64,000 bases of DNA. Origin: an uncultured Parafilimonas sp. GTDB taxonomy: Bacteria; Bacteroidota; Bacteroidia; Chitinophagales; Chitinophagaceae. Location of the stretch: positions 1 to 64,000 of the forward strand of contig CAIRZB010000037.1 of the NCBI GenBank assembly GCA_903882935.1. Reading direction: 5' to 3'. Shown in pieces: positions 1 through 64,000 of the stretch (its first letter is position 1; each line of letters opens with the position of its first letter). Under the pieces are notes generated by a model. That model made no database searches and was not told where the DNA came from. It saw only the letters and a list, made by a program, of their open reading frames with translations. A program made the translations under genes and the position numbers.

Positions 1-360
1 GCGCTATACCAAACCAAAGAGCTGCCATAAAAAGACTGCCGCCCAAGTGCCGAATTAACTTAAGAAACCACGAGATTTTAGATGCCGCTTACAGAGTAAT
101 TTGTTTTTCAATTATTTATACAACTAAGCAGTTTACATACGTTGCAACAGGTAGGTATCAAAACACCTGCGCGAGTCAACTATTTGCGCTGACCATACAA
201 CAAGGGTGGTTAAAAAATGCTTTATGGCTGTGCAAAAAAAATTTCAGGAATTGTGCGCAATAAAAAAGCCGGCTATAAAAAGCCGGCTTAACGCTTAAAA
301 ATTAATATCTTATTTTTTATAATATAAAAAAAGTACCTATTATATTTTTATTTTATAAAC
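1..360. other. Non-coding window edge downstream of gltD
   Basis: No convincing coding sequence is visible on either strand; the stretch is AT-rich with stops in all frames. The only clear structure is the gltD terminator at 266-289. The first 240 bases may belong to the end of a neighbouring unit outside the window, but nothing in them identifies it. Confidence 0.6.
266..289 (-). terminator. Rho-independent terminator of gltBD
   Basis: A perfect 9-bp inverted repeat (AAGCCGGCT / AGCCGGCTT) has a 6-nt loop. On the minus strand it is followed by a run of T. It lies about 70 nt past the gltD stop codon, as expected for the end of the gltBD transcript. Confidence 0.75.
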
Positions 361-1872
361 TTAGTATGCCAACTTGGGCGCGTGTATGTTTTGGTCCTTG
401 CTTTCCAATTGCGAAGCCCCCATTAAAAACTCATCCACCTTGCGGGCACACTCCCGGCCTTCGCTAATGGCCCAAACCACCAACGACTGCCCCCGGCGCA
501 TATCCCCACAGGCAAATATTTTCGAAATATTGGTTTGGTAGGCCTTTTCACTAGCCTTTACATTACCCCTTTCATCCAATTCAACGCCCAATTCATCAAC
601 CATGCCCTGTTGCTGCGGGTGTAAGAAGCCCATGGCCAACAAAGCCAGCTCACAAGGTATCTCCCTAATGCTACCTTCAACTTCCACAAACTTGGCAGGC
701 CTGCCGTCTTCGGTAATCTTCCATTCCAAGTCAACTATTTTCACCGCCTTCAAATTGCCGTTTTCATCGCCAATAAATTCCTTGGTAGCAATGGCCCATT
801 TACGGTCGGCCCCTTCCTCGTGCGAGCTGGTGGTTTTTAACACCATTGGGTAGGTAGGCCATGGCATAAACGAGGTGCGGCCTTCGGGAGGCTTTGGCAA
901 CAGCTCAAACTGCGTAACCGATTTTGCCTTGTGCCTGTTTGAGGTACCCACGCAATCGCTGCCAGTGTCGCCGCCGCCAATTACAACCACATTTTTTCCG
1001 GCGGCAGTTAATTCTTCTGCCATTATATTACTTTCAATATGGGCATTCGCCAAGGGGTTTTTACCTGCCACCCGCTTATTCTGCTGTTTTAAAAACTGCA
1101 TGGCGTAATAAACCCCGTTCAAGCTACGCCCAGGCATGTTTAAATCCCTCGGTACTGTGGAGCCACCTGCCAACACTATGCTATGGTACTCGCGCAGCAA
1201 ATCATTCAGGCTAATATTAACACCAACATTTGCGTTACACTTAAACACCACGCCTTCTTCCTCCAACAAGGCTATCCTACGGTCAATTACCCATTTTTCC
1301 AACTTAAAGTCGGGTATGCCATAACGCAACAGTCCGCCCGGCGCATCATCCCGTTCAAACACGGTAACGGTGTGGCCGGCATAATTTAACTGCGCAGCAG
1401 CGGCAAGGCCTGCCGGCCCCGAACCCACCACGGCAATTTTTTTACCGGTTCTTACATTGGGCTTTCTGGGTTTGATGATGTTTTTTTCAAAAGCAAGTTC
1501 TATAATATGCTTTTCAATTTCCTCAATGGCCACTGGTGGCTGGTTTATACCCAAAACGCAAGCACTTTCACAAGGCGCGGGGCAAATACGCCCCGTAAAC
1601 TCAGGAAAATTATTGGTGCTTGTTAATATTTCGTAAGCATCTACCCAGTTTTTCTTGTATACCGCATCGTTAAACTCCGGTATTACATTACCCAAAGGGC
1701 AACCGCTGTGGCAAAAAGGTATGCCACAGTTCATACAACGGGCTGCCTGGTGGTTTAGGCTCTCCGGTTTGTATAAATCCACAAATTCACGGTAATCATT
1801 TACGCGTTCTTTTTTTTCACGCTTGGTAGGCAACTCTCTTGTAAACTCCAAAAAACCGGTTGGCTTTCCCAT
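361..1872 (-). CDS. gltD: Glutamate synthase (NADPH) small subunit
   Basis: This is the beta subunit of GOGAT, which passes electrons from NADPH through FAD and Fe-S clusters to the large subunit so that glutamine plus 2-oxoglutarate gives two glutamates. The 503 residues are the full family length. The N-terminal cluster cysteines are C46, C49, C54, C58 and C97, C101, C105. An FAD-binding GxGxxG (VVGSGPAG) sits at 148-155 and the NADPH-binding GGGDTG at 299-304. The C-terminal GDMRRGQSLVVWAI block typical of the family is present. It lies 143 bp downstream of gltB on the same strand, the usual gltBD order, and ends at a strong terminator. The cytosolic ammonia-assimilation role follows from the family. 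Confidence 0.97.
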   Translation of the reverse strand: MGKPTGFLEFTRELPTKREKKERVNDYREFVDLYKPESLNHQAARCMNCGIPFCHSGCPLGNVIPEFNDAVYKKNWVDAYEILTSTNNFPEFTGRICPAPCESACVLGINQPPVAIEEIEKHIIELAFEKNIIKPRKPNVRTGKKIAVVGSGPAGLAAAAQLNYAGHTVTVFERDDAPGGLLRYGIPDFKLEKWVIDRRIALLEEEGVVFKCNANVGVNISLNDLLREYHSIVLAGGSTVPRDLNMPGRSLNGVYYAMQFLKQQNKRVAGKNPLANAHIESNIMAEELTAAGKNVVVIGGGDTGSDCVGTSNRHKAKSVTQFELLPKPPEGRTSFMPWPTYPMVLKTTSSHEEGADRKWAIATKEFIGDENGNLKAVKIVDLEWKITEDGRPAKFVEVEGSIREIPCELALLAMGFLHPQQQGMVDELGVELDERGNVKASEKAYQTNISKIFACGDMRRGQSLVVWAISEGRECARKVDEFLMGASQLESKDQNIHAPKLAY

Positions 1873-2015
1873 TATCTATCTTTCGTTTGAGTTTTCAAAT
1901 TTTATTGTTTCATTGTTCATAAGTTCCATCGTTCACAAGTTTAACGGCAAATGCTGTTCACCTTTTATCCAACTTCGCGGACTTTGCTACCAGCTAACTT
2001 GTAAACTACTAAAAC

Positions 2016-5000
2016 TTATTGCACCTGCAATGCTTGCTTTTTCTGCTGCAGCACTTTTTTGTAATCCCGCGGGAAAACTTTTGCAAACTGTGCAAGCTGG
2101 TTGTCAAAATCATCCAATACAAATTTCGCCACCGCGCTGCCAGTATATTCGTAATGCCTGCGTATCATGTCAAACAATACTTGGGCGTCTTCCTGGTCAA
2201 CGGGGTCAATATCAACCATCTCTTTATTACACAGTTCATCAAAATTGCCCAAGGTGTTATACACGTAGGCTATACCACCACTCATACCTGCAGCAAAGTT
2301 GCGCCCGGTTGGCCCCAGTATTACCACTGTGCCGCCGGTCATGTACTCGCAGCCATGGTCACCAACACCTTCTACCACAACGGCCGCGCCTGAGTTGCGC
2401 ACACCAAACCGCTCGCCTGCTTTACCCCGTATAAACGCCTCGCCAGAAGTGGCACCGTAAAACGCCACGTTACCAATGATGATGTTTTCTTCGGGTACAA
2501 ACGACGCCTGCTTTGGCGGATACGCTATTAACTTGGCACCGCTTAGGCCTTTGCCAAAATAATCATTGGCATCGCCTTCCAGTTCCATAGTTACACCCTT
2601 GGTATTAAAAGCTGCAAAACTTTGCCCTGCAGTTCCTTTAAACTTAAAGTGTATGGTATCTTCAGGCAAACCGGCTGCTTTATACTTGCGGCTTATTTCG
2701 TTAGAAAGTATGGTGCCGGCCGTTCTGTCGGTATTCTTGATATTAAAAGCCGCAGATACGGTTTCCATGCGGTCAAGGGCAGGTTCGGCAGCCTCCAACA
2801 GCTTCCAATCCAGCACATTGGCCAAGCCGTGGTCTTGCTCCTCCTGCTTGTAAAGGCCCACATATTCTGTGGCTGGCTCTTTGTATAACACGCGGCTTAA
2901 ATCAAGCCTTTTGTATTTCCAATGGGTAATATTCTCCCGCATTTCAAGGCAGTCTACCTGGCCCACCATTTCGTTAATGGTTTTAAAACCCAACTCAGCC
3001 ATTATCTCCCGTAGTTCCTGTACCATAAAGCGGAAGAAATTAATAACATGGTCAGGGTCGCCAGTAAACCGCTTGCGCAATTCAGGGTCCTGCGTGGCAA
3101 CGCCCACCGGGCAGGTGTTTAAATGGCATTTACGCATCATTATGCAGCCTTCTACCACCAGGGCAGCTGTGGCTACGCCCCATTCTTCCGCCCCTAGCAA
3201 CGTGGCAATGGCAATGTCGCGGCCGGTTTTCATTTGGCCGTCGGCCTGTACGGTTACACGGCTGCGCAGTTTGTTGCGTACCAATGTTTGGTGTGTTTCG
3301 GCCAGCCCCAACTCCCACGGTAAACCTGCATGTTTGATGGAACTGATGGGCGACGCACCCGTGCCACCATCATGGCCGGCAATCAACACCACATCGGCTT
3401 TTGCCTTGGTTACACCGGCGGCTATGGTACCCACGCCGGCTTTTGACACCAACTTTACGTTGATGCGTGCACGGCGGTTGGCATTTTTAAGGTCGAATAT
3501 CAACTGCGCCAAATCCTCGATAGAGTAAATATCATGGTGTGGCGGCGGCGATATCAAGCCCACGCCCGGTGTGGCATGGCGGGTTTTGCCTATCCACTCG
3601 TCAACTTTATGGCCGGGCAACTGCCCACCCTCGCCGGGCTTAGCGCCCTGCGCCATTTTAATTTGCAACTCATCGGCTTCGGTAAGGTAATAGCTGGTAA
3701 CGCCAAACCTTGCGGAGGCCACCTGCTTGATGGCCGAGCGCATGGAATCGCCATTGGGCAGCGGCGTGTAGCGTATTTCATCTTCACCGCCCTCGCCGGT
3801 ATTGCTTTTGCCGCCTAAGCGGTTCATGGCAATGGCCAATGTGGTATGTGCCTCCCACGAAATGGAGCCAAAACTCATTGCACCCGTGGCGAAACGTTTG
3901 TATATATTTTCAGCAGGTTCTACCTCGTCTATGCTAATGGCCGGCCGGTTACGCTTAAACTGGAAGAGGCTTCTTAATGTAACAGCCTTTTCTGCTTGGT
4001 CGTTTACCGACTTGGAGTATTTTTTAAACACACCATAGTCATTCATTTTGGTTGAATACTGCAGCAAGTGTATTGTTTGGGGATTGAATAAGTGGAACTC
4101 ACCTTTGCGTTTCCACTGGTAGAACCCGCCAACAGACAACCTGTCTATCGGCACTTCTTTGCGGCTGAAGGCAAAGTAATGCTTGGCCAGCGTTTCTTTG
4201 GCTATTTCATCCATGCCCATGCCTTCAATGCGGGAGGTAGCCCCGGTGAAGCAGGTATCAACAACTGCTTTATCCAAGCCTATTATCTCGAATATTTGTG
4301 CGCCTTGGTACGACTGTAGGGTAGAGATGCCCATTTTGGAGAACACCTTCAACAACCCGTCGCATACGGCCTTTACATAGTTCTTCTTAAGGTGGTCAGC
4401 ATCCAACCCTGTCTCAAGCCGGCCGGAAAGCTTCATATCCCTGATAGAAGACATGGCTAGGTAAGGGTTGATGGCTGTTGCGCCAAACGCCAACAAACAG
4501 GCAAAATGGTGCACTTCCCAAACATCGCCCGCTTCAACCACAATGCCCACCTGCCCGCGCATACCTTTGCGTATTAGATGGTGGTGTACGGCCGAAACGG
4601 CCAGCAACGAGGGTATGGGGGCATGCTCACTGTCAATAGCGCGGTCAGTAAGTATTATTACCTCAAAACCATCGTTTACGGCATCAACCGCATACCGGCA
4701 AAGCCTGTCAATACCGGCCTTTAGTGATCCCGGCTTGCCATCGGCCCTAAAATACGTTTGTAATGTTTTTGCCTGAAATATACCGGTGTCAATACTTCTA
4801 AGCTTTTCCAGCTCGTGGTTGCTTAGCACCGGGTGTTTTAAAGCCACGCAATGGCAGCTTAGCGGGTCTTCTGCCAATAAGTTGCCGTTGTTGCCCACGA
4901 ATGCCGCCAGCGACATTACCATACGTTCCCTAATGGGGTCAATAGGCGGGTTGGTTACTTGGGCAAATAGTTGCTTAAAATAACTGCTTAAGTGCTGGGG

Positions 5001-6545
5001 TTGGTCGCTCAAAACAGCCAAAGGCACATCAGTACCCATGGAACCGATTGGCTCTTTGCCCTCCAGCGCCATAGGCGCTATTATGGTCTCCAGGTCTTCG
5101 GTTGAATAACCAAATGCCTTTTGGTATTTAAATATCTGATCACTTTCAAGGTGGGTGAACATTACCCTTGGCTCGGGCAGTTCTTCCAAGCTTATCTTAT
5201 ATTTGTTCAGCCATTCGCCGTAGGGCTTTTGGCCGCAAATATTTTGCTTAAGGTCTTCATCGCTTATAATCTTCCCTTGCTCCATATCCACCACAAACAT
5301 GCGGCCTGCTTGCAGGCGGCCTTTTTCCAGTATCATGGCAGGGTCAACTGGCAACACGCCTGTTTCTGAGGCCATGATAACCCGGTCGTCTTTGGTAACG
5401 CAGTAGCGGGATGGGCGCAGGCCGTTCCTGTCTAAAGTGGCACCGATAATCTTGCCATCGGTAAATGATATAGAGGCGGGGCCGTCCCAAGGCTCCATTA
5501 TGCTGGCGTGGTATTCGTAAAACGCTTTACGCACAGGATCCATCAACGCATTACCGTCCCAAGCCTCGGGTATCAGCATCATCATTACATGTGGCAGTGA
5601 GCGGCCCGTAAGGGTCAACAATTCCACCATGTTGTCTAAAGACGCTGAATCTGACTGGCCGTCGGTAATAATAGGCAGCAGCATTTCCATTTCCTCCCTG
5701 CTGAAATAGGGCGAAATAAAGCTGTGCTCGCTGGTTTTAAGCCAGTTAATATTGCCCTGTACGGTGTTTATTTCGCCGTTGTGGGCAATAAAGCGGAATG
5801 GCTGCGCCAGCTTCCACGAAGGGAAGGTGTTGGTGGCAAAACGGGAATGCACCAAGCCAAAAGCCGATACAATGCGTTTATTATTAAGGTCGGGAAAATA
5901 GCTTCTTACCTGGGTGCTGATCAACTGGCCTTTATACACCACTGTTTTATAAGAAAGAGAGGCTATATAAAAGCCTATCTCGTCTTTTTTAACAGTATTG
6001 TTAATGGTGTGGCTGGCATAATTGCGCAATACAAACAGCTTACGCTCAAACGCCGTGGGGTCGTTCACATGGTCGGGGCAGGCAATAAACACCTGTTCCA
6101 TCTCGGGCTCAACCGACAAAGCAGTGGCGCCAATACCATTGGTATCCACGGGTACTTTGCGGTACGCGAGTATTTCTAGGCCCAGCTTTTCGGCCGCGCT
6201 GTTAAAAATATCGCGGCACTGTTCGCGCAAGCGGATGTCTTGCGGAAAAAATATTACCCCTACCCCGTACTTACCAAAGGCGGGTAAATGAATGCCCATT
6301 TTAAGGCACTCGTCAAAAAAGAACTCATGGGGTGTTTGAATCATGATGCCGGCCCCATCACCGGTATTGTTTTCACAACCGCATGCCCCGCGGTGTTCCA
6401 TATTCTCCAATACGGTTAACGCATCGGAAATAATCTGGTGCGATTTGTTGCCTTTTATATTTGCCACAAATCCAATCCCACAGGCGTCATGTTCAAAAGC
6501 CGGGTCATACAACCCGTCATGTCTGCTCTCTACAGGCATACACAA
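2016..6545 (-). CDS. gltB: Glutamate synthase large subunit
   Basis: This is the alpha subunit of GOGAT, with an N-terminal type II glutamine amidotransferase domain, a central domain, an FMN/3Fe-4S synthase domain and a C-terminal beta-helix. At 1509 residues it is complete. The amidotransferase nucleophile is C22 (HDACGIGF), so residues 1-21 should be removed as a propeptide. The 3Fe-4S motif C-x5-C-x4-C (CIMMRKCHLNTC) is near residues 1120-1135. The C-terminal GXGXG-type domain includes GGTVVILGPTGRNFAAG. It is followed by gltD on the same strand, so the two are probably co-transcribed. A second in-frame ATG lies two codons in, and the choice does not affect the mature enzyme. Confidence 0.97.
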   Translation of the reverse strand: MCMPVESRHDGLYDPAFEHDACGIGFVANIKGNKSHQIISDALTVLENMEHRGACGCENNTGDGAGIMIQTPHEFFFDECLKMGIHLPAFGKYGVGVIFFPQDIRLREQCRDIFNSAAEKLGLEILAYRKVPVDTNGIGATALSVEPEMEQVFIACPDHVNDPTAFERKLFVLRNYASHTINNTVKKDEIGFYIASLSYKTVVYKGQLISTQVRSYFPDLNNKRIVSAFGLVHSRFATNTFPSWKLAQPFRFIAHNGEINTVQGNINWLKTSEHSFISPYFSREEMEMLLPIITDGQSDSASLDNMVELLTLTGRSLPHVMMMLIPEAWDGNALMDPVRKAFYEYHASIMEPWDGPASISFTDGKIIGATLDRNGLRPSRYCVTKDDRVIMASETGVLPVDPAMILEKGRLQAGRMFVVDMEQGKIISDEDLKQNICGQKPYGEWLNKYKISLEELPEPRVMFTHLESDQIFKYQKAFGYSTEDLETIIAPMALEGKEPIGSMGTDVPLAVLSDQPQHLSSYFKQLFAQVTNPPIDPIRERMVMSLAAFVGNNGNLLAEDPLSCHCVALKHPVLSNHELEKLRSIDTGIFQAKTLQTYFRADGKPGSLKAGIDRLCRYAVDAVNDGFEVIILTDRAIDSEHAPIPSLLAVSAVHHHLIRKGMRGQVGIVVEAGDVWEVHHFACLLAFGATAINPYLAMSSIRDMKLSGRLETGLDADHLKKNYVKAVCDGLLKVFSKMGISTLQSYQGAQIFEIIGLDKAVVDTCFTGATSRIEGMGMDEIAKETLAKHYFAFSRKEVPIDRLSVGGFYQWKRKGEFHLFNPQTIHLLQYSTKMNDYGVFKKYSKSVNDQAEKAVTLRSLFQFKRNRPAISIDEVEPAENIYKRFATGAMSFGSISWEAHTTLAIAMNRLGGKSNTGEGGEDEIRYTPLPNGDSMRSAIKQVASARFGVTSYYLTEADELQIKMAQGAKPGEGGQLPGHKVDEWIGKTRHATPGVGLISPPPHHDIYSIEDLAQLIFDLKNANRRARINVKLVSKAGVGTIAAGVTKAKADVVLIAGHDGGTGASPISSIKHAGLPWELGLAETHQTLVRNKLRSRVTVQADGQMKTGRDIAIATLLGAEEWGVATAALVVEGCIMMRKCHLNTCPVGVATQDPELRKRFTGDPDHVINFFRFMVQELREIMAELGFKTINEMVGQVDCLEMRENITHWKYKRLDLSRVLYKEPATEYVGLYKQEEQDHGLANVLDWKLLEAAEPALDRMETVSAAFNIKNTDRTAGTILSNEISRKYKAAGLPEDTIHFKFKGTAGQSFAAFNTKGVTMELEGDANDYFGKGLSGAKLIAYPPKQASFVPEENIIIGNVAFYGATSGEAFIRGKAGERFGVRNSGAAVVVEGVGDHGCEYMTGGTVVILGPTGRNFAAGMSGGIAYVYNTLGNFDELCNKEMVDIDPVDQEDAQVLFDMIRRHYEYTGSAVAKFVLDDFDNQLAQFAKVFPRDYKKVLQQKKQALQVQ

Positions 6546-6758
6546 TCGAATTTAATTGTTAAGGAAAAATATACGGCAGGCAGCGATAAAGTTAGGAAAT
6601 AAATGAATACAATAATAAATAATTATTAACAAGCTAAATTTTGGTCATATTGTTCGACAAAACACCACCAAAATTGAAATAATTCTAAAACAAATACCTT
6701 TTACTTGAAAAATATTAAAAAACAAAACCCCGAAGCTAACAGGGGCTTGAAGTTAACT

Positions 6759-7586
6759 TTATAAAAAAATTTCTCTGACTAAATATTCCGCCGGAAAAAC
6801 CGACACGTTTATAGGCGTTTGGTTGGCAAATATACCAAAAAAACTACTTCCACTGCCACTCATGCTGGCATAAACGGCCCCCATGGCATAGAGGCTGCTT
6901 TTGAGTTGCCCCAAAACGGGGGTTTGCATTATAACAGGCTGTTCAAAATCATTCACCAGCTCATCTTTCCAGGTTGCCATGGGCTGGCTTATAATTTGCC
7001 GGATGCGTTTTTGGGGTTGCTGAGGTTTTATATGTGAAAAGGCCCAGCCCGTACCAATATGTATGCCAGGGTTAACCAACAAAAGTTTATACCCGTTGGT
7101 ATTTACGGCTACCTCCTCCAAAACCTCACCCCTCATTTGGCCAAAGCAGGGTTTGTTTATGATAAAAAATGGGCAGTCGCTGCCCAATTGTAGGGCGTAC
7201 CCCACCAACCGCGCCTGTGTTATACCCAGCTTAAACTTATTATTTAATGCCAGCAAAGCAAAAGCGCCATCGGCACTGCCCCCGCCCAAACCTGCACCCA
7301 TGGGTATAGCTTTTAACAAACAAATGTTAACGGGTGGCAGCTGTGGAAAATCGTTTTTTAACAGCCAATACGCCTTAACACAAAGGTTATTTTGCTCATC
7401 CCCTGCAATAGGCAGCCCGAAACTGGTAAATTGTATGGGGTAATCGCTGGCTTGGGCACGCGTAACTTCCAATGCGTCGCACAAGGGTATGGGTAAAAAA
7501 ACCGTCTCCAAGTTGTGGTAGCCGTCGTTTCTTTTACCAATTATGTTTAGCCCGAGGTTTATTTTGCAGTTGGGGAATAACACCAT
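6759..7586 (-). CDS. ispE: 4-diphosphocytidyl-2-C-methyl-D-erythritol kinase
   Basis: IspE phosphorylates CDP-methylerythritol in the MEP route to isoprenoid precursors. The 275-residue protein has the expected GHMP-kinase features: an N-terminal KINLGL around residues 8-13, DGYHNL at 21-26, and the ATP-binding motif PMGAGLGGGSAD at 95-106. LGSDCPFF follows near 130, carrying the catalytic-region Asp. The C-terminal GSGSSFFGIF motif is also present. It starts with an ATG preceded by no SD, as is normal for this phylum. A short GC-rich hairpin followed by T-rich sequence on the minus strand just past its stop (about 6728-6745) is a plausible terminator. Confidence 0.96.
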   Translation of the reverse strand: MVLFPNCKINLGLNIIGKRNDGYHNLETVFLPIPLCDALEVTRAQASDYPIQFTSFGLPIAGDEQNNLCVKAYWLLKNDFPQLPPVNICLLKAIPMGAGLGGGSADGAFALLALNNKFKLGITQARLVGYALQLGSDCPFFIINKPCFGQMRGEVLEEVAVNTNGYKLLLVNPGIHIGTGWAFSHIKPQQPQKRIRQIISQPMATWKDELVNDFEQPVIMQTPVLGQLKSSLYAMGAVYASMSGSGSSFFGIFANQTPINVSVFPAEYLVREIFL

Positions 7587-7768
7587 GGCGGCTGAACCAA
7601 GATTTCCTGGATTTTTTATGGATTATTTGAAAGTACAGGGATAATGGAGAAATAATATTCAACTAGGTTGGCCATATGTTTGAAGGTATTAATATGAAGT
7701 TTTTTTAACGCTACCCCCCAATCTGAATCAACATTTTAATAACTACCGGCCAACCAAGGCCTCTTCGC

Positions 7769-8356
7769 CTACTTTTTCCGTTTATTCATTTCGTCCCTTA
7801 TAGCAATAGCCCGCATATAATCTTCCTGCTCAAGCACATCATTCAATAGGGCCTGCAACTCCTCCAAGTTAAGGCGGGATATTTCCTCCCTGGATGCGCT
7901 GGTGGGCTCATCTACGGTTATATCAGCTTTTTTCTTTTTGTTGCCGTCCTCCATCAATATGCCCGCACTCTCCAATATATGCTCGTACGTAAAAATGGGG
8001 CAGCTAAACCTAACCGCCAGGGCCAGGGCGTCGCTGGTGCGGCTGTCTATCTCCACCGTGTCGTGTTCGCTGATGCAAACCAGTTTCGAGTAAAATATGC
8101 CTTCCTGTAGGTCGTTTATCACAATCTCCATCAGGTCAACGTTAAAGGCATTCATAAAATTCTTCATCAGGTCGTGCGTGAGCGGCCGGCTGGGCTGCAT
8201 ACGCTCCAGTGCCACGGCAATTGCCTGGGCCTCAAAACCGCCAATCACAATGGGCAGCCTGCGCAAACCATTCACTTCCCCAAGCACAACCGCGTAGGAG
8301 TGTGTTTGGGTAATGCTGTGCGACAGGGCTATTATTTCCAGTTCTATCTTCTTCAT
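7769..8356 (-). CDS. Bifunctional nuclease (DUF151) with C-terminal UVR motif
   Basis: The 195-residue protein belongs to the BFN/DUF151 family, whose plant and bacterial members have reported DNase/RNase activity. The family core runs from about residue 5 to 130 and includes LPIVIGGFEAQAIA and the SRTSDALALAVR segment. The C-terminus (about 157-193, ISRLNLEELQALLNDVLEQ onward to AIAIRDEMNK) is a UvrB/UvrC-type UVR motif, a helical hairpin used for protein contacts. The BFN plus UVR arrangement is common in Bacteroidota. Its physiological substrate is not known from sequence. Confidence 0.88.
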   Translation of the reverse strand: MKKIELEIIALSHSITQTHSYAVVLGEVNGLRRLPIVIGGFEAQAIAVALERMQPSRPLTHDLMKNFMNAFNVDLMEIVINDLQEGIFYSKLVCISEHDTVEIDSRTSDALALAVRFSCPIFTYEHILESAGILMEDGNKKKKADITVDEPTSASREEISRLNLEELQALLNDVLEQEDYMRAIAIRDEMNKRKK

Positions 8357-8687
8357 TGATCGTTTTTAAAGCAATCTTTTCAGGTTATTCGGGCAAAAAT
8401 AATCATTTCATGCATTAAAAAAACTGTTCGTGCACAGTAATTGAAACCAAATGGGTTTGGGTGGCTTTTGACCCACAAAATGCCAATGGGCAGGTAAATT
8501 ACTCCAGTTTTTCCCAGCTCTCCTAAGGCGACGGCCTGCTGCCTTCCCCAAAAACAGGCAGCTACGGCAGGCTGGCAAAAAACGGCAGCAAACCCGAAAA
8601 CTTACCGAAAACAGCCAAAAACACTTTTTAAAAATTGTGATTATTTGCCGTACTTTAGGCTTCTTTAAATCCCAAACAACACCAAAT
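8357..8687. other. Divergent intergenic region
   Basis: This stretch separates the DUF151 gene (minus) from a small membrane-protein gene (plus) and should hold both promoters. The only structure I see is an imperfect GC-rich hairpin at about 8534-8572 built from GCCTGC/GCAGGC and CTGCCT/AGGCAG arms. No consensus TAnnTTTG promoter stands out. Confidence 0.5.
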
Positions 8688-9191
8688 ATGGAACAAGAAG
8701 ACAAAAGTTTTTTAGAGGCATTTGAAGAGAAGAAATTGCCGGGTACATTAAATGTACTCACCATTTTAACTTTTATAGGCTGTGGAGTAATGGCCATTGG
8801 AGCCATCTGGGGCTTTTTTAGCGCCAAAGACACCTATGAAAAAATGGACACGCTGATAAACAGCGGCGATTTAGACAAAATGCCATCTTTTTTGCGTGGC
8901 ATGTACAACCAAGACATGTTAGAAGTTACCCGCAAGAATTACGAAAACCGGTTACCAATTCTGATCATTTACCTGGTAAGCACGGCATTGTGCTTATTTG
9001 GTGCCGTAAAAATGAGGCAGCAAAAAAAAGATGGCTATGGGGCTTGGCTAATAGGCGAAGTTTTACCATTTGTAGGCAGTATTCTTTTTGTTGGTGCAGC
9101 TGCCTTCAAGGGATTTTCTCCAATATTTGGCATCATAGTAACAGGTGTGTTTATAGTGCTTTATTCAACGCAACGCAAAAACCTTTCATAA
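8688..9191 (+). CDS. Small integral membrane protein, unknown function
   Basis: I do not recognise a named family. The 167-residue protein starts at the ATG at 8688, because the upstream in-frame extension (from 8637) is non-protein-like. It has an acidic N-terminus (MEQEDKSFLEAFEEKK), then a hydrophobic helix at about 21-45. A soluble loop with several Met and charged residues (46-88) follows, and then three more hydrophobic segments (about 89-108, 119-138, 142-160). The four-helix layout resembles small conserved Bacteroidota membrane proteins of unknown role. It is a single gene with no operon partner on its strand. Confidence 0.75.
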   Translation: MEQEDKSFLEAFEEKKLPGTLNVLTILTFIGCGVMAIGAIWGFFSAKDTYEKMDTLINSGDLDKMPSFLRGMYNQDMLEVTRKNYENRLPILIIYLVSTALCLFGAVKMRQQKKDGYGAWLIGEVLPFVGSILFVGAAAFKGFSPIFGIIVTGVFIVLYSTQRKNLS

Positions 9192-9300
9192 TATGTTGCC
9201 AATGTGTTAACATAACAACATAGTCAAACATTCAACATACGCATAATTGTTAAGGATAGTTTAAACGCTATCCTTTTTTTATTTTTCTGCCTACCCGTTC

Positions 9301-9372
9301 GCCATTTCATCGCAGCTTTTTAATTGTTGGTAGCAAGTACAAAATACAACGTTGTTATCGGTTGTAGGTTTG
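9301..9372 (+). promoter_or_regulatory. Promoter region of secreted protein A (duplicated)
   Basis: A consensus Bacteroidota -7 element TAGGTTTG lies at 9365-9372. Upstream are two blocks, GCCATTTCATCGC (9301-9313) and TACAAAA (9338-9344). The same blocks occur at identical distances (60 and 27 bp from the -7 element) in front of the paralogue at 10256. No TTG is found at the usual -33 spacing, so an activator may be needed; that is inference. Confidence 0.6.
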
Positions 9373-9420
9373 TGTTGTGAAAGAAATAAAAAACATTCTA
9401 CCACTTTAAAAACTATAACA

Positions 9421-9807
9421 ATGAAAAAAGCATTATTCTCCGCAGCAGCAGCAATTGCAATGTTACTTTCCGTTACCACAAGTTTTGCAGCAGGTAACAA
9501 TACGGAAAAATTTACCACGGCAGACAAAGGATCCATCGTTAAAAATGGCAATACCACATTGGCCTATGACAAAAAAGGTAACTGGGTGTATACCATTGAA
9601 CGCTTTGCGGCCGACAACCTACCAAAGGATGTTTTTGAAACCGTAAGAAATAACTACGGAAGCTATTATGTATCGGGCATGGAGCGTATTGAACAACCTG
9701 GTGCCGATGCATATTTTTTGGTACATATGCAAAATAAAAACACCGTTAAAATAGTAAAGGTTAGCGGCAACGAAACTGAACTTGTAGAAGATTTTATTAA
9801 AGGTTAA
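9421..9807 (+). CDS. Small secreted protein A (tandem paralogue)
   Basis: This 128-residue exported protein has unknown function. The start at 9421 gives a clean signal peptide, MKKALFSAAAAIAMLLS ending TTSFAA, with cleavage expected after residue ~23. The mature part is about 105 residues with a repeated pattern of short beta-strand-like segments: TLAYDKKGNWVYTIERF, then YGSYYVSGMERIEQPG, then VHMQNKNTVKIVKV. It aligns along its whole length with the protein at 10256-10669. Shared words include AYDKKGN, VYTI, VFETVR/IFKTVR, QPG and a final DFI. The size and pattern recall small periplasmic beta-lactamase-inhibitor-like PepSY/BLIP folds of Bacteroidota, but I cannot confirm that. It is an isolated cistron with its own terminator. 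Confidence 0.8.
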   Translation: MKKALFSAAAAIAMLLSVTTSFAAGNNTEKFTTADKGSIVKNGNTTLAYDKKGNWVYTIERFAADNLPKDVFETVRNNYGSYYVSGMERIEQPGADAYFLVHMQNKNTVKIVKVSGNETELVEDFIKG

Positions 9808-9833
9808 CCATAATTGTAAGCAGCAGGTAATAA

Positions 9834-9863
9834 GGGCCTCCCGAAAGGGGGCCCTATTTTTTT
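9834..9863 (+). terminator. Terminator of secreted protein A
   Basis: The hairpin GGGCCTCCC-GAAA-GGGGGCCC (one T-G pair) has a GNRA-type loop and is followed by a T tract. The flanking words AAGCAGCAGGTAATAA before it and the GAAA loop recur in the terminator at 10698-10724, so the terminator was duplicated along with the gene. Confidence 0.85.
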
Positions 9864-10137
9864 GCATGTAAAAGCAGTTTCCATTCCGCCACGTTTTTTT
9901 TTCGAATTTACCAATAATATATTCGCCGTTTTTTTCATCAAACACTTTAATGATAAAGTTTCCGCCGCCGTTACATATTATCTACAACAACGTTTTCTGT
10001 CTTTGGCCGAATACAACATTTTAGTGGTAGGCATATCATCCACAACGGTGAAACATATTGCTTGTAGCGTATTACAATATAAGTGTTAACAAAAACTATA
10101 TTATCAAAAAAGCACCATACACCCCACGCGCCATTCT
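9864..10137. other. Spacer between the duplicated cassettes
   Basis: This spacer of about 270 bp sits between the two copies of the secreted-protein cassette and is AT-rich with T runs. An open minus-strand frame (about 9870-9990, including FIIKVFDEKNGEYIIGKF) reads like protein. It has no start codon and runs into the terminator, so at most it is a gene relic. Confidence 0.4.
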
Positions 10138-10209
10138 GCTATTTCATCGCGTCATTTCTTGGTTTTGCCGTATTTACAAAAGCAACAGCGCAAACGCATC
10201 GTAGGTTTG
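10138..10209 (+). promoter_or_regulatory. Promoter region of secreted protein B (duplicated)
   Basis: The -7 element TAGGTTTG is at 10202-10209, with GCTATTTCATCGC at 10138-10150 and TACAAAA at 10175-10181. The spacings are exactly those of the promoter at 9301-9372, although much of the sequence between the blocks has diverged. That pattern suggests the blocks are functional sites. Confidence 0.6.
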
Positions 10210-10255
10210 TATTGTTAATCAAACAAAACAAATACACAAAAAAAATATCAACAAC

Positions 10256-10669
10256 ATGAAAAAGTATTTCACAGCCGCAGCATTTAGTGTAATAGCCTTG
10301 TTAAGCTTTACCACCAGCTTTGCAGCCGGTAACAAAAACCAAAAACAAATAGCCATCCCCGCAGGGGCAACAGTTACAAAACTAAAAACCGGCACAATTG
10401 TAATTGACGGTGCCACCACCACTGCCTACGATAAAAAAGGCAATATGGTGTATACCATTAAACGCTATTCAGCTGAAAATGTACCGCTGGAAATTTTTAA
10501 AACAGTACGTGGCACTTACGGCAACTATTTTATTGCCGGCCTTGAAAAAATTGACCAGCCCGGCAGCGACTCAGAAGTGGTGGTACACCTGCGCGACAAT
10601 AACGATTACAAAACCGTTAAGATGAGTATAGCCGATGTAAAACCGACGCAAGATTTTATTAACCAATAA
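10256..10669 (+). CDS. Small secreted protein B (tandem paralogue)
   Basis: This 137-residue exported protein is paralogous to the one at 9421-9807. The signal peptide is MKKYFTAAAFSVIALLSF followed by TTSFAA. The mature part carries the same ordered words as its partner: TAYDKKGNMVYTIKRYS, VPLEIFKTVRGTYGNYF, GLEKIDQPGSDSEV, then a terminal strand and DFINQ. Its mature N-terminus has a nine-residue-longer linker (NQKQIAIPAGATV). Function is unknown. Both copies keep intact frames, their own promoter blocks and their own terminators. This suggests retained use of both, possibly under different conditions. Confidence 0.8.
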   Translation: MKKYFTAAAFSVIALLSFTTSFAAGNKNQKQIAIPAGATVTKLKTGTIVIDGATTTAYDKKGNMVYTIKRYSAENVPLEIFKTVRGTYGNYFIAGLEKIDQPGSDSEVVVHLRDNNDYKTVKMSIADVKPTQDFINQ

Positions 10670-10697
10670 ACAACCGTTTTAAGCAGCAGGTAATAAC

Positions 10698-10724
10698 GGC
10701 CGCCCGAAAGGGGGGCTTTTATTT
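10698..10724 (+). terminator. Terminator of secreted protein B
   Basis: The hairpin GCCGCCC-GAAA-GGGGGGC is followed by TTTTATTTTTT. It is the duplicated counterpart of the terminator at 9834-9863, with the same GAAA loop and the same upstream AAGCAGCAGGTAATAA word. Confidence 0.8.
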
Positions 10725-10825
10725 TTTAGGCCCCAAGCCTACATTGTTGCGTTGATTGCCCCAAACACCGCCAACCATTGATGGCTAAAGGCATTTGGGT
10801 ATGCAACATTTTATACTGGCGCAGT

Positions 10826-11890
10826 TTACAACTTCGCCCGCTCGTACTGGGGCGGCCAATGAATATCGGCACCCAAAGCCTTTGCCGCATGCAGCGGAAA
10901 ATAAGGGTCGCGCAGCAGTTGCCTGGCCAGCAACACCATATCGGCCTGCCCGGTGGCAACGATGCCTTCCGCCTGTTGGGCACTGGTAATTAAGCCAACT
11001 GCACCGGTGGCTAAACCAGCCTCGTTCCTTATCCGCTCGGCAAATACCACTTGGTAGCCTGGCCCCACCGCAATTTTTTGGTGTAGCACCGCACCACCTG
11101 AGGAAGCGTCAATTAAATCCACCCCAATGCCTTTCAATACAGCAGAAAGGTTTACTGATGCTTCAATATCCCAGCCGCCTTCTGCCCAGTCGGTGCAGCT
11201 TAAACGCACAAACAAAGGGTTATCGGCAGGCCACTCGCTTTGCACGGCCGTTATAACCTCTAGCAATAACCGTATTCGGTTTTCAAAGCTTCCGCCATAT
11301 TCATCTGTGCGAGTGTTGACCAACGGCGACAAAAACTGGTGAATCAAATACCCATGTGCGGCATGTACTTCCAATACTTTGTAACCAGCCAGCATCGCCC
11401 TTGTAGCTGCCTGCTTAAAATCATTTACTACTTTATCAATTTCAGTTTTTGATAAAGCGACAGGCATACCATCGGTTGGCCTAAAAGGCTTTGCCGAAGC
11501 CGATACTGTTTGCCAGCCGCCTTCGCTTGGCTGTAAAAACTTATTTCCCAGCCATAGGGCACTAACGCTGGCTTTTCGGCCTGCATGCGCCAGCTGTATA
11601 CCGGCCACCGCGCCATGGCTGTGTATAAACGCAGTTATGGGCAGCAGTTTTTCAATGTGTGCGTCAGCCCAAATACCTAAATCATCGGGGCTAATCCTGC
11701 CTTCAGGCGAAACCGCCGTGGCTTCTTGGATGATAAGCGCGGCCCCGCCAATGGCACGGCTGCCAAGGTGAACCAAATGCCAATCGCTTGCAAAACCTTC
11801 AACTGCCGAATATTGGCACATGGGCGATACCGCTATCCGGTTCCTGAATGTAACGCCCTTTATGGTGAGCGGTGAAAAAAGTGTACTCAT
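10826..11890 (-). CDS. namA: NADH:flavin oxidoreductase, class III old yellow enzyme (YqjM/NamA type)
   Basis: This FMN-dependent ene-reductase of the YqjM branch uses NADPH to reduce activated C=C bonds in enones and related electrophiles. I start it at the ATG at 11890 (354 aa, MSTLFSPLTIKG), because the upstream extension to 12022 is AT-rich and unlike the family. Class III hallmarks are PMCQYSA with C25 and Y27, the FMN-contacting QLAHAGRKAS near 99-108, and the substrate-binding histidine pair in EVHAAHGYLIHQFLSPL (H176, H179). It is divergent from the glutamine-synthetase-like gene. Its cellular substrate cannot be read from sequence; detoxification of electrophiles or nitro compounds is the usual guess. 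Confidence 0.92.
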   Translation of the reverse strand: MSTLFSPLTIKGVTFRNRIAVSPMCQYSAVEGFASDWHLVHLGSRAIGGAALIIQEATAVSPEGRISPDDLGIWADAHIEKLLPITAFIHSHGAVAGIQLAHAGRKASVSALWLGNKFLQPSEGGWQTVSASAKPFRPTDGMPVALSKTEIDKVVNDFKQAATRAMLAGYKVLEVHAAHGYLIHQFLSPLVNTRTDEYGGSFENRIRLLLEVITAVQSEWPADNPLFVRLSCTDWAEGGWDIEASVNLSAVLKGIGVDLIDASSGGAVLHQKIAVGPGYQVVFAERIRNEAGLATGAVGLITSAQQAEGIVATGQADMVLLARQLLRDPYFPLHAAKALGADIHWPPQYERAKL

Positions 11891-12148
11891 GGCGTAAATG
11901 ATTGTTTGTTCAAAGGTAGATGCTAAATTTTTAACGCTTTTTTGTAACCAATTGCCAAAAAGCAGGCCAAACACCGCTGAACTTATTTGTATATAATTAT
12001 TTTTTATACGTAAAAAACACACATATCACCTTTTATGCATTATTAAATCGGCGTAAAGTTTTGCTTAAGAATAATATAATTTACTAAAAACAGCACTTTA
12101 AATGGGGGTTGAACCACCATTTATTCTTTACCTTCAATATTCAATGAA

Positions 12149-13516
12149 ATGCACACGCATATGAACGGGCAGGAAGTATTACATAAGATTGAACATTCAG
12201 ACCACCACAAAATAAAATTTGCCGTGGCTGATATTGACGGCATACTGCGCGGCAAGGTGATTAGCAAGGCCAAATTTTTAAAAGCTGTAAAAGAAAACAT
12301 AGGTTTTTGCAATGTAATTTTTGGCTGGGATGCCAACGATGCGGTGTACGACAACACCACCATAAGCGGCTGGGAAACCGGCTACCATGATGCTTTTGCC
12401 ACCTTGGATTTAGCCACCATGCGCCACATACCCTGGAGCGACCACCTGCCATTTTTTTTGGCCGATTTTAGCAACGACGAAACCTTGGCGGGAGCCTGCC
12501 CCCGGGCATTGCTAAAACGGGTTAGGCAGCAATGTTTTAACATGGGTTTTACGCCCCTATTCGCCAAGGAATTTGAATGGTTTAACTTTAAGGAAACCCC
12601 ACAAAGCCTGCAAGACAAAAGCTTTGTTAACCCCAAGCCACTTACACCCGGCATGTTTGGGTACAGCATACTGAGGCCGTCGGAAAACAACGCGTTTTAT
12701 AATGACCTGTTTGACCTTTTGCACCAATTTAAGGTGCCACTGGAGGGCCTGCACACGGAAACAGGCGACGGCGTGTACGAAGCCGCGATTGACTATGCCG
12801 ACGTGTTGGAGGCCGGCGACCGTGCCGTACTGTTTAAAACCAGTGTAAAAGAAATTGCCTACCGCCACGGCATTGTGGCCACTTTTATGGCCAAGTGGAA
12901 CAGCAGCCTGCCCGGTTGCAGCGGCCATATACACCAAAGCCTTTGGGATGCCAGCAACAACAGCAACGTATTTTACGACGAAGACGACGCTAACCACATG
13001 AGCGAGCTTTTGAAACACTATATAGCTGGCCAATTGTATTGCCTGCCGCATATTATGCCTATGTATGCGCCTACCGTTAACAGCTACAAACGGTATGTTG
13101 AGGGTGCATGGGCAGCCACCTCTGTTAGCTGGGGTATTGAAAACAGAACCACCGCATTGCGGGTAATAAACCACAGTTACACCTCTACACGGCTGGAAAC
13201 AAGGGTACCCGGCGCGGATGCCAACCCTTACTTATCGTTGGCAGCGAGCTTGGCATCAGGTTTGTATGGCATTAAACACAAACTACCCTTAGTGCTGCCG
13301 CCAACAAAAGGCAGCGAGTACCTAAACACACATAACCAACAACTGCCTAAAACCCTGCAGGAGGCCACACAAGCCATGAAAGCATCTGGCATTGCGGCCG
13401 AGTTGTTTGGAGCAACCTTTGTTGAACACTTTACAAAAACAAGAGAATGGGAATGGAGACAGTTTACGCAGAAAGTTACCGACTGGGAACTGAAAAGATA
13501 CTTAGAAATAATATAA
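12149..13516 (+). CDS. Glutamine synthetase-family ligase (GS I-like, unusual active site)
   Basis: This ATP-dependent amine:carboxylate ligase of the glutamine synthetase superfamily has 455 residues, the usual length of the gamma-glutamyl-amide ligase branch. The metal-binding glutamates are visible: E141/E143 (AKEFEWF), E204 and E211. H260/H262 lie in GCSGHIHQSL. The NSYKR...WGIENRTTALR nucleotide/glutamate-binding block follows near 320-345. The segment around E204 reads ETGDGVYE where ordinary enzymes have a GPGQ(W/F/Y)E-like sequence, so the substrate is probably not ammonia. The kinase gene starting at 13528 follows only 11 bp later, so the two are probably one operon. A gamma-glutamyl-polyamine or amino-alcohol ligase role is plausible, but that is inference. 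Confidence 0.88.
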   Translation: MHTHMNGQEVLHKIEHSDHHKIKFAVADIDGILRGKVISKAKFLKAVKENIGFCNVIFGWDANDAVYDNTTISGWETGYHDAFATLDLATMRHIPWSDHLPFFLADFSNDETLAGACPRALLKRVRQQCFNMGFTPLFAKEFEWFNFKETPQSLQDKSFVNPKPLTPGMFGYSILRPSENNAFYNDLFDLLHQFKVPLEGLHTETGDGVYEAAIDYADVLEAGDRAVLFKTSVKEIAYRHGIVATFMAKWNSSLPGCSGHIHQSLWDASNNSNVFYDEDDANHMSELLKHYIAGQLYCLPHIMPMYAPTVNSYKRYVEGAWAATSVSWGIENRTTALRVINHSYTSTRLETRVPGADANPYLSLAASLASGLYGIKHKLPLVLPPTKGSEYLNTHNQQLPKTLQEATQAMKASGIAAELFGATFVEHFTKTREWEWRQFTQKVTDWELKRYLEII

Positions 13517-13527
13517 CGCGACAGGTT

Positions 13528-14571
13528 ATGCCCTTTATTGACTTTACCGCCATTGTAAAAGAGGCATGGCAGGCCTATGACAAAACACGTGAAATTGTGC
13601 GCATTGTTGACATCAGCGCTAAGGTAAGCACCAACCATGTGTACCGGGTAACCTTTAACGACAGGAGCTTTATTATTGCCAAGCTTTCTTATTACGGGCA
13701 GTACGAGCATTTTGTGGAGGACCACTCCATCATCAACTCGCTGTCAAACAACTTGCCTGCCCCTTTTGAAAACTTTTTGGCGCGTTCGCTCATGAAGGGG
13801 AACGAGTTGTTTGTGTACCGTTTTAAAAACATTGTGCTGGATGCCTGGGTGGTGTTTTACCGGCCCATAAAAATTAAACAAAGGTTGCCCCGCAGGCTGG
13901 ATGAAGAGCAGATTATAAAGCTTGGCGAACAAGTGGCACTTTTTCACAAAGCCTGCAATAACATACGCCATACCTTGCCGCCTTCGTCAAAAACCATGCA
14001 AGTGGATGTTAACAGCCTACTGTACCAACTGGATACAGAGGAAGGCCGTTACGAACACCGCATGCACGAAGACGAGATACAAAAGCAAAGCGCCCTGTTT
14101 AACGAGGGCTTTGAAAAACTGGGGGCTGGCGGCTTTGACAAGATACCCGTGTTTGTTGACTGGAACATTGGCAATTTTTCCGTGTCACCTTCTTTTAGGT
14201 TGTACTCCCGGTGGGACTACGACTGGTTTAGGATGGACACCAGGATGTTGGATTTCTATTTCTTGAGCCGGGTGGTGTCAGACATCGGAGACCGTACGGT
14301 GTTTAGCTACAACATAGGGCCATTAACAGAAAAAAGGTTCCTGCTTTTTTTACACGCTTACCACGAGGTATACCCACTAACCGAAAATGAAATTCGCTTT
14401 TTAAAGGAAGTGTACCGCTTTTTTATACTCAACTATGTAATAAAAGACGGCCGGTATTTTTTTCACGAAATATTTGCCACCAAACTGCAAAAAGAAGCCT
14501 ACGACATTTACCTGCCATCCATAGAAAAAGGGTTTAATGCGGATATTATTTTAAAAACACTGGGTTTGTGA
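13528..14571 (+). CDS. Aminoglycoside phosphotransferase-fold kinase, unknown substrate
   Basis: This 347-residue protein has the APH/choline-kinase fold. I start it at the ATG at 13528; a longer frame reaches back into the upstream gene. An ATP-lysine candidate is K52 in FIIAKLSYYG. A helical C-lobe follows. The catalytic loop is VDWNIGNF (in place of H-x-D-x5-N), then a DFG-like WDYDWF and MDTRMLDFYFLSR. The frame follows the GS-like ligase by 11 bp on the same strand, so it probably phosphorylates the substrate or product of that enzyme (a small alcohol, amine or sugar). I see no antibiotic-resistance context. A role as a methylthioribose- or homoserine-kinase analogue cannot be excluded. 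Confidence 0.78.
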   Translation: MPFIDFTAIVKEAWQAYDKTREIVRIVDISAKVSTNHVYRVTFNDRSFIIAKLSYYGQYEHFVEDHSIINSLSNNLPAPFENFLARSLMKGNELFVYRFKNIVLDAWVVFYRPIKIKQRLPRRLDEEQIIKLGEQVALFHKACNNIRHTLPPSSKTMQVDVNSLLYQLDTEEGRYEHRMHEDEIQKQSALFNEGFEKLGAGGFDKIPVFVDWNIGNFSVSPSFRLYSRWDYDWFRMDTRMLDFYFLSRVVSDIGDRTVFSYNIGPLTEKRFLLFLHAYHEVYPLTENEIRFLKEVYRFFILNYVIKDGRYFFHEIFATKLQKEAYDIYLPSIEKGFNADIILKTLGL

Positions 14572-14696
14572 GGGTGGCTGGAGGGGGATTTAAGGTATTA
14601 GGCATATGCAGAAACACAATTCAACACCCTACGCATTGGTAAAATTATTCAACATCTTGGCTGATATTTTTTACCTTTATTGCAAATATTTACTCC

Positions 14697-14870
14697 ATGG
14701 AAGATAAAAAAGTAGATGAGCTGGTTGCAAAACTGGAGAAATACAAAATTGAGCTTTCCAAAAGCCCGGAAAAATCAAAGCAATTTCTAATTGACGCAGG
14801 CATACTGACACAAAAAGGCAAGTTGTCGAAAAACTACAAGCACTTATGTATACCGCAAGAACAGGGTTAG
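14697..14870 (+). CDS. 57-aa protein paired with an ART-fold protein (possible antitoxin)
   Basis: This small charged helical protein starts MEDKKVDELVAKLEKYKIEL and ends KNYKHLCIPQEQG. It has a likely N-terminal coiled helix (residues 3-25) and a short second part with FLIDAGILTQKGKLSKNYK that looks like a helix-turn-helix or degron-like tail. The stop codon lies 22 nt inside the following gene, so the frames overlap by 25 bp and translation is probably coupled. That architecture is typical of antitoxin-toxin pairs, with the small gene first. I do not recognise the family with certainty; the antitoxin role is inference. An imperfect upstream repeat (GGTAAAA 14638-14644 / TTTTACC 14669-14675) might be an operator. 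Confidence 0.6.
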   Translation: MEDKKVDELVAKLEKYKIELSKSPEKSKQFLIDAGILTQKGKLSKNYKHLCIPQEQG

Positions 14871-15433
14871 TATTGGGGTTTCATGGCACAGATGAAGAAG
14901 TGGTACGGGCGGTATTGAACGGAGAAGCTGAATTAAAACCCAATAACAACACATACGATTGGTTGGGAAACGGAATTTATTTTTGGGACAACAGCCCGAG
15001 CAGAGCATTGGAATGGGCAGTTGAATTAAGTAAACAAAGAAAACCAAACATTAAAAACCCTGCGGTAGTTGGGGCAATTTTGGATCTCGGTTATTGCTTA
15101 GACCTCCTTGACTACAAAAACCTACATCTCGTAAAACAAGGTTATAAACTGTTAGAAAGCACTGTGGCATCCTCAACTGCCGTATTGCCACAAAACAGAG
15201 GCACGGATGATTTATTGTTGCGTGAGCTAGACTGCGCCGTTATTGAATCTCTCCACAATGCGATTGCTGAAAGTAATGAAAAACAATTCGACTCTGTTAG
15301 GGGCGTTTTTTGGGAAGGTACGCATCTCTACCCAAATGCGGGTTTCCGAGAAAAAGACCACATACAAATTTGCGTCCGAAATATTGATTGCATAAAAGGA
15401 TATTTTCTCCCTTTAAAGCGAATTGTCTCATAG
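14846..15433 (+). CDS. PARP-like ADP-ribosyltransferase-fold protein (putative toxin/effector)
   Basis: The 195 residues carry an arrangement that matches H-Y-x type ADP-ribosyltransferases. An N-terminal strand leads to LGFHGTD (H13). YDWLGNGIYFWDNSPSRALEWA (Y45) corresponds to the GxGIYFAD...SK.A.Y block of PARPs and DUF3990-like proteins. A C-terminal strand HIQICVRNIDCIKGYF may supply the third catalytic position (Q174 or nearby). If active it would transfer ADP-ribose from NAD to an unknown target. It overlaps the 57-aa gene by 25 bp. The pair is more AT-rich than its neighbours and sits between unrelated housekeeping-type genes, which suggests acquisition. There is no signal peptide, so it should act in the cytosol. 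A DNA- or tRNA-modifying toxin and an abortive-infection effector are both possible. Confidence 0.68.
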   Translation: MYTARTGLVLGFHGTDEEVVRAVLNGEAELKPNNNTYDWLGNGIYFWDNSPSRALEWAVELSKQRKPNIKNPAVVGAILDLGYCLDLLDYKNLHLVKQGYKLLESTVASSTAVLPQNRGTDDLLLRELDCAVIESLHNAIAESNEKQFDSVRGVFWEGTHLYPNAGFREKDHIQICVRNIDCIKGYFLPLKRIVS

Positions 15434-15513
15434 CAAACAAAAAAACGCAGCAACAATGTAACGTCCTCATCATCCCCAAAATCCCTCAAAATCTCCGTCC
15501 AAAATCTCCATCA

Positions 15514-16359
15514 ATGAAAGAAACTTCTTTTTTACACATCGCAGAGCAATACAAAGCCATATTCTTAGACTCCTATGGGGTTATTAAAAACTACAAGGGC
15601 TTGATTGCCGGTGTGCAGGATACCATTGACTTTATACGCCACAAAGGCATCGCCCTGCGGATATTAACCAACGATGCCTCGCGCAGCCAACACCAACAGG
15701 CGGAAAGCTTTTACAAGCTGGGCATAAGAACCATTGAAACCCATGAAATAATCACCTCAGGCATGATGGCCAGGCAGTTTTTACAAAACAAGATACACGC
15801 CGGCCGTATAGCCTACTTGGGCACAGAAAACTCTGCCGAATACATTTTGCAGTCAGGGTTGGAACATGTGTCGGTAAGAGACATACAGCTTGACCATATT
15901 GAGGACATTTCGGCTTTTGTTTTTTTAGATGATGAGGGCTTTGACTGGAACACAGACATTAACAAAACAGTAAACCTGCTACGCAGAAAAAACATACCGG
16001 TTATTGTCGCTAATTCGGATAAGTTATACCCCGTTTCAAAAAATGATGTGGCGGTAGCCACGGGCGGCATTGCAAAACTGGTGGAGAACATGCTTACCAA
16101 AAAATTTATCCATTTTGGCAAGCCCGATTCCCAAATGTTCATGTATGCTTTTGACCAATTAAACCAAAAAGGCTTTTACAGCAAAGATGAAATATTGATG
16201 GTGGGCGACAACCTGAACACCGATATTTTGGGTGGCAATAAATTTGGCGTTAAAACCACCCTCGTGCTATCTGGCAATACCAGTGCTGAGAATGCCGAAA
16301 TGCAAATCAACGCGTCTGGCATTATACCAGACTATATTTGTAACAGCATCGTTAGTTAA
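15514..16359 (+). CDS. HAD superfamily class IIA phosphatase (NagD-like)
   Basis: This 281-residue hydrolase starts at the ATG at 15514; an upstream extension overlaps the ART gene and is not family-like. Motif I is AIFLDSYGVI with nucleophile D19. The +2 residue is Tyr rather than Asp, as in the HAD-IIA subgroup with DxWGV-type motifs. Motif II is RILTNDASRS (T52), a C2-type cap follows, and motif IV is MVGDNLNTDILGG near 228-240. The HAD-IIA group includes NagD and pyridoxal-phosphate/4-nitrophenyl phosphatases. With the +2 general acid replaced, the activity may be altered. Before the ART bicistron was inserted, this gene may have followed the GS-like/kinase pair directly. Confidence 0.85.
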   Translation: MKETSFLHIAEQYKAIFLDSYGVIKNYKGLIAGVQDTIDFIRHKGIALRILTNDASRSQHQQAESFYKLGIRTIETHEIITSGMMARQFLQNKIHAGRIAYLGTENSAEYILQSGLEHVSVRDIQLDHIEDISAFVFLDDEGFDWNTDINKTVNLLRRKNIPVIVANSDKLYPVSKNDVAVATGGIAKLVENMLTKKFIHFGKPDSQMFMYAFDQLNQKGFYSKDEILMVGDNLNTDILGGNKFGVKTTLVLSGNTSAENAEMQINASGIIPDYICNSIVS

Positions 16360-16598
16360 ATACAACGCCGCCGTTAGGCCTGCTTCGCCAAGCCCACCAA
16401 AAAAGCGGCGGCTACACTTCAATAACAGCACTGGGTTTTACAGTCTCTGCTAGGTGCCATGTGCAATAGATATCCACAAAAAATTCTTTTGGCCCCAGTA
16501 CACCACGCGAAAACAGGTGCCAACGCCCATTAATTGATTGTTACCAGCTGCCTGCAAACCGCTATTAACTGTAACTTTATGGCTGCAAAAATCACCAT

Positions 16599-19016
16599 AT
16601 GACAAAACCGGCAATACTGGTTGCATTACTATGTATATGCACCTACGCACAATCGCAGACGTTACAGCAGTTACAGGCAAAGCGGGTAAAACTGCCCAAC
16701 GGTTGGAGCTTAACACCCGTAGGTAAATCGCTACCGGTGGGCGATTTGCCGTTAAACATAGCGGTTTCGCCCACGCAAAAGTACCTGGCTGTTACCAACA
16801 ATGGCCAAAGCACACAATCATTGCAATTGGTGGATGCCAAAAACAAGCTTATTTTAGACAGTGTTGACATACCAAAATCGTGGTTGGGCTTAAAGTTTAG
16901 CGCAGATGAAAAATACCTGTACGCCAGTGGCGGCAACGACAACTGGATACTGCGGTATGCCATACAAAACAACAAACTACTGCTGGCAGACAGTATTAAA
17001 CTGGGCGGCAAATGGCCAATAAAAATTTCGCCTGCGGGCATTGAGATAAATGATGCCACCAATACCATGTACGTGGTTACCAAGGAAAACAACAGCCTGT
17101 ACACCATTGACCTTGCCTCAAAAAAAATTACCCAAACGCTAGCACTGGGTGCAGAGGCGTACACGTGCCTATTGTCGCCCGACAAGTCGGAGTTGTACAT
17201 TTCCCTGTGGGGCGGAGACAAAATATTGGTGTACAATACTTTGCAAAACAAATTGGTTGACTCTGTGGCCGTTGGCGACAACCCCAATGATATTTGCCTA
17301 ACCAAAAACGGCCAGTACATGTACGTGGCAAACGCCAACGACAACAGCGTGTCGGTAATTGATATTAAGCAACGCAAAGTGTTGGAAACCTTAAATGCCG
17401 CGCTGTACCCCAACTCGGTGCCCGGTTCAACCACCAACAGCGTGGCCCTTAGTGCCGATGAAAAAACACTGTACATAGCCAATGCCGACAACAACTGCTT
17501 GGCAGTTTTTAATGTTAGCACGCCTGGTGCGGGCAAATCAAAAGGCTTTATACCCGTGGGCTGGTACCCCACCGTGGTTAGGGTGGTGGGCAACACCGTA
17601 TTTGTGGCAAACGGCAAAGGGTTTACCAGCATGGCCAACCCTTATGGCCCTGACCCTTACGACCGAAAGAAACAAAACAGCTTTCAAAAAGGTTTAAAGG
17701 CCAAACCTGCCGAAGTACAATACATTGGTGGCCTGTTTAAAGGCACCATAAGTATATTTAACACGCCCACCGATGCGCAGTTGGGCATCTATTCAAAACT
17801 GGTTTACCAAAACACCCCTTACAACAAAACCACTGAACTGCTTGCCAAAGGGCAGCCAGGCAACCCCATACCTATGAAGGTTGGCAGCCCCTGCCCCATA
17901 AAACACGTGTTTTACATTATTAAAGAAAACCGCACCTATGACCAAGTACTGGGCGACATGCCTGAGGGCAACGGCGATACCAGCCTTTGCCTATTTGGCG
18001 AGCAGGTAACCCCCAACCAACACGCGCTTGCAAGAGAGTTTGTGTTATTGGATAACTTTTATGTTGACGCTGAGGTAAGTGCAGACGGCCACAATTGGAG
18101 CATGGGCGGTTATACCAATGACTATGAGGAAAAAACATGGCCTACCAGTTACGGCGGGCGTGGCGGAGACTATGATGCCGAAGGCAACCGCGAAATAGCC
18201 AACAACAAGGGCGGTTTTATTTGGGAGCATGCCAAACGGGCCGGCGTTAGCTACAGAACATATGGCGAGTTTGCCGACGATTACAAACCAAACATACCGG
18301 TGTTAAAAAACCATTTTTGCCCCTATTACACCAGTTGGGACCAAACCGTTAGGGATACCACCCGCGTAGGCCAGTGGAAACGCGATTTTGACAGCTTGGT
18401 GGCTGTGAATGCGTTGCCCGGCATTAGCACGCTGCGCATTATAAACGACCATACCGAGGGGCTATCTCTTGGCCGGCCAACACCAAAAGCGCATTGTGCC
18501 GACAACGACCTTGCAGTGGGTATGTTTGTTGATTATTTAAGCAAAAGCCCGGTTTGGAAAGAGAGCGTGGTGTTTGTGTTGGAAGACGATGCACAGGACG
18601 GCCCCGACCATGTGGATGCACACCGAAGCCCGGTTTACGTAGCTGGCGGTTTTGTGAAACGCCATTTTGTTGACCATACCATGTATTCAACCACGTCGGT
18701 ACTGCGCACCATTGAACTGATATTGGGCATTGCACCCATGAGCCAATACGATGCAGCAGCAACGCCTATGTGGCGGTGTTTTTCAGCAAAACCAGACTTA
18801 ACGGTTTTTAACGCCAAGTCGTTACAATACGATATAAATGAAAGAAACAAAGCTAGCAACGCATGGCAGCGTAAAAGCGAAACCTTTGATTTTACCAAAG
18901 AAGACAAGATTAACGACCAAGAATTTACAGAAGTGGTTTGGAAAGCCGTTAAAGGGGAAAACGCCACCGTGCCGGCACCCAAGCATGCGGCTTTTGTAAA
19001 AACTGGCGGGAAGTAA
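16599..19016 (+). CDS. Secreted YVTN beta-propeller / phosphoesterase fusion
   Basis: This 805-residue exported protein has a signal peptide ending near residue 19 (CTYAQSQ). An N-terminal seven-bladed YVTN/Lgt-like propeller spans about 40-340, with repeats such as YVTNKEN/VANANDNSVSVIDI. A C-terminal phosphoesterase domain of the acid phosphatase/phospholipase C family (PF04185-like) spans about 430-720. The latter starts HVFYIIKENRTYDQVLGD and contains SADGHNWSMGG, HTEGLSLG and the metal-ligand region EDDAQDGPDHVDAHR. The family hydrolyses phosphomonoesters or phospholipids in the periplasm. It is a stand-alone gene with its own terminator shared with the convergent barrel gene. Confidence 0.9.
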   Translation: MTKPAILVALLCICTYAQSQTLQQLQAKRVKLPNGWSLTPVGKSLPVGDLPLNIAVSPTQKYLAVTNNGQSTQSLQLVDAKNKLILDSVDIPKSWLGLKFSADEKYLYASGGNDNWILRYAIQNNKLLLADSIKLGGKWPIKISPAGIEINDATNTMYVVTKENNSLYTIDLASKKITQTLALGAEAYTCLLSPDKSELYISLWGGDKILVYNTLQNKLVDSVAVGDNPNDICLTKNGQYMYVANANDNSVSVIDIKQRKVLETLNAALYPNSVPGSTTNSVALSADEKTLYIANADNNCLAVFNVSTPGAGKSKGFIPVGWYPTVVRVVGNTVFVANGKGFTSMANPYGPDPYDRKKQNSFQKGLKAKPAEVQYIGGLFKGTISIFNTPTDAQLGIYSKLVYQNTPYNKTTELLAKGQPGNPIPMKVGSPCPIKHVFYIIKENRTYDQVLGDMPEGNGDTSLCLFGEQVTPNQHALAREFVLLDNFYVDAEVSADGHNWSMGGYTNDYEEKTWPTSYGGRGGDYDAEGNREIANNKGGFIWEHAKRAGVSYRTYGEFADDYKPNIPVLKNHFCPYYTSWDQTVRDTTRVGQWKRDFDSLVAVNALPGISTLRIINDHTEGLSLGRPTPKAHCADNDLAVGMFVDYLSKSPVWKESVVFVLEDDAQDGPDHVDAHRSPVYVAGGFVKRHFVDHTMYSTTSVLRTIELILGIAPMSQYDAAATPMWRCFSAKPDLTVFNAKSLQYDINERNKASNAWQRKSETFDFTKEDKINDQEFTEVVWKAVKGENATVPAPKHAAFVKTGGK

Positions 19017-19035
19017 AAAAATATTCCATAATAAT

Positions 19036-19089
19036 AGGCCGGGCAACCATAAAGTTTTCAAATAACACGTTGGTTGCACCGGCCTTTTT
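19036..19089. terminator. Terminator between convergent genes
   Basis: The arms AGGCCGGGCAACC (19036-19048) and GGTTGCACCGGCCT (19072-19085) pair with one bulged base. A T run follows on the plus strand, which ends the phosphoesterase transcript. It may also serve the barrel gene arriving on the minus strand. Confidence 0.7.
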
Positions 19090-19112
19090 GTTTTTGCTAG
19101 CAATTTAGCTTA

Positions 19113-20396
19113 TCACCGCCGGTGTTTTTCATATGAAAACAAACGCCACCTAAAAAACATTTCAACCACAAAAGGGCTTTTTGCGTCGTTATGGTCTTTG
19201 GCAATAGGCGTAAAAAACACACTTGTCCGCAGCCCGGCATGCCATTTTTTGGCATCGTACATAATTTCCGCACCAGTGCGTATTTGAAACTTGGCAATGT
19301 GTACCCAATCCGAATCACCCAAACTGGCCAACTTTTCACCATTGCTTATTTGCCCATTGTTGTCCTGCGTGTATTTTACAGTGGCAATGCCTTTTTTCCA
19401 AAAAACGGTCTCAAGGCCGCCCCCAGCCCACCAATGGCCTGCAATATTATAGTCACACCGTAAGGCGGCCGAAACACCGAACATTTTACTAAGCCCGCTG
19501 GTTTCAACAAGGCTGGTTTGGCCATTTATTTGGGTGGTGGTGGTAAAAGGTTTAGGGTTAAAAACGGTGCTGGCAAACGGGGTTACTTCTGCGGAGGCCC
19601 AAAACTTATCAGCCTTTACGCTAACCCAAATGCCCGGCAGCAAAAAACGGCCCGGCTGGCTACCGCCGCCCGGCCCTGAAAAATAATGGCGGGTGCTGTG
19701 AAGCGGCAATTGTGCCTGCCACTGCAAACCAGCCTCGATTCGCGCGGGGCTTTTATCGTCTTTTTTGTCTACAACGGTTTCATGCAGGGGAGCTTCTGCT
19801 TTGGTTGTACTGGCCGCTTTGGCTTTACCGTTTTTCGCCAATTGATTAAACCCACTGTCGGTAACCGCTACTGGGTTCGCATCAACAACACCTGTAGACT
19901 GTTCGCTAAACCTGGCCAGAGGCAATGCAGTTGCTGGCACTAGTGGTAATTTCTTTACTTTTTTTGTAACATGCCTCACGCTTTTCCGTTTGCTACCGCT
20001 TGCAGCATTCAGTGTTTTGGCGGCTTTCGGCACACGCTTTTGCACATAGCTATGGCCGCCTGTACCGGGGGTAGCCATGCGTTTGTTTGCAGCAAATGGC
20101 CTTGTCAAAAAGCTTTTCCCATCCAACTGTTTACTGGCAACATTATCACCGGCCCCTTTGCCAGCAATAAACCAACCTGCAGCGCTGCCCATTAACAGCA
20201 GCAAAAAAAGTAAATAAATACCACGCATAAGGCCGTTGCCTGCGTACACTACAACCTGCTCAGGCAAAAGCATGGCTGGTGCGGGCATATCTTCGTCCAG
20301 CATGGCGCGCATAGTATCCCATGCTTCCGCGGGGGGTACGTTTAATGGCAACCCCTGTTCCCATCCCTCCGGGTTATTTATGTAACCGCTACCCAT
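19113..20396 (-). CDS. Single-pass membrane protein with outer-membrane-like barrel domain (sigma-factor partner)
   Basis: This 427-residue protein is encoded directly after, and overlapping by 8 bp, an ECF sigma gene. Residues 1-56 are predicted cytoplasmic (AEAWDTMRAMLDEDMPAPAM, acidic). One transmembrane helix lies at about 57-79 (MRGIYLLFLLLLMGSAAGW). A long Lys/Ala/Ser-rich linker (80-215) leads to a C-terminal region (about 225-427) with alternating strands and aromatic endings like an outer-membrane beta-barrel, ending FFRWRLFSYEKHRR. The position suggests an anti-sigma role for the N-terminus, with the C-terminal domain sensing the envelope. No zinc-finger anti-sigma motif is visible, so this is inference from context. 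Confidence 0.7.
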   Translation of the reverse strand: MGSGYINNPEGWEQGLPLNVPPAEAWDTMRAMLDEDMPAPAMLLPEQVVVYAGNGLMRGIYLLFLLLLMGSAAGWFIAGKGAGDNVASKQLDGKSFLTRPFAANKRMATPGTGGHSYVQKRVPKAAKTLNAASGSKRKSVRHVTKKVKKLPLVPATALPLARFSEQSTGVVDANPVAVTDSGFNQLAKNGKAKAASTTKAEAPLHETVVDKKDDKSPARIEAGLQWQAQLPLHSTRHYFSGPGGGSQPGRFLLPGIWVSVKADKFWASAEVTPFASTVFNPKPFTTTTQINGQTSLVETSGLSKMFGVSAALRCDYNIAGHWWAGGGLETVFWKKGIATVKYTQDNNGQISNGEKLASLGDSDWVHIAKFQIRTGAEIMYDAKKWHAGLRTSVFFTPIAKDHNDAKSPFVVEMFFRWRLFSYEKHRR

Positions 20397-20922
20397 GTTG
20401 TGAATAATGTTTTTTAAGTACTGGTTTCAATTTACTCCTTGCCTCACTTAAATGCCATTTTACCGTGCCTGCACTTATGCCCAGTAACGCGCTTATTTCG
20501 TGTATGGAAAAACCTTCCAAGTAAAACAAACTGCAAACCGGGCGTGTTGCCGGTGCAAGCACATCCAGCAACGTATATATGTCTGCCCATTCAAGGCCCT
20601 CAAGCGGGTTGTCTTTTACGGGTATTGCTTCGTTCAATTCTTTTGTAACGGCGTACCTATGTGTTTTAAGTTTATCCAACGCCGCATTGCGCACAACCGT
20701 GTACACCCAGTTAAAAAAATCGCCTTTTTTATGGTCGTAGCCATGTATGTTTTTGTACACCTTTAGCATACCGTTGTTCAATACCTCCAACGCATCGTGG
20801 TCGTGTGCAAAAAATTTTTTACACAATGCAAACAACGCTGGGTAATACAGCAGGTACAGCCTTTCTTGGCCGCGCCGGTTATTGGCCGCACATTGTTTTA
20901 TAAGTGTTTGCAGGTCTTCCAA
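20389..20922 (-). CDS. ECF RNA polymerase sigma factor
   Basis: The 177-residue ECF sigma factor has region 2 at about 20-95, including KNIHGYDHKKGDFFNWVYTV with its -10-binding helix. Region 4 at about 115-170 carries the helix-turn-helix ALLGISAGTVKWHLSEAR. Length and layout match Bacteroidota sigma-70 ECF proteins. It lies 6 bp downstream of a lipoprotein gene and overlaps the following membrane-barrel gene, so the three genes form one operon read on the minus strand. The regulator and regulated envelope functions are therefore likely made together. Confidence 0.93.
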   Translation of the reverse strand: MEDLQTLIKQCAANNRRGQERLYLLYYPALFALCKKFFAHDHDALEVLNNGMLKVYKNIHGYDHKKGDFFNWVYTVVRNAALDKLKTHRYAVTKELNEAIPVKDNPLEGLEWADIYTLLDVLAPATRPVCSLFYLEGFSIHEISALLGISAGTVKWHLSEARSKLKPVLKKHYSQHG

Positions 20923-20928
20923 AAACGG

Positions 20929-21777
20929 TTATTGATAATAGTAAATTGATCTTTCTGTTGCTGTACCAATGGCTGTGCCGGCATGTAATCCGGTTGCGGG
21001 CTTGCCATCGTTGTTAAAAACATAGGTGAAAGTTACGTAATCAGGGTTATCCTGCGGGCCCGGGTAATGGTTGTGTTGCTTAATAACATTGTTTGGCGAT
21101 ACCACGTATGCCCCCCCGTAATACACCCTTGCATCGTCTTTTTGGTAGTATGGGTTTATCTTGTCGTCGTACTCATAATCGCACCCTGAATTGTATTGGT
21201 TGTTTATATACCATTGCCATTGGGTAATGTTACCACGCGCATCGTACTTGGTGGTTTGGTACCATTCCAACCGCATGTTATCGCCGTCAGGCACATAATT
21301 TTTTATAACGGCCACACGCCCGTTTAAATACGCAAAAGTCATGCTATCAGGTTTTGTAACACTGTCTTTGCTAAGCAGTGCATAAGCAATCTGGCTGCTG
21401 TTTTCATTAATATAATGCATGTGCGCGTAAGCACTCCAGCCCTCGTGGTCTATTGCAGTCAATCTTTCCCGTGCATCCCTTTTGTACAATGTTGCCGGTT
21501 GGCCAATTAAGGCTTCCCTTATAAGAAAACCGGCCTTGTCGTACGCGTAGTCCGTTATCTGTGCCGGGCCTTCAGGGCTAAACGCATTATCCTTCCAATA
21601 ACTTGTAACACGCGTCAACAATGGGCCGCTTACCGGCGGTGTTATTGCAGTATCCACCCCATTGGTTCTGGCGGTGGTGTCTGTGCCGTTGTTATGGCTA
21701 AACGCTGTATACGTTTTTTGGCAGGCCGTTATAGCCAATGCTAGAAGTAAGGTTAAAGCAGCAAGCAATGTTTTCAT
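20929..21777 (-). CDS. Lipoprotein of unknown function, first gene of sigma operon
   Basis: The 282-residue exported lipoprotein starts at 21777, giving the signal MKTLLAALTLLLALAITAC with lipobox cysteine C19. The mature protein has repeated YD.../Y-rich beta segments (DYAYDKAGFLIRE, KYDARGNITQWQWY, YEYDDKINPY) reminiscent of RHS/YD-type or DUF4595-like lipoprotein repeats common in Bacteroidota. It is anchored in the envelope. It precedes the ECF sigma gene by 6 bp, so it may belong to the same signalling unit as a ligand, sensor or target. I do not assign a function. Confidence 0.75.
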   Translation of the reverse strand: MKTLLAALTLLLALAITACQKTYTAFSHNNGTDTTARTNGVDTAITPPVSGPLLTRVTSYWKDNAFSPEGPAQITDYAYDKAGFLIREALIGQPATLYKRDARERLTAIDHEGWSAYAHMHYINENSSQIAYALLSKDSVTKPDSMTFAYLNGRVAVIKNYVPDGDNMRLEWYQTTKYDARGNITQWQWYINNQYNSGCDYEYDDKINPYYQKDDARVYYGGAYVVSPNNVIKQHNHYPGPQDNPDYVTFTYVFNNDGKPATGLHAGTAIGTATERSIYYYQ

Positions 21778-21915
21778 ACAATAGGTGTTTTGTTTCACCT
21801 TAACCATTTAACGGCGCGGGCAAGCAGTAAGGTTGGGTGCTGCTAAAAAATATTAAAAAACAACCTGTGTGAACCTGCGATGTGTAAATTGCGTTGTATA
21901 ACAAAACTATCTTTA

Positions 21916-22587
21916 ATGCTACAGCCTACCACCATAAAATTTTTGAAAGAGCTTAAAAAGAATAACCATAAGGAATGGTTTGATGCCAACCGAAAACAAT
22001 ACGAGGCTGCAAAAGACGATTTTGCACAGCTGATAAAAGCCGTGATCGATACCTTTGGCAAAACAGACGCTAGCATTGCAGCCCTGCTGCCCAAGGATTG
22101 CATGTTCCGCATTAACCGGGATGTGCGGTTTAGCAAGGATAAATCGCCCTACAAAACCAATTTTGGCGCCAGCATAAACCGGGGCGGCAAAAAAAGCGTA
22201 TTCGCGGGGTATTATTTCCATTGCGAACCCGGCGGCTCGGAAAGTTTTGTAGGCGGCGGCCTGTGGATGCCTGAGACAGACCAACTTAAAAAAATACGGC
22301 AGGAGATTGATTATTCTTTTGTTGATTTTAAAGCTATTATCACTAACACCAAGTTTGCGGATGTGTATAAAGACATTCAACAAAGCGAAGACGTAAAGCT
22401 TACCCGCGAGCCGAAGGGGTACGAAAAAGACAACCCAGCCATTGAATACATTAAGTTAAAAAGCTTTGTGGCCTTGCAGCCCTTAACGGATGCAGACCTA
22501 ACCAGCAAAGATCTGGTGCAAAAAATTACCACCGCTTTTGAGGCACTGCAGCCATTGGTTGTTTTTCTTAACCACGGGCTGGAATAA
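21916..22587 (+). CDS. DUF2461 domain-containing protein
   Basis: The 223-residue protein starts at 21916 (MLQPTTIKFLKELKKNNHKEWF), the typical start of DUF2461 proteins. Family words seen are NNHKEWFDANR, MFRINRDVRFSKDKSPYKTNFGA and YYFHCEPG with GGGLWMP. A C-terminal EFF-like segment follows. The function of the family is unknown. It is cytosolic by sequence, with no signal peptide or membrane segment. The esterase gene follows by 36 bp on the same strand and may be co-transcribed. Confidence 0.92.
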   Translation: MLQPTTIKFLKELKKNNHKEWFDANRKQYEAAKDDFAQLIKAVIDTFGKTDASIAALLPKDCMFRINRDVRFSKDKSPYKTNFGASINRGGKKSVFAGYYFHCEPGGSESFVGGGLWMPETDQLKKIRQEIDYSFVDFKAIITNTKFADVYKDIQQSEDVKLTREPKGYEKDNPAIEYIKLKSFVALQPLTDADLTSKDLVQKITTAFEALQPLVVFLNHGLE

Positions 22588-22623
22588 AAAAAAGCTGTAT
22601 TTTGGGCATGTAATCAACAGCAC

Positions 22624-24333
22624 ATGAGAAAAGCCTTTACCTGCCTCTGCCTGTTTTTGGCAGCCTATATTTGTAATGCACAAACGTTTAGGGTTACTAT
22701 TACCCCCGAGCTACAGCGGCAAGCATTAGACGGCCGTTTGTTGTTGCTGCTTAGCAACAACGACAAAGCCGAACCCCGCTTTGAAGTGAGTGATGCCGCC
22801 GAAACGCAACTGGTTTTTGGCGTTGATGTGGAAAACTGGCAGCCCGGCACCAGCCAATTGGTGGATATGCATGCCTTTGGCTACCCGCTGGAAAGGCTTA
22901 AGGATGTGCCCGCAGGCGACTACTATGTACAAGTGTTGCTGCATAAATACGAAACCTTCCATCTAAAAAATGGCCATACGGTAAAACTACCGATGGACCG
23001 TGGCGAAGGCCAGCATTGGAACATTGCCCCGGGCAATATATATTCCACACCCATCAAAATACATTTCAACCCCGCAACGGCCAACGAAACAAGCCTCACC
23101 ATCAACAATATCATCCCCCCCATTAAGGAACCGGAGGATACCAAATACATTAAACACATAAAAATACAAAGCAAGCTGCTTACAGAATTTTGGGGCAGGC
23201 CCATGTACTTAGGTGCTATTATATTGCTGCCCGGCGGCTACGACGAACACCCCACTGTAAAGTACCCTTTGGCCATTTTCCACGACCATTTTGTAGAAGA
23301 CTTCGACAACTTCCGCACCACGCCACCCGATGAAAACCTAAAGCCTGATACCAATACGCGTTTCCGCATAAGCGGCTACAATAAAATTGTTCAGCAGGAA
23401 TCGTATGATTTTTACAAGCAATGGACCGGTGCCAACTTCCCCCGCGTACTGGCCATTAAAATACAGCATGCCAACCCGTATTACGACGACAGTTATGCCG
23501 TAAACTCAGAAAACCTGGGCCCCTATGGAGATGCCATTACCTACGAACTGATACCCGAGGTTGAAAAACGCTACCGTGGCATTGGCCAAGGCTGGGCGAG
23601 GTTTATGTACGGGGGCAGCACTGGCGGCTGGGAAGTGATGGCAGCGCAGGTGTTTTACCCAGATGAATACAACGGCTGCTATTCTGCCTGCCCCGACCCA
23701 CTGGATTTTCACCATTATACCACCATTGACATTTATAATAACAAGAATGCCTATTATGTAGGAAGTGATTTTAAAAAAACTCCCCGCCCCGGCTACCGCG
23801 ACAGCCTTGGCCATGTGGGTGCCATGATAAAAGACATGAACCAGCGTGAACTTGCCCTTGGCACCCGCACCCGAAGCGGAGACCAGTTTGATATTTGGGA
23901 AGCAGTTTTCTCACCCATGGATGTTGACGGATACCCCAAACGCATTTTTGACAAATACACTGGTGCCATTGACACGGCCGTGGCAGCCTACTGGAAAGAA
24001 CATTTTGACCTTACCAATATTATTAACCGGGACTGGCCAAAACTGGGCGATAAACTGAAGGGCAAAATACATATTTACGTGGGCGAGATGGACAGCTACT
24101 ACCTTAATGACGCTGTTTACACGGCAGAGGATATGTTGAAGAAGTTAAACAACCCCAACTGTGGGTGCGAGGTTGACTATGGCCACAGGGCGGAACATTG
24201 CTGGAACGGCGACCATGCCCACCCTAACTACATAAGCCGCTTGCGGTATAACCAAATGTTTATTACCAAATGGGCGGAGGAAGTTAAAACCCGCGCACCC
24301 AAAGGGGTAGATTTAAAGAGTTGGAGGTACTAA
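22624..24333 (+). CDS. Secreted alpha/beta hydrolase, esterase-like
   Basis: The 569-residue exported protein has a signal peptide MRKAFTCLCLFLAAYICNAQ. The N-terminal ~170 residues are beta-rich (FRVTITPELQRQALDGRL) and may be a binding domain. The C-terminal part is an alpha/beta hydrolase of the esterase-D/feruloyl-esterase-like type. It has the nucleophile elbow GGSTGGWE with S332, an HDHFVEDF segment, and a terminal catalytic His candidate in YGHRAEHCWNGDHAHP. The substrate is unknown; a carbohydrate ester or peptide is plausible. It ends 9 bp from the convergent YjbR gene. Confidence 0.82.
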   Translation: MRKAFTCLCLFLAAYICNAQTFRVTITPELQRQALDGRLLLLLSNNDKAEPRFEVSDAAETQLVFGVDVENWQPGTSQLVDMHAFGYPLERLKDVPAGDYYVQVLLHKYETFHLKNGHTVKLPMDRGEGQHWNIAPGNIYSTPIKIHFNPATANETSLTINNIIPPIKEPEDTKYIKHIKIQSKLLTEFWGRPMYLGAIILLPGGYDEHPTVKYPLAIFHDHFVEDFDNFRTTPPDENLKPDTNTRFRISGYNKIVQQESYDFYKQWTGANFPRVLAIKIQHANPYYDDSYAVNSENLGPYGDAITYELIPEVEKRYRGIGQGWARFMYGGSTGGWEVMAAQVFYPDEYNGCYSACPDPLDFHHYTTIDIYNNKNAYYVGSDFKKTPRPGYRDSLGHVGAMIKDMNQRELALGTRTRSGDQFDIWEAVFSPMDVDGYPKRIFDKYTGAIDTAVAAYWKEHFDLTNIINRDWPKLGDKLKGKIHIYVGEMDSYYLNDAVYTAEDMLKKLNNPNCGCEVDYGHRAEHCWNGDHAHPNYISRLRYNQMFITKWAEEVKTRAPKGVDLKSWRY

Positions 24334-24342
24334 CAGCAGCTG

Positions 24343-24693
24343 CTAAAGCAATGCCTCCCTTGCTTTTTTGGGCAACGACTTAACAATTAAGTCATACGAA
24401 TCATCAATCAATTGTTTTACGAGCGATGCTGGCAGGCTGCCGTCTATGATTACGGTATTCCAATGTTGTTTGTTCATGTGGTAGCCGGGTATAATGGCAT
24501 CATATTGCTCCCTTAGTTCAACAGCTCTGTCGGGGTCGCATTTGGCATTAAATTGCAGCGGGTTGGCAGATAGAGAAGCGAGCAAAAAAATTTTGCCAGC
24601 CACTTTAAACACCAACGTGTCTTCCCCAAAAGGAAAGCCGTCTTCCACAGCTTTTTTTGCCAGGCAGTATGCCTGCAAGGTTTCTATATTCAT
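24343..24693 (-). CDS. MmcQ/YjbR family DNA-binding-fold protein
   Basis: The 116-residue protein has the complete MmcQ/YjbR (CyaY-like fold) pattern. It opens IETLQAYCLAKKAVEDGFPFGEDTLVFKV. Next come GKIFLLASLSANPLQFNAKCDP and GYHMNKQHWNTVIIDG. The C-terminal helix is LVKQLIDDSYDLIVKSLPKK. The DNA-binding label comes from structural similarity in the family, and its cellular role is not established. It is a lone gene on the minus strand. Confidence 0.93.
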   Translation of the reverse strand: MNIETLQAYCLAKKAVEDGFPFGEDTLVFKVAGKIFLLASLSANPLQFNAKCDPDRAVELREQYDAIIPGYHMNKQHWNTVIIDGSLPASLVKQLIDDSYDLIVKSLPKKAREALL

Positions 24694-24885
24694 GCCCCGT
24701 TAATTGTTAAAAAACTAATATCCTTGTTTGCCTAAGCCAATAACCAATACACACTGCAAGCGATTTAATGCCCAATTTGGTGCCTATGCTACACATAAGC
24801 CAACCAAGCTGTACCCATTCCAAAAAAAGCAGTCTTTTAAAAAGCCGCCCAAATAACCATAGCTCGCTTTCGCACCAATTTAGCC

Positions 24886-24914
24886 TTGGCCATTTCAAAA
24901 ATAGCCTACATTTA
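24886..24914 (+). promoter_or_regulatory. Possible promoter of the EEP-family gene
   Basis: TTG at 24886-24888 and TACATTTA at 24907-24914 are 18 bp apart. The second element matches TAnnTTTG except for the last base. It lies about 40 nt upstream of the ATG at 24955. Confidence 0.4.
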
Positions 24915-24954
24915 GTGCCTGTAAAATACATCAAATCACCTATCGGCAGGCAGT

Positions 24955-26058
24955 ATGATACTTAGGTTTATAAAAAAGTTTTTTATCGCTGTAAACGTGG
25001 TGGTTTGTATGGTATACCTGCTGGCCTGCCTTAGCCCTCTGCTCAGCACAAAAACTTGGCCTGTATTTGGTTTCCTGAGCCTGTTTTTTCCATATCTGCT
25101 TATTTTGCTGGTATTTTCCATCTTTTTTTGGCTGGTAGTTAAGCCCAAAATTTCGCTGTTGCCGCTATTGGTACTGCTGGCTGGGTATAAATTCTCCGGC
25201 GTGCTGTTTGCCGTGCATGCCAGGGCAAAATTTACGGCGGTAAAAGCACCCGGCCATGTGCGCATAGTTGACTGGAACGTGGCCAACATGTACGGCCTTA
25301 GCCAAGATGCCGAAAAACGCAAGCAAAACAGGGTTGAGGTAGCCCAAGCCATACTAAAATTGCAGCCGGATATTATTTGCCTGCAGGAATTTAACAACAG
25401 CACCCAGCGCGGGCCAGATGCCGATAACCTAAGCTTGTTTACACTAACCTATCCTTGGTACTATTTCTCCAAAGACATCAACAAGCAAAATGGTTACCAG
25501 TATGGCAGCATCATCTTTTCCAAGCTACCGCTAACAGACACGGGTAGGATACAATACCCCGGCAGGCCGGAAAGCCTGATTTATGCCGATGTAGCCCATG
25601 GGGCCGACACTTTTAGGGTGTACACATCGCACCTGCAGTCGTTTAAATTTAACAAGTACGATTATGAGGACATAGATAAGATAGCCAATAAGAAAGAAGA
25701 TGCCGTTGACGCCTCCAAAAACCTGTACCAAAAAATGAAGTTGGCTTTTGTAGAAAGAGGCAAACAAGCTGGCATAGTGCGCGGCGAGCTGGATAGTTGC
25801 CCGCGCACCAGCATTATTTGCGGCGACTTTAACGACGTGCCGGGTTCGTTTACCTACTTCAACATCCGCAACAAAAGGCAGGATGCATTTTTGGCAAAAA
25901 GCTTCGGCATCGGCCGCAGTTATGTTTCTCTGGCGCCCACTTTAAGGATTGATTATATTTTACCCGACACCAACTTTGTTATACACCAGTTTGACATGGT
26001 TGACGAAGACCTGAGCGACCATATTATGCTAGTGACTGACGTTAGTTTAAAAAAATAA
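24955..26058 (+). CDS. Membrane-anchored endonuclease/exonuclease/phosphatase family hydrolase
   Basis: The 367-residue protein has three N-terminal transmembrane helices (about 5-25, 35-60, 65-85) and a C-terminal EEP (DNase I-like) domain from about residue 100. Catalytic motifs are VRIVDWNVANMYG, ICLQEFNN, a central YGSIIFSK, ICGDFNDVPGSFTY and the terminal LSDHIMLVTDV with its His. Membrane-tethered EEP proteins are frequent in Bacteroidota. The substrate could be a nucleic acid, a phosphoinositide-like lipid or another phosphodiester. Confidence 0.9.
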   Translation: MILRFIKKFFIAVNVVVCMVYLLACLSPLLSTKTWPVFGFLSLFFPYLLILLVFSIFFWLVVKPKISLLPLLVLLAGYKFSGVLFAVHARAKFTAVKAPGHVRIVDWNVANMYGLSQDAEKRKQNRVEVAQAILKLQPDIICLQEFNNSTQRGPDADNLSLFTLTYPWYYFSKDINKQNGYQYGSIIFSKLPLTDTGRIQYPGRPESLIYADVAHGADTFRVYTSHLQSFKFNKYDYEDIDKIANKKEDAVDASKNLYQKMKLAFVERGKQAGIVRGELDSCPRTSIICGDFNDVPGSFTYFNIRNKRQDAFLAKSFGIGRSYVSLAPTLRIDYILPDTNFVIHQFDMVDEDLSDHIMLVTDVSLKK

Positions 26059-26178
26059 AATATCTTCGCCACCCATGGCACTAATGCACACACCATACCG
26101 CCGCACTTGTTGTTGTTGCTGATTAAGCATCTACGTCCGTATATTTAAACAACACTCAAACAAAAACCTTGTATTTGC

Positions 26179-27696
26179 ATGTCACAGCTTACAGTATATA
26201 ATTCGCTAACCCGCAAAAAAGAAGTTTTTAAATCCATTATACCCAACAGGGCAGGCATGTATGTGTGCGGCCCCACCGTTAGCGGCGAAAGCCACTTGGG
26301 CCATGCCCGGCCTTTTATAACGTTTGATATTATTTACCGTTACCTACGCCACTTAGGGTACAAAGTGCGGTACGTGCGCAACATAACCGACGCGGGCCAT
26401 TTTGAGGAAGAAGGCCGCGAGGCGGAAGATAAAATTAGCAAAAAAGCCGTTTTGGAAAAGCTGGAACCCATGGAACTGGTGCAGAAATACACCAACCTGT
26501 TCCATTGGGCGATGCGCGCCTTCAACAACCTTGACCCCGACATTGAGCCTACGGCCACCGGCCACATTGTGGAACAGATAGGCATGATTGAAAAAATTAT
26601 TGTTGACGGCTATGCCTACGAAGCCAACGGATCTGTATACTTTGACGTAGAGAAATACAACCGCGATTTTGCCCCTAAAGGCATGCCATACGGCATTTTA
26701 AGCGGCAGGGTGTTGGAAGACATGTTGGAAACAACCCGGGAACTAGATAACCAGGAGGAAAAAAGGAACAAGGCCGATTTTGCTTTGTGGAAAAATGCCC
26801 CGCCCGAACACATTATGCGCTGGGCCAGCCCTTGGGGCGAAGGTTTTCCCGGATGGCATATAGAATGCTCGGCGATGAGTACCAAATACCTCGGCCGGGA
26901 GTTTGACATACATGGCGGCGGAATGGACTTGCAGTTTCCGCACCACGAATGCGAAATTGCCCAAAGTGCCGTATGCAACCACCACATACCCGCACGTTAT
27001 TGGCTACACAACAACATGATAACCATTAACGGCAAAAAAATGGGCAAAAGCTATAACAACGTTATTAAACTAACGGAGTTATTCAGCGGCAGCCACCCTG
27101 CGCTTGAGCAGGGGTACAGCCCTATGGTGATACGTTTTTTTATACTCCAAACCCATTACCGCTCTACGCTCGACTTTAGCAACGAGGCATTAAAAGCAGC
27201 AGAGCGCGGGTTAAAACGCCTTTGGGAAGGGTACGAAAACCTTAAAAAACTGCCCGACAGCAACAACGGCACACAGGCAGCCAATACCGATGCGGCTTTA
27301 AACGAAAAGGTAACCAGCTTGCTGGCAGGGTTTGATGAGTTTATGGATGATGACTTTAACACTGCCAAAGTAATGGCCAACATGTTTGAGTTGGTGCCGG
27401 TGATAAACGGCATAAAAGACAAACACATTGCCGAAGACGCATTAAGCACAGCCACGCTTGCCGCCCTTAAAGGCAAAATGAAAACTTTTATGGAGGATAT
27501 TTTTGGCTTAATGGACGAACAAGAAAGCAAAGACGGCAAGCTAGACAGCGTGTTACAGTTGCTGATAACCATTCGCAAAGATGCCCGCAACAAAAGGGAT
27601 TACATTACCAGCGATAAAATACGCAACGAACTGGCAACCATCGGCATACAAATTAAGGATGAGAAAGATGGCAACATGAGTTATACGATTGGGTAG
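26179..27696 (+). CDS. cysS: Cysteinyl-tRNA synthetase
   Basis: This is a class I aminoacyl-tRNA synthetase charging tRNA-Cys. The 505-residue length is normal for the Bacteroidota form. The zinc ligand C30 lies in [12 protein letters not shown] (the HIGH motif) is at 39-42, the central zinc ligands are in HIECSAMS and [10 protein letters not shown], and the KMSKS-loop variant KKMGKS is at about 286-291. The C-terminal DALR-like anticodon-stem domain ends [18 protein letters not shown]. It is an essential single gene, convergent with the AT-rich restriction-modification unit only 9 bp away. Confidence 0.98.
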
Positions 27697-27705
27697 TTAG
27701 TATAA

Positions 27706-28584
27706 TTAAACCCACCATGAAAAGTTGTCTGAAATGATAATCTCATTTTTTTCAAAATGAAGCGTTGTTTTCATCGGAATTGTCTTGTATTGCAGATTGT
27801 ACTTATCAGCGAGTTTTCTTATTTCAGGCGTGTCGTCATAGGTTAACATAAATTTCCCTTTAAGCTGTGCCGTTATTTCGAATAATCTTTGGTGATCTAT
27901 GTCATAATGAGTGTAAAGCCTCTTACCAGCTATTGTATATGGGGGGTCAATGAAAAAATAAGCACTTTGATGATCTAAACTTTTTTCCAAAATGTCAAAG
28001 GCATTACCATTAATAAAGCTGATTGAGTCCTTGACGTAGCTTATCGCACGAATCCTATCACGTAAGGTTTTTGGGTACCATCGAGAAGCGATCCCCTTTC
28101 CATTTTCGCCATTTTTTATCATTCCCGACCCCTTAGCGAGAATCCCTCCATGAAAAATTCTATTTTTCAAAATGGTACAAAATGCAATGTCTTGCAACTC
28201 TTTATGAGGATTTTCTAATTCGGCTTTAACATTTTCGTAATTAAGATCGTAAGTAAATATTTTTTCTGCAAGCCATTCATTTTTACCATTTAAAATTACT
28301 TCCCAAACTGCGGAAATTTCATGATCTAATTCAACCATTGTAACGTGATCAGCTAACTTTTCAAATGCGGCAGTCAAACTAACAATACCCCCTCCAGCAA
28401 ATGGCTCAACCAGAAGTCCTACCGAATTGACTTCCTGCTTTAACCATCGCCTCACAGTTGGTATAAGCCATGTCTTGCCTCCCGGATATCTGAATGGACT
28501 TCGTTGCGGAACAGATGCAACATTGATAATTACTTGCTCGCCAATAGCTTCATTAAAGCCAAACATCGCCATTTGATTTTTCAT
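27706..28584 (-). CDS. D12-class (Dam-type) N6-adenine DNA methyltransferase
   Basis: The 292-residue methyltransferase has the alpha-class order of motifs: RYPGGKTWLIP at 32-42, SAM-binding EPFAGGG at 60-66, and the catalytic DPPY at 213-216 (FFIDPPYTIAGKRLY). It should methylate adenine N6 in a specific duplex site. Its ATG overlaps the stop codon of the nuclease gene (ATGA, 28581-28584), so it is the second gene of a restriction-modification operon. The unit is distinctly AT-rich compared with cysS, which suggests horizontal acquisition. The recognition sequence cannot be inferred. Confidence 0.92.
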   Translation of the reverse strand: MKNQMAMFGFNEAIGEQVIINVASVPQRSPFRYPGGKTWLIPTVRRWLKQEVNSVGLLVEPFAGGGIVSLTAAFEKLADHVTMVELDHEISAVWEVILNGKNEWLAEKIFTYDLNYENVKAELENPHKELQDIAFCTILKNRIFHGGILAKGSGMIKNGENGKGIASRWYPKTLRDRIRAISYVKDSISFINGNAFDILEKSLDHQSAYFFIDPPYTIAGKRLYTHYDIDHQRLFEITAQLKGKFMLTYDDTPEIRKLADKYNLQYKTIPMKTTLHFEKNEIIISDNFSWWV

Positions 28585-29465
28585 TCTACAACCACGTTTT
28601 CAAAATTATTAATTTCAGCCTTTCCTCCCTGCTTCGCATCAAGCTTCTTTTGCAAAAGCTCTGTAAAATGGCTTATTGACCCGGCTTCAAATTTTGCAAT
28701 TTGTTCTAAAGCACTCGCAAATTTCGTGTACACAATTTTTTGTAATTTTAACGATAAAGTTTTAGTTGTCTTTTCTGGTAATAGATCGTACAGAAAAAAA
28801 GCAAAATCAGATTCGGATTTGTCAAATTCCGGTAGCGTTGGTAACGTATTATAAAAGCTTGTTTGCAAGGCTACAACTTGCTTTTTGTTCCATTGCTTCA
28901 ATATCGATCCTTTTGCAATTATTTGAGGTATGAGCCTCTTTCGGGAGGATGAAAGGTAGTCTGGTTTGGGACTTTTATAAGCTTGCGTCCAAACAAATTG
29001 AGGGGACGCGTTTTCCAAATAGGCAGTAAATGGCCCTGTCAAATTTCCCGAAATATAAACAGCCTGAACTTCAACAGATCCAAAATCAATAACGCGACCT
29101 TTTTCGTCATATGAAACCAAAACATAGTCAATATTACCAGCTGATTTGCCATGTTTATCGTTCAGCCTGATTTCTCCAACATGGGTCCATTTAGCGTTGT
29201 TGTCGAAAATAAAACCCGCAGCATCAGTGACGATTGTCCAATCTTCCCTAAATCGAATAGGGCAAATTATTACAGGTTTACCCTTATGTTGTAAACTGCA
29301 AACCCCTAACGGAAATTCTATACTGTTTTTTGTACAGTTCGAAACAATATTATTAAACGGGCAAAGCTTATTATCTCTGTATCTTTTTGCCCTCAATGTT
29401 TCATTAGTGATCGGAAAACCAAAAACTTCCGCTAAAGGTTGGTCAATATTTTTGTTTTCACCCAT
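28581..29465 (-). CDS. NotI-family type II restriction endonuclease
   Basis: The 294-residue protein matches the RE_NotI family. The N-terminus carries PLAEVFGFPITN and then four cysteines in family positions (C35 in LCPF, C44 in NCTK, C56 in GVCS, C68 in IICPIRF), which in NotI bind a structural iron. The PD-(D/E)XK-like catalytic set looks intact: E98 (VGEIRL), D113 (AGNIDYVLV), E132 and Q134 (SVEVQAV). The terminal Gln in place of Lys and the Glu-to-Asp spacing of 15 are as I recall them for NotI. It is the first gene of the operon with a D12 adenine methylase. NotI's own partner is a cytosine methylase, so the pairing is notable. No controller protein gene is visible. Confidence 0.82.
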   Translation of the reverse strand: MGENKNIDQPLAEVFGFPITNETLRAKRYRDNKLCPFNNIVSNCTKNSIEFPLGVCSLQHKGKPVIICPIRFREDWTIVTDAAGFIFDNNAKWTHVGEIRLNDKHGKSAGNIDYVLVSYDEKGRVIDFGSVEVQAVYISGNLTGPFTAYLENASPQFVWTQAYKSPKPDYLSSSRKRLIPQIIAKGSILKQWNKKQVVALQTSFYNTLPTLPEFDKSESDFAFFLYDLLPEKTTKTLSLKLQKIVYTKFASALEQIAKFEAGSISHFTELLQKKLDAKQGGKAEINNFENVVVE

Positions 29466-29593
29466 TAATCAAAATTAACAAAAATAATCAGTGAAGTTCC
29501 TCTATTCAGAAATTGAGAACGATTAATTGAAAAATTAACGAATTTAGCTCTAATTAAAATTTGACTCATTTTGAATTTACATTTATAGCTTTT

Positions 29594-29956
29594 TCACCGC
29601 CTATGTTCAATCCGGTAGTTTATAATATGCGCACACAATATGCACACCACCGCCGGTAACAACAGCCAAAGTTCAGCAGTGTGCCAAACCTGTTTTGCCA
29701 CCAAAAACAACATACCAACTGCAAAAAGCACCAAAGGCATTTTTTTGCCGTGGTGTTTTTTGTACCCATGGTACAATGCATTACTGCCAATTAAAAATGC
29801 CGCAACAATCATGGCCCCCTCAAATACGGCATTGTGTATAATGTTTATACCCAGTAACGGCAGGCTTGTTAAAAAAAGTGGCAGCAACGCACAATGTATG
29901 GCACACAATACTGATGTGGCAATACCCAAAGCGTCCCAATTTATTTTTTTAACCAT
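29594..29956 (-). CDS. MerC-domain membrane protein
   Basis: The 120-residue protein has four transmembrane helices and the MerC-domain start WDALGIATSVLCAIHCALLP, with the metal-binding set C18, H21, C22. Classical MerC imports mercuric ions. Bacteroidota relatives are usually not in mer operons and sit next to Fur/Zur-type regulators, suggesting another metal. Here a Fur-family gene lies just across the divergent promoter, and a perfect 21-bp palindrome overlaps this gene's promoter. A role in zinc or copper handling is inferred. Confidence 0.88.
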   Translation of the reverse strand: MVKKINWDALGIATSVLCAIHCALLPLFLTSLPLLGINIIHNAVFEGAMIVAAFLIGSNALYHGYKKHHGKKMPLVLFAVGMLFLVAKQVWHTAELWLLLPAVVCILCAHIINYRIEHRR

Positions 29957-29974
29957 AGATTCTCAATAACATTA

Positions 29975-30004
29975 CAAAGGTAATTTTTTGCAACGTTGTT
30001 GCAA
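29975..30004 (-). promoter_or_regulatory. merC promoter (TTG-N19-TAnnTTTG)
   Basis: On the minus strand, TTG (30004-30002) and TACCTTTG (29982-29975) are separated by exactly 19 bp. This is the Bacteroidota primary sigma consensus. The -7 element ends 18 bp before the merC start codon. Confidence 0.7.
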
Positions 30005-30006
30005 AA
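29986..30006. promoter_or_regulatory. Perfect 21-bp palindromic operator, probably Fur-family
   Basis: The half-sites TTTTGCAAC and GTTGCAAAA are perfect inverted copies separated by GTT. The palindrome fills the spacer and -33 element of the merC promoter and lies about 70 bp upstream of the SCO gene. Size and symmetry suit a dimer of the Fur-family regulator encoded at 30774. The assignment to that protein is inference from position. Confidence 0.72.
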
Positions 30007-30052
30007 GATTATTGGATTGTTTTTATAACACCATTGTAAACGCTGGCATCAT

Positions 30053-30060
30053 TAACTTTG
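30053..30060 (+). promoter_or_regulatory. Possible -7 element of the SCO-fur operon
   Basis: TAACTTTG matches TAnnTTTG exactly and lies 17 nt upstream of the SCO ATG. A TTG at 30034-30036 leaves a spacer of 16 bp, slightly short of the usual range, so the assignment is tentative. Confidence 0.4.
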
Positions 30061-30076
30061 CACCAGAATTTTTACT

Positions 30077-30763
30077 ATGAACAGGAAGAAATTAATTGGG
30101 CTGGGCATTTTCTTTTTTGTGCTGGTTTTTGTGTTTCTATTCGTGGTGCTGGGTGGGGTTAAAAGTGCAGGCGATGTTTTTAAGGCTAACACTTGGGGCA
30201 GCTTTGCCAATGGGTTTAAGAGCAAATCGCCGGAGTTGAATACCGTAAAACCTTTCAAGTTCACCAACCAAGACGGCAAGCCCTTTACAGAGCAGGATAT
30301 GTTAGGCAAGGTTTGCGTGGTAAATTATTTTTTTACCAGCTGCAAAGGCATTTGCCCGCGCATGAACAACAATTTGCACGAGCAGGTGTACAACGTTTTT
30401 AAAAACGAGCCTGATTTTATGATTGTCTCCAACACCTGTGACCCTGAAACCGACTCAGTGCCAAGGATTAAACACTATGCGGATTCGCTGCAGGTGGATG
30501 AGCGCAAATGGGTTTTCCTTACCGGCCGTAAAGACAGCTTGTACCAGGCAGCCCGCAACAGCTATTTGCTGGATGACCCTAAAAACAGCGTGGTAAATAT
30601 TAACGACCAGTTTTTGCACACGCAGTTTTTTGCGTTGGTTGATAAAAACGGAAAGGTGCGCGGCCAAATATATGACGGGCTTAAGCAAGATGAATTGAAA
30701 CAATTGCAAACAGATATAAAGGCACTTTTACTTGAAAAAGCAAGCGGAGGCGCTAATTTTTAA
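30077..30763 (+). CDS. SCO1/SenC family protein
   Basis: The 228-residue membrane-anchored thioredoxin-fold protein has an N-terminal transmembrane anchor (about 7-27). The copper/redox motif CKGIC (C89, C93 in NYFFTSCKGICPRMN) and the third ligand H181 (FLHTQFFALVD) are both present. SCO proteins deliver copper to the CuA site of cytochrome oxidase or act as thiol reductases. The fur-like gene follows by 10 bp on the same strand, so metal-responsive control is likely. The divergent MerC-domain gene across a shared operator supports a metal-homeostasis unit. Confidence 0.93.
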   Translation: MNRKKLIGLGIFFFVLVFVFLFVVLGGVKSAGDVFKANTWGSFANGFKSKSPELNTVKPFKFTNQDGKPFTEQDMLGKVCVVNYFFTSCKGICPRMNNNLHEQVYNVFKNEPDFMIVSNTCDPETDSVPRIKHYADSLQVDERKWVFLTGRKDSLYQAARNSYLLDDPKNSVVNINDQFLHTQFFALVDKNGKVRGQIYDGLKQDELKQLQTDIKALLLEKASGGANF

Positions 30764-30773
30764 ATAGATACCT

Positions 30774-31199
30774 ATGGAGAAGGTGGTAGCCGACACATTA
30801 AAACGCAGCCAGTTAAGCGTGACTGACAGCCGAAAACGGATTCTGGAATTTTTTCACCATTCTGACGGTGCGCTTGCCCATGGCGATATTGAAAAGCTTT
30901 CCGGCGACCAGTTTGATAGGGTGACCATCTACCGTACACTGCAAACTTTTGTGGAAAAAGGCATCATCCACTCCATACCCACGGCCGACAACTCCATCCG
31001 CTATGCATTGTGCCAGCAAGAATGTGAGGCCGGCCACCACCACGATAACCATGTGCATTTTGTGTGCGACAGTTGCGGTAACACTTTTTGCCTTAACCAT
31101 GTTACCATACCCCCCGTGCAATTACCGGAAGGTTTTACAAGCAAACAAACAGATGTGGTAGTGAGCGGCATTTGTAAAAAATGCGGCATTAACCCATAG
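30774..31199 (+). CDS. Fur-family metal-dependent transcriptional repressor
   Basis: The 141-residue regulator has a winged-helix DNA-binding domain (about 1-80, TVYRTL-type helix seen as RVTIYRTLQTFVEKGIIH). The metal-binding dimerisation domain follows. Structural zinc CxxC pairs are CDSC (98-101) and CKKC (134-137). A His-rich stretch EAGHHHDNHVHFVC supplies sensing ligands. The sequence does not by itself separate Fur, Zur or PerR. The His-rich loop and MerC/SCO context favour zinc or copper-linked control. It probably binds the palindrome at 29986-30006 and controls its own operon. Confidence 0.9.
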   Translation: MEKVVADTLKRSQLSVTDSRKRILEFFHHSDGALAHGDIEKLSGDQFDRVTIYRTLQTFVEKGIIHSIPTADNSIRYALCQQECEAGHHHDNHVHFVCDSCGNTFCLNHVTIPPVQLPEGFTSKQTDVVVSGICKKCGINP

Positions 31200-31286
31200 T
31201 TGCCATCTTCGTATACACTTACACATCGCGGTATCGTGCCGTGTAATCAGACGGAGTGTACTTCCAAAAACAGCAGCGGCAGCCCA

Positions 31287-32057
31287 TTAAATAGTAAATC
31301 CCCCTTGCCCCCTGCCGCTCATCCTTACAAAGCCCTCCCCTGCTTTAACACCCAGTTCGCGGCCCCTAAATTCTTCCATGGCGGCATGCCCACAGCCATA
31401 AATACCGGGAGGGTCCTGGCTAACATGGCAGTAAACCGCTTGGCGTTTTTGCTCCTGCGTATCAGTAATATCAATATAATCGGTCGGGTGAAAAATCATG
31501 GATTGTTCACCAGTACACACTTCAAAAAAATACAAGGCAAATTTATTGGCCGCACGCATCCAGGTTTGTATAGTTAGCAGGCTGGCCACCTGGTGGTCTT
31601 TGTGGGAGCATACCGGCCAATGGGTAAACACAATATCCGGCCTCTCCGCTGTTATCAGCCCCTTAAGCTTGGTTAGCCATGCATTGTCTGCAATTGTGTC
31701 ACCATCAATTTGCCCGGCAAAAACGGGCTTTGCCCCCAATATCTTACTCGCATTCAACGCCTCCTGTTTACGAATGGCCGCTGCCTCGTTGTGGCTTTTG
31801 CCGGGTATGCCAGCCTCGCCGGTGGTTAGGTAAATAATGGTAACGGTATGCCCCGCGTTGGCAAATTTAGCCAGCGTGCCACCGCACCCGCTTTCGGGGT
31901 CGTCGGGGTGGCCGCCCACACACACAATGTTCAATTTACCGGTATTCTTTTGCTGGGGGCGTGCATGCAACAGTGCCGATAGTGGCAGCAGGCCCAAACC
32001 GGCAGAAGCGTTTTTTACAAATTGTCGGCGGCTATTGCCAGCAGGGGTATTGCCCAT
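31287..32057 (-). CDS. PIG-L family deacetylase, Tat-exported
   Basis: The 256-residue protein (10 residues longer if the ATG at 32087 is used) belongs to the LmbE/PIG-L zinc deacetylases. A twin-arginine-type signal, GNSRRQFVKNASAGLGLLP, precedes the domain. The metal motif is VGGHPDDPESGCGG (usual AHPDDE), with the later ligand block HWPVCSHKDHQ. The family removes N-acetyl groups from GlcNAc-type sugars or related conjugates. The signal suggests export in folded form. The substrate here is unknown. It is divergent from the superoxide dismutase gene. Confidence 0.88.
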   Translation of the reverse strand: MGNTPAGNSRRQFVKNASAGLGLLPLSALLHARPQQKNTGKLNIVCVGGHPDDPESGCGGTLAKFANAGHTVTIIYLTTGEAGIPGKSHNEAAAIRKQEALNASKILGAKPVFAGQIDGDTIADNAWLTKLKGLITAERPDIVFTHWPVCSHKDHQVASLLTIQTWMRAANKFALYFFEVCTGEQSMIFHPTDYIDITDTQEQKRQAVYCHVSQDPPGIYGCGHAAMEEFRGRELGVKAGEGFVRMSGRGQGGFTI

Positions 32058-32193
32058 AAATAGGTTTTTGTTACTAATGTACGCCATTTGCCATTAAGCG
32101 TGATTTTAGCACCGATAAATATTACGCACTGCACCCCCCGGCTGCAAAATGGGCCGTGACCTTTTTCGACTTAAGAAACAATTAAAACTCGGC

Positions 32194-32225
32194 TTGCAGG
32201 TTTAGCTTCTGAATGAGTACTTTTG
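32194..32225 (+). promoter_or_regulatory. Superoxide dismutase promoter
   Basis: TTG (32194-32196) and TACTTTTG (32218-32225) are 21 bp apart, a full match to the Bacteroidota consensus, 35 bp upstream of the ATG. A perfect 14-bp palindrome TTTGTTATAACAAA (32222-32235) overlaps the -7 element and the likely transcription start, and could be an operator. Confidence 0.6.
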
Positions 32226-32259
32226 TTATAACAAACATTGAAAAATTAAATTTAACCTT

Positions 32260-32865
32260 ATGGCATTTACATTACCGGCATTACCATATGCATACGATGC
32301 ATTGGAACCGCATATTGACGTTGCGACAATGACCATTCACCACACCAAACACCACCAGGCTTACGTAACCAACCTAAACAATGCCATTGCGGGCACACCC
32401 AATGAGCATAAAACCCTTGAGGAACTGGTACATGCAGCAGGCACCATATCGCCAGCGGTACGCAACAACGGCGGCGGCCATTGGAACCATAGCTTTTTTT
32501 GGGAGATACTTGCACCCAACGCCGGCGGCGCACCCACAGGCGAATTGGCCGAGGCCATTAACGCCACCTTTGGTAGTTTCGAAGAATTTAAAACCAAGTT
32601 TGCTGCGGCTGGTGCCACACGTTTTGGCAGCGGCTGGGCTTGGCTTGTTAAAACCGAAGGCAAGTTAGTTATATCATCTACACCTAACCAAGACAACCCG
32701 TTGATGGATTTTGCCGAAGTTAAAGGCACCCCGCTACTGGGCGTTGACGTTTGGGAGCATGCATATTACCTTAAGTACCAAAACAGGCGCCCTGACTACC
32801 TTGCCGCCATTTGGAACTTGGTTAATTGGAACAAGGTTGCCGAGCATTTTGCCGCGGCTAAATAA
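32260..32865 (+). CDS. sodA: Superoxide dismutase [Mn/Fe]
   Basis: The 201-residue cytosolic enzyme dismutates superoxide. Metal ligands are H27 (TIHHTKHH), H77 ([11 protein letters not shown]), D163 and H167 ([15 protein letters not shown]). The segment [10 protein letters not shown] carries the Gln typical of Mn-type enzymes rather than the Fe-type pattern, although cambialistic enzymes occur in this phylum. The symbol sodA is used on that basis. It has its own promoter, and a large hairpin lies just past the stop. Confidence 0.95.
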
Positions 32866-32903
32866 AATACCGTAACTGCCCTACTTACTAGGTGTTATGT
32901 TGC

Positions 32904-32957
32904 AAAGAGGCTGTTTTAAACAAAACAATTGATTGTTTTATTTAAAACAGCCTCTTT
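32904..32957. terminator. Long near-perfect hairpin after sodA
   Basis: Two 17-nt arms (AAAGAGGCTGTTTTAAA and its exact complement) enclose an inner inverted repeat AAAACAAT/ATTGTTTT. This gives about 25 pairs with one C-A mismatch and almost no loop. It may be the sodA terminator, but it has only a weak T tract. It ends 11 nt before the next ATG, so it may also affect that gene's translation. Confidence 0.6.
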
Positions 32958-32968
32958 ATCTTAGCAAT

Positions 32969-33580
32969 ATGAAAAAGTATATTTGTCCCCTTGCCATCGC
33001 CATGTTACTGGCCTCTTGCGGAAACCAAAAGAAACTACTGGTGTTAAGCAACAATAACCCGGAAGTGAATGAAGCAGAGAAAACAATTGTTTGCAAAGCC
33101 TCATCAGGCCACGAGGAACGTAGCCTTGATTTTAAAGGGGATGCCCTTAAAGTTAGTACAGCCGTTGGCGATGCCACCATTGACACCAAGGAAAAAGGTT
33201 ACTACGTAATAAACCTAAAAGCCAACGATACCATTATAGGCAGTTACCAACGGTTTACCACGCCAGAGGAGGCCCACAGGGTGATGACACAAGAGGATTT
33301 AAAAGGCAAAATAGACTCCCTGCAACAGCTTATACAAGGCAAAAATGTAAGCGCAGCCAACAGAAACTTTTTTATACTGCCCAACACAGGCGTTAAAATT
33401 TCGGCCAACCCCAATGCTTTTGTGGTTGCACCGTACCGCTCTATGACCGAGGTTCCACCCAACGATGATAATTCAACACCAGAAGTTTACCAGTTTTACC
33501 CAATAAAAGAGGTGCGCGATATTATAGCCAACCTGCAAAAATTAACAGTGGCAAAAACTGACGAACCAGCAAAAAAATAG
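32969..33580 (+). CDS. Lipoprotein, unknown function
   Basis: The 203-residue lipoprotein starts at the ATG at 32969, giving MKKYICPLAIAMLLASCGN with lipobox C17. The mature part has no motif I recognise. It contains beta segments (DALKVSTAVGDATIDTKEKGYYVINLKAND), a predicted helix with LKGKIDSLQQLIQG, and a Pro/Asn-rich end. It is expected to be envelope-anchored. The start codon lies 11 nt after a very stable hairpin. The gene ends before a strong bidirectional terminator shared with the TonB-type receptor. Confidence 0.75.
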   Translation: MKKYICPLAIAMLLASCGNQKKLLVLSNNNPEVNEAEKTIVCKASSGHEERSLDFKGDALKVSTAVGDATIDTKEKGYYVINLKANDTIIGSYQRFTTPEEAHRVMTQEDLKGKIDSLQQLIQGKNVSAANRNFFILPNTGVKISANPNAFVVAPYRSMTEVPPNDDNSTPEVYQFYPIKEVRDIIANLQKLTVAKTDEPAKK

Positions 33581-33626
33581 TGGTTTTTTGGGAGGGGGTA
33601 ATGTAATTGCATACCAGCCCTTCGTA

Positions 33627-33678
33627 AAAACACTAAGAGGCCCCAACAGCTAATGCTAATGGGGCCTCTTAGTGTTTT
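33627..33678. terminator. Bidirectional terminator, perfect 18-bp arms
   Basis: AAAACACTAAGAGGCCCC (33627-33644) and its exact complement (33661-33678) flank a 16-nt loop. The A/T ends give a T run in both directions. It lies between the convergent lipoprotein and TonB-type receptor genes. Confidence 0.88.
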
Positions 33679-33695
33679 AAACAGTAAATATTATA

Positions 33696-36593
33696 CTATT
33701 GTGGTCCAAACCCACCTGGGCCACCACCGGGGAAACCGCCACCCATCATGCCGCGCCTACCCTGCTGGCTGCCCTGGTTAAAGCTGCGCAGGTTGTACGT
33801 AAACGTTAGTAATGCGTAACGGGTTAACACCTTGGTTTGCACATCCTGTATATAGCTTGACGACACAGTACGCTGTATGCTTACATTTTGGTTAAGCAGG
33901 TCGTAAATGGTAAGGCGCAACTCGCCGCGCTTATTTTTAAGAAACTGCTTGGCTATGCCCGCATTAAGCAAAGGCACACTGGTGTTATAACCAGAGGCCC
34001 GGCCCCCATAATAGGTATAGTTTAAGCTGGACGTAAGTATCCACCCATTTTTGGTAAACCAGGTAGCTTCTGTGGAAAGCTGCAACGAAAAGTATTTTAT
34101 GCTGCTGTCGGTTTGCGAATAATGCACCATATTGTATGTAGGCGCCACTGAAAGATTAACGTCGAAATTTTTCTTCAAGTTGGTGGTCCACTTAATTGTT
34201 TCCCCCATGGTATAATTGGTTGTATAATTTTTTGTTGGCGGGGTTATGACCTTATCGCCAATATCAGTACCCACCATGCTTACTCCTCTGGCATCACTTA
34301 TATTGGTGGTAAGGTTTAGGTTAGATTTAGGCTTTTTAATGGGGAACCCGTAGCTAAAAAAGCCCGATAAATTATAGGTACCATTCAAGTTTACCGGCTT
34401 AATCGTGTCAACACCGGTGCTGCGGTTAGTAATGGTTTGGTTTACAATGTTATTATTTACAAAGTTTGCGTTGATGGATGCAAACATGTTGGTAAAATTT
34501 ACATTGTTGAAAGAAATAAACAACAGACGGAAGTTGTTGGTAAACGTTTGTTTTAATGCGGGGTTACCCACTTGTATGTTGTTGGGGTCGCTGTTGTCAA
34601 TCACCGGCTCCAGTTGCGTGGCTGTTGGCTGGCTGGTGCGCCCACTATAATTAAAACGCAATGTCGCCGCTTTGGAAAACTTGTACGTTAGGTTGGCCGT
34701 TGGGTAAATGTTGGTATATTTTTGGGCAACAGTATCGTTTTTGCTGGTGTTAATACTGGTTAAATTACCAAACTGTAACCCGTTGCCAATGCTAAAGTTT
34801 AGCTTACCATATTGGTACCGGTAGCTTAAGGTAGCCCGGTTAGAGCTGTACGTGTTTTGATAGGTATTGGTTAAAAGGCTGTTGGCAGCTGAATAAAGGT
34901 TTGCAGTGCTGTCAAAATCGTACGTATAGCGGTTGGCGGTGGTTTTGTTGTATGAGTAATTATAATTGAACTCAACGATTGATTTTTTACCAATCGGCTC
35001 AGTGTACGATACCGTGGGGCTTAGCGTTTGCGCATTTACTTTTGAGGTATAGTACTGGTTGATTAAATGCGTGGAGTCGCCCTTTAGCAAGGAATAAACA
35101 CTGGAAGAATAGTTATACCCCGTGCCGTCGGTAGCGTTACCACTCCAAGAAAGGCCGGCAGATATGGTGCGGCCTTTTTTGGCAAATTTGTGGCGCAACA
35201 ATATGTCGTTGCTGCCGTTATAGCCGCTGCTGCTGGTATTGGTGGTGGCGTTTGAATTGCTTACCAAACTAGCCAACCCCCTTGTTGTGTTGGTAGTGGT
35301 TTGCGATTGGCCGTTTGACTGCTGTATACTGATATTGGGCCTTATAACCATTGAGTTTGACGAATCAAAGGCAGACTCAATATTAAAGTTAATGCGCTGG
35401 TTTATATTCCTGTTGTTGGAAGCCTGGCCTTGGTTGCTGTATAAAGTGGAGTCGCCCGCCAAAAAGCTTTGGGTGTTACTCTTTTGGTTCTGGGCGGTGG
35501 CAATGTTATTGTAAAAATAACTGCCATAAACATCTGTTTTACCCCAAGTGTTTTTATAGTTTAGGCCACCTGCCCAAGTAGTACTAAGGCCATTGCTGCC
35601 GTTACTGCTGGCAAGTGTTAAGCCGCCCGCGTTGCCGGCCTTATTGCCTCCCGAACCGCCAAAACCGCCGCCGGCACCGCCCCCTATTCCGCCTGCGGAA
35701 CCACCCCGCCCGCCGCTGCTTCCCAAAATATCCTGTACCGTAAAGTTTTGCTTGTTGGTGTTATTGCCTTGGCCTATAAACGTAATTTGCTCATCGCCTT
35801 TAAACTTACTTATATTGGCGGCCTCATCGTACAGGCTTTTATCGGCAACACCGGCAATCACTTTGCCAAAATAGCCTGTACGCATATTTTTTTTGGTAAC
35901 AATATTTATCGTTTTAACCCTGTTACCATCGTCAAAGCCCGTAAACTTACTCTGGTCGCTCAAATCATCAAATACCTGTATTTTATCCACTACATCACTG
36001 GGCAGGTTTTGCGTGGCCATTTTGGGGTCGTCCCCAAAAAAACGCTTACCGTTTACGAGCACGCGTTGCACGGTTTCGCCATGGGCTTTTATGCCGCCTT
36101 GGTTATCAACATCAACGCCAGGCAATTTTTGCAACAGGTCCTGTGCGGTTGAGTTAGGCTTTACATTATACATCTGGGCATTATACTCGGTGGTATCGGC
36201 CTTAATTACAATGGGTGGGGATTCCACAACCACGTCTTTCAGTTGGTTGGCGTGCAATTGCATGTAGATGGTACCAGCATCCAACAAGTAGCTGCTATCG
36301 GTGATTTTAAAAGGCTGGGAGCGGGTTTCATACCCGCTGAAAGATACCTGCAAACTAAAAACACCTTTTGGCAAGTTAGCAAGCATAAAATACCCTTTAT
36401 CATTAGACAGGCCTTGCGCCACCACCACAGATGCATCTGTGGCACTTACCACTTTAATGGCAGCATTGCGCAATACTTGGGCAGTTGTAGTATCGGACAA
36501 CCGGCCCTTAATAACGCCCTTTGCATTTTGCGCATGCAACTGGAGTACTGCCAAGAGCAGTACCAGAGAAAAACCGAAGTAATTTTTTTTCAT
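33696..36593 (-). CDS. TonB-dependent receptor-like outer membrane protein
   Basis: The 965-residue outer membrane protein has a signal peptide ending HAQN near residue 22. A carboxypeptidase-regulatory-like (CarboxypepD_reg) domain spans about 25-110 (GVIKGRLSD...GYFMLANLPKG). A plug domain (about 125-240) contains LQKLPGVDVDNQGGIKAHGETVQRVLVNGKRFFGDDP. A 22-strand OMP_b-brl_3-type barrel follows. A Gly-rich insert lies at about 291-322, and a GGGFPGGGPGGFG tail ends the protein. The TonB box is not obvious. These proteins import large ligands such as peptides or siderophores. The substrate is unknown and no SusD partner is adjacent. Confidence 0.9.
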   Translation of the reverse strand: MKKNYFGFSLVLLLAVLQLHAQNAKGVIKGRLSDTTTAQVLRNAAIKVVSATDASVVVAQGLSNDKGYFMLANLPKGVFSLQVSFSGYETRSQPFKITDSSYLLDAGTIYMQLHANQLKDVVVESPPIVIKADTTEYNAQMYNVKPNSTAQDLLQKLPGVDVDNQGGIKAHGETVQRVLVNGKRFFGDDPKMATQNLPSDVVDKIQVFDDLSDQSKFTGFDDGNRVKTINIVTKKNMRTGYFGKVIAGVADKSLYDEAANISKFKGDEQITFIGQGNNTNKQNFTVQDILGSSGGRGGSAGGIGGGAGGGFGGSGGNKAGNAGGLTLASSNGSNGLSTTWAGGLNYKNTWGKTDVYGSYFYNNIATAQNQKSNTQSFLAGDSTLYSNQGQASNNRNINQRINFNIESAFDSSNSMVIRPNISIQQSNGQSQTTTNTTRGLASLVSNSNATTNTSSSGYNGSNDILLRHKFAKKGRTISAGLSWSGNATDGTGYNYSSSVYSLLKGDSTHLINQYYTSKVNAQTLSPTVSYTEPIGKKSIVEFNYNYSYNKTTANRYTYDFDSTANLYSAANSLLTNTYQNTYSSNRATLSYRYQYGKLNFSIGNGLQFGNLTSINTSKNDTVAQKYTNIYPTANLTYKFSKAATLRFNYSGRTSQPTATQLEPVIDNSDPNNIQVGNPALKQTFTNNFRLLFISFNNVNFTNMFASINANFVNNNIVNQTITNRSTGVDTIKPVNLNGTYNLSGFFSYGFPIKKPKSNLNLTTNISDARGVSMVGTDIGDKVITPPTKNYTTNYTMGETIKWTTNLKKNFDVNLSVAPTYNMVHYSQTDSSIKYFSLQLSTEATWFTKNGWILTSSLNYTYYGGRASGYNTSVPLLNAGIAKQFLKNKRGELRLTIYDLLNQNVSIQRTVSSSYIQDVQTKVLTRYALLTFTYNLRSFNQGSQQGRRGMMGGGFPGGGPGGFGPQ

Positions 36594-36710
36594 AAATGCC
36601 TCTCCATTTTTTGTTGAGGCAGCAGGTATTGTAAAATAACAGCATAAATGGGTTTCATATCCGGTGTGTCGGCAGTTTAGCGGTAAACATAGGTGTTTAC
36701 CCCAAAAAGC

Positions 36711-36737
36711 AAAAGGGGATGAAAATCATCCCCTTTT
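36711..36737 (-). terminator. Terminator downstream of the barrel gene at 36795
   Basis: A perfect 12-bp inverted repeat AAAAGGGGATGA / TCATCCCCTTTT has a 3-nt loop. It lies in the gap between two minus-strand genes and ends the transcript coming from 36795-38045. Confidence 0.75.
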
Positions 36738-36794
36738 TAAATGCTGTATTAACCAATGGCCCACCCGCTTGAACAGCCTTGAACCAACGTAGTA

Positions 36795-38045
36795 TTAAAA
36801 ATATTTTTTGAGTTTTGTGTACCAAAAGTCTCTGTACGAAACAGTAACGCCAAATTGTATATAATCTTGTCTTATAAGGCCGTTATCGGTGGTGCCTGTT
36901 CTTCCCACAACCAAGTTAAACTGGCAACTAATGGGAGCGGTTTTGCTGGAGAAACCTGCACCCAACGATATGCCGTAATCTTGCACGCGGTATCCATTTA
37001 TATCCAAATAAGAATTGCCAAAAAACACACCCGCCTGCACGTTGGAACGTTCAAGAATATTGCTGCCGTACCCAACTGTTTTTGCATATTGAACGCCGCC
37101 AGAAATGCGGTTACTGTTTACAAACTTATACCCTATGCCGCTATAATTGGTGCTGCCCCAATTTTGGTACTGGTAGTCTGCCGCAAGCGTTAGGGCGTTA
37201 TTACGGGTAAGTGAAATACCGCCACCGTACATTAGGGGTATGGTAAAATAAGCACCTTTGTATGATTGGTTACTCACTAAGTTTTGGCCATTGCTATTTA
37301 CTGTTAAATAGTAATCACCGCTCAAATTTGCTTTGTTTGATGCAGTGGCACCGATACCAAGCTTCCATTTTCTTGACAATTGCCCTTGGTACTGAAACCC
37401 CGCCTTAGCAATAAATTTAGCCAAAAAAATATTACGGTTTGTATTTAGTGATGTACCCAACGAGATAGAATCCAGTGCCTCGTCCTGAATAAATGAACCG
37501 GCTAAGTAAGTAGCCTGCACACCTATGGAAAAATGCTTGTTTATGTTGAAGGCGTTGGTGAGGAAGTATTGGTTTAACCCGCCAGACCCTTTGTAGTAGG
37601 TATTGCTTAACAACACGGTACCTTGAATGCTTTTATTGGCAAAAAAAGAATAATTGCTGGTACTAAAAGGCAATATACCGGCACTTACACCCCAAAAAGG
37701 CTTAACCTTTATAGCCAATGTTAATTTTTTTACCTGAAAGTCAGCGGAACTGGAAGTACCGCTTGAGGCAGGATTACCATAATAGGTAACGCTTTTATAC
37801 CTCGATGCCAGCTCAATGTTAAAAAAATGGTCAGCAAGCCTGCTAATCGAGGCCGGGTTTTGCTGGTATATAAACCTGTCGGACGAAAGGCTGATACCTG
37901 TATTGCCCATGCCTGTTGACCTATCGAATGTGCTATTTTCAATATCCCCAACACCCAATATGGAATAAGGTGAGGTGTTGTTTTGGGCCGCCGCAGTGGT
38001 TAAGCCCGTAACATATAATATTATACAGAGATATGTATATTTCAT
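36795..38045 (-). CDS. Outer membrane beta-barrel protein (SPYS motif family)
   Basis: The 416-residue exported protein has a signal peptide MKYTYLCIILYVTGLTTAAAQ. The mature N-terminus NNTSPYSILGVGDIENSTF carries the SPYSxxGxGD motif of a Bacteroidota barrel group distantly like FadL/PorV. The rest alternates hydrophobic and polar residues with many aromatic strand ends, and finishes SYRDFWYTKLKKYF. Function is unknown. It sits 16 bp downstream of the DUF4270 lipoprotein gene on the same strand, so the two are co-transcribed and probably act together in the outer membrane. Confidence 0.8.
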   Translation of the reverse strand: MKYTYLCIILYVTGLTTAAAQNNTSPYSILGVGDIENSTFDRSTGMGNTGISLSSDRFIYQQNPASISRLADHFFNIELASRYKSVTYYGNPASSGTSSSADFQVKKLTLAIKVKPFWGVSAGILPFSTSNYSFFANKSIQGTVLLSNTYYKGSGGLNQYFLTNAFNINKHFSIGVQATYLAGSFIQDEALDSISLGTSLNTNRNIFLAKFIAKAGFQYQGQLSRKWKLGIGATASNKANLSGDYYLTVNSNGQNLVSNQSYKGAYFTIPLMYGGGISLTRNNALTLAADYQYQNWGSTNYSGIGYKFVNSNRISGGVQYAKTVGYGSNILERSNVQAGVFFGNSYLDINGYRVQDYGISLGAGFSSKTAPISCQFNLVVGRTGTTDNGLIRQDYIQFGVTVSYRDFWYTKLKKYF

Positions 38046-38061
38046 AAAATGGTTACTGTTG

Positions 38062-39420
38062 TTACTGAACGGTTATATAATATACAAGTAATTGCGAGTT
38101 TAACAACGGGTTTGTACTGTTGTCAAACACAACCCTGTTAAACCTGGTGCTGAAAAGGGGCTGCGGCGGACTAACCACCAAGCCGTTGGCATTGTTCTCG
38201 CTAATGACCAATTGTGTATTTATATAACTGGTTATATCAAAAGTATATTGCGTGTTTTGCCCATACAAATAATCAGTAATGAGTGAGCCGATTAATGCAG
38301 TGGTTGTACTACCCGTGGAGTAAGAAATATCCCCAAAGTTATTGTTGTATACATCAGTTTGCGACAGCCGCAACGAGTCGGGCAAAGGAAAGTTTAAGCC
38401 ATAAGTGCCCTGTGCTGGCTTTAGCACCAGTACCGCCTTTGCCAATTTTACAATATTGGGTATTTGCAGCACACTGCGTATGTAAGGGAAACTAACCTTA
38501 ACACCGGTACCAGATACTGCCTGCAAATATGCGGCATTGCCGGTGGCAGCACTACTTACCAAGCTGCGCAAATTCGGCGTTACAGTACCCAGAGGCGTTC
38601 CACTTCTATTGATAGAAATATTATTAAACTGGTTGTTTGCATCGTTAAACACAAAATCTTTATAGGCCCTTGTGGTTATTACACCAGGCTGCTGGTAATA
38701 CAAACGCATTATCACACTGTCGCTAAAACTAAAGACTGCCGAAGGATTATTGCCAGACGAAATGCAAATACCCTTGAAGAAATTGAGAAAATTGTCCGAA
38801 CTCTGTATACTTGCATCCTTTGCTTTTATAAGATTATGCAATTGAATGCCCAAACCATCCGAAAGACGCACAACAATGCTATCTGAATTATGGTTGTGCG
38901 GATAAAATGTAAAATCAGTTGAGCCAAGCGGGCTTGGATATTTTTGGATGGTATCAAAATTATAGTAGTAGGAAGCGTTATAAGGCGCCTGCAGTGTTGC
39001 GGCTAACCGAAATACATCCAAATGGATTGGTTTGGTTGTATCGCCATGAAAATGCTTATCAGGCCTTATGATCAGCACAAGTGAATCATACGATGTACGC
39101 GAATAGTCACTGTCGTTGTGGTATTGTGGAGGATTTATTTTGAAATACGAGCTGGCTTTAACGATACCAAACAGCGGATCGTTGTAAATGCCACAGAGGC
39201 CCTTGGCGGTACCATTGGTTTGGATTGAATCATAAAAACGTGTTTCAAGCGTTGTATTGATGGTATCAATCTTAATTATTTGGGTATAATTGTTGTCAAC
39301 AAACTGGCTGCCAAAGTTTATATCGGTTTTTTGACAGCTATTTAGTACTAATGTCAATAAAAATAAAAAGAAACCTATTTTGATTTTTCCCCTACAATGC
39401 TCAAATTGCTTTATGCCCAT
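38062..39420 (-). CDS. DUF4270 family lipoprotein
   Basis: The 452-residue lipoprotein (462 if the ATG at 39450 is used) belongs to DUF4270. The signal has hydrophobic IGFFLFLLTLVLNSC and lipobox C29. The diagnostic opening NFGSQFVDNNYTQIIKIDTI is followed by the LCGIYNDPLFGIVKASSYFKI block. Beta-strand-rich repeats follow and the end is LNSQLLVYYITV. The family's role is unknown. It forms an operon with the SPYS barrel and is divergent from the Kelch/DUF4907 pair. Confidence 0.9.
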   Translation of the reverse strand: MGIKQFEHCRGKIKIGFFLFLLTLVLNSCQKTDINFGSQFVDNNYTQIIKIDTINTTLETRFYDSIQTNGTAKGLCGIYNDPLFGIVKASSYFKINPPQYHNDSDYSRTSYDSLVLIIRPDKHFHGDTTKPIHLDVFRLAATLQAPYNASYYYNFDTIQKYPSPLGSTDFTFYPHNHNSDSIVVRLSDGLGIQLHNLIKAKDASIQSSDNFLNFFKGICISSGNNPSAVFSFSDSVIMRLYYQQPGVITTRAYKDFVFNDANNQFNNISINRSGTPLGTVTPNLRSLVSSAATGNAAYLQAVSGTGVKVSFPYIRSVLQIPNIVKLAKAVLVLKPAQGTYGLNFPLPDSLRLSQTDVYNNNFGDISYSTGSTTTALIGSLITDYLYGQNTQYTFDITSYINTQLVISENNANGLVVSPPQPLFSTRFNRVVFDNSTNPLLNSQLLVYYITVQ

Positions 39421-39712
39421 TATTGCCAGCTTTACGTTTAACGGATGCAATAATAGATTGCGAGCCTGTTACAAAATTGTTAGTATGTATAAATATATAT
39501 AATTTATCTGCCAAATGACCTTTTTTGCCGATAAGTAGCCTAATTTTTTAAATAGTCAGTGTGTTAAAAGGCAGTAACCCCAAAAGCCAAGCAGTTTTGG
39601 CAATTAGTAGATAAATTTTCCACTTCTGTCTATAAATATTGCATAATAATCCATTTTAACGATTTCAACCCGCAAGCTTCGGATAATTTCAGCCGCAAAA
39701 ATGAGGGATATC

Positions 39713-40735
39713 ATGAAAAATTTGCAAAACTATTTTGCTGCTGGTGTAATAATATGTTTAATGGCTTCGTGCAGTAAATCAAGTTCTACCAGCGACACGA
39801 CGACTGGGGATTACATGCGGAAATCAGAAATGAATGGCGTATCCAGAAGCGAGGCTGTATCATTTACAATTGGCGACACAGCTTATGTAGGCACTGGTTA
39901 TGATGGTACATACAGGCTTAAAGATTTATGGGGATACGACCCCCAAAAAAATGCATGGACGCAAAACGCCAATTTTCCTGGTGTAGCCCGCAGTTCGGCT
40001 GTTGCCTTCACCATCGGCACACAAGGCTATGTGGGCACTGGGTATGACGGCTTTAATAGTTTGAACGATTTTTGGAGATTTAACCAAGCCACCAACAGCT
40101 GGGACTCTGTGGCTCCATTTGCTGGTACAGCAAGGTACGATGCGGTTGCGTTTGGCATAGGCAACAATGGTTATGTTACTACCGGTTACGACGGTACTTG
40201 GCAGAAGGATTTTTGGAAATACGACCCTTCAGTAGGTGCAAGGGGTACTTGGGTATCAAAAACAAGCTTCGGTGGCGATAAGCGCAGTGCTGCCATAGCT
40301 TTTGTGCATGGCACCAAAGCTTATGTTGTTACAGGTTCAAACAACGGCGTTGAAGCCGGCGATTTTTGGTATTACGATGCAGCCCTTGACCAATGGCTAC
40401 AGTTGAGGAACATTTACAACTCAAACTCTTCCCAAACCTACGACGATAATTATACCAACATAGAAAGAGACAACGGTGTAGGTTTTGTTATAGGCGACTC
40501 GGCCTTTATTACCACAGGTGAAAACGGTGGCCTTTCTACTGCAACTTGGGGTTATAGCTTTGCAACTGACACTTGGGTGCCACGTTCTCCTTTTCAAGGT
40601 ACAGCCAGACAAGGTGCTTTAGGTTTTGCGCTTAAAGGCTATGGATACATAACCACAGGCAAAAGCGGCACAGCTTACTTTGACGACCTGATTCAATTTG
40701 ACCCCAACAAAGCGTTGAACACTAATGACTTTTAA
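39713..40735 (+). CDS. Kelch-repeat lipoprotein
   Basis: The 340-residue lipoprotein (MKNLQNYFAAGVIICLMASC, C20) has about six Kelch-type repeats, each with a hydrophobic strand, a YVGTGYDG-like turn and a spaced W/Y (for example DLWGYDPQKNAWTQ, DFWRFNQATNSWDS, DFWKYDPSVGARGTW). They form a beta-propeller. One near-identical turn, TGYDG, recurs at 3-4 positions. It is predicted to sit in the envelope and bind a partner or glycan. It overlaps the DUF4907 gene by 11 bp and is divergent from DUF4270. Confidence 0.87.
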   Translation: MKNLQNYFAAGVIICLMASCSKSSSTSDTTTGDYMRKSEMNGVSRSEAVSFTIGDTAYVGTGYDGTYRLKDLWGYDPQKNAWTQNANFPGVARSSAVAFTIGTQGYVGTGYDGFNSLNDFWRFNQATNSWDSVAPFAGTARYDAVAFGIGNNGYVTTGYDGTWQKDFWKYDPSVGARGTWVSKTSFGGDKRSAAIAFVHGTKAYVVTGSNNGVEAGDFWYYDAALDQWLQLRNIYNSNSSQTYDDNYTNIERDNGVGFVIGDSAFITTGENGGLSTATWGYSFATDTWVPRSPFQGTARQGALGFALKGYGYITTGKSGTAYFDDLIQFDPNKALNTNDF

Positions 40736-41045
40736 GCATCAGGCCGTAGCGGTATTTTTTTTGGCAACAATAGCTTTGGTTTCTTGCAAACGTAATGCTC
40801 ACGAAGGCGAGGTATTTTGTGAGTTAAAGCCTTTGCAAACAGCAAATGGTTGGGGATATGAGATTTATGTTGACAAGAAACTATACATAAAACAAGAATA
40901 CATACCAGCTATAAACGGAATTCATGCTTTCAAAACTAAAGAAGATGCCATGGCTACCGGCAAATTGGTACTTAACAAGCTAACCCATGGCAAAAAGCCA
41001 TTTGTAACCATTGAGGAATTAAAGGATTTGAAAATAGCCGAGTAA
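40725..41045 (+). CDS. DUF4907 family lipoprotein
   Basis: The 106-residue lipoprotein has a signal MTFKHQAVAVFFLATIALVSC with lipobox C21. Family words are GWGYEIYVDKKLYIKQEYIPAINGIHAFKTKEDAMATG and KPFVTIEELKDLKI. Function is unknown. Its start lies 11 bp inside the Kelch gene, so translation is coupled and the two products are probably made in a fixed ratio. Confidence 0.88.
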   Translation: MTFKHQAVAVFFLATIALVSCKRNAHEGEVFCELKPLQTANGWGYEIYVDKKLYIKQEYIPAINGIHAFKTKEDAMATGKLVLNKLTHGKKPFVTIEELKDLKIAE

Positions 41046-41055
41046 TACTTGGTTT

Positions 41056-41109
41056 AATATAAAAAGCGCGGCTTAGATGTAAAAACATGTAGGCCGCGTT
41101 TTTTATATT
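41056..41109 (+). terminator. Terminator of the Kelch/DUF4907 operon
   Basis: The 17-nt arms AATATAAAAAGCGCGGC (41056-41072) and GCCGCGTTTTTTATATT (41093-41109) pair with one G-T wobble. The T-rich right arm forms the tract. Confidence 0.8.
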
Positions 41110-41113
41110 AAAA

Positions 41114-41137
41114 AAGCCCCGCCAAATGGCAGGGCTT
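41114..41137 (-). terminator. Terminator of the M3 peptidase gene
   Basis: AAGCCCCGCC / GGCAGGGCTT forms a hairpin with a 4-nt loop and one mismatch. On the minus strand it is followed by TTTTTT. It lies back-to-back with the plus-strand terminator at 41056-41109. Confidence 0.75.
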
Positions 41138-41171
41138 ACGATATACTTGGCGATAGTTTATTTTCTATAAA

Positions 41172-42890
41172 CTACAGCTTATCCATTTCAGCCTTTACAA
41201 AATCCATCAAGCCTTTAATATGCGCAGGGCTAAAGTCAAATTTCAAGCCTGCAGCTTCGTACAACTGCGGCAATGTTTTAGTACCGCCTAAGCTTAGTGC
41301 GTTAACGTAATTATCTATAGCCTGTTGGTTACTCAATTTAAACTGCATCCACAGGCCAATAGCGCCCAGCTGGGCTATGCCATACTCAATATAATAAAAA
41401 GGTACCTCAAATAGGTGCAATTGCCGCTGCCAGCCTATTTTACGGTATTCCTGCAACTCTGTAAAATCAACGCTGTTGGTCGAAAACTCCTGCAAAATAT
41501 CCATCCAAACGCTTGTACGCTCTTCTATGGTATGCGCTGGGTGTTCGTAAACCCAATGTTGAAATTTATCAATAATGGCAATCCACGGGAAAATGGTAAT
41601 CACCCTTTCCAATTGGTGTTCCTTTGCGCGCCTTAAATCATCCGCATTATCAAAAAAAGCATCCCAATGGTCCATGCTAAACAACTCCATGGCCATACTG
41701 GCCACTTCTGCTATTTCCATCGGGTATTCTTTAAAGGCGCTTAATTCAAGCTTATGTGCCAAAAATGAATGTATGGCATGCCCGCCTTCGTGTACCATGG
41801 TTGTAACATCGCCCATTTGCCCGGCCGCATTCATAAATATAAACGGCGCACCGCTTTCGGTAAGCGGGCAGTTATAGCCGCCAGGTGCCTTGCCTTTACG
41901 GCTGTCAAGGTCAAAATGTTTCAGTTCATCCATTTTGCGCAAGCAGTCTGCAAAAAACGGGTTTAACTTAGTAAAGCATTGCTCCGTTTTGGCCAACAAC
42001 TCCTTGCCTCCCTCAAACGGGTGCAAAGGCTTAATACCTGCTGGCTCCGCCTCGGTATCCCAAGGCCTAAGCGTATCCAACCCAAGTTTTTTCTTTTTCT
42101 GCTCGTAAATTTTTTCCACCAGCGGAAGCACATGCAACTTAACTGATTCATGAAATTTGTAGCAGTCGTCTTTTGTGTAGTCAAACCTGCCAAGCTCCAC
42201 AAATTTATAATCGCGGTAGTTTTCAAAGCCCGCATTTTTGGCCACCTTATCCCGGCGCTCAATCAGTTCGGTATACAAATTGTGCATCGCATCTTTATCC
42301 TGCAACCGGCGCTCCTGTATTTTGCGGTACACATCTTCGCGCAGCTGCCTGTCAGCACTTTCTAAAAACTTTGAAGCCTGCTGCAAAGTGTATTCCTGCC
42401 CATTTACCTCAACCGTCATTTTACCGGCAATGGCCCCATATTGCTGTTGCATAACGCTTAACTCGGCCTGTATGGGTATGTTTTCTTCCCTAAACAGGTC
42501 AATATTTTTACGTACGCTACGCAGGTAAGTAAAAAATTTATCCCTGTCCAATGCGGCGGTAAAAGGGCTTTCTATCAGCTTTTTATTCAGTTTGTCGGCG
42601 TACGGCTGTAGCTTGGGCTGAATTTCCATGCAGAAGTACGCAAAAGCTTCTTCAAGCGTTTTGTCGGTTGTGTCGCAGGTCATTTTAATTTGCCTCCAAC
42701 AAGCATCTTCGCTTATGGCGGCTTCCACTTCGCTTATATCTTTTAGCCACTCGTCTAAATTTGCACCGCTGTTTATTTCCCTATCAAGTAGGTTTACAAA
42801 ATAGGGTTCCAAGGCGTCCCACGTAGTTACCGTAAATTCGTTGGGAAGAAAACGCCTTTGCAATTTTTGAATGTCAGCACTTAAGGTCAT
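41172..42890 (-). CDS. M3 family oligoendopeptidase (PepF/ThimetO-like)
   Basis: The 572-residue zinc peptidase starts at 42890 (MTLSADIQKLQRRFLPNEF); the longer frame to 42935 adds an unlikely tail. The HExxH motif is VHEGGHAIHSFLA near residue 366. The third ligand block downstream is YPMEIAEVASMAMELF, and a His/Tyr substrate-binding segment near the C-terminus is FYYIEYGIAQLGAIGLW. It hydrolyses short peptides in the cytosol, a step in protein turnover. It has an upstream hairpin that terminates the DUF5606 gene. Confidence 0.95.
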   Translation of the reverse strand: MTLSADIQKLQRRFLPNEFTVTTWDALEPYFVNLLDREINSGANLDEWLKDISEVEAAISEDACWRQIKMTCDTTDKTLEEAFAYFCMEIQPKLQPYADKLNKKLIESPFTAALDRDKFFTYLRSVRKNIDLFREENIPIQAELSVMQQQYGAIAGKMTVEVNGQEYTLQQASKFLESADRQLREDVYRKIQERRLQDKDAMHNLYTELIERRDKVAKNAGFENYRDYKFVELGRFDYTKDDCYKFHESVKLHVLPLVEKIYEQKKKKLGLDTLRPWDTEAEPAGIKPLHPFEGGKELLAKTEQCFTKLNPFFADCLRKMDELKHFDLDSRKGKAPGGYNCPLTESGAPFIFMNAAGQMGDVTTMVHEGGHAIHSFLAHKLELSAFKEYPMEIAEVASMAMELFSMDHWDAFFDNADDLRRAKEHQLERVITIFPWIAIIDKFQHWVYEHPAHTIEERTSVWMDILQEFSTNSVDFTELQEYRKIGWQRQLHLFEVPFYYIEYGIAQLGAIGLWMQFKLSNQQAIDNYVNALSLGGTKTLPQLYEAAGLKFDFSPAHIKGLMDFVKAEMDKL

Positions 42891-42903
42891 ACTCAAAAAA
42901 TTA

Positions 42904-42927
42904 AACCCCCGGCTAGTGGCCAGGGGG
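42904..42927 (-). terminator. Terminator of the DUF5606 gene
   Basis: A GC-rich hairpin (ACCCCCGGC / GCCAGGGGGT, with one unpaired base) is followed on the minus strand by T-rich sequence. It lies between the DUF5606 stop and the peptidase start. Confidence 0.65.
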
Positions 42928-43015
42928 TAAAACAAATTATTTTAAACTGGCATAATTGGTAATAACCTATAGCCTCAAGCCCAAATGCGGCAGTAGCTAA
43001 GGCCGAGTCAGCCAA

Positions 43016-43498
43016 CTAGGCTTTGTCAACTTCCGCAACTACGGCTGCATCATCGGTTGCAGATGCAACGGCTTCAGCTTCGTCATTTCCTTCTTCGTCG
43101 TTAGCATCCTCGTCTGTTCTTAACTTAATTTCTATGCCGCTACCGGTTAATATTGAAAACCATTTAACCATTTTCTTCATGTCACTGGCATACACCCTGT
43201 CAAAATCTAAATCTCCATACACCTTTTCAAAGTATGCCTTTATAGCTTTGGGGTCTTTTTCCGATGGCAGGGGCTCTGCACTTTCTTTCATGGCAATAAA
43301 AACCTCGGCCAAGTTTACGTTATCGCCCACCGTAAACACTTCCACACTTTCTAAGTGCGAAAAGTTATGCTGGCGGGATGATATAAAGCGTACGGTTTTA
43401 TCATCAAGGGAGCGAACAATGGCCCCGTCGGTTTTGCTGCCTACAAGTTCAAATAATCCGGCTAGGCCGGTTACCGATATAATTTTGCTGTATTCCAT
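43016..43498 (-). CDS. DUF5606 family protein
   Basis: The 160-residue cytosolic protein starts at the ATG at 43498 (MEYSKIISVTGLAGLFELVGSK), typical of DUF5606. An N-terminal SH3-like segment GAIVRSLDDKTVRFISSRQHNFSHLESVEVF is followed by a helical part with KAIKAYFEKVYGDLDFDRVYASDMKKMVKW. A very acidic tail ends it (DEDANDEEGNDEAEAVAS, then DDAAVVAEVDKA). The family is conserved in Bacteroidota, often near peptide deformylase or DNA-processing genes, and its function is unknown to me. Confidence 0.9.
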   Translation of the reverse strand: MEYSKIISVTGLAGLFELVGSKTDGAIVRSLDDKTVRFISSRQHNFSHLESVEVFTVGDNVNLAEVFIAMKESAEPLPSEKDPKAIKAYFEKVYGDLDFDRVYASDMKKMVKWFSILTGSGIEIKLRTDEDANDEEGNDEAEAVASATDDAAVVAEVDKA

Positions 43499-43764
43499 GG
43501 TAAATGCGAAAATTTTAAGGGGTGCAAGATAAACAGCATGTTTGAATAAAAGGGTGTAAATATTGTGAAAACTACACAGTACGTAATACCACGGCTTATT
43601 AAACCAACCCACTACGACCAAACAAAAAGGCTAATATTATGATTAACAGTCTATTACAAATTTTTAGCACTATGTGGCAACCGATTAACAGCCTCATAAA
43701 TTGTTGCTAATAAAAGCATACCATCCAAACAAAACACCTGTATAGGTTATCAAAAACCCTACCG

Positions 43765-44442
43765 TTAAGCATTGGCGCAGGCAAGCCTGACAATGTAAGT
43801 GTTAATATACGCTTCTTTTTGTTTCAATTTGTACTGCATTATAAACCGAGGGTGCGGCAGGCCCATTATTTTGCCAAACCACCCGTGCTTCTCATTAAGC
43901 CGCGTTAGGTATTTTAAATTCTCTCCCTCCCCTATACAAAAACAAATGTTTGTGTGCATGCCCCATGAGAGTTGTTTATTAATACAGTCAACTACAAACG
44001 GTTCTGCCAGCTTTAGCAAATCGGCATCATCGTAATAATTTAGGTTTTTACCAGATTTTACGTACCCTAACGGACTTATTGACGAAATATAAAGCTTACT
44101 ATAAAATTGGCTTGGGCCACCCAATGCCTGTATCATCTCGTACATAAAAACAGAAGACAATTCTTGCTTCTTTTCAAATTCATTTTCAATTCCGCAAAAC
44201 TTATCCAGCCTAATAGGGTCGGTAAAGGGTATGCCCGTAACACCGCCGCCAAACCTGCCGGGGTTAATGCCCAGTAAAACATGCCTTGCGGCAAAGTCTT
44301 GGTAAAACTTTTCATAAAATACAGTACACGCTGCCCTCACGTTGGGGTGCTTATGCACATCCAATACCTCAATGCCCTGGGGCAATGTAAAAGGCAGCCT
44401 GAGGTTAAATAAAAAAGGGAGTATTTGCTGCGAAAGAAACAT
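43765..44442 (-). CDS. SMUG2-like uracil-DNA glycosylase family protein (DUF4918)
   Basis: The 225-residue protein starts at 44442. It matches the DUF4918/SMUG2 group of the uracil-DNA glycosylase superfamily, described in Pedobacter. The catalytic-loop motif is LLGINPGRFGGGVTGIPFTDP (about 57-76). The C-terminal DNA-intercalation motif is GLPHPRFIMQY. It is expected to remove uracil from DNA in base-excision repair. It is a lone minus-strand gene. Confidence 0.88.
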   Translation of the reverse strand: MFLSQQILPFLFNLRLPFTLPQGIEVLDVHKHPNVRAACTVFYEKFYQDFAARHVLLGINPGRFGGGVTGIPFTDPIRLDKFCGIENEFEKKQELSSVFMYEMIQALGGPSQFYSKLYISSISPLGYVKSGKNLNYYDDADLLKLAEPFVVDCINKQLSWGMHTNICFCIGEGENLKYLTRLNEKHGWFGKIMGLPHPRFIMQYKLKQKEAYINTYIVRLACANA

Positions 44443-44675
44443 GCACAAATATACTTTTTTGCCACATGCGCCGGTTAACCGACAAATCCCCCTAAGGCAC
44501 AATGAGATTACAACAAAGCGTGTGTCGATGAAGAACACATATTTATCGGTGAATAATAAATATATTTAAAATTTTGTTTATCAACAATATATTTAACAAT
44601 ATACTATGCATCGCGCTACCCAAGCCACGTTTATATATATGTAAGTTTGCCTTATTACGCAAGAAAATAACAATT

Positions 44676-45437
44676 ATGAAACAAAAAATTTTAGCCAATT
44701 GCCTAGGCATAGCCATGCTTATTGTATGCCAGTTTTGCAATGCCCAAAAAAGTGTTTTAGTGGGCATACAAGGTGGCGCAAGCATAGCCGACCTTACGGG
44801 TGGCAGCGCCAGTAATCCGTTTTCAACAGGCTTTTCTTCAAAGTTTGGCGGTGACGCTGGCGTGGTGGCTTCTTTCCAAGTAAAAAAGAAGTTTTCCATT
44901 CAGGTGGAGTTTAATTACTCGGCACAGGGGGCTAACAAAAAAGGAGCCCAGGCCGTGCCGGTAACCTATTATAACCCCAACCCCACTGTAGATTTACCCA
45001 CTGTGTTGTATGCCAACCTAAATACAGAAACCAAGTTAAATTATTTTCAATTGCCCGTGTTGGCCAAACTATCATGGCCGTTAAAAAACGGCCTTAGTCT
45101 TTTTGTGAACGCAGGCCCTTATGCAAGCGTTTTGGTATCTGCAAGAACACTTTCCAGCGCGGTTACACAATTTTATACAGACGCGGCGCAAACAAACTCT
45201 ATTACCCAAGGCCAGGCTTATACCATTGCAGTAAATGAAGATGTGAAGGACAACTACAACGCCTTTAACGTGGGTGTGCAGGGTGGTTTTGGCTTGCAAC
45301 AAAAACTATACAAGGGCTTTATTACAGTTACCGCCGGGGGCAGCTATGGCTTTATAACTGTGCAAAAGAACGCCACGTACGGGCAAAACAATACAACAAC
45401 AGCAAGCCTAAAGGTTGGCTATGTGGTAAAGCTTTAA
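44676..45437 (+). CDS. Outer membrane beta-barrel (porin-like) protein
   Basis: The 253-residue exported protein starts at 44676 with a signal peptide ending CNAQ (MKQKILANCLGIAMLIVCQF). The mature part fits PF13568-type small barrels: VLVGIQGGASIADL, FSIQVEFNYSAQGANKKG, LNYFQLPVLAKLSW, LFVNAGPYASVLV, and the final KVGYVVKL ending in a hydrophobic strand. It is probably an 8-10-strand barrel of unknown function. It is an isolated gene followed by a long non-coding stretch. Confidence 0.85.
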   Translation: MKQKILANCLGIAMLIVCQFCNAQKSVLVGIQGGASIADLTGGSASNPFSTGFSSKFGGDAGVVASFQVKKKFSIQVEFNYSAQGANKKGAQAVPVTYYNPNPTVDLPTVLYANLNTETKLNYFQLPVLAKLSWPLKNGLSLFVNAGPYASVLVSARTLSSAVTQFYTDAAQTNSITQGQAYTIAVNEDVKDNYNAFNVGVQGGFGLQQKLYKGFITVTAGGSYGFITVQKNATYGQNNTTTASLKVGYVVKL

Positions 45438-45943
45438 TGTAGGCCATGCCATTTACCTACAAACGTTGGCAACAAAACGTATCCTAAAAGGGGCAGCAAG
45501 CATTCCAAAATCGGGATATTCTTTTCAAATCATGGAAGAACAATTAATAACCGGCTGCCAATAAGAACGGGGTGGATAAGGATTAAAAAGCGGGCACTTA
45601 AGCAAATACTTTTTTACAACCAAAGCCAATTGTTAAAAAAAAAGCCTAAAACAACGGGCCTAAAATTGTAACTATCACATTATCAAGGTCTTTAACATTT
45701 ATAAAACTTAATGGGTGCCTAACATAAGACAATAACATGATTACTTAACTTTTTATTATTAAAACTTTGGATGAATTTTGGGTCTCAATAGCAAATGAAA
45801 AGAGCATCAAATATTAATAATAACTACCTTTAATACTTGGCATTGCATTTGCAAATTAATTGGATATAAACAGTATAATAATTTTTTTTCTCATAAGCAG
45901 TTAGTTTTGGTTGCGGCCCCTGTTTTCACAGGGGCCTATTTTT
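45438..45943. other. Long AT-rich intergenic stretch
   Basis: There is no coding sequence I can support. The stretch is AT-rich with stops in all frames. A plus-strand terminator sits at its far end (45915-45945), about 480 nt past the barrel gene. There is either a long 3' untranslated region or an unannotated short plus-strand transcript. Confidence 0.5.
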
Positions 45944-45945
45944 TT
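45915..45945 (+). terminator. Strong plus-strand terminator far from any plus gene
   Basis: GGCCCCTGT (45915-45923), loop TTTC and ACAGGGGCC (45928-45936) are followed by TATTTTTTT. It is oriented for a plus-strand transcript, but the nearest plus-strand gene ended 480 nt earlier. Confidence 0.8.
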
Positions 45946-46354
45946 AGCCGATAGCCTGTTGTTTACGCAACATTCTTTTATACCAAAAATTTATACACAA
46001 GTAACCGGTAAATGCACCAACCGTATCAGCCAGCATATCCCAAAAATCAAATGCCCTGTCTGTCGTAAAGTATTTTTGCACAAACTCCATGGCAATACCA
46101 TACAAAACAGCACAGATGGCTATTTTAAAAAATAGCCGCGCCGAGGCCAAGCTTGACCTAAAAAAGGGAAAACAAGCCAATAACACCTGCATGCCAAACA
46201 ACGACGCATGTACAAACTTGTCAAAATTGGGGATACTGAAAATACCGCTGTGCGGTATCTTTTTGCCCGACATTATAAGTAGGTAAAAAATTATTAAAAA
46301 CCAAATAACCGCAGGTAAAAACAATCTTATTTTAGGCACACTAGTTTTTAACAA
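45944..46354 (-). CDS. VanZ-like membrane protein
   Basis: The 136-residue protein has four transmembrane helices. The VanZ-like pattern is YLLIMSGKKIPHSGIFSIPNFDKFVHASLFGMQVLLACF, then AICAVLYGIAMEFVQKYFTTDRAFDFWDMLADTVGAFTGYL. The DxxHxxLFG and E..Q....R..D..D...N motifs of the family are seen as DKFVHASLFG and EFVQKYFTTDRAFDFWDMLAD. Function is not established beyond weak links to lipoglycopeptide tolerance. Its start is just downstream of a strong terminator. Confidence 0.88.
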   Translation of the reverse strand: MLKTSVPKIRLFLPAVIWFLIIFYLLIMSGKKIPHSGIFSIPNFDKFVHASLFGMQVLLACFPFFRSSLASARLFFKIAICAVLYGIAMEFVQKYFTTDRAFDFWDMLADTVGAFTGYLCINFWYKRMLRKQQAIG

Positions 46355-46360
46355 AAATAG

Positions 46361-46396
46361 GGCAAAAGGGCTGCTAAAAAGCAGCCCTTTTGCCCT
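46361..46396 (-). terminator. Perfect 16-bp terminator hairpin of the fasciclin gene
   Basis: GGGCAAAAGGGCTGCT (46361-46376), loop AAAA and its exact complement (46381-46396). It lies just past the stop of the fasciclin gene and upstream of the VanZ-like start. Confidence 0.82.
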
Positions 46397-46417
46397 TACA
46401 CAAAAAACACCCGTTAA

Positions 46418-46978
46418 TTAATTTTTAGGTAATAATACTGTATCAATTACATGTATTACACCGTTTTTTTGGTACACGTCTTTAATGGTAATTTTTGCGG
46501 TGTTACCAGTTTCGTCTGCCACAACAATATGCTTGCCTTTTAGCATAAACTTAAGTTCGCCGCCGGCCACAGTTTTTGCCGTATAGGTTCCGCCGTTTTT
46601 CTTCATCCACTCCATCAGCGTATTGCTGTCAACCCTGCCTGCAATAACATGGTAGGTTAACACGCCTGCAAGCTTTGCTTTATTTTCAGGCTTAAGCAAC
46701 GTTTCAACCGTGCCTGCGGGCAATTTTTTAAACGCATCGTTTGTGGGGGCAAAAACGGTAAACGGGCCATCGCTCTCCAATGTTTCTACAAGTCCCGCAG
46801 CCTTAACCGCTGCAACAAGCGTGGTGTGGTCTTTTGAATTAACGGCATTTTCCACAATGTTTTTTGTTGGGTACATTGGCGCGCCCCCAACCATTGGGTC
46901 GGTTTGTGCAAATGTTGAGCCAGCATACAATAATACCACCGTAAGCATTGATTTTAAACAAGTTGATACAATCTTCAT
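46418..46978 (-). CDS. Secreted fasciclin-domain protein
   Basis: The 186-residue exported protein has a signal peptide MKIVSTCLKSMLTVVLLYAGSTFAQ. One fasciclin (FAS1) domain spans about 38-183. The H1 region is NIVENAVNSKDHTTLVAAVKAAGL. The DGPFTVFAPTNDAFKKLP box, the central LTYHVIAGR and the terminal GVIHVIDTVLLP are all conserved. FAS1 domains mediate adhesion in the envelope. It is a single gene with its own terminator. Confidence 0.95.
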   Translation of the reverse strand: MKIVSTCLKSMLTVVLLYAGSTFAQTDPMVGGAPMYPTKNIVENAVNSKDHTTLVAAVKAAGLVETLESDGPFTVFAPTNDAFKKLPAGTVETLLKPENKAKLAGVLTYHVIAGRVDSNTLMEWMKKNGGTYTAKTVAGGELKFMLKGKHIVVADETGNTAKITIKDVYQKNGVIHVIDTVLLPKN

Positions 46979-47409
46979 AATGATTTGCTTTTTACTTTTT
47001 GTTATATTTTACTACACAATCAAGTACGGCAACCCAATAAATTCGGTTTTAAAAATGCAGAAAAAAAAATTATCGCGAGTAAAACAACCGCGCAGCATAT
47101 GCAATAGAGCAAGTAACTATTTGAAGGTTTTTACGGTTGGATGGCCATTATACATGCCACCGCTGCGGCCAACCAGTACAAAATGCATAAAAGCAGGTAT
47201 CGCTTTTATTTGCGTGTACACAGCAAGCAATAGGCCAGATCAGCAGGCCGTAGTCTGTATAAAAACATAACTAAACGCTTGCGCCATCGTTTACAGCAAA
47301 ACAACACCCACACAGCATGCCACGTTACCATTTAAAAACGCCATAGCCTTTGCCAAAATAAAAGCGGCTGGCCTTTTTTGGCCAGCCGCTTTTACAATAA
47401 AAACCCAAT
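46979..47409. other. Non-coding gap between two minus-strand genes
   Basis: Beyond the terminator at 47360-47393 I see nothing assignable. A 72-codon open frame on the plus strand (about 47056-47268, MQKKKLSRVKQPRS onward) has no recognisable features and is probably fortuitous. The fasciclin promoter should lie near 46980-47040 but lacks a clear consensus. Confidence 0.45.
47360..47393 (-). terminator. Terminator of the barrel gene at 47410
   Basis: The 14-bp perfect arms AAAAGCGGCTGGCC and GGCCAGCCGCTTTT have a TTTTTT loop. It starts 17 nt past the stop codon of the minus-strand barrel gene. Confidence 0.82.
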
Positions 47410-48165
47410 TTACAAACCACTTATGGTTAAACCAATGGAAAACGGGTTGATGGTTGGGCCGGTGTTGGCCTTTAAAAAATTAGTTATTTGGTATGATGCA
47501 TCCAGCGAAAAATTGCCTAAGCCAACCCTAGCGGTGGCAGCAACCCTAGCATGGTTTATAAAACGGGAGTCGTAATCCTTTCGTTTGTATGTTGGCCCGT
47601 ACAGGCTGTTACCGTTGCCGTCAACAGCGTCTTTGCCTTTTGTGTATGCTGTAATCAGGTAGCCAAACTTCAAACCCACCGCAAACTTATAGCCTTTGTC
47701 GGGCGTGGTAGGGTTGGTTGCATACCTGGCTTCAACAGGGGCTTCCAAAAATATGGTGGTTAACTTAAACTTTTTAAAATGGTTAATAGAGGCATTTGTA
47801 ACACTGGTAAACGGCAAAGTGCCGGTTTGCGACGCCAAGTTTACAAAATTATTGGTAAAAAATATATTGCTGCTGCCCAAGCCAAGCCCATACGCCACAC
47901 TGGTGTGCTGGTTGTTTTTAGACGGCTTATCAATCATAAAATAAAAATTAAAATGCCTGGAAAAACCTGAGGGTGCGGTGGTATCGCTTGTACCTAACCA
48001 ACTATCAAAGCCATATTGCAACATAAAATGGTCGTTGGCGCGGTTACTAAGGTCAAATTTTGTCCAGCTCTTTTTATATCCTTTTACCGTAGTGTCTTTA
48101 ACCTGTGCCTCGGATACTGTTACCCCTAACAAAAAAATACATCCCAATAATATTGTCTTCATCAT
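47410..48165 (-). CDS. Outer membrane beta-barrel protein, unknown function
   Basis: The 251-residue exported protein has a signal peptide MMKTILLGCIFLLGVTVSEAQ; the second Met at 48162 is an equally good start. Its strands alternate with aromatic residues (NDHFMLQYGFDSWLG, HFNFYFMIDKPSK, GYKFAVGLKFGYLITAY). It ends NPFSIGLTISGL, a typical terminal barrel strand. The start WTKFDLSNRANDHFMLQYGFDSW recurs in small Bacteroidota barrels annotated only as hypothetical. No operon partner. Confidence 0.78.
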   Translation of the reverse strand: MMKTILLGCIFLLGVTVSEAQVKDTTVKGYKKSWTKFDLSNRANDHFMLQYGFDSWLGTSDTTAPSGFSRHFNFYFMIDKPSKNNQHTSVAYGLGLGSSNIFFTNNFVNLASQTGTLPFTSVTNASINHFKKFKLTTIFLEAPVEARYATNPTTPDKGYKFAVGLKFGYLITAYTKGKDAVDGNGNSLYGPTYKRKDYDSRFINHARVAATARVGLGNFSLDASYQITNFLKANTGPTINPFSIGLTISGL

Positions 48166-48375
48166 GCAGTTGTTTTAAACAGCCTATATACTTTAGCAAC
48201 AAAAATAGATGAATGAAACCAAGCAACTGGTTAAAAATTAGCCAAAACCCATAAAACTGCCCTATATTTATACTATATAACCATACCGTGCATTAATTTT
48301 AATTGTAATATTTTGTAATTTTCGCTACTATGCGGTTATTAAATTTGAACGCACCCTACGTAAAACTCTACATCC

Positions 48376-48750
48376 ATGAAAATATTGATTGCCGAAGACG
48401 ACGAGATAATGCTGGAGGCGATAAAGGAACAACTAAACAAGGACGCATACGAAATATTGGGCACCAACGACGGCAGAGAGGCTATACAGGCCCTGGAAAC
48501 GTTTAAGCCCGACCTTTTGATTACCGATATACTCATGCCATATACCTCTGGGCTTGAATTGATTGGCATACTAAGGTCGGAACAGAATAATAAGTTACCC
48601 ATCTTGGTATTGTCGGCTTTGGATGAGGAGGCCACCGTTATGGAAGCGTTTTCTATGGGTGCGAATGATTTTCTGTCCAAACCTTTTAAGCCAACCGAGC
48701 TTACCATAAGGGTTAAACGGCTACTGAACAACGCAAAAAAAATGAAATAG
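48376..48750 (+). CDS. Stand-alone response regulator (CheY-like receiver)
   Basis: The 124-residue single receiver domain has the acidic pair D8/D9 (LIAEDDE), phosphoacceptor D51 (LLITDILMP), switch S80 (ILVLSAL) and K102 (FLSKPFKP). There is no output domain. It must act through protein contacts or as a phosphate relay in a two-component system whose kinase is elsewhere. It is followed by the formylglycine-enzyme lipoprotein gene 92 bp later on the same strand; a functional link is not shown. Confidence 0.94.
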   Translation: MKILIAEDDEIMLEAIKEQLNKDAYEILGTNDGREAIQALETFKPDLLITDILMPYTSGLELIGILRSEQNNKLPILVLSALDEEATVMEAFSMGANDFLSKPFKPTELTIRVKRLLNNAKKMK

Positions 48751-48842
48751 CAAGCCTGCACATAAACCGACAAGGCCGTGCTGGGCATGCCGCATAAATG
48801 GCTGTTAATACAGCCTACATTAAAATATTTTAATGCCAGCAA

Positions 48843-50009
48843 ATGACGATGCATATTTGGAAATACTGTTTTGCGGTTGCCGGGGTAACACTTTTGTTTG
48901 GCTGCGGCAACCAGGCAGGGATAAAAGAAAATTTGTTGGGCGCAAAAGCGGCCACCGCCATTAGTTGCACCAGCATTGGGCTTACGCCTGCTGACAGTGT
49001 GGTGTATATGCAGCAAGGCGGCCGGGATTATAAGCCTTCTTTCATAAATTTTGGCAAACCTGTCGCGCCCGCGCCCGAAGGCATGGTATGGATACCAGGC
49101 GGGGAGTTTACCATGGGCAGCGTTAACCCCGTAGGCATGGACAGCGGAGGAAATTTGAAAATGGATGATGCGAGGCCCCTGCACAGGGTGTATGTGGATG
49201 GCTTTTATATGGACGCCACAGAAGTTACCAATGCCCAATTTGCAAAGTTTGTTAAAGCAACGGGCTTTATAACAGATGCTGAACGTAAGCCGGATGCCGC
49301 TGAATTTCCCGGCGTACCGGCCGGCACAAACATACCCGCAGGGTCTTCGGTATTCACACCGCCGGGCAAACCTGTTGCGTTGGATAATTATTTACAATGG
49401 TGGCGTTATGTGCCGGGGGCAGACTGGAAGCACCCCGAAGGGCCCGGTAGCAACATAAACGGGAAAGACAATTACCCGGTGGTGCAAGTTAGCTGGCTTG
49501 ACGCAGCTGCCTATGCCAGCTGGGCTGGCAAACACCTGCCCACAGAGGCTGAATGGGAGTTTGCGGCGCGGGGCGGCAAAGCGGGCGAGCTATACCCTTG
49601 GGGTAACCAACTTAGGCCCGACGGCAAATGGATGGCCAATATTTTTGAAGGCAGTTTCCCCAATGGCGACGTGGGGCTTGACGGTTACAAAGGCCTTGCA
49701 CCCGTAAAGCAGTACGCGGCCAACCCGTATGGCTTGTACGATATGGCGGGCAACGCCTGGGAGTGGTGCGACGACTGGTACCGGCCCGATTACTATGCCC
49801 AACTGGCCAACGCTGGCACCACGGCAAAAAACCCTTTAGGCCCCAATGAACCATTTGACCCCGATGAGCCGGGCGCGAAAAAAAAGGTACAAAGGGGCGG
49901 CTCATTTCTTTGTACCGACCAATATTGCACCCGTTACATGGTAGGCACCCGCGGTAAGGGCGAGGTAAAATCGGCCAGTAACCACATTGGTTTTAGGTGT
50001 ACAAAATAA
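48843..50009 (+). CDS. Formylglycine-generating enzyme (SUMF1-type) lipoprotein
   Basis: The 388-residue exported lipoprotein (MTMHIWKYCFAVAGVTLLFGC, lipobox C21) has an FGE domain from about residue 80 (MVWIPGGEFTMGS). The active-site cysteine pair of true FGE is intact as C-x4-C (C357 and C362 in LCTDQYCTRY). It is followed by the KSASNHIGFR ending, while many SUMF1-like paralogues lose it. FGE oxidises a sulfatase cysteine to formylglycine, so this protein may mature exported sulfatases. T9SS GldJ/GldK relatives lack the catalytic pair. No sulfatase gene is seen nearby. Confidence 0.9.
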   Translation: MTMHIWKYCFAVAGVTLLFGCGNQAGIKENLLGAKAATAISCTSIGLTPADSVVYMQQGGRDYKPSFINFGKPVAPAPEGMVWIPGGEFTMGSVNPVGMDSGGNLKMDDARPLHRVYVDGFYMDATEVTNAQFAKFVKATGFITDAERKPDAAEFPGVPAGTNIPAGSSVFTPPGKPVALDNYLQWWRYVPGADWKHPEGPGSNINGKDNYPVVQVSWLDAAAYASWAGKHLPTEAEWEFAARGGKAGELYPWGNQLRPDGKWMANIFEGSFPNGDVGLDGYKGLAPVKQYAANPYGLYDMAGNAWEWCDDWYRPDYYAQLANAGTTAKNPLGPNEPFDPDEPGAKKKVQRGGSFLCTDQYCTRYMVGTRGKGEVKSASNHIGFRCTK

Positions 50010-50099
50010 AACTTTACTAAAATCGACCCGAAACTTTGGGGTTGTTTTCTGCCAATTTGTAACATTTCCCTATCTTGAGGACGATTAACCAAAACATAT

Positions 50100-50885
50100 A
50101 TGAACACTGTAATTGTACCAGTTGATTTTTCAGAAACATCCATTAATGCGGCTAATTACGCGGCACAACTACTAACAGGGCGTGACGATTTGAAAATTAT
50201 TTTGTTCCACCTTTCCGAATCTGACCTCGATTTCGTAACTGCACCTGAGCGGCTGGATGAATTGATTGCTAAACTAACAAGTGATTATGGCGTTGGCATT
50301 GAAGGTGTTTGCCAGTTAGGCAGCAATTTTATTGAACAGCTGGAAAAACAAGTAAAGGCAACCCAAGCAGGCTTGGTTATTATGGGCATCACCAGCAGGT
50401 CCGAACTTGCACAGGTTTTTGTGAGCAGCAACACCCTTAAACTGGCCGAAACCAAAGTTTGCCCCGTGCTAATAGTGCAGGAAACCGCCAAGTTTACCGG
50501 CATCAATAACGTTATGCTGGCATCAGATTTTAAAAATGTTTACTACACCACACCGGCCGAACCCATAAAGGCATTTCTTAAAACATTTAAGCCAGCATTG
50601 CACATTGTTAATGTAAACAGCGAGCATTATATAGCCATTTCAGAACAATACGAGAAGGAAAAACAGGCTTTTGTGGACCATTTTGCCGAGTTTAACCCCG
50701 AATTTTACTTTCTGCGCCTGTACGATGTGGAAGAAGGGCTAAACCTGTTGGCAGAGGCCAAAGGCATTGATTTGATTATTACCATACAACACGAGCACCC
50801 ATTGCTTACGAGGATATTTAAAACCGACCACACCAAAAAAATTACGTATAACAGCAGCGTACCGGTTTTAGTGGTGCATGAATAA
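50100..50885 (+). CDS. Universal stress protein, tandem UspA domains
   Basis: The 261-residue cytosolic protein has two UspA-like domains, about 1-140 (NTVIVPVDFSETSINAANYAAQLL...GITSRSEL) and 145-260 (NNVMLASDFKNVYYTTPAEPI...SSVPVLVVHE). Both end in the VLIVQE/VLVVHE strand. The ATP-binding glycines of classical UspA are incomplete in the second domain, so it may be a regulatory rather than nucleotide-binding form. It is followed by a stable hairpin. Confidence 0.93.
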   Translation: MNTVIVPVDFSETSINAANYAAQLLTGRDDLKIILFHLSESDLDFVTAPERLDELIAKLTSDYGVGIEGVCQLGSNFIEQLEKQVKATQAGLVIMGITSRSELAQVFVSSNTLKLAETKVCPVLIVQETAKFTGINNVMLASDFKNVYYTTPAEPIKAFLKTFKPALHIVNVNSEHYIAISEQYEKEKQAFVDHFAEFNPEFYFLRLYDVEEGLNLLAEAKGIDLIITIQHEHPLLTRIFKTDHTKKITYNSSVPVLVVHE

Positions 50886-50927
50886 GCGGATAAAGCGTGA
50901 AACGGCAATCGTGAATCGTGAAATACC

Positions 50928-50980
50928 AATGCCGTTTAGTAAATTAATCCAATTTGGATGATGGTTTACTAAACGGCATT
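50928..50980. terminator. Nested inverted repeat after the Usp gene
   Basis: The 16-bp perfect arms AATGCCGTTTAGTAAA (50928-50943) and their complement (50965-50980) enclose a second short inverted repeat ATCCAA/TTGGAT. No T tract follows on the plus strand. It is possibly a terminator, possibly a binding-site array. It is centred about 80 bp before the NrtR gene. Confidence 0.55.
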
Positions 50981-51036
50981 CGTTTGCTATTTAATCTCCG
51001 TTGTTTCTTTCACCAAATACCACAACCTTTGTTATT

Positions 51037-51723
51037 ATGGAACAAACTGGCATTCGGTTAACCGTTGACGCGGTGGTTTTTGGCTATGCCAAAACAGAGG
51101 GCGTTAGCATATTGCTGGTAAAACGCAAGTACGAGCCTTTTAAGAACACCTGGGCGTTGCCGGGCGGTTTTGTGCTGGAAGATGAATCGCTGGAGCAGGC
51201 CGTAACACGCGAACTGAAAGAAGAAACAGGCATAGCCGTAAATTACCTGGAGCAATTATACACCTTTGGGGAGCCCGCCAGAGACCCGCGGCAGCGCATT
51301 GTTTCAGTAGCCTATTTTGGCCTGATAAACAGCAGCATGTATAAAGAGTTGCATGCCGGCACCGATGCAGATAAAGCGGAATGGTTTAACATAACCAACC
51401 TGCCCCACATGGCCTTTGACCATACGGCTATTATACAGGCAGCCACTGCAAGGCTGCGCGCCAAAATACAATACCAACCCGTGGGTTTTGAACTGCTGGA
51501 TAAAAAATTCTCCTTTGCCGATTTGGAGAAGCTGTACACAGCACTGCTGGGCAGGGATATTGACAGGCGAAACTTTAGGAAGAAAATACTATCCTTCGAT
51601 TTTTTAGAGAAGCTGCCCGAGGTTACACACCCTGAAGGCCAGGGCAGGCCGAGCAACATGTTCCGTTTTAACAAAAAACGGTACGACCAACTGACTAAAA
51701 AAGGCTTTTTCTTCGAGATATAA
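51037..51723 (+). CDS. nrtR: NrtR-type Nudix transcriptional regulator of NAD metabolism
   Basis: The 228-residue protein starts at 51037 (MEQTGIRLTVDAVVFGY). It has an N-terminal Nudix domain (about 8-135) and a C-terminal winged-helix (about 150-228, FADLEKLYTALLGRDIDRRNFRKKI...GRPSNMFRFNKKRYDQL). It is the NrtR arrangement, which represses NAD biosynthesis genes and is relieved by ADP-ribose. The Nudix box is intact (G44, E50, REL 58-60, EE 62-63, G65), whereas many NrtR proteins have a degraded box, so hydrolase activity may be kept. Two perfect operators directly downstream (51727-51747 and 51780-51800) frame the nadM promoter, and nadM and nadV follow. Confidence 0.92.
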   Translation: MEQTGIRLTVDAVVFGYAKTEGVSILLVKRKYEPFKNTWALPGGFVLEDESLEQAVTRELKEETGIAVNYLEQLYTFGEPARDPRQRIVSVAYFGLINSSMYKELHAGTDADKAEWFNITNLPHMAFDHTAIIQAATARLRAKIQYQPVGFELLDKKFSFADLEKLYTALLGRDIDRRNFRKKILSFDFLEKLPEVTHPEGQGRPSNMFRFNKKRYDQLTKKGFFFEI

Positions 51724-51726
51724 TAT

Positions 51727-51747
51727 TTTGCGTAATTTATACGCAAA
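51727..51747. promoter_or_regulatory. NrtR operator 1 (perfect palindrome)
   Basis: TTTGCGTA and TACGCAAA are perfect inverted half-sites with a 5-bp spacer. It lies just beyond the nrtR stop and upstream of the nadM -33 element. It is centred 53 bp from operator 2, about five helical turns. Confidence 0.85.
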
Positions 51748-51751
51748 TAAA

Positions 51752-51783
51752 TTGGGAGATTGAAAATCATGCGCATATATTTG
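51752..51783 (+). promoter_or_regulatory. nadM promoter (TTG-N21-TATATTTG)
   Basis: TTG (51752-51754) and TATATTTG (51776-51783) match the Bacteroidota consensus with 21-bp spacing. The -7 element overlaps the first bases of operator 2, so a repressor bound there would block initiation. Confidence 0.75.
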
Positions 51784-51800
51784 CGTATAAATTACGCAAA
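51780..51800. promoter_or_regulatory. NrtR operator 2 (perfect palindrome)
   Basis: The same half-sites TTTGCGTA/TACGCAAA occur here, with the complementary spacer. It ends immediately before the nadM ATG at 51801 and overlaps the -7 element and the likely transcription start. Confidence 0.87.
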
Positions 51801-52697
51801 ATGAAAACAGGAGGCGTTATTATAGCAAGGTTTCAAACCCCGTTTTTGCACGAGGGGCATCACGACCTTATACAGCAGGTTAAAGCCAAGCACAACAAGG
51901 TTATCATAGTGCTGGGTTTTACTGCAGTAAAGCTAACCCCCCGCAACCCGTTTGACTTTTTCACCAGGGAGAAGATGATTAAAGAATCGTACCCAAGCAT
52001 CGTTGTGCTACCATTGGCAGACAACCCCAGCGATGCATACTGGTCGCACCAGTTGGATGGTCTGCTCGCAAATACCTTCCCGTCAGAAACGTTCGTGCTG
52101 TACGGAAGCAAGGATTCATTTATACCCTATTACCACGGAAGGCTTGCCACAGAAGAGTTGAAAGACAACATACAGTTTTCGGCAACAGAGCTACGGGAAA
52201 AACACAGTGATGATGTACTGGCCTCAAAAGAGTTTAGATTGGGCATTAATTACGCGGCACATAACCGCTACCCCATCGCCTACCCCACCGTGGATATTGC
52301 CGTATTGAGCAGCGACAAAAAACAAGTGCTGCTGGGCCGAAAACCCAATGCAGCGGAATGGCGCTTTCCCGGTGGTTTTGTTGACCCAACAGACGAAAGT
52401 CTTGAAGCAGCCGCAAAAAGAGAATTAACGGAGGAGTGTGGCAGCTTTGAAACATCGCCGTTCGTTTATCTAACTTCACACAAGATGAACGACTGGCGCT
52501 ATGTGCATGAAGTGGATAAAGTAATATCATCCCTGTTTACCACTACGCTGCTATATGGCAAACCCGAGGCAGGCGATGACCTTGAAGAGGTAAGGTGGTT
52601 TACTGTTGAACAAATACCCGCACTTATTGAAAGTGGCAATGCTGCCGAAGTACATACCCATTTTTTAACCGTATTATACAAAAGCTTACATAAGTAG
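51801..52697 (+). CDS. nadM: Bifunctional NMN adenylyltransferase / ADP-ribose Nudix hydrolase
   Basis: The 298-residue fusion has an N-terminal NMN adenylyltransferase-type nucleotidyltransferase (about 1-160). The HxGH motif is at 17-20 (FLHEGHHDL) and the SxTxLR-like motif at 127-132. A C-terminal Nudix domain follows, with an intact box at 191-214 (GGFVDPTDESLEAAAKREL, then TEECG). The first makes NAD from NMN and ATP; the second hydrolyses ADP-ribose, which links NAD synthesis to NAD breakdown products. ADP-ribose is also the NrtR effector, so the enzyme can reset the regulator. It is 5 bp upstream of nadV. Confidence 0.94.
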   Translation: MKTGGVIIARFQTPFLHEGHHDLIQQVKAKHNKVIIVLGFTAVKLTPRNPFDFFTREKMIKESYPSIVVLPLADNPSDAYWSHQLDGLLANTFPSETFVLYGSKDSFIPYYHGRLATEELKDNIQFSATELREKHSDDVLASKEFRLGINYAAHNRYPIAYPTVDIAVLSSDKKQVLLGRKPNAAEWRFPGGFVDPTDESLEAAAKRELTEECGSFETSPFVYLTSHKMNDWRYVHEVDKVISSLFTTTLLYGKPEAGDDLEEVRWFTVEQIPALIESGNAAEVHTHFLTVLYKSLHK

Positions 52698-52702
52698 ATT
52701 TT

Positions 52703-54115
52703 ATGCAAAACAACCTGATACTGCTTGCAGACGCTTATAAATATTCCCACCATAAATTATATACCCCCGGCACCGAAAAAGTATATTCCTATATGGAAAG
52801 CCGTGGTGGCATGTTTGAGGAAACAGTATTTTTTGGGCTGCAATATATTCTTAAAAAATACCTGGCCGGCGAGGTGATAACCAAGCCAAAAATTGAGGAG
52901 GCCAGTTATTACATGCAAAGCATTTTTGGCCGGCCCGATGTTTTTGAAGCAGCCAATTTTGAATACATCATCAAAAAATATGGCGGCCGGCTGCCAGTAA
53001 CCATTAAAGCGGTAAAGGAAGGCTTCGTAATACCCACCCACAATGTGTTGATGACCATTGAAAACAATGACTCAAAATGCTATTGGCTCACCAATTTTTT
53101 AGAAACCGTGCTTATGCAGGTTTGGTACCCTGTTACAGTGGCAACCCTCTCTGCCCAAATTAAACAAGTGGTACAAATGTATTTTGCCGAAACCGCAGAC
53201 GACAGCAGTGCTGCGGGTATTGATTTTGTGCTGAACGATTTTGGGTTCCGTGGTGTTAGCTCAGTGGAAAGCGCAGGCATAGGCGGCATGGCGCACCTGC
53301 TCAGTTTTAAAGGCAGCGACACCATCATAGCCAATGCCTACGCCAAAGAATACTACCATGCACAAACGGTACCCGGTGCATCCGTACCGGCAACTGAGCA
53401 CTCTGTAATGACTATGCGTGGCGAGGTCGGCGAGGAAGACATGTTCAGGCACATACTGCGCACCTACCCCACCGGTATCGTGGCCTGTGTGTCAGACTCG
53501 TACAACATCTTCCGCGCCTGTGCCGATTACTGGGGTACTGATTTAAAAGAAGAGATTCTAGGCAGGGACGGCACCTTGGTGATACGCCCCGACTCAGGTG
53601 ACCCTGCATTAACCTTACTCTCCGTGTTTGACATATTGCTTGATAAATTTGGCTATACCATCAACAGCAAAGGGTACAAAGTACTGCCGCCGCAAGTGAG
53701 GGTTATACAAGGCGACGGTATTAATTACGAAAGCATATTGCATATTTACCAAGTATTGAAGATGAATGGCATCTCTGCTGAAAACCTGGTGCTGGGCATG
53801 GGTGGTGCTTTATTACAGAAAGTTGATAGGGACACGCAAAAATTTGCGCTCAAATGCTCCTACGCCGAAATAAACGGGGTGCAGACAGATGTAAAAAAGA
53901 ACCCTATAGAATTAAATGGCCGTGGTGAGATAGAGTCTTCCTTTAAAAAATCAAAAGCAGGCAGACTGAAGCTGATACAAACCAACGGCCTTTTTGAAAC
54001 CGTTCGTGAAGACGCTGCACCGGCTGCAGAAGACATACTACAAACGGTTTTTGAAAACGGCGAGGTGGTGCAGGAGTATGGTTTTGAAGAGATACAGGAG
54101 AGGTTGAGAGGGTGA
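52703..54115 (+). CDS. nadV: Nicotinamide phosphoribosyltransferase
   Basis: The 470-residue NAMPT converts nicotinamide and PRPP to NMN, the substrate of the NadM enzyme encoded just upstream. Family features include DAYKYSHHKLYTPGTEKVYSYMESR at the N-terminus and VNDFGFRGVSSVESAGIGG-type PRPP-binding loop (read here as LNDFGFRGVSS). The catalytic-His loop is PATEHSVMT, and the phosphoribosyl-binding signature GRDGTLVIRPDSGDP comes before the C-terminal FKKSKAGRL. It is the last gene of the nrtR-nadM-nadV salvage operon, ended by the terminator at 54155-54186. Confidence 0.96.
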   Translation: MQNNLILLADAYKYSHHKLYTPGTEKVYSYMESRGGMFEETVFFGLQYILKKYLAGEVITKPKIEEASYYMQSIFGRPDVFEAANFEYIIKKYGGRLPVTIKAVKEGFVIPTHNVLMTIENNDSKCYWLTNFLETVLMQVWYPVTVATLSAQIKQVVQMYFAETADDSSAAGIDFVLNDFGFRGVSSVESAGIGGMAHLLSFKGSDTIIANAYAKEYYHAQTVPGASVPATEHSVMTMRGEVGEEDMFRHILRTYPTGIVACVSDSYNIFRACADYWGTDLKEEILGRDGTLVIRPDSGDPALTLLSVFDILLDKFGYTINSKGYKVLPPQVRVIQGDGINYESILHIYQVLKMNGISAENLVLGMGGALLQKVDRDTQKFALKCSYAEINGVQTDVKKNPIELNGRGEIESSFKKSKAGRLKLIQTNGLFETVREDAAPAAEDILQTVFENGEVVQEYGFEEIQERLRG

Positions 54116-54154
54116 CCATTCAATGCAAGCCACCGCACCCTATACCCCACGCAG

Positions 54155-54186
54155 CAAACACGCGCTGGCTATAAGCGCGTTTTTTG
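54155..54186 (+). terminator. Terminator of the NAD salvage operon
   Basis: ACGCGCT and AGCGCGT form a hairpin (54160-54180) followed by T6. The surrounding GCAAA/TTTTGC bases extend the pairing. Confidence 0.82.
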
Positions 54187-54299
54187 CTAAGATGGCCTGG
54201 GCTGTGATGCCCTTTAAAGAAGAGCCAACCATCTACACAAAAACCAAATTGCGGCTGAAGCAATAACCATGCGCATTTGGGTTTACGTATAAAGCGATG

Positions 54300-54450
54300 G
54301 CTTTTACAGGATTTGTGAAGACACAAATCCGGGCGAAAACCCACAGGTTGCCCGCCGGTAAGGCGTTTAAACGAGTGCCCCAACTAATAAGGAGTTATTG
54401 GGACAAACCGATTATCGGTTTGCCTATACAATAACCCCTTTTCAAAAAGC
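54300..54450 (+). ncRNA. Candidate multi-branched structured RNA upstream of tauE
   Basis: A closing helix GCTTTT (54300-54305) / AAAAGC (54445-54450) encloses three hairpins. These are a perfect 9-bp stem GGATTTGTG/CACAAATCC with AAGA loop (54309-54330); CGGGC/GCCCG with inner AACC/GGTT and a CACA loop (54330-54354); and a long arm GGAGTTATTG/CAATAACCCC with an inner perfect CAAACCGA/TCGGTTTG (54391-54438). The total is about 150 nt. The element could be a riboswitch leader of the downstream transporter or an independent RNA. I do not match it to a known class. Confidence 0.5.
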
Positions 54451-54570
54451 GAGGTAGTCTAAATAGCGGAGAGTCATCAGTGGGTCCATAAAATTAAAGG
54501 CAAACTAAATAAAGCATCACCAACCGCCTATCCTAACCACAAAAAAGCCATCTTTGCCATGTAATACTAC

Positions 54571-55395
54571 ATGGATAATATTTTTTTACTCATCGTTATC
54601 GGCTTCTCCATTGGCACGTTGGGCACCCTCATTGGCGCGGGCGGTGGTTTTATACTGGTGCCGGTACTAATTTTGGCTTACCCATCGCTAAGCCCTGAGC
54701 AAATAACGGCCATATCGCTGGCCACGGTGTTTTTCAACGCATTTTCTGGCAGCATTGCCTATGCCCGCGCAAAAAGAATTGACTATAAGGCCGGCTTGCA
54801 GTTTTTCCTCTTCACCATACCAGGTTCGGTGTTGGGGGTATACATCACCAAACACATCAGCTCAAAAATATTCACACTGTTTTTTGGCTTGCTGCTCATT
54901 TTGTTGTCGGCTGTGTTGTTCTTCCGTAAAAAAGATCCGGCAGTGCCAACAACACAAGGCGGCGGGCTGTCAAAAACCCACCACCAACTAACCGACAAAG
55001 ACGGCGTGGTGTACGATTATTACTACAATAAATACATCGGCTGGCTCATAAGTTTTGTGGTTGGTTTTATATCGCCCATATTGGGCATTGGCGGCGGCAT
55101 TATACATGTGCCTGCCATGGTTAACTGGCTGGGCTTTCCAGTGCATATTGCCACGGCCACCTCACATTTTATATTGGCGGCCATGTCGTTGGTAAGTGTT
55201 ATCGTGCATTGGGCAGAAGGCAATTATAACTCGGCTTACATTCTCCGTATGGTGCTAGGCATCGGCCTTGGGGTTGTGGCCGGTGCCCAACTGGGTGCCT
55301 ACCTTTCCCACAAACTTAAAGCCACGGTTATTATCAAGGCGCTGGCGGTGGCGTTGGGCCTTGTGGGCATAAGGCTGCTGCTGGGTTTGTTGTAA
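54571..55395 (+). CDS. TauE/SafE family membrane transporter
   Basis: The 274-residue integral membrane protein has about eight transmembrane helices in two repeats. The first begins IGFSIGTLGTLIGAGGGFILVPVL, the second FVVGFISPILGIGGGIIHVPAM. Each bears the GxGGGxxxVP motif of the sulfite-exporter (TauE/SafE, DUF81) family. An internal cytosolic loop with many charged residues joins them (about 115-150). The family exports sulfite, sulfoacetate or related anions; the substrate here is unknown. It is preceded by the structured element at 54300-54450 and a putative promoter gap. Confidence 0.92.
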   Translation: MDNIFLLIVIGFSIGTLGTLIGAGGGFILVPVLILAYPSLSPEQITAISLATVFFNAFSGSIAYARAKRIDYKAGLQFFLFTIPGSVLGVYITKHISSKIFTLFFGLLLILLSAVLFFRKKDPAVPTTQGGGLSKTHHQLTDKDGVVYDYYYNKYIGWLISFVVGFISPILGIGGGIIHVPAMVNWLGFPVHIATATSHFILAAMSLVSVIVHWAEGNYNSAYILRMVLGIGLGVVAGAQLGAYLSHKLKATVIIKALAVALGLVGIRLLLGLL

Positions 55396-55717
55396 ATATG
55401 TTTCAGCCGTTCATTTACCAACGTAAATACGGCCCGGCTTCCCCAAAAAACGCATTTTCCCAAACCACCGCTATAAAGCCGGTAAATGTTACCAACCATA
55501 ACCACAATTACATATTCATTAAACCCTGTAAGGGAAGCATCTGTCAGCGATGGGTGAAGCCGGTTTGTAAAATAAACATCCGCAATCCCAAGCCCTATCG
55601 CGCATTCTTTCGATGGGCTTCACCCATCCCTGACAGATGCCGCCCCGCCGCAGCGGGGCTTAAAACAATCGAATATTTCTCGTGCCCTTGCACCTTCCTT
55701 TCTGCAAAAAAATCCCT
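55396..55717. other. Convergent intergenic region with long palindrome
   Basis: Non-coding stretch between tauE and the RND adaptor gene. It contains a 25-bp inverted repeat (separate entry) and a small GC hairpin GCCCCG/CGGGGC (55642-55659). A short open plus frame here has no protein-like features. Confidence 0.5.
55537..55640. repeat. 25-bp inverted repeat with 54-nt loop
   Basis: The arms GCATCTGTCAGCGATGGGTG plus AAGCC (55537-55561) and their complement (55616-55640) match at 24 of 25 positions. Size and position between convergent genes fit a REP/MITE-like palindromic element or a very long terminator. A genome-wide copy count would separate these. Confidence 0.65.
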
Positions 55718-56800
55718 TTACCCGTGTGCCGCCACCTGCCCCACCGGTATCTGGTCGTTTGCATTTACAACAACAGTATCACCTGGCTGCAATGCACCAA
55801 ACACTTCAACCGATGATGCGCTTTCATTGCCGGTGGCAACATCAACTCTCGTTATAAAATTATTCTTACTGGTTAAAACATATTTTCGTTCGCCCGCTGT
55901 AACCACTGCGGTTTTTGGCACGCGCAGGGCCTGGCCGCCCTCCTTTGAATAAATCAATACCTCGGCATACATACCCGGCGCAAGTAAGCCGTCGCCATTA
56001 TTTATGTCGGCTTCTATCCTTTCGTTGCGGTACTGCGCGTTAATATTACCTGCTTTGCGCACAATGGTGGCAGTCATTTTTTTGCCTTGTAAAGCGTTTA
56101 CATAAAAGCTTACGGTATCATTCTCTTTTAGCCTTGTGGTAAGTTTTTCGGGTATATCCACCTCCAAACGCAAATGTGCCGTTTGTTTAAGTTCCAGCAT
56201 GGCCTTGTCTTTTGTGTTGGCACTAACCAATGCGCCGGGGTGCACATTACGCTCTTTAATAACACCCGCAAATGGGGCAGTAACCTGCAAATAACCCAAC
56301 ATGGCTTCCTGCATTTGCCAATTGGCTTTTTCGGCATTGCTTTGGGCACTGTCGGCTTCCATGTTCTCATGGATGGTGGAAAGATCCAACGGGGAAACCG
56401 CGCCGGGTGTTTGCGCAGCTTCCTGCAAACGCATATAACGCTCCTTATCAATAGCAAAAGCTGACTTGCTTTTTGCATACCGTTCCTTGGCCTGCACAAC
56501 TGCCTGTACCAATTCGGGGGCTTCCAGCGTCATCAACAACTGGCCAGGCTGTACCTTGCTTCCGACATCAACCAACACCGCTTTTACATAACCGTTCACC
56601 TTGGGAAAGATGCTCACCTCCTCAAATGCCGCCAGTTGTGCGGGCAATTGCACGGTGTTGGATATTCCGCCTTTTTCAACTGCTGCCAATTGGTATGTAG
56701 GGGCAGCAGGTGTATGATTCTCTTTGGTTTCCTTTTTTTCGCTTTGCGAGCAGGCAGCCAGCACAAACAATGGAAGGGTATAAATTATGCTCCGTTTCAT
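55718..56800 (-). CDS. RND efflux periplasmic adaptor subunit
   Basis: The 360-residue membrane-fusion protein is a lipoprotein (MKRSIIYTLPLFVLAAC, lipobox C17). It has a barrel-sandwich part (VNGYVKAVLVDVGSKVQPGQLLMTLE), a helical hairpin with KSAFAIDKERYMRLQEA and, near 180, VTAPFAGVIKERNVHPGALV. The beta-barrel and membrane-proximal domain ends at VAAHG. It joins the inner-membrane pump to the outer-membrane channel. It is the last gene of the TolC-RND-adaptor operon. Confidence 0.94.
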   Translation of the reverse strand: MKRSIIYTLPLFVLAACSQSEKKETKENHTPAAPTYQLAAVEKGGISNTVQLPAQLAAFEEVSIFPKVNGYVKAVLVDVGSKVQPGQLLMTLEAPELVQAVVQAKERYAKSKSAFAIDKERYMRLQEAAQTPGAVSPLDLSTIHENMEADSAQSNAEKANWQMQEAMLGYLQVTAPFAGVIKERNVHPGALVSANTKDKAMLELKQTAHLRLEVDIPEKLTTRLKENDTVSFYVNALQGKKMTATIVRKAGNINAQYRNERIEADINNGDGLLAPGMYAEVLIYSKEGGQALRVPKTAVVTAGERKYVLTSKNNFITRVDVATGNESASSVEVFGALQPGDTVVVNANDQIPVGQVAAHG

Positions 56801-56822
56801 GTGTATAATAGTTTACAGGTTT

Positions 56823-59800
56823 TTAATTTTCGGGTAACAGGGATGGTGATTTGAAAGATGCTTTTTGCCTTGCCCAGCCATATACCAGCGGCACAATCAA
56901 CAATGCTGCAAATGTGGATGCAACCAAGCCACCGATAACCGCACGGCCAAGCGGGGCCGACTGGTCGCCGGATTCACCGAGGCCGCTGGCCATGGGTATC
57001 ATACCCGCTATCATGGCAAGGCTGGTCATGAGTATTGGCCGCAAACGCAGGCTGGCCGCAACAGATGCCGCTTTAAACGGGTCTTGGTATTCCAACCTCA
57101 GGGCTTCTGCATTGGTTACGATAAGGATGGCATTTGCAACAGACACACCGGTTGACATGATGATGCCCATGTACGATTGCAGGTTAAGGGTGGCACCCGT
57201 TGCGAGCAACAGGAGCATGGCGCCCAGCAGCACGGCAGGCACAGTGGCCAACACCGACACCGACACCAAGAATGACTGGTAGTTGGCGGCAAGCAACAAC
57301 AATATCACCACAATGGCGGCCAGCAGGCCGTTCTGCAACGAATCCATTGTTTCAGTCAACAGGCTGCTCATGCCTTTTATTTCAGCTACCAAACCTATCG
57401 GTGGTGCGCCTACCCCGCTTATAGCTTTTTGCACGGCTGCCGTTGCGGTGCCAAGGTCTTTACCGTAAATGTTTGCACTTACCGTAACAAAACGCCTTGG
57501 GCCGCTGCGGTCGTATTCGCCCGGCAGGCTGTCGGTTGTAACTGTGGCCACATCGCCCAATACAGGCCGTTGCTGGCCTTTCACCAGCGGTGTGGCACCC
57601 ATTTGTTCCACCGAATTCATAATGTCCTGCGGTACTTGCACCTGCGTTTGGTAGGTGTACGAATTATTTTCGTCCAGCCAAAGGTTTTTGTTGGTAAACC
57701 TGCTGGATGAGGTTGCAGCAGTAATGCTTTTGGTAACATTATCAATGGTTAGACCCATTTGCGAAAGCTTCAACCTGTCTACCACAATACTCATATTGGG
57801 AAATTTAAGCGGCTGCTGCACCTGCACATCCCGCAAAAAAGGTATGTTCTTCAAAGCGGTAAGCAGTTTGCCTGAGTAGCTTTCTATATCCCCCATGTTC
57901 TTACCAGCCACACGCACTTCTATGGGAGTGGATGCGCCTTGCGCCATGATTTTTTCGGTCAATTCAATCGGCTCAAAAGAAATACGCATGGCTGGATATT
58001 TCTGGTTTAGTGTTGTGCGGATGGATTCCTTCAACTCATCCATCTTAACCTTGTACCCTTCGTCAAGGTTAACCTGTATTACGGCTTCGTGGGTACCGCT
58101 GTTAAATACATACAGGTTGCTGGTACCAAAACTGCTGGGTACCAACCCCACAAATGCCGAGCTTATTTCAACATGGCCCGTTACAGTGGAGTCGATGATT
58201 TTCAAAACTTCCTTCACAGTTCGTTCGGTTACTTCCAGCCGGGTTCCGTCGGGCTGTTTTATACGCAGTTGCAGCTGCCCGTTGTTCGATTTTGGCAGCA
58301 GGTCCTTCCCTATTGCAACATAACAAACACCGGCAGCGGCCAGCACCACCACCACATATACCAACACTATTATTTTGCGGTGCGGCATCCAGCCATCCAG
58401 CCTATTTTTTAATTGTACTTTCAGCCGCTGGAAAAAGCCATTTTCTTCTTTATGTTCATTATCCTGCCGGTTGTGCTCTTCCACCTCGCCACGTTCTTCT
58501 TCATCCAACGCAAGCCCCGCATGGGCATGATGCCCTGTGTGGTGGTATTGAAATTTCTCGGCTTTCAATAACCAGTTGCTTATCACCGGCACCATGGTTT
58601 GCGCCGCCACAAAAGAAACAATCATGGCAAACGCAATGGACAGCGACAGTGGCAGGAACATGGCTTTTGGCACGCCGCTCATTACAAAGGCAGGTGCAAA
58701 TACGGCCAGTATACAAAGCAATATCAACAGCAACGGGAAGGATATTTCAGTGCAGGCGTCCAGTATGGCCTGCCTTTTTTCCTTGCCCATTTCAAGGTGT
58801 TGGTGTATGTTTTCAATGGTTACCGTTGCCTGGTCAACCAATATGCCGATGGCCAGCGAAAGGCCGCTCAGCGTCATAATGTTAATGGTTTGCCCGGCAA
58901 GGTTTAGAAAAAAAACTGCACTTAATATGGCCACGGGTATGGTTATTATCACCACCAGGCTGCTACGCCAGTCACGTAAAAACAACAATACCATCAGCCC
59001 GGTTAGTATCGCCCCGAGTATACCTTCCGTCATTAAACTTTTGGCGGAATTGATTACAAACACCGATTGGTCGAAGGCGTATGTAATGGCAACATCATTG
59101 GGTAACAGGCTTTGCATTTCTGGTAGTTTTTTACGCAGCGTTTGCACCACATCCCAAGTGGAGGCACTGGCTGATTTTACCACCGGTATGTACACACTGC
59201 GCTTGCCATTTACCAAGGCATACGAAACAGTTACATCGGCACCATCCGATACCGTGGCCACATCTTTTATAAAAATGGTTGAAGGGCCGTTGCTCTTCAA
59301 TGGTATTTCCTCAAATGCCTGCACCTTGCTTTCCAATGAATTTACCGAAGTGATGTATGTTGTGCTGTCAACAACCAGATTGCCCGAAGGGCTGATGGCA
59401 TTGTTTTGGGCAATGGCCTGCACTACTTCGTCGGGAGACATATTTAAACTGCGCAGTTTCTGGGGGTCAACATTAATCACCACTGTTCTAGCATTGCTGC
59501 CAAAAGGCGGCGCTGACGACATACCCGGCACTGTGGCAAACATGGGTCGTACACGGGTAAGGGCTAAGTCAAAAATATCCTTCAAACTCCGTGTGTTGCT
59601 GCTAAAAACCAGTTCGCCAACGGGTAAGGATGACGCATCGAACCGTATTACCTGGGGAGGCAACGCGCCGGATGGGAAGAATGCCTGTGTTCTGCTTACT
59701 TGCAAGGCCACCTGCGCGGAGGCTTCGGCCATATCCGTGCCTTCGTAAAAACTCAGGCGGATTAACGAAAGACCCTGTATGTTTTTACTCTCAATATTCT

Positions 59801-60026
59801 TTACGCCGTTTATATACAGAAATTGGTCCTGCATGCGGGTGGCGAAAAAGCCTTCCATTTGTTTTGGCGACATACCGCCATACTGCTCGATAACATATAT
59901 GGTTGGTGAATTAAGCTTGGGAAAAATATCTATCGGTATCGTGCGTATTGCCATTACCGCGAACAATAAAAGGCCGGCAAACAACACCAATACCGTAACA
60001 GGTCGTTTTAAAGCTGCCCGTACCAT
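56823..60026 (-). CDS. RND efflux transporter permease
   Basis: The 1067-residue inner-membrane RND pump has twelve transmembrane helices and two large periplasmic loops. The N-terminus is ALKRPVTVLVLFAGLLLFAVMAIRTIPIDIFPKLNSPTIYV. The TM4 proton-relay region is SGLSLAIGILVDQATVTIENI, with acidic residue D in place of the classical DD pair. TM10-12 follow with a SVANAILIVTNAEALR segment. A cytosolic His/Glu-rich loop (HHTGHHAHAGLALDEEERGE) is notable and may bind metal. Without the classic metal-RND signature I leave the substrate open (drugs, solvents or metal). It is 7 bp downstream of the TolC gene and 22 bp before the adaptor gene. Confidence 0.94.
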   Translation of the reverse strand: MVRAALKRPVTVLVLFAGLLLFAVMAIRTIPIDIFPKLNSPTIYVIEQYGGMSPKQMEGFFATRMQDQFLYINGVKNIESKNIQGLSLIRLSFYEGTDMAEASAQVALQVSRTQAFFPSGALPPQVIRFDASSLPVGELVFSSNTRSLKDIFDLALTRVRPMFATVPGMSSAPPFGSNARTVVINVDPQKLRSLNMSPDEVVQAIAQNNAISPSGNLVVDSTTYITSVNSLESKVQAFEEIPLKSNGPSTIFIKDVATVSDGADVTVSYALVNGKRSVYIPVVKSASASTWDVVQTLRKKLPEMQSLLPNDVAITYAFDQSVFVINSAKSLMTEGILGAILTGLMVLLFLRDWRSSLVVIITIPVAILSAVFFLNLAGQTINIMTLSGLSLAIGILVDQATVTIENIHQHLEMGKEKRQAILDACTEISFPLLLILLCILAVFAPAFVMSGVPKAMFLPLSLSIAFAMIVSFVAAQTMVPVISNWLLKAEKFQYHHTGHHAHAGLALDEEERGEVEEHNRQDNEHKEENGFFQRLKVQLKNRLDGWMPHRKIIVLVYVVVVLAAAGVCYVAIGKDLLPKSNNGQLQLRIKQPDGTRLEVTERTVKEVLKIIDSTVTGHVEISSAFVGLVPSSFGTSNLYVFNSGTHEAVIQVNLDEGYKVKMDELKESIRTTLNQKYPAMRISFEPIELTEKIMAQGASTPIEVRVAGKNMGDIESYSGKLLTALKNIPFLRDVQVQQPLKFPNMSIVVDRLKLSQMGLTIDNVTKSITAATSSSRFTNKNLWLDENNSYTYQTQVQVPQDIMNSVEQMGATPLVKGQQRPVLGDVATVTTDSLPGEYDRSGPRRFVTVSANIYGKDLGTATAAVQKAISGVGAPPIGLVAEIKGMSSLLTETMDSLQNGLLAAIVVILLLLAANYQSFLVSVSVLATVPAVLLGAMLLLLATGATLNLQSYMGIIMSTGVSVANAILIVTNAEALRLEYQDPFKAASVAASLRLRPILMTSLAMIAGMIPMASGLGESGDQSAPLGRAVIGGLVASTFAALLIVPLVYGWARQKASFKSPSLLPEN

Positions 60027-60033
60027 GTATTTT

Positions 60034-61434
60034 TTATTTTACTGATTGAATAAATAAATCAAGGCTGCCTGTTGCGGCGGCCTTGTCAAGATTGGCTAAA
60101 AACCAGTCGCTGAGTGTTTGCACATAGTCCGTTTGGGCCCTGTACAAAACAAAAGTTGCATTGGTAAGGTCAACCAAGTTTATGATACCCGCTTTATACT
60201 GGGCCGTTTTTTGGTTGTACCCATCCACCGATGCGCCTATTTGCACGGGTATCTCTTGCAGGTTTTGCCAAGCTGTGGTAATAGCGGTACCGGCATTGTT
60301 GCTTATGTTTTGCAGGTATAGCATTTGCTGGTTAAGTGCCTGGCTGCTGGCTATGGTTTGGTAATGGGTTACCGCCAGCCTATCCCTTTTATGCAGTGGG
60401 TTAAATAAATCGTAGGAAATAGTTACCCCCGCCATGTAGTTAAGCCGCTGGTAACCCAGCCCAGTGGAGAGGGATTTATAATCGCTGTTATAATCGATAC
60501 TGCTGCCACGGCCCCAAACAGTACCCATTAACACTATCCTGGGCAGGTAACTTTTTTTAACCAAATTTTCTGCTGAAAGAAATACCTGCTTTTGTTTTTC
60601 GTAATAATCTGTCAGCGGGTTATAGGTGCTATCAAACACATTTCCCGCTATACTCATCGCCCCCAAATAAGCTTTGGTGGTATTTGTGTCGGGTAAAATT
60701 ACATCTGCGGGCAAGCCGGTAATATACCCAAGCTGTTGCTGCAATTGCAACACCTTGCCTGCGGTTTGGTTAAACTGTATTCGGGTGCGTGATAATTCGG
60801 CCAGTGCCAATGAGGAGTCCGCCCCTGGTTTAATACCGCTTCTTGTAACAGCCTGTATAACCTTATATACATCCGTATAGCGTTGTACGTTTTGCCTGTC
60901 AACCTCCAACTGGTACATATTTTTCCTCAATTCAAAATATAACTGCCCCGTTTGCCAGGCAAGCTGGTACTGCTGCTGGGCAAGGTCGGCCCTGTTTACA
61001 TTGGCGCCCGCCTGTGCATTTTGTACCACTGCTTTTTTGTAGCCGAAGTCTTCCAAATCGTACTGGCTGTACAGAATGCCAATATTGCCCGTGGCTGGTT
61101 GGTAATTGTTGGTGGAATGGATGCCTGATGAGGTGGACGGGATGATGCCGTACGATGAATATGACCCCGGCAAGGAATTGTCTGTACTTAAAGCCAGTTC
61201 GTCTGCAACAGTGGCGGTGGGCAAAAATGAATTGCGCACAAACCGGGTTTGTGCATCTGCACCATTTATTAATGCCTGCTTTTGCGCGAGTATAGGCAGG
61301 TGGTGCCTGGCTGAATCTATTAACTGCTTCAACGAAACCGGTGTTGATTGCTGCGCTGGTAAAGGCATGGGCAGCATAAAAAGCATCATTAACGACATGG
61401 TACACCATGTCATGGTTTTATAGAAAAAAAACAT
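60034..61434 (-). CDS. TolC-family outer membrane efflux channel
   Basis: The 466-residue protein (475 if the ATG at 61461 is used) has a signal peptide ending PLPAQQ. The TolC fold shows two OEP repeats, the first with LIDSARHHLPILAQKQALINGADAQTRFVRNSFLP, the second with the YEKQKQVFLSAENLVKKSYLPRIVLMG block. It ends TDYVQTLSDWFLANLDKAAATGSLD. It provides the outer-membrane exit duct of the pump. It is the first of the three efflux genes and is preceded, 25-52 bp upstream, by the small secreted-protein gene. Confidence 0.92.
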   Translation of the reverse strand: MFFFYKTMTWCTMSLMMLFMLPMPLPAQQSTPVSLKQLIDSARHHLPILAQKQALINGADAQTRFVRNSFLPTATVADELALSTDNSLPGSYSSYGIIPSTSSGIHSTNNYQPATGNIGILYSQYDLEDFGYKKAVVQNAQAGANVNRADLAQQQYQLAWQTGQLYFELRKNMYQLEVDRQNVQRYTDVYKVIQAVTRSGIKPGADSSLALAELSRTRIQFNQTAGKVLQLQQQLGYITGLPADVILPDTNTTKAYLGAMSIAGNVFDSTYNPLTDYYEKQKQVFLSAENLVKKSYLPRIVLMGTVWGRGSSIDYNSDYKSLSTGLGYQRLNYMAGVTISYDLFNPLHKRDRLAVTHYQTIASSQALNQQMLYLQNISNNAGTAITTAWQNLQEIPVQIGASVDGYNQKTAQYKAGIINLVDLTNATFVLYRAQTDYVQTLSDWFLANLDKAAATGSLDLFIQSVK

Positions 61435-61485
61435 ATTATTTTTCTTTTTGATCAAAAACAAATAAAGAGGAACCTAAAAATTTGA

Positions 61486-61866
61486 TTAAATACAAGGAGG
61501 TCCGCGGAGAGGTTTACATAAAAGGTAGCAATCTATTTTGGGGCATGAATGGATGGGCCACCCAGTAGAAATAACTATGTAAGAAAGGGGCTGTACAAAA
61601 GAATAGGGCAGTATTGCAGGGGAAGCTACCGGCTGGTAACGTTTGTTTAGCTTAAACTTTGGGGGTGTTTCGCTAATGCCCTTTGCCTTAATGACAGTTA
61701 CACCCGGATTGCCTTTCTGCAAAAAACCGTGTTGACCGACGGGTGCAAAGTCGTTATACGCACAGGCCATAAATGCGGCCTGGGTTTGCACAAAAAAGAA
61801 GGCACACAACACTACCGCGAATGATACCTTGTAGAGCGCATATTTTAAGTGTAACCTTTTTTGCAC
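61486..61866 (-). CDS. Small secreted protein upstream of RND operon
   Basis: The 126-residue protein starts with GTG at 61866; no in-frame ATG gives a better signal. The hydrophobic segment KYALYKVSFAVVLCAFFFVQTQA is a signal peptide or anchor. The mature part contains several cysteines, CAYNDFAPVGQHGFLQKG and the terminal HSCPKIDCYLLCKPLRGPPC, which could bind metal. It precedes the TolC gene on the same strand and is probably in the same transcript. Function is unknown; a regulator or metallochaperone-like role is only speculative. Confidence 0.6.
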   Translation of the reverse strand: MQKRLHLKYALYKVSFAVVLCAFFFVQTQAAFMACAYNDFAPVGQHGFLQKGNPGVTVIKAKGISETPPKFKLNKRYQPVASPAILPYSFVQPLSYIVISTGWPIHSCPKIDCYLLCKPLRGPPCI

Positions 61867-62028
61867 GGCGCAAATATAAAAAAAACACGGCGAAGGAATA
61901 GTTAAACCGTGAGCAGCCCATTTTTATCGGTGGATAACAATTTACAAAATATTACCTGTCCCCAATTTTATACACAATAATTTAGCACTGGGAATATTTA
62001 AAGGGCATTATTAAGTACACGGCTATTT

Positions 62029-63009
62029 ATGGCATTATTACAAGTATCAAACATACGCAAACAATTACAGGGGGCGCAACTGTTAAAGGGCATCAGCTTT
62101 ACGCAGACGGTGCTGCAAAGGGTTGCCATTACGGGTGAAACTGGCAGCGGCAAAAGCACGCTGCTTAAAATTATTGCAGGCCTTGTGCAGGCGGATGACG
62201 GCGTGGTTGTTTTTGATGGAAGAAAGGTGCGGGGGCCTTTGGAAAAACTGATGCCAGGCCACAAAGGCATCGGCTACCTGTCCCAGCATTATGAGTTGCT
62301 GAACAACTATACCGTAGAAGCCCTTCTCTCCCACCCTAACTTGCTTTCCCCACAAGAAGCGGCGGACTTATACGAAGTTTGCCGGATAAGCCATTTATTA
62401 CAACGAAGGACAGACCAACTCTCCGGTGGGGAAAAACAGCGTATTGCGCTGGCGAGGATATTGATAACATCCCCAAAATTGCTTTTGTTAGACGAACCTT
62501 TTTCTAACCTTGACCTGATACATAAATCCATCTTAAAAGCTGTTATTGAAGATATCGGCAACCGGCTGCACGTTACTTGCATCCTTACCTCGCACGACCC
62601 GCTTGATACACTGTCCTGGGCCGATGAAATGCTGGTGATGCAAAACGGTATGCTTATACAGCAGGGGCACCCTAAACAGATATACCAAAACCCGGTAAAT
62701 GAATATACGGCGGGGTTAACGGGCAGCTATAATATTCTTAGCCCGGCACAGGCCAAAAACATTCCCGCATTACAGGCTTTGGATACAGAAGGCAAAAACA
62801 TATGCATCCGGCCGGAGCATTTTACTATCGCTACTTCAAATGCAGGGTTTGCGGCTACAGTGGAAAATGTAATTTTTTGGGGCAGTTATTACGAATTGGT
62901 GGTTTTATATAACGGCGATACGCTGCGTATTAAAACTATGGAACGAAACTATAAAAAAGGCGATGCGGTAAAAGTGTCAGTTGCGGCGGAAGATGTGTGG
63001 TTGATATAG
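62029..63009 (+). CDS. ABC transporter ATP-binding protein with TOBE-like domain (orphan)
   Basis: The 326-residue ATPase has Walker A GETGSGKST (36-44), signature LSGGEKQR near 132, Walker B LLLLDEP near 151 and an H-loop SHD near 185. A C-terminal TOBE-like region follows (about 250-326, ICIRPEHFTI...LRIKTMERNYKKGDAVKVSV). TOBE domains usually occur in ATPases of solute importers (MalK/PotA/FbpC type). No permease or binding-protein gene is adjacent, so its membrane partner is elsewhere or it is a leftover. Within this window it is an orphan ATPase. Confidence 0.9.
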   Translation: MALLQVSNIRKQLQGAQLLKGISFTQTVLQRVAITGETGSGKSTLLKIIAGLVQADDGVVVFDGRKVRGPLEKLMPGHKGIGYLSQHYELLNNYTVEALLSHPNLLSPQEAADLYEVCRISHLLQRRTDQLSGGEKQRIALARILITSPKLLLLDEPFSNLDLIHKSILKAVIEDIGNRLHVTCILTSHDPLDTLSWADEMLVMQNGMLIQQGHPKQIYQNPVNEYTAGLTGSYNILSPAQAKNIPALQALDTEGKNICIRPEHFTIATSNAGFAATVENVIFWGSYYELVVLYNGDTLRIKTMERNYKKGDAVKVSVAAEDVWLI

Positions 63010-63154
63010 AGGGGGTAAGTGTTTTTTTATTCATTAAACTGTCTGCTTTGGGAAAATGTCTACTTTCCAATCAGAATTTTTTAACTCCATATTTTACGAG
63101 AGGCGTTTTGGTGTTGAATTAGCAAAATAGAAATAATTAATTAAACATTTTTGT

Positions 63155-63787
63155 ATGTTTTGGACACATATTTATGACTTGGTGATGAAAATTGGGGTAT
63201 TGTTTTTGTCAATTATCATTTTACATAATATACCTTTTCTCGAAGACAAAGGTATTGTTGTTACTTGCGTCTCCTTGATTATCAGTGTTGTTTCTTACAT
63301 ACTATTTCTGAGAACATTAGGCAGTTATTTGTACTGTAGGCTGTCCCTTAAAATGCCTATTAATTTTAAACAGGCAGAAGCCTTGAATGAGGCGCTCGCA
63401 CCCAACCCATTCCCATTTACAAATTTACTTTGGCTGCCATTAAAGGAGGTGAAAGATTTGCACGTTGAACACAAATACGAAACCGCCATTGCATTACTTT
63501 ACCAATGGAAACTAGACAAACAACGTAAGCGAGAGGAGCAAATAAACCAATCAAAAAATAACTCACCTATTATTAAAGGGCTTGAAAGATTGTCCGTTGT
63601 TATTGTATTGGCATCATTTGCAACCAGCTTTCTTAAACTTCCACCAGCAACTTTTGTTATCCAATATTATTGTAACCTCTTTGACACCAATGAATATTCA
63701 CCCTTCTTTATCAGTTGCATCATGACTATCGTTTGTTTACTGCCCATTATACTTATAAAACGAAAGCTTGAAAATAAAACAACATAA
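63155..63787 (+). CDS. Integral membrane protein, unknown function, AT-rich
   Basis: The 210-residue protein has two N-terminal transmembrane helices (about 8-28 and 35-55) and two C-terminal ones (about 145-165 and 185-205). A central soluble part contains FKQAEALNEALAPNPFPFTNLLWLPLKEVKDLHVEHKYETAI. I do not recognise the family. Its codon use and base composition are more AT-rich than the ABC gene next door, which suggests recent acquisition or a mobile neighbourhood. The C-terminus ends IKRKLENKTT. Confidence 0.65.
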   Translation: MFWTHIYDLVMKIGVLFLSIIILHNIPFLEDKGIVVTCVSLIISVVSYILFLRTLGSYLYCRLSLKMPINFKQAEALNEALAPNPFPFTNLLWLPLKEVKDLHVEHKYETAIALLYQWKLDKQRKREEQINQSKNNSPIIKGLERLSVVIVLASFATSFLKLPPATFVIQYYCNLFDTNEYSPFFISCIMTIVCLLPIILIKRKLENKTT

Positions 63788-63919
63788 GATTGATAGGCCG
63801 AATTGGCAGTTGCATCCACTTTTTAACAAATAAAATCCAGTGCTTTCAAATTGTAACTCCCACGCTTTTTGCCCACCAATGTACAAACCGTAAAAGGTGT
63901 GACACTCCAAGGGAGCCCT

Positions 63920-64000
63920 ATGGACAACCACAGCCCAATAGTAGCACTAACGCTAAGCACCCCCAACACTACCCCCGCCTATACCGCAGCCGTTACGGTG
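63920..64000 (+). CDS. Start of a gene running past the window (partial)
   Basis: An ATG at 63920 preceded by GGGAG (63911-63915) opens a frame of 27 codons to the window end, with no stop. The translation begins MDNHSPIVALTLSTP, then NTTPAYTAAVTV, a Thr/Pro/Ala-rich start. Base composition returns to normal here. I cannot identify the product from this fragment. Confidence 0.35.
   Translation, partial: MDNHSPIVALTLSTPNTTPAYTAAVTV

Follow-up and report, generated by a model that had tools for sequence, protein, structure and literature searches.

In Shewanella oneidensis, Synechocystis, Mycobacterium smegmatis and Streptococcus, NrtR is reported to be a repressor of NAD genes that combines a Nudix domain with a winged helix, and ADP-ribose is its reported anti-repressor (PMC4666351, PMC6800001, PMC12735969). 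ADP-ribose is described as releasing the M. smegmatis and S. sobrinus proteins from DNA (PMC6800001, PMC12735969), whereas NdnR of Corynebacterium, a member of the same family, is described as responding to NAD instead (PMC4666351, PMC6800001). NrtR proteins have been presented as Nudix enzymes turned sensors without catalysis. The Nudix motif is reported to be impaired in the NrtR regulators of NAD metabolism (PMC4666351), a typical but not a defining trait of the family, and hydrolysis is given as not detectable for the M. smegmatis and S. sobrinus proteins (PMC6800001, PMC12735969). According to PMC12735969, the NrtR of Streptococcus suis regained catalytic activity when its motif was repaired, but according to PMC6800001 the M. 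smegmatis protein did not. The NrtR encoded in the window, i.e., the whole stretch of 64,000 nucleotides analyzed here, differs from these regulators in that its motif is intact, its target is nadM-nadV, and its two putative operators are in register with a Bacteroidota promoter.

Another family member, BtAraR of Bacteroides thetaiotaomicron, has the same fold as the window protein (5bs6) and likewise has a tandem pair of 21-bp sites in front of the operon that it controls, 3 bp or 42 bp apart depending on the genome (PMC4666351). Unlike the window NrtR, it is reported to respond to L-arabinose, to control sugar genes and to have lost two or three of the Nudix glutamates (PMC4666351). A MutT/nudix family protein of Enterococcus faecalis, 2FML, is an NrtR-like match over both domains. 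It comes from a different phylum and its entry title names no function, but it keeps the box glutamates, and intact boxes are thus not confined to Bacteroidota.

The enzymes of the locus have counterparts as well. The bifunctional NadM-Nudix NMN adenylyltransferases/ADP-ribose pyrophosphatases (2qjo, 2qjt) have the same layout and the same HxGH and REUXEE residues as the window NadM, which is about 40-55 residues shorter and has a one-residue insertion in the Nudix loop. The phage NadV plus NadM pathway follows the same two-step route from nicotinamide to NAD, and NadV is reported to accompany NadM in every phage that has the latter (PMC9503650). In contrast to the phage genes, the window pair lies in a bacterial genome and is placed under putative NrtR operators.

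Anatomy of the NAD salvage locus

The features of the locus are collected in Table 1. The first-pass annotation had placed the regulator in the NrtR family, and Pfam domains and structural matches agree on this assignment. An AlphaFold2 model of the protein (mean pLDDT 85.9) gave as best PDB matches, in this order, BtAraR (TM 0.82, 37% identity), 2FML and SoNrtR, and its superposition on the ADP-ribose-bound Nudix domain of SoNrtR covered 139 columns at 1.8 A. By sequence the protein is nearer AraR than SoNrtR. Its score against the NCBIfam NrtR equivalog NF050029 (136.8 bits) is far below the cut-off of 400, which is an equivalog naming threshold and does not define the NrtR family.

Table 1. 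Features of the nrtR-nadM-nadV locus (window coordinates)
Feature	Position	Strand	Description
nrtR	51037..51723	+	228 aa, Nudix and NrtR winged-helix domains; Pfam NUDIX and NrtR_WHD both above cut-off
NrtR Nudix box codons, G44 to I66	51166..51234	+	residues G44, E50, R58, E59, E62, E63, G65
Operator 1, upstream (putative), TTTGCGTA-ATTTA-TACGCAAA	51727..51747	.	perfect palindrome; counterpart site in relatives
-33 element (putative)	51751..51754	+	reads ATTG in the window and TTTG in the majority of relatives with the long spacing
-7 element (putative), TATATTTG	51776..51783	+	matches TAnnTTTG; its TTTG forms the first bases of operator 2
Operator 2, downstream (putative), TTTGCGTA-TAAAT-TACGCAAA	51780..51800	.	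perfect palindrome; adjoins the nadM ATG
nadM	51801..52697	+	298 aa, NMN adenylyltransferase-like and Nudix domains
NadM Nudix motif codons, G191 to G214	52371..52442	+	from the alignment of relatives
nadV	52703..54115	+	470 aa, phosphoribosyltransferase of nicotinamide (NAMPT) type

In NadM, Pfam detects NUDIX alone and gave no match for a nucleotidyltransferase domain. The adenylyltransferase assignment rests on a weak match to the bifunctional chain 2qjt, the best in the PDB (E 3.3e-8), on matches to NCBIfam equivalog models far below threshold (best 50.6 bits, cut-off 449), and on the conserved HxGH residues. NadV has the Pfam domains NAMPT_N and NAPRTase and scores above cut-off for NCBIfam NF006629; as that model is named nicotinate phosphoribosyltransferase, it is from NAMPT_N that we infer nicotinamide as the substrate. 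No Rfam family matched in the 64,000-nt window at gathering scores, and none matched in 54100-54650 up to E 1. By eye, an inverted repeat, ATGCCGTTTAGTAAA ... TTTACTAAACGGCAT (50929-50979), lies between a universal stress protein gene and nrtR and is perhaps a terminator.

The annotation had described two identical palindromes framing the nadM promoter. Their coordinates and arms stood, but the 5-bp centers differ, the two 21-mers being exact reverse complements of one another. Their center-to-center distance of 53 bp, the TTG-N21-TATATTTG sequence between them, and the position of operator 2, next to the nadM ATG and overlapping the -7 element, were all as claimed. The annotation had taken many unrelated copies of the palindrome as grounds for refutation, and these were not found. 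The host genome (5,535,551 bases in 114 contigs, 99.41 percent complete), searched throughout, contains the palindrome with at most one mismatch at the two window sites only. With up to three mismatches the window has 3 matches, both perfect sites counted, against 0.77 expected, and the genome has 66 against 69 for a reversed control pattern, showing that such loose matches are noise. The next-best sites, with two mismatches, fall inside an ORF that looks by eye like a histidine kinase gene and between genes elsewhere, and this whole-genome palindrome search yielded no convincing further member of the regulon.

A perfect palindrome, ATTGCGTAATTATTACGCAAT, adjoins an ATG in an intergenic position of the window genome (C100:32661-32681 of G000, L004). 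Near-copies of it were found at other genes in two genus-mates, and no link to NAD genes was seen by eye.

Conservation across Bacteroidota

We surveyed NadM relatives at two depths. Of 147 genomes of the family, 13 have a nadM ortholog at an E of 1e-30 or less, and the window genome is one of these 13. A wide scan with one genome per species (84,980 species) gave 139 relatives, of which the best 80, corresponding to 79 distinct loci, were taken. The counts below, marked "best 80 of 139", refer to 68 distinct loci of the close NadM type from the family scan and these 79 loci together, which were selected by nadM and not by nrtR, and among which near-copies remain. Left out were L036 and L037 (duplicates of L076 and L066), L127 and L125, the latter a distant locus (insufficient upstream sequence), L124 (207 bases upstream only), L131-L141 (fragments or other Nudix genes) and eight distant NadM loci.

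All 68 close nadM loci (best 80 of 139), all in Bacteroidota, have operator 2 with at most one mismatch. At L098, nadM is preceded by the two operators at distances of 675 and 729 bases; in the 67 others, operator 2 matches TTTGYGTN7ACRCAAA exactly (63 loci) or with one mismatch (four loci). In 63 of the 67 operator loci (best 80 of 139), nrtR is upstream on the same strand and nadV downstream; for three of the remaining four (L040, L041, L044), nrtR is found elsewhere in the genome. The eight distant NadM loci, searched whole, have no site with one mismatch or fewer (0/8), and neither nrtR nor nadV was seen there. The operators are conserved together with nadM-nadV across Bacteroidota. With nrtR they make up a regulatory unit that is genuine and conserved, and its regulator belongs to a known family. 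Among the titles and abstracts listed in our literature searches, none dealt with the control of nadM-nadV by NrtR in Bacteroidota; an earlier listing is possible (Rodionov 2008, RegPrecise).

The window nrtR is on a long branch of the NrtR tree. Two genus-mates, which are incomplete (63 and 69 percent), have no nadM match, and their best nrtR match has 43 percent identity. Transfer into the window's lineage is possible, as is loss, or missing sequence, in the genus-mates. In several Chitinophagaceae (L036, L037, L038, L042, L045) a similar gene, recognized by eye, is divergent from nrtR; it is absent beside the window nrtR, and one partial copy of it had no Pfam match.

Operator positions in the putative promoter

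The distance between the operators falls into two classes. Among the 68 loci (best 80 of 139), it is 50-54 bp in 51 (50 bp in 5, 51 in 3, 52 in 21, 53 in 16, and 54 in 6, L098 included) and 27-28 bp in 15 (27 bp in 13, 28 in 2). One further locus, L110, has by eye a decayed operator 1 at 27 bp, and L101 has no recognizable operator 1. Placed on the NrtR tree, the class label requires two changes. Without L098, L101 and L110, operator 2 is perfect in 28 of 30 long-class loci outside the Chitinophaga-type clade defined below, in all 20 inside it and in 13 of 15 short-class loci. Operator 1 is imperfect at most loci, being perfect in 16/30, 0/20 and 1/15, respectively.

Bacteroidota promoters are reported to have TAnnTTTG at -7 and TTTG near -33 (PMC7366714, PMC12632263), although PMC7366714 describes the -33 motif as not found in Flavobacterium johnsoniae. 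A TAnnTTTG whose TTTG is shared with operator 2 is present at 63 of 67 loci, the window included (best 80 of 139). From this element, the nadM start site would be at about 51789. Of 50 long-class loci (best 80 of 139), 39 have a TTTG at a distance of 27-30 bases before operator 2; the rest of the range from -50 to -5 contains ten other TTTG matches, of which four belong to operator 1. Both TTTG and NTTG are missing from the -33 position in five of the 50, and in the 45 loci with such an element the gap between it and operator 1 is 1-5 bp. In the short class, the TTTG that opens operator 1 is itself at -27 or -28 in 15/15 loci, which is the -33 position.

As judged from these positions, the short class has one operator on each core promoter position, and the long class has operator 1 just upstream of the putative -33 element. 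Our reading is that operator 2 would be the anchor that blocks the polymerase, with operator 1 able to work from either of two places. The layout is an example of an operator embedded in the TTTG elements of a Bacteroidota promoter and of a second site with two alternative positions.

The Nudix boxes of the regulator and the enzyme

The annotation had considered both Nudix boxes intact. For NrtR this was confirmed, as G44, E50, R58, E59, E62, E63 and G65 fit GX5EX7REUXEEXGU. NadM likewise has a complete catalytic helix, RELTEECG. Its box as a whole departs from the canonical form, since an additional residue separates the glycine from the first glutamate, that glutamate is not conserved among 13 aligned proteins, and the box ends in Ser. 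In the alignment, all 68 close relatives (best 80 of 139) have the HxGH and REUXEE residues.

We aligned 67 NrtR orthologs, 62 from the surveyed loci, the window's included, and five from other genome searches. R58, E59, E62 and E63 are all present in 47 of them, two of which have Ser for G65. In the other 20, which we call the Chitinophaga-type clade, E62 alone of the four differs, being T in 19 and D in one. The 47 share 66 invariant columns, and E62 and F160 are the only two of these that differ in every one of the 20. In a quick tree that carries long-branch warnings, the window's branch among them, the 20 form one clade (SH-aLRT 100), as do all 67 (SH-aLRT 98). The full set of four residues occurs in none of 18 NrtR-family paralogs, of which 17 are from the window genome and two genus-mates and one from G008. 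All 20 Chitinophaga-type loci combine the loss of E62 with an imperfect operator 1, compared with a perfect one in 16/30 of the other long-class loci; because the 20 loci represent a single clade, we draw no causal conclusion from this coincidence.

Given the published record on the motif, a natural NrtR with an intact box is a fair candidate for an active enzyme. The window NrtR is best read as a variant of the family, a repressor that may hydrolyze its own inducer, and the suggestion that both NrtR and NadM hydrolyze the inducer is a prediction. As E62 is replaced in 20 of 67 orthologs, hydrolysis by NrtR is probably not essential everywhere, and it would probably be dispensable in that clade. 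A large clade with all of the residues, beside a clade that lacks a single one, allows a direct test of which came first, the enzyme and then the sensor or both at once.

Proposed circuit and alternatives

We give a probability of about 0.7 to the reading in which an NrtR-type repressor has nadM-nadV as its dedicated target, blocks the promoter at two operators and is released by ADP-ribose. The anatomy of the locus, its conservation, its usually exclusive target and the conserved catalytic residues are observations; binding, repression, ADP-ribose as the effector and hydrolysis are the steps that we infer from them. One NrtR dimer would bind each 21-bp palindrome. The dimer on operator 2, the anchor that has its TTTG in common with the -7 element, would cover the -7 region and the start site, and operator 1 would be auxiliary, located here just upstream of -33 and in other lineages on the -33 position. 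Repression would then occur by a block of RNA polymerase, possibly with help from dimer-dimer contacts. Upon NAD breakdown, ADP-ribose would build up, bind the Nudix domain of NrtR and lift repression. The other breakdown product, nicotinamide, would be the substrate of NadV, and NadM would complete NAD. Hydrolysis of ADP-ribose by the Nudix domain of NadM, and possibly by that of NrtR, would terminate the signal.

Gene context is what points to ADP-ribose as the likely effector of the window protein. Against this effector, by our own count, the three sugar-binding residues reported for BtAraR (PMC4666351) align with its R30, R82 and H129; its greater sequence similarity to AraR and the reported response of NdnR to NAD also speak against it. 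TIR, SIR2 and SEFIR effectors are described as splitting NAD into nicotinamide and ADP-ribose (PMC12774641), and NadV plus NadM as regenerating NAD from nicotinamide (PMC9503650). If ADP-ribose is the effector, both cleavage products would feed the circuit, one opening the operon and the other serving as its substrate.

The annotation had inferred cooperative or looped repression. In such a model, dimers on the two operators would touch across about five helical turns and trap the promoter. The 50-54 bp spacing of 51 of the 68 loci (best 80 of 139) agrees with this, and three operator pairs away from nadM recur at 50, 51 and 52 bp; these pairs, however, may be copies of the nadM promoter. Looping over five turns is compatible with the long class only; in 15 loci the operators occupy the -33 and -7 positions and are 27-28 bp, or some two and a half turns, apart. 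Given this second, equally regular class, five-turn looping cannot be the general mechanism, and we set it aside as a required one. Furthermore, with operator 1 at 1-5 bp from the -33 element in 45 loci, promoter geometry alone could set the spacing. In a co-variation test the two parts of the spacing correlated at -0.38, a value that is partly mechanical and favors neither reading. The tandem BtAraR sites are reported at 3 bp or 42 bp (PMC4666351). We regard looping as unlikely; promoter occlusion would be enough to explain the layout. The palindrome arms might instead act in RNA, by pairing as a long hairpin between nrtR and nadM. The 51721-51803 segment does fold at -35.2 kcal/mol (z -8.8), but two copies of a palindrome fold together anyway. 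Operator 1 is the reverse complement of operator 2 in just 2 of 67 loci (best 80 of 139), the spacing differs between classes, single operators exist, and nrtR may be distant. We rejected the hairpin on these grounds, and it seems to us scarcely credible.

As for the regulator, BtAraR being the closest solved structure could mean that a sugar-responsive AraR/XylR-type protein adjoins nadM by chance. This is very improbable: in the quick tree all 67 nadM-linked orthologs group together to the exclusion of the 18 paralogs (SH-aLRT 98), their Nudix boxes differ from those of the paralogs, and the operator occurs in the window genome only at nadM-nadV. The traits of the AraR/XylR branch, degenerate Nudix glutamates and a sugar operon as target, were not found for the window NrtR. 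A much closer contender, to which we give slightly less than even odds, is that the intact box serves metal-dependent effector binding and that NrtR is a pure sensor without hydrolysis. The characterized NrtR proteins are reported to be inactive (PMC4666351, PMC6800001, PMC12735969), and the 20 orthologs with E62 replaced still have operator 2 and the operon. Nevertheless, regulators with broken boxes are reported still to respond to ADP-ribose (PMC6800001, PMC12735969), indicating that the glutamates are not needed for sensing. R58, E59, E62 and E63 are invariant in 47 orthologs, whereas E59, E62 and E63 vary in paralogs. The restoration experiments are divided, the box having revived the S. 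suis NrtR (PMC12735969) and not the mycobacterial protein (PMC6800001).

If the repressor circuit does respond to ADP-ribose, it would represent an inducible NAD-repair pathway in environmental bacteria, with a bearing on NAD-depleting toxins and phage defense. A broader generalization is tentative, and we consider it rather less probable than not. In most of the surveyed Bacteroidota that have NrtR, the protein would be both the nadM-nadV repressor and an ADP-ribose hydrolase, making a self-resetting switch. The operon would answer NAD cleavage, for example by toxins or phage-defense NADases, with one product as signal and the other as substrate, and the Chitinophaga-type clade would be a natural loss of the enzyme activity of the repressor with the Nudix core of NadM kept.

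Operator sites at other genes

We scanned 37 genomes for the exact degenerate motif: all 13 members of the family that have nadM, and a further 24 that we chose manually from the wide-scan loci. The motif is present only at nadM in 26 of them and has further copies in nine; two have no exact copy. In all 13 family genomes with nadM, nadA and nadD also score above cut-off, and nadM-nadV is thus an additional NAD route.

Twelve stretches with further copies were read. In three of them the sites are paired, at distances of 52, 50 and 51 bp, and the second site of the third pair has one mismatch; as noted above, they may be copies of the nadM promoter. The 50-bp pair, in Paraflavitalea pollutisoli (L171:2414-2484), adjoins the ATG of a nucleoside 2-deoxyribosyltransferase-like gene. 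In Niastella yeongjuensis, a single site (L172:2479) overlaps a -7-like element, TAATTTTG, before a HEPN-RES gene (L172:1041-2447, minus strand); RES domains degrade NAD. Chryseolinea lacunae has a single site before nrtR itself, and two more single sites are near genes without an evident NAD link.

Near-identical sites occur in Chitinophaga and a relative (L176:2142, L174:2132, L177:1822, L178:2044, L173:2019). They are followed by a microbial PARG gene, by a second NrtR-family gene, or by an ORF without a Pfam match and then DUF4291. The second NrtR-family gene, found after the site in three genomes, has a degenerate Nudix box (Pfam was run on two). These sites could represent an ADP-ribose regulon of this second NrtR in Chitinophaga and its relative.
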